Program-made: the position numbers and the translations under genes
Notes under the pieces: generated by a model
What the model was told of the DNA's origin: nothing
Seen by the model: only the letters and a program-made list of their open reading frames with translations
Database searches by the model: none
Assembly (NCBI GenBank): GCA_902796775.1
Contig: CADBQK010000128.1
Location: forward strand, 1 to 5,561
DNA: 5,561 bases
DNA from: an uncultured Lachnospiraceae bacterium
Lineage (GTDB): Bacteria; Bacillota_A; Clostridia; Lachnospirales; Lachnospiraceae
Direction: 5' to 3'
Part shown: one piece after another, positions 1 to 5,561 of the stretch
Layout of the letters: each line of letters starts with the position of its first letter
How positions within the stretch are numbered: position 1 is the first letter of the stretch

Positions 1-183
1 GCACTTCGTGAGAAACTTTTCGGAAAAGCGTCGGAAGAAACAGATGAAGTACGGAAAGGTATCCAGGAGCTCTCACTGGATGAACTGGAAATGGCGGCAG
101 GCGGGAGAGCCGAAACGCAGGTTACTGCTTCAGAAAGCCTGAATGATGAAATCTGGTTGGAACGGATGAAACGGAACTGGTAA
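1..183 (+). CDS. Double-glycine leader small protein, 3' part only
   Basis: An open frame enters from the left edge and ends at TAA 181-183, giving 60 visible residues. The start codon lies outside the window: the only in-frame ATG (91-93) falls inside the motif. Residues 24-35 read LSLDELEMAAGG, which fits the double-glycine leader consensus at every key place (L-12, S-11, E-8, L-7, small residue at -4, G-2, G-1). Such leaders are normally cut after GG by the C39 peptidase domain of an ABC exporter. The part after GG would be about 25 residues (RAETQV...RMKRNW), polar and charged, with no cysteine, so a lanthipeptide or disulfide bacteriocin is unlikely. The leader is at least 35 residues, which is long for class II bacteriocins and closer to long-leader peptide families. 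No exporter is visible. The motif could also be chance in a helical tail. It lies 101 bp before the STAS gene, with a promoter between, so it is probably a separate transcription unit. Confidence 0.6.
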   Translation, partial: ALREKLFGKASEETDEVRKGIQELSLDELEMAAGGRAETQVTASESLNDEIWLERMKRNW

Positions 184-209
184 CGGCAGAAGATTCGTAT
201 CCTTTGTTT

Positions 210-237
210 TTGCTTTTTGATAGAATAATGATATACT
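210..237 (+). promoter_or_regulatory. Extended -10 sigma-A-type promoter for the cassette
   Basis: TATACT at 232-237 (5 of 6 to TATAAT) is preceded by TG at 229-230, making an extended -10 (TGATATACT). A weak -35, TTGCTT at 210-215, sits 16 bp upstream within a T-rich stretch. Transcription would begin near 244, leaving a leader of about 40 nt before the STAS start at 285. Its position between the upstream small gene and the STAS gene suggests that the four-gene cassette starts here. No sigma-B-like promoter is evident. Confidence 0.6.
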
Positions 238-284
238 GTCTCCAGTTATAGAAGCAGGTGTATAAAAGTTGAAAGGAGATCAGC

Positions 285-587
285 ATGACGATCCGGCAGG
301 AAAAAGACGGCAGCAGATTAGTGATTTCAGTTGAGGGGTACTTGGATGCTCTTACAGCTCCGGAACTGGAAGCTGAACTGGGAAAGGCACTAGCAGATAT
401 TGATGATCTCGTCTTTGATCTGAAGGATATGGAATATACATCTTCAGCTGGACTAAGAGTCCTGCTGGGAGCTCAGAAAGTCATGGATGAAAAAGATGGG
501 AGCATGCTCGTCAGGGGAGCCAACGAACTTGTGATGGAGATTTTCGAAGAAACCGGATTTACAAATATTCTGGATATTGAGGAATAG
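285..587 (+). CDS. STAS-domain anti-sigma factor antagonist (RsbV/SpoIIAA-like)
   Basis: The product is 100 residues, the usual size of a single STAS domain. It opens with the typical first strand and turn (LVISVEGYLDALTAPELEAE, residues 12-31). The core strand LVFDLKDMEY (42-51) leads into the phosphorylation loop TSSAGLRVLL (52-61). By alignment with SpoIIAA/RsbV (DSSGL), Ser54 is the likely phosphoacceptor, with Ser53 in the place of the usual Asp. The C-terminal ETGFTNILDI is also typical. In partner switching, unphosphorylated STAS protein binds an RsbW/SpoIIAB-type kinase and frees a sigma factor or other target, while the kinase inactivates STAS by phosphorylation. A strong Shine-Dalgarno (GAAAGGAGAT, 271-280) fixes the start. 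The PP2C phosphatase two genes downstream is the natural enzyme to reactivate it. No kinase lies in the window. The family call is firm; the target is unknown. Confidence 0.93.
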   Translation: MTIRQEKDGSRLVISVEGYLDALTAPELEAELGKALADIDDLVFDLKDMEYTSSAGLRVLLGAQKVMDEKDGSMLVRGANELVMEIFEETGFTNILDIEE

Positions 588-590
588 GAA

Positions 591-595
591 AGGAG
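591..595 (+). promoter_or_regulatory. Ribosome binding site deciding the start at 601
   Basis: AGGAG within GGAAAGGAGTG lies 5 bp before ATG 601. It overlaps the end of the STAS gene region and rules out the longer TTG start at 577, which would place the Shine-Dalgarno inside the coding region. It is the only strong ribosome binding site inside the cassette after the STAS gene. The two downstream genes appear to depend on coupling. Confidence 0.85.
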
Positions 596-600
596 TGAAA

Positions 601-843
601 ATGGATATGGAAAAATTCAAAAACAAATTAAAAGAAACGATCCCGAATGGTGTTGTTATTGATAAAGACCTTCTGGATAGAGTCGTCGGCGGTGTAGATG
701 CAGGGCTGATATCCGAATCGGCAGTCCTGGCAGAAATCCGGAATAATGGAATTGCCGGGCTCTCCAATCTGGGGGCGAACCTGATAGTCGGAGTAGCAAA
801 GCCGGACGGAACTGGTGGAGGACTGGGTTCTACTAGGAAATGA
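601..843 (+). CDS. 80-residue putative double-glycine peptide, Cys-free
   Basis: I do not recognise a named family. The protein is 80 residues. A basic, amphipathic start (MDMEKFKNKLKETI) leads to IDKDLLDRVVGG at 20-31. This resembles a double-glycine leader, with hydrophobic residues at -12 (I20), -7 (L25) and -4 (V28) and GG at 30-31, but it lacks the usual E at -8. The 49 residues after GG are small and hydrophobic (AGLISESAVLAEI, IAGLSNLGANLIVGVA), ending in a flexible tail, TGGGLGSTRK. There is no cysteine, so no lanthionine or disulfide is possible. The content suits an unmodified secreted or membrane-active peptide, or a signal peptide. It sits 13 bp after the STAS gene and overlaps the phosphatase start by 4 bp (ATGA), so it is made together with a partner switch. 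Alternatively, it is a small intracellular regulator and GG is coincidental. The gene is well supported by its ribosome binding site and tight packing; its role is inference. Confidence 0.75.
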   Translation: MDMEKFKNKLKETIPNGVVIDKDLLDRVVGGVDAGLISESAVLAEIRNNGIAGLSNLGANLIVGVAKPDGTGGGLGSTRK

Positions 844-2528
844 GAGTTTCAGAAAAAAAATACAGATCACTTCGTATAAAAGCGTTCCGTGTCATTTCGA
901 TCGGAGCGCTCCTTCTGATTATTCTGATAACGGCAATCGGGCTGGGCATACATGGTTACAGTGAACTGAAAAACTATCATGACGAATCCCGGCATCTGAT
1001 GGATTTTGCCATGTCCATGATGGATATGGAATATCTTGAAAAAATCTTCGAAGAAACAAAAGATATCTATGACAGCGTACCGGAAGAAATACGAGTTTCA
1101 CCGTTTACGGAAGAATATGAAGCGTATTTTCGGGGGCTTGTAGATGATGATTTCTTTGCGGCAAGGAATATTCTCGTCAACTGCAGAGAGAAGTCAGAAA
1201 ATCGAAATGCCTTTCTTATGTTCACAGATCCTGAAAACAGTGCCCTTGTGTTTGTTATCGATGGAGACGAATTGGACTGGGCCTATCTGCCTGGACAATG
1301 GCTGGAAGAGGATCTTAACATAGTAAGTCGAACAGAAAACTCTTCATGGCGGCTGATGATGACCAGGAGCAATGAATATGGCTGGATCGGTACGGATTTC
1401 AAAAAGATATATGCTTCTGATGGGAGCGAGCTTGGATATATCGTCATGGACGTAGACATGAATGATTTCATGAACCGGGTTTTTCATACCCTTACGATAC
1501 TGGCCCCTGCGGCCATCTTCCTGGTTCTGGTTATTGCCTACCTTGCCAGCAGATTGATGAAGCGCCATATACTTTCGCATCTGAATGAGCTCGCAAGTGC
1601 TGCAAAAACCTATATTGCGAGGGATAAAGTTGCGCAGATCAATACGGAATCGTCCTATTTTTCAGACTTGAATATCCGTACGGGGGACGAACTGGAAGAT
1701 CTCTGGAGCAGCATGACGGATATGGAAGCAGATGTCAGTGATACGATGCGCCGTCTGCAGACAATCACAGCGGAACGGGAACGTATGGACGCAGAGCTTT
1801 CCATAGCGACACAGATCCAGGTGGGAACGCTCCCTCACGACTTTCCGGCCTTTCCTGACAGAACAGAGTTTGACATTTTTGCCTCTATGATGCCAGCCAA
1901 AGAAGTTGGCGGTGATTTTTATGATTTTTTCCTGATTGATGACGATCATCTTGCTATGGTTATTGCAGATGTGTCCGGGAAAGGAATTTCGGCAGCGCTG
2001 TTTATGGTCAATGCCAAAGCACAGCTGCAAAACCAGACAATGGCAAGCGGGTGTAATGTAGTGGAAGTTTTTGATAAAGTGAACGCCCGGCTGATCGAAC
2101 AAAACGATGCCATGCTGTTTGTAACGGTTTGGCTGGGCATTTTGACCATTTCGACAGGTGATGTTGTCTATGTAAACGGGGGGCATGAATATCCGGCCAT
2201 TCGAAGAAACGGAGGCATGTTCAGCGTGGATAAGGATGTTCATTGCGGACCTCTTGCAGCACGAAAGAAGATGAAATATAAGTCCGGTGAGTTTTCCTTG
2301 AAGCCTGGAGATACAGTCTTTGTATATACGGATGGTGTCACAGAAGCCAACAACAATGAGCGGGAACTGTTTGGAAGGGAACGCCTGCTGGATGCTTTGA
2401 ATTCTGAACCGGAGGCGGATCCGATGAAACTGGATGAAAATGTCCATAAAGCGATTGCTGCATTTGTCGGTGACGCTTCTCAGTTCGATGATACAACCAT
2501 GCTTTGTCTAAAGTACTATGGCAAATAA
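840..2528 (+). CDS. Membrane sensor phosphatase: Cache-like domain, HAMP, SpoIIE/PP2C
   Basis: This 562-residue protein would dephosphorylate a STAS protein, presumably the one encoded at 285-587, in response to an external signal. Layout: basic N-terminus; TM1 about 17-38; extracytoplasmic domain about 39-215; TM2 about 216-239; HAMP about 240-295; a linker helix with the RsbU/SpoIIE-type switch motif (AELSIATQIQVGTLP, 318-332); PP2C domain about 340-562. The end of the outer domain (DGSELGYIVMDVDMNDF, 194-210) resembles the last strands of a Cache/PDC sensor. The metal-binding and catalytic signatures are all present: EVGGDFYD (D359), IADVSGKG (D377), NGGHEYP (446-452), VYTDGVTEA (D498) and FDDTTML (D550, D551). 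The enzyme therefore looks active. It starts at ATG 840 inside the stop of the peptide gene. The AGGA just before it is too close to serve as a normal ribosome binding site, so coupling is likely. The ligand is unknown; the adjacent peptide is a candidate by position only. Confidence 0.93.
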   Translation: MRVSEKKYRSLRIKAFRVISIGALLLIILITAIGLGIHGYSELKNYHDESRHLMDFAMSMMDMEYLEKIFEETKDIYDSVPEEIRVSPFTEEYEAYFRGLVDDDFFAARNILVNCREKSENRNAFLMFTDPENSALVFVIDGDELDWAYLPGQWLEEDLNIVSRTENSSWRLMMTRSNEYGWIGTDFKKIYASDGSELGYIVMDVDMNDFMNRVFHTLTILAPAAIFLVLVIAYLASRLMKRHILSHLNELASAAKTYIARDKVAQINTESSYFSDLNIRTGDELEDLWSSMTDMEADVSDTMRRLQTITAERERMDAELSIATQIQVGTLPHDFPAFPDRTEFDIFASMMPAKEVGGDFYDFFLIDDDHLAMVIADVSGKGISAALFMVNAKAQLQNQTMASGCNVVEVFDKVNARLIEQNDAMLFVTVWLGILTISTGDVVYVNGGHEYPAIRRNGGMFSVDKDVHCGPLAARKKMKYKSGEFSLKPGDTVFVYTDGVTEANNNERELFGRERLLDALNSEPEADPMKLDENVHKAIAAFVGDASQFDDTTMLCLKYYGK

Positions 2529-3441
2529 TATGGATAATGAAAAAACGATGAATAGAACAGCAATAGAAATTCTGGCTGAGACGTATTCTCAGCTTTATTT
2601 GAATCCATGCTGTGAAGGCGCGGAAGAAACATGCAAAAGAATCATACGCAGCGGTGCTTTGCCTGAAGAAAAGTCTTTGAATCACTTTATCGGAGACAGC
2701 CGCGATGTACTGTCTGTTATGGATACGCCGGCCGGGCCTGTTGAGATTCTTACTTTATATTCCCGAAAGGATTTCGAAACATTTCTTCGAATCATGGCAT
2801 TTTATTGCAGGAATGTCTGCATTCCAGAAACACAGGGAGCTAGCACTCTGATCGGTATCATAAACTGGAACAAAATTCGGAAACACAAATCAGAATATCT
2901 GAAAAAAGCTGAAACAAGCGGGAACGCTGTTCCCGACTGGCCAGAAGAGTTCAAGCGCTTTACGGGTAATAAACAGAACTATACTGATACGCTGATCGTA
3001 CTGTCTGTAGGTCCTTATAGTCAAACAAAAGCGTCCATAGCAGGTTATACCGAAGAAGAATGGCTGGTTGTTTCACAGATCATACGCACATACCATGAAT
3101 GCACGCATGTTGTCTGCAGACGGCTGTATCCTGATCAGGTGGATGCGATATGGGATGAACTGGTTGCTGACAGTATCGGTATCTACGCGGCATGCGGCGA
3201 ATTCCGGCAGGATCTCGCAGAAGCTTTCCTTGGTATACAGAATGGTCAGTATGTTGGAGGAAGGCTTAAGAATTATATAAAGAAAGATATAGATAAGCAG
3301 GAATTGGATAGGCTTGCCGGACGGATCTCCGGTGTACTGGATCAGTTCAGAAAGCTGTATAAGGATATGGAAGGCATTCCACCGCTAGACATGATCTGCC
3401 ATCTGGAATCGCATCAGAGAGTATTCTGGAAAACAGAATGA
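2518..3441 (+). CDS. Putative soluble zinc metallopeptidase (HExxH...ExxAD)
   Basis: I do not recognise a named family for this 307-residue protein. Its clear signature is HECTH at residues 193-197 (3094-3108), followed 17 residues later by DELVADSIGIY, in which E214 is placed to be the third zinc ligand. HExxH plus ExxADxxG is the gluzincin arrangement seen, for example, in M48-type peptidases. The motif lies in a helix-like hydrophobic stretch (WLVVSQIIRTYHECTHVVC), as expected for an active-site helix. There is no signal peptide or TM segment, so it should act in the cytoplasm, unlike membrane-bound M48 enzymes. Residues 1-180 match nothing I know. The start at 2518 overlaps the phosphatase end by 11 bp and has no clear ribosome binding site; ATG 2530 or 2548 are alternatives, but all imply coupling. 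Possible substrates by context are the double-glycine peptide, an anti-sigma factor or a repressor. Peptidase activity is inferred from motif only. Confidence 0.75.
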   Translation: MANNMDNEKTMNRTAIEILAETYSQLYLNPCCEGAEETCKRIIRSGALPEEKSLNHFIGDSRDVLSVMDTPAGPVEILTLYSRKDFETFLRIMAFYCRNVCIPETQGASTLIGIINWNKIRKHKSEYLKKAETSGNAVPDWPEEFKRFTGNKQNYTDTLIVLSVGPYSQTKASIAGYTEEEWLVVSQIIRTYHECTHVVCRRLYPDQVDAIWDELVADSIGIYAACGEFRQDLAEAFLGIQNGQYVGGRLKNYIKKDIDKQELDRLAGRISGVLDQFRKLYKDMEGIPPLDMICHLESHQRVFWKTE

Positions 3442-3448
3442 TTTCATA

Positions 3449-3510
3449 CTGTTTGCTGTCTGCCCGGAAGTTCTATTTGTTTTAGAGCATTGACTGTAAG
3501 CAGAAAACAG
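3449..3510 (+). repeat. Imperfect inverted repeat after the metallopeptidase gene
   Basis: CTGTTTGCTG (3449-3458) pairs with CAGAAAACAG (3501-3510) at nine of ten positions, across a 42-nt loop. The left arm begins 8 bp after the last stop of the cassette. It could fold in the 3' end of the transcript. There is no following T-run, so it is not a standard intrinsic terminator. Confidence 0.4.
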
Positions 3511-3634
3511 ATCATCTGGTATTTAAAGTCCTGTCATGGCGGGTGAGGTATGACCTGCATACTGGCCAGAGTACAGACCATGTCAAGGTATCAACCAAGG
3601 AACTATTTGGGCTAACGTTCTAGGCATGCTCGCA

Positions 3635-3657
3635 TGTTCAGATAGTATTTCTGAACA
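3635..3657 (+). repeat. Perfect 8-bp dyad upstream of glf
   Basis: TGTTCAGA (3635-3642) and TCTGAACA (3650-3657) are perfect reverse complements separated by 7 nt. The dyad ends 77 bp before the glf start. A run of only four T follows at 3669-3672, too far from the stem for a good terminator. An operator-like protein site or an RNA hairpin in the leader are both possible. Confidence 0.55.
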
Positions 3658-3734
3658 AGGACATTGCATTTTCAGGAAAGCCAAATAATAGGCGAAATAG
3701 AAACAACACATAATATACAAAGAGGAGATGGCTT

Positions 3735-4853
3735 ATGAAATATGATTATCTGATAGTTGGGGCTGGATTGTACGGGAGTGTCTTTGCATATGAAGCGAAG
3801 AAGGCTGGAAAGAGCGTGCTGGTAGTTGATAAACGTCCGAATATAGCGGGAAATGTGTATACGAAGGAAGTGGAAGGAATCCAGGTCCATGAATATGGAG
3901 CTCATATTTTCCATACGAATCTGAAGCATGTCTGGGAGTTTGTGCAGCAATTTGCCGAGTTCAACCGGTTTACCAATTCCCCGGTGGCCAACTATAAAGG
4001 GGAGCTGTATTCTCTTCCTTTTAACATGTATACATTCAATAAGATGTGGGGTGTAGTAACACCGGAAGAAGCTGCAGCCCGGATAGAAGAGCAGAAGACT
4101 GCTGCCGGAATCACGGAACCAAAGAACTTAGAAGAACAGGCAATTTCCCTCGTGGGTACTGATATCTATGAAAAACTGGTAAAAGGATATACTGAAAAGC
4201 AGTGGGGTCGGGATTGTTCGGACCTTCCGGCTTTTATTATTAAACGCCTGCCGGTGCGGTTTACCTTTGATAATAATTATTTCAATGCGTTGTACCAGGG
4301 GATTCCTATGGGCGGTTATACCAAGATGGTCGCTAATATGCTGGATGGCATTGAGGTTCGGCTGAATACGGATTATCTGGAACAGAAAGAGGAACTCGAT
4401 GCTTTGTCAGACAAGGTTGTATATACTGGGCCGATCGACGCATATTTCCACTATGTGCTGGGAACGCTGGAATACCGATCTGTTCGCTTTGAGACAGAAC
4501 TTCTGGATACGCCTAATTTTCAGGGTAATGCTGCAGTGAACTATACGGACAGGGAAACTCCATGGACCCGCATCATCGAGCACAAATGGTTTGAATTCGG
4601 TAAGGATGCCGCAGGAAATGATCTTCCAAAAACCGTGATATCAAGAGAGTATTCTTCTGAGTGGAAGCCGGGAGATGAGCCGTACTATCCTGTAAACGAT
4701 GAAAAGAATGGGGCGCTTTACGAAGAGTACAGAGCGCTGGCTGAAAAAGAAGAGAAGATCATCTTCGGAGGACGGCTGGGAGAATACAAATACTATGATA
4801 TGGATGCTGTGATCGCAGCTGCTCTGGAAATGTGTAAAAAAGAGCTGAAATAA
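3735..4853 (+). CDS. glf: UDP-galactopyranose mutase
   Basis: The enzyme converts UDP-galactopyranose to UDP-galactofuranose using reduced FAD as a nucleophile, supplying galactofuranose for surface polysaccharides. At 372 residues it is the normal length for bacterial forms. The N-terminus has the FAD-binding Rossmann motif GAGLYG (9-14), then VVDKRPNIAGN (30-40) and the typical EYGAHIFHT (53-61). The substrate region follows: KGYTEKQWG (150-158, with the conserved Trp157), RLPVRFTFDNNYF (171-183) and GIPMGGYT (189-196). The C-terminal part has VVYTGPIDAYF (228-238), WTRIIEHKWFE (277-287) and the signature GGRLGEYKYYDMD (345-357). The start is set by AAAGAGGAG (3719-3727), 7 bp upstream. It is soluble, with no signal peptide. 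No glycosyltransferase or polysaccharide exporter lies in the window, so it stands apart from a visible galactan locus. Identification is firm. Confidence 0.97.
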   Translation: MKYDYLIVGAGLYGSVFAYEAKKAGKSVLVVDKRPNIAGNVYTKEVEGIQVHEYGAHIFHTNLKHVWEFVQQFAEFNRFTNSPVANYKGELYSLPFNMYTFNKMWGVVTPEEAAARIEEQKTAAGITEPKNLEEQAISLVGTDIYEKLVKGYTEKQWGRDCSDLPAFIIKRLPVRFTFDNNYFNALYQGIPMGGYTKMVANMLDGIEVRLNTDYLEQKEELDALSDKVVYTGPIDAYFHYVLGTLEYRSVRFETELLDTPNFQGNAAVNYTDRETPWTRIIEHKWFEFGKDAAGNDLPKTVISREYSSEWKPGDEPYYPVNDEKNGALYEEYRALAEKEEKIIFGGRLGEYKYYDMDAVIAAALEMCKKELK

Positions 4854-4855
4854 AA

Positions 4856-4884
4856 TTGCCTTCGGTCCTTTAGTATGCTAAAAT
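4856..4884 (+). promoter_or_regulatory. Extended -10 sigma-A promoter for the symporter gene
   Basis: TTGCCT at 4856-4861 (4 of 6 to TTGACA) is followed after exactly 17 bp by TAAAAT at 4879-4884 (5 of 6 to TATAAT). TG at 4876-4877 gives an extended -10. Transcription would start near 4891, about 40 nt before ATG 4933. The promoter starts 3 bp after the glf stop codon, and I see no terminator between the two genes, so some read-through from glf is possible. Confidence 0.7.
4869..4882 (+). repeat. Short dyad overlapping the -10 element
   Basis: TTTAG (4869-4873) and CTAAA (4878-4882) are perfect inverted copies around TATG. The right arm covers most of the -10 hexamer. A repressor site is conceivable, but a 5-bp AT-rich dyad is easily produced by chance. 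Confidence 0.3.
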
Positions 4885-4932
4885 ATATGTTCGATTGTAA
4901 TCAACGACATAGCAATAAGAAAGAGGTATAAA

Positions 4933-5561
4933 ATGACAACAGCACAGATTGGTATACTGATCGTAATGATCGTCTATATGCTGGCTATCGTCATGGTGGG
5001 ATTTGCTTTCTCAAAAAAGAATGACTCCGTTGGAAATTTCTACCTTGGCGGCCGTAAACTCGGCCCGTTTGTTACAGCCATGAGCGCAGAAGCATCTGAT
5101 ATGAGCAGCTATCTGCTCATGGGACTGCCCGGTCTTGCTTATCTGACCGGCCTGGCTGATGTAGGCTGGACGGCTATTGGACTGGCGGTGGGGACATATT
5201 TGAACTGGCTTTTCGTTGCCAGAAAGCTGCGACGTTATACGGCGCGGACCGGTTCAATTACGGTACCTGATTTCTTTTCGGATCGGTATGGAGATGACAG
5301 ACGAATTCTGATGCTTATAGGTGCCCTTGTTATCATCGTGTTTTTCATTCCGTATACGGGCTCTGGATTCGCTGCCTGTGGAAAACTGTTCTCGAGTTTG
5401 TTCGGTGTCAGTTATCATGGTGCTATGATCGTCAGCGCAATCGTAATTATCGTATACACAATGCTGGGGGGGTTCCTGGCAGTCAGTACTACTGACTTTA
5501 TTCAAAGCATCATCATGACAGTTGCACTGTTTATCGTACTTGGATTCGGCATACATATGGC
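4933..5561 (+). CDS. putP: Sodium/proline symporter (PutP-like), 5' part
   Basis: The frame is open from ATG 4933 to the right edge, giving 209 residues of a protein that is usually about 500. It belongs to the sodium:solute symporter family, which imports solutes with Na+. The match is closest to PutP: FYLGGRKLGPFVTAMSA (36-52), ASDMSSYLLMGLPG (54-67) and YTMLGGFLAVSTTDFIQ (176-192) follow the E. coli protein closely as I remember it. Asp56 and Ser58 match the PutP positions Asp55 and Ser57, which act in Na+ and proline binding. E53 replaces the Gly in the E. coli sequence SAGASD. Hydrophobic segments at about 5-25, 58-80, 113-135 and 156-180, and one at the cut end, fit membrane helices. 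AGAGG (4922-4926), 6 bp before ATG, supports the start, and a dedicated promoter precedes it. Proline specificity is inferred from these motifs; another SSS substrate cannot be excluded from the fragment. Confidence 0.9.
   Translation, partial: MTTAQIGILIVMIVYMLAIVMVGFAFSKKNDSVGNFYLGGRKLGPFVTAMSAEASDMSSYLLMGLPGLAYLTGLADVGWTAIGLAVGTYLNWLFVARKLRRYTARTGSITVPDFFSDRYGDDRRILMLIGALVIIVFFIPYTGSGFAACGKLFSSLFGVSYHGAMIVSAIVIIVYTMLGGFLAVSTTDFIQSIIMTVALFIVLGFGIHM

Follow-up and report, generated by a model that had tools for sequence, protein, structure and literature searches.

A double-glycine leader peptide gene linked to a membrane PP2C phosphatase gene in Lachnospiraceae: a candidate peptide signaling pair

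Results

The stretch of DNA analyzed here (the window, 5,561 nucleotides from an uncultured Lachnospiraceae bacterium) encodes a STAS protein, a small peptide with a double-glycine (GG) leader, a membrane PP2C phosphatase, and an HExxH protein of the DUF7005 family in one compact block (Table 1). ORF calls placed the four genes at exactly the coordinates of the original prediction, with junctions of +13, −4, and −11 bp in gene order; the last becomes +1 if the DUF7005 gene starts at ATG 2530, the start used by its database twin P0001. The first two genes are preceded by ribosome-binding sites, and reading upstream of the PP2C and DUF7005 genes revealed no good site at normal spacing, which would fit translational coupling. 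The proposal that the block lies behind one promoter gained no support, as no promoter-like site upstream of position 285 passed the scan and the whole window held 9 such sites versus 10.0 expected from shuffled sequence, i.e., no excess. An Rfam search of the window returned no RNA element above its gathering score. An anti-phage role was considered and rejected, since none of the four proteins matched a PADLOC family at E 0.01.

Table 1. Genes and sequence features of the window.
Feature	Coordinates	Strand	Basis
Upstream GG-leader peptide gene, C-terminal part (5' end outside the window)	1..183	+	ORF open at 5' end
Ribosome-binding site AAGGAG of STAS gene	273..278	+	Read from sequence
STAS anti-sigma-factor antagonist, SpoIIAA/RsbV type, 100 aa	285..587	+	PF01740, TIGR00377 above cut-off
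Ribosome-binding site AAGGAG of peptide gene	590..595	+	Read from sequence
GG-leader small peptide gene, 80 aa	601..843	+	Homologues P0121-P0123; GG ORFs beside related PP2Cs elsewhere
Leader (aa 1-31, ending ...DLLDRVVGG) and predicted mature part (aa 32-80)	mature 694-840	+	
Membrane sensor PP2C, SpoIIE-type, 562 aa	840..2528	+	PF07228, 146.6 bits
Two membrane helices around predicted extracytoplasmic sensor	891..1559	+	Hydrophobic stretches, by reading; model helices
DUF7005 metalloenzyme, putative peptidase, 307 aa	2518..3441	+	PF22541; model pLDDT 94.7
HExxH motif, H193 E194 x x H197	3094..3108	+	Invariant in 45/45 aligned proteins
D213-E214-x-x-x-D218, likely third metal ligand in ExxxD	3154..3171	+	D213, E214, D218 invariant, 45/45

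Profile searches bore out the identities first proposed for the STAS protein and the SpoIIE phosphatase. The STAS protein scored 52 bits against PF01740 (cut-off 22.6) and 66.8 bits against TIGR00377 (cut-off 53.45), and the phosphatase is of the SpoIIE type by its PF07228 match above cut-off and its PP2C fold, with D359 and D377 invariant in the PP2C alignment and D498, D550, and D551 present in at least 90%. Both proteins fall below the NCBIfam cut-offs for the SpoIIAA and SpoIIE equivalogs (TIGR02886, 49.4 versus 114.75 bits; TIGR02865, 40.5 versus 490.8 bits), and the window further differs from the RsbV/RsbU and SpoIIAA/SpoIIE systems in its linked GG-leader peptide gene and in containing no kinase gene. 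The phosphatase resembles SiaA, a biofilm regulation phosphatase, in that a membrane sensor is joined to PP2C, with a score of 59.5 bits against the 700-bit cut-off of NF038263; we know of no GG-peptide gene associated with SiaA. The sensor half was read as a helix (about residues 18–42), a sensor (43–215), and a second helix (216–240), and the structure model displays helices H11-60 and H208-262. No Pfam family matched the sensor region. The phosphatase has 36 relatives (P0125-P0160) that score at E 1e-52 or better.

The 80-aa peptide carries a GG leader (...DKDLLDRVVGG, with GG following hydrophobic positions) that is kept in its relatives, and its predicted mature part ends AKPDGTGGGLGSTRK. 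It contains no Cys, and searches against Pfam and NCBIfam with a limit of E 1 gave no match to it, the Nif11 and NHLP leader families included. When the window peptide is aligned with its closest relatives, 24 of 31 leader columns and 27 of 49 core columns are invariant, and the core retains two conserved blocks. The peptides of two relatives, L174 and L175, are under strong purifying selection (dN 0.03, dS 0.57, dN/dS about 0.05), their leaders and cores differing about equally little. Beyond one genus-level group, the resemblance seen by eye is limited to the GG leader and a C-terminus rich in Pro, Gly, and Lys. A second GG peptide, at 1..183 and missed in the original prediction, has the leader-like sequence LSLDELEMAAGG and a sub-threshold match to PF04604 (E 0.0076).

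Related phosphatases elsewhere are accompanied by such a peptide gene. At all ten PP2C loci with a sensor score of at least 191 bits (the window and nine others, from about 7 lineages), a GG-leader ORF lies within 80 bp, compared with 0 of 41 loci scoring 126 bits or less. These 41 are the lower-scoring loci not picked via DUF7005; one of them, in L142, is a second PP2C located immediately after a paired one. The division between the two sets was drawn after the data had been inspected, across a wide bit-score gap (191 versus 126); by identity the gap depends on the method, L098 (no GG ORF) reaching 34% or 31% and L180 (GG ORF) 33%. The L178 peptide escaped the GG pattern and was added by eye, the L011 peptide was missed by one form of the pattern, and falsely matching ORFs of L026 and L103 were removed by eye. 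Eight of the peptide genes lie upstream of the PP2C gene, five with coordinate differences of 21, 74, 48, 22, and 3 bp and three (L174, L175, and the window) overlapping it; in L177 and L178 the peptide gene is convergent and downstream, with no shared operon. The GG-leader signature is retained at all ten loci despite divergence of the remaining peptide. The small ORF thus shows conservation at the protein level and linkage to the phosphatase, as the original prediction had required.

The other two genes of the block do not follow this pair. In the DNA available around the nine other loci no DUF7005 gene was seen, and no STAS gene lies within 3 kb; L179 has a STAS gene 8.6 kb from the pair, and L176 has one 5.7 kb upstream, which heads the same gene run as the pair. 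In that run STAS is followed by NHLP export genes (TIGR03796, 898 bits; TIGR03797, 727 bits) and then by three GG peptides, two ahead of PP2C and one behind it. A C39 domain is encoded in 7 of 7 pair-bearing genomes, versus 4 of 7 comparison genomes and 8 of 14 well-known control genomes; because C39 domains are common, exporter presence lends weak support. DUF7005 occurs in one of the seven pair-bearing genomes, which rules it out as a general component of the mechanism, and at the ortholog level the phosphatase and the metallopeptidase occur mostly apart, the outcome named in advance as counting against their association. Neither STAS nor DUF7005 is a constant partner of the peptide-PP2C pair. 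The exact order STAS, peptide, PP2C, HExxH had no second instance among the loci compared, and a fixed four-gene system was therefore rejected. Two sub-units of the block do recur, namely the GG-leader peptide with a sensor PP2C and DUF7005 with GG, ECF, or switch genes; this conservation of parts disfavors chance as an explanation of the block.

The HExxH protein scored 163.1 bits against PF22541 (gathering score 27), the sole family above its cut-off, and no NCBIfam family was found at E 1 or less. Neither a signal peptide nor a membrane helix was seen by reading. H193, E194, and H197 of HExxH and E214 and D218 of the downstream ExxxD are all invariant across the 45 aligned proteins, the layout of gluzincin zinc peptidases, and the protein is accordingly a putative peptidase. 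A sequence search of solved structures gave a best hit of only E 0.55, and fold searches gave nothing convincing and no proof of a new fold either. Among viral contigs, 22 pattern matches to DUF7005 yielded 0 confirmed members.

Across 86 loci, the 3 kb on either side of DUF7005 are where genes for GG peptides, ECF sigma factors, and STAS/HATPase/PP2C switch proteins concentrate. At least one of four export/switch features was present in 32 of 91 flanks at 0–3 kb versus 10 of 91 at 6–9 kb (p 0.00017), and 46 of the 86 loci have none of the four within 3 kb. ECF genes lie at most 1 kb from DUF7005 in 12/86 loci and NHLP peptide exporters within 6 kb in 17/86, with no enrichment of NHLP ABC genes alone (5/91 flanks at 0–3 kb versus 6/91 at 6–9 kb). 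The STAS genes of L048, L060, L058, L072, and L176 and several ECF genes were recovered only by direct ORF search; the gene-caller tally of 35/86 is too low because small genes are hidden under antisense ORFs. L058 holds a single run of GG, GG, ECF, PP2C, HATPase, STAS, and DUF7005, and the five GG peptides of L143 are accompanied by YcaO (TIGR00702, 133 bits, cut-off 75.65), radical-SAM-like, methyltransferase-like, PP2C, HATPase, and ECF genes. In L071, a short-tailed GG ORF similar by eye to that at 1..183 immediately precedes DUF7005; phmmer gave no match supporting the resemblance. Of the joint system originally envisaged, the peptide-PP2C tie and the recurrence of DUF7005 beside GG peptides and partner-switch genes stand, and the fixed order falls.

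Discussion

We propose, tentatively and at somewhat less than an even chance, that the GG peptide and the PP2C form a peptide-receptor pair acting through the STAS protein, with DUF7005 as a peptide-handling enzyme. A C39-type transporter (NHLP/PCAT) whose gene lies elsewhere would export the 80-aa peptide and cleave it after Gly31, and the PP2C encoded by the overlapping gene would use its extracytoplasmic domain to detect the mature peptide or its level. The activated phosphatase might then dephosphorylate the neighboring STAS protein, which in that state would bind a HATPase anti-sigma kinase encoded outside the window, freeing a sigma factor. DUF7005 may be a metalloenzyme of the cytoplasm that has been recruited to GG-peptide loci; most probably it is a peptidase, which would process or clear either GG-leader precursors or the leaders once they are cut off. 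The more specific version, in which a dedicated membrane PP2C senses a GG-leader autoinducer and passes the signal to a sigma factor through partner switching instead of a histidine kinase, with DUF7005 processing GG peptides, is more doubtful, and we consider it rather unlikely as a whole.

ComC/ComD and BlpC/BlpH are GG-leader pheromone systems, with ComC represented by PF03047. As in those systems, the GG-leader peptide gene adjoins the gene of a membrane receptor (here putative) in 10/10 loci, and a C39 exporter is encoded in the pair-bearing genomes; the L179 peptide itself resembles ComC weakly (E 0.064, below cut-off). Unlike in ComC/ComD, the candidate receptor is a PP2C phosphatase and not a histidine kinase, so the pair would work like ComC/ComD without being a member. 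To our knowledge, the sensed cue has been established for few membrane SpoIIE-type phosphatases, and the linkage of a conserved peptide gene to a membrane PP2C names a candidate ligand, open to synthesis and direct test. Because the pair recurs in other bacteria, we regard it as a possible new form of peptide signaling. If this is correct, GG-peptide signaling would extend past histidine kinases, and rumen and gut Lachnospiraceae would gain a testable communication route.

C39 ABC1 and ABC2 exporters with GG-leader peptides, which occur near some of the DUF7005 genes and at the PP2C pair of L176, resemble the NHLP/NHLM export systems described in PMC2887384. According to the same source, those systems use Nif11 or nitrile-hydratase leaders, unlike the window peptide, which matches no Pfam or NCBIfam model. 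A word search of the main text of PMC2887384 found no phosphatase, sigma, STAS, or HEXXH, and word searches of PMC6363468 and PMC13289728 found no "phosphatase". The GG-peptide/PP2C pair is undescribed in the titles and abstract openings of the open-licence matches listed. The open-licence literature searched yielded nothing on DUF7005, nothing joining SpoIIE with a double-glycine peptide or PP2C with Nif11 and RiPP, and nothing joining an anti-sigma factor antagonist, a RiPP cluster, and a phosphatase.

It is possible, though we think it the less probable course, that the peptide serves as the precursor of a bacteriocin or RiPP and not as a ligand, with the PP2C and STAS protein only regulating its production or a matching immunity response to an environmental cue. 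Some DUF7005-linked GG peptides do sit in a RiPP-type cluster (L143), the peptide core is less conserved than the leader among the closest relatives, and the second GG peptide at 1..183 could be such a product. However, the window peptide has neither Cys nor a family match, its core keeps two conserved blocks, core and leader differ about equally little between the peptides of L174 and L175, and no modification enzyme was recognized beside the ten pairs, most neighbors having been judged by reading alone.

That the HExxH protein is an iron-dependent peptide-modifying enzyme instead of a peptidase seems similarly doubtful, given the gluzincin layout and the lack of any NCBIfam match at E 1 or less. 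The proposed peptidase would have the same role, metal-dependent peptide processing, as the metalloproteases of families M1, M16, M50, M61, and M103 that remove RiPP leaders (PMC10885120); it differs from them in matching only PF22541 above cut-off, its activity being putative. DUF7005, a family of unknown function, would acquire a likely setting in GG-peptide/export loci under ECF or partner-switch control and, if the peptidase reading is true, would add a new metalloenzyme family to peptide-export loci, one that processes GG peptides.

Returning to the proposed receptor pair, we judge it fairly improbable that the peptide instead stays in the cytoplasm and regulates the PP2C as a small subunit (e.g., on the coiled coil or STAS), its GG being a remnant or coincidence. 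The two genes overlap or are closely spaced in 8/10 loci, and RsbU has a protein activator, its partner RsbT (PMC12143880), but the GG-leader signature persists at every paired locus while the rest of the peptide diverges, the L176 pair shares its gene run with NHLP export genes, and exporters are encoded in 7/7 genomes, a weak argument. Least probable by far, and already disfavored, is an ordinary RsbV/RsbU-type stress module abutted by unrelated genes by chance: STAS and PP2C genes are commonly paired, and STAS lies at most 450 bp upstream of a PP2C with no GG peptide in L096, L098, L099, L101, L103, L105, and L118, but the peptide linkage of 10/10 versus 0/41 and the overlapping reading frames argue against it.

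A GG-Leader Peptide Gene Adjoins the Sensor Phosphatase

The four open reading frames of the block and their junctions lie where the original prediction placed them (see table); a promoter scan did not bear out the single promoter said to drive them. Profile searches placed three of the proteins firmly in families (STAS, SpoIIE-type phosphatase and, for the HExxH protein, DUF7005) and gave no Pfam or NCBIfam match for the 80-aa ORF. Three relatives found by protein search (66–99% identity) and, more tellingly, linkage to the phosphatase mark this small ORF as a real gene that is conserved.

Using the phosphatase's sensor half (314 aa) as query, we searched overlapping draws from one family (397 genomes), one genus (5), the order (392) and the class (391). 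Nine non-window loci scored 191–407 bits, and the next-ranked scored 126 bits. A GG-leader ORF adjoins the phosphatase in the window and in all nine, although these ten pairs represent about seven lineages and so are not independent events. A pattern script found nine of the ten peptides, and that of L178 was recognized by eye. The comparison set comprised 48 further phosphatase loci with at most 31% identity or aligned over short stretches only, 11 of which had been picked via DUF7005. Two of these 11 (L004 and L058) hold genuine GG ORFs, compared with 0/37 of the others beside the phosphatase, or 0/41 with four extra loci. Some of the flanks covered as little as 78 bp on one side. The single pattern match, in L103, is a STAS gene. 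Identity alone separates the two groups less sharply: L098, which lacks a GG ORF, reached 34% in the genome search.

The peptide is coupled to the phosphatase and under constraint. It lies directly upstream of the PP2C gene in eight loci and convergently downstream in two (L177 and L178), with dN 0.03 and dS 0.57 between L174 and L175, and dN 0.13 and dS 1.6 between L141 and L174. When the window peptide is aligned with its three relatives, the residue is constant in 24 of the 31 leader columns and in 27 of the 49 core columns, core variation being mostly mid-core. The window peptide has no cysteines, and its C-terminus (AKPDGTGGGLG..) is echoed in the group of genome G087 (AKPYPGGLG..). The tandem peptides of L177 have related C-termini (KPMGPKSNPGKND / APKNSPGGND). 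The original prediction overlooked a second GG-leader gene at the window's 5′ end; the two genes downstream of the block are apparently unrelated neighbors.

Features and layouts in the window and comparison loci (L-numbers); identity is that of the phosphatase to the window's
Locus	Position	Feature or layout	Identity
Window	1–183	C-terminal end of GG-leader peptide gene, just 5′ of STAS	
Window	285–587	STAS	
Window	601–843	GG-leader peptide	
Window	840–2528	PP2C phosphatase	
Window	2518–3441	DUF7005	
Window	3735–4853	UDP-galactopyranose mutase	
Window	4933–5561	Sodium:solute symporter, cut by window end	
L141/L093, L174, L175		All one genus	53–56%
L176	2709–10703	Export-plus-switch run, single strand	47%
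L142/L094	3918–10387	GG peptide, sensor PP2C, second PP2C (755 aa), AAA ATPase (733 aa)	40%
L177	10685–11169	Two tandem GG peptides, pointing toward PP2C gene	36%
L178			36%
L179			35%
L180			33%
L058		GG-GG-ECF-PP2C-HATPase-STAS-DUF7005	
L004		HATPase-GG-PP2C-GG-DUF7005	
L004	4831–6486	Glutamate/dicarboxylate symporter, GltP-like at aa 137–550	
L048, L060		DUF7005-STAS-GG	
L072		PP2C-HATPase-STAS...DUF7005-PP2C-ABC1-ABC2	
L143	1–13536	RiPP-type cluster: PP2C-HATPase-ECF-DUF7005-five GG peptides, then methyltransferase-like, YcaO, radical-SAM-like, C39-transporter genes	

Export Genes in Genomes with the Pair

C39 peptidase domains scored over cut-off in 7/7 pair genomes versus 4/7 comparison genomes; they lend weak support to peptide export, because 8/14 well-known control genomes also have them. 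The clearest and most complete export-plus-switch locus among those seen is L176, which reads STAS, partial NHLP HlyD, NHLP ABC1 (898 bits), ABC2 (727 bits), two GG peptides, PP2C and, downstream, a third GG ORF of 67 aa. In the genome of L176 and the six other pair genomes, 12 exporter neighborhoods contain ABC1-ABC2-sized pairs by reading, and a GG peptide adjoins the exporter pair in genomes G087, G403 and G404. The AAA ATPase of L142 matches IteA-type and proteasome-activating models below cut-off.

DUF7005 and STAS are Variable Partners

Neither DUF7005 nor STAS is obligatory for the pair, since DUF7005 occurs in one of seven pair genomes, there on a different contig, and STAS is close only in the window and within the same run only in L176. 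DUF7005 occurs in 14/397 genomes of the family.

A genome-collection scan confirmed 165 DUF7005 loci; the best 80, plus eight more and minus two duplicates, gave the 86 analyzed (L145, L150, L152, L153, L154 and L157 were fetched and left out). Within 500 bp of DUF7005, GG-leader ORFs number 1.7 per 10 kb; past 4 kb, their density drops to 0.2–0.3. Such an ORF lies within 2 kb in 20/86 loci (that of L026 looks spurious), and an ECF sigma gene within 1 kb in 12/86, by an assignment domain-checked on four proteins; at E 1e-4 none lies past 4 kb, with one weaker match at 4.8 kb (L051). NHLP ABC genes occur within 6 kb in 17/86 (bins united), with no clear drop with distance. Within 3 kb, 40/86 loci carry a GG, NHLP ABC, ECF or partner-switch gene, and 15 carry two or more of these kinds. 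Among 91 flanks of at least 9 kb, which are not independent, 32 carry any feature at 0–3 kb versus 10 at 6–9 kb (Fisher p 0.00017): GG 10 versus 2, ECF 9 versus 0, switch genes 13 versus 3 and NHLP ABC 5 versus 6.

Individual layouts (L058, L004, L048, L060, L072 and L143) thus show that the window's gene set recurs in large part near DUF7005; the order proposed as a unit in the original prediction does not.

The best reading is that the GG peptide would be exported and sensed by the PP2C phosphatase, which would relay the signal via STAS to a sigma factor, with DUF7005 handling GG-leader peptides. The pair may work like ComC/ComD, the phosphatase taking the kinase's place, but is not a member of that system because its candidate receptor is a PP2C and no histidine kinase.

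Variant DUF7005 Loci

A simpler, ECF-controlled peptide-export layout, ABC1-ABC2-DUF7005-ECF sigma, recurs in L021, L046, L053 and L054; L064 resembles it with GG peptides added. The five GG peptides of L143 are Nif11-like; this cluster also holds a short sixth and two YcaO-like genes, one domain-tested. The L004 symporter, set in a partner-switch/GG-peptide neighborhood, has an additional N-terminal region of ∼130 aa that by eye is anti-sigma HATPase-like.
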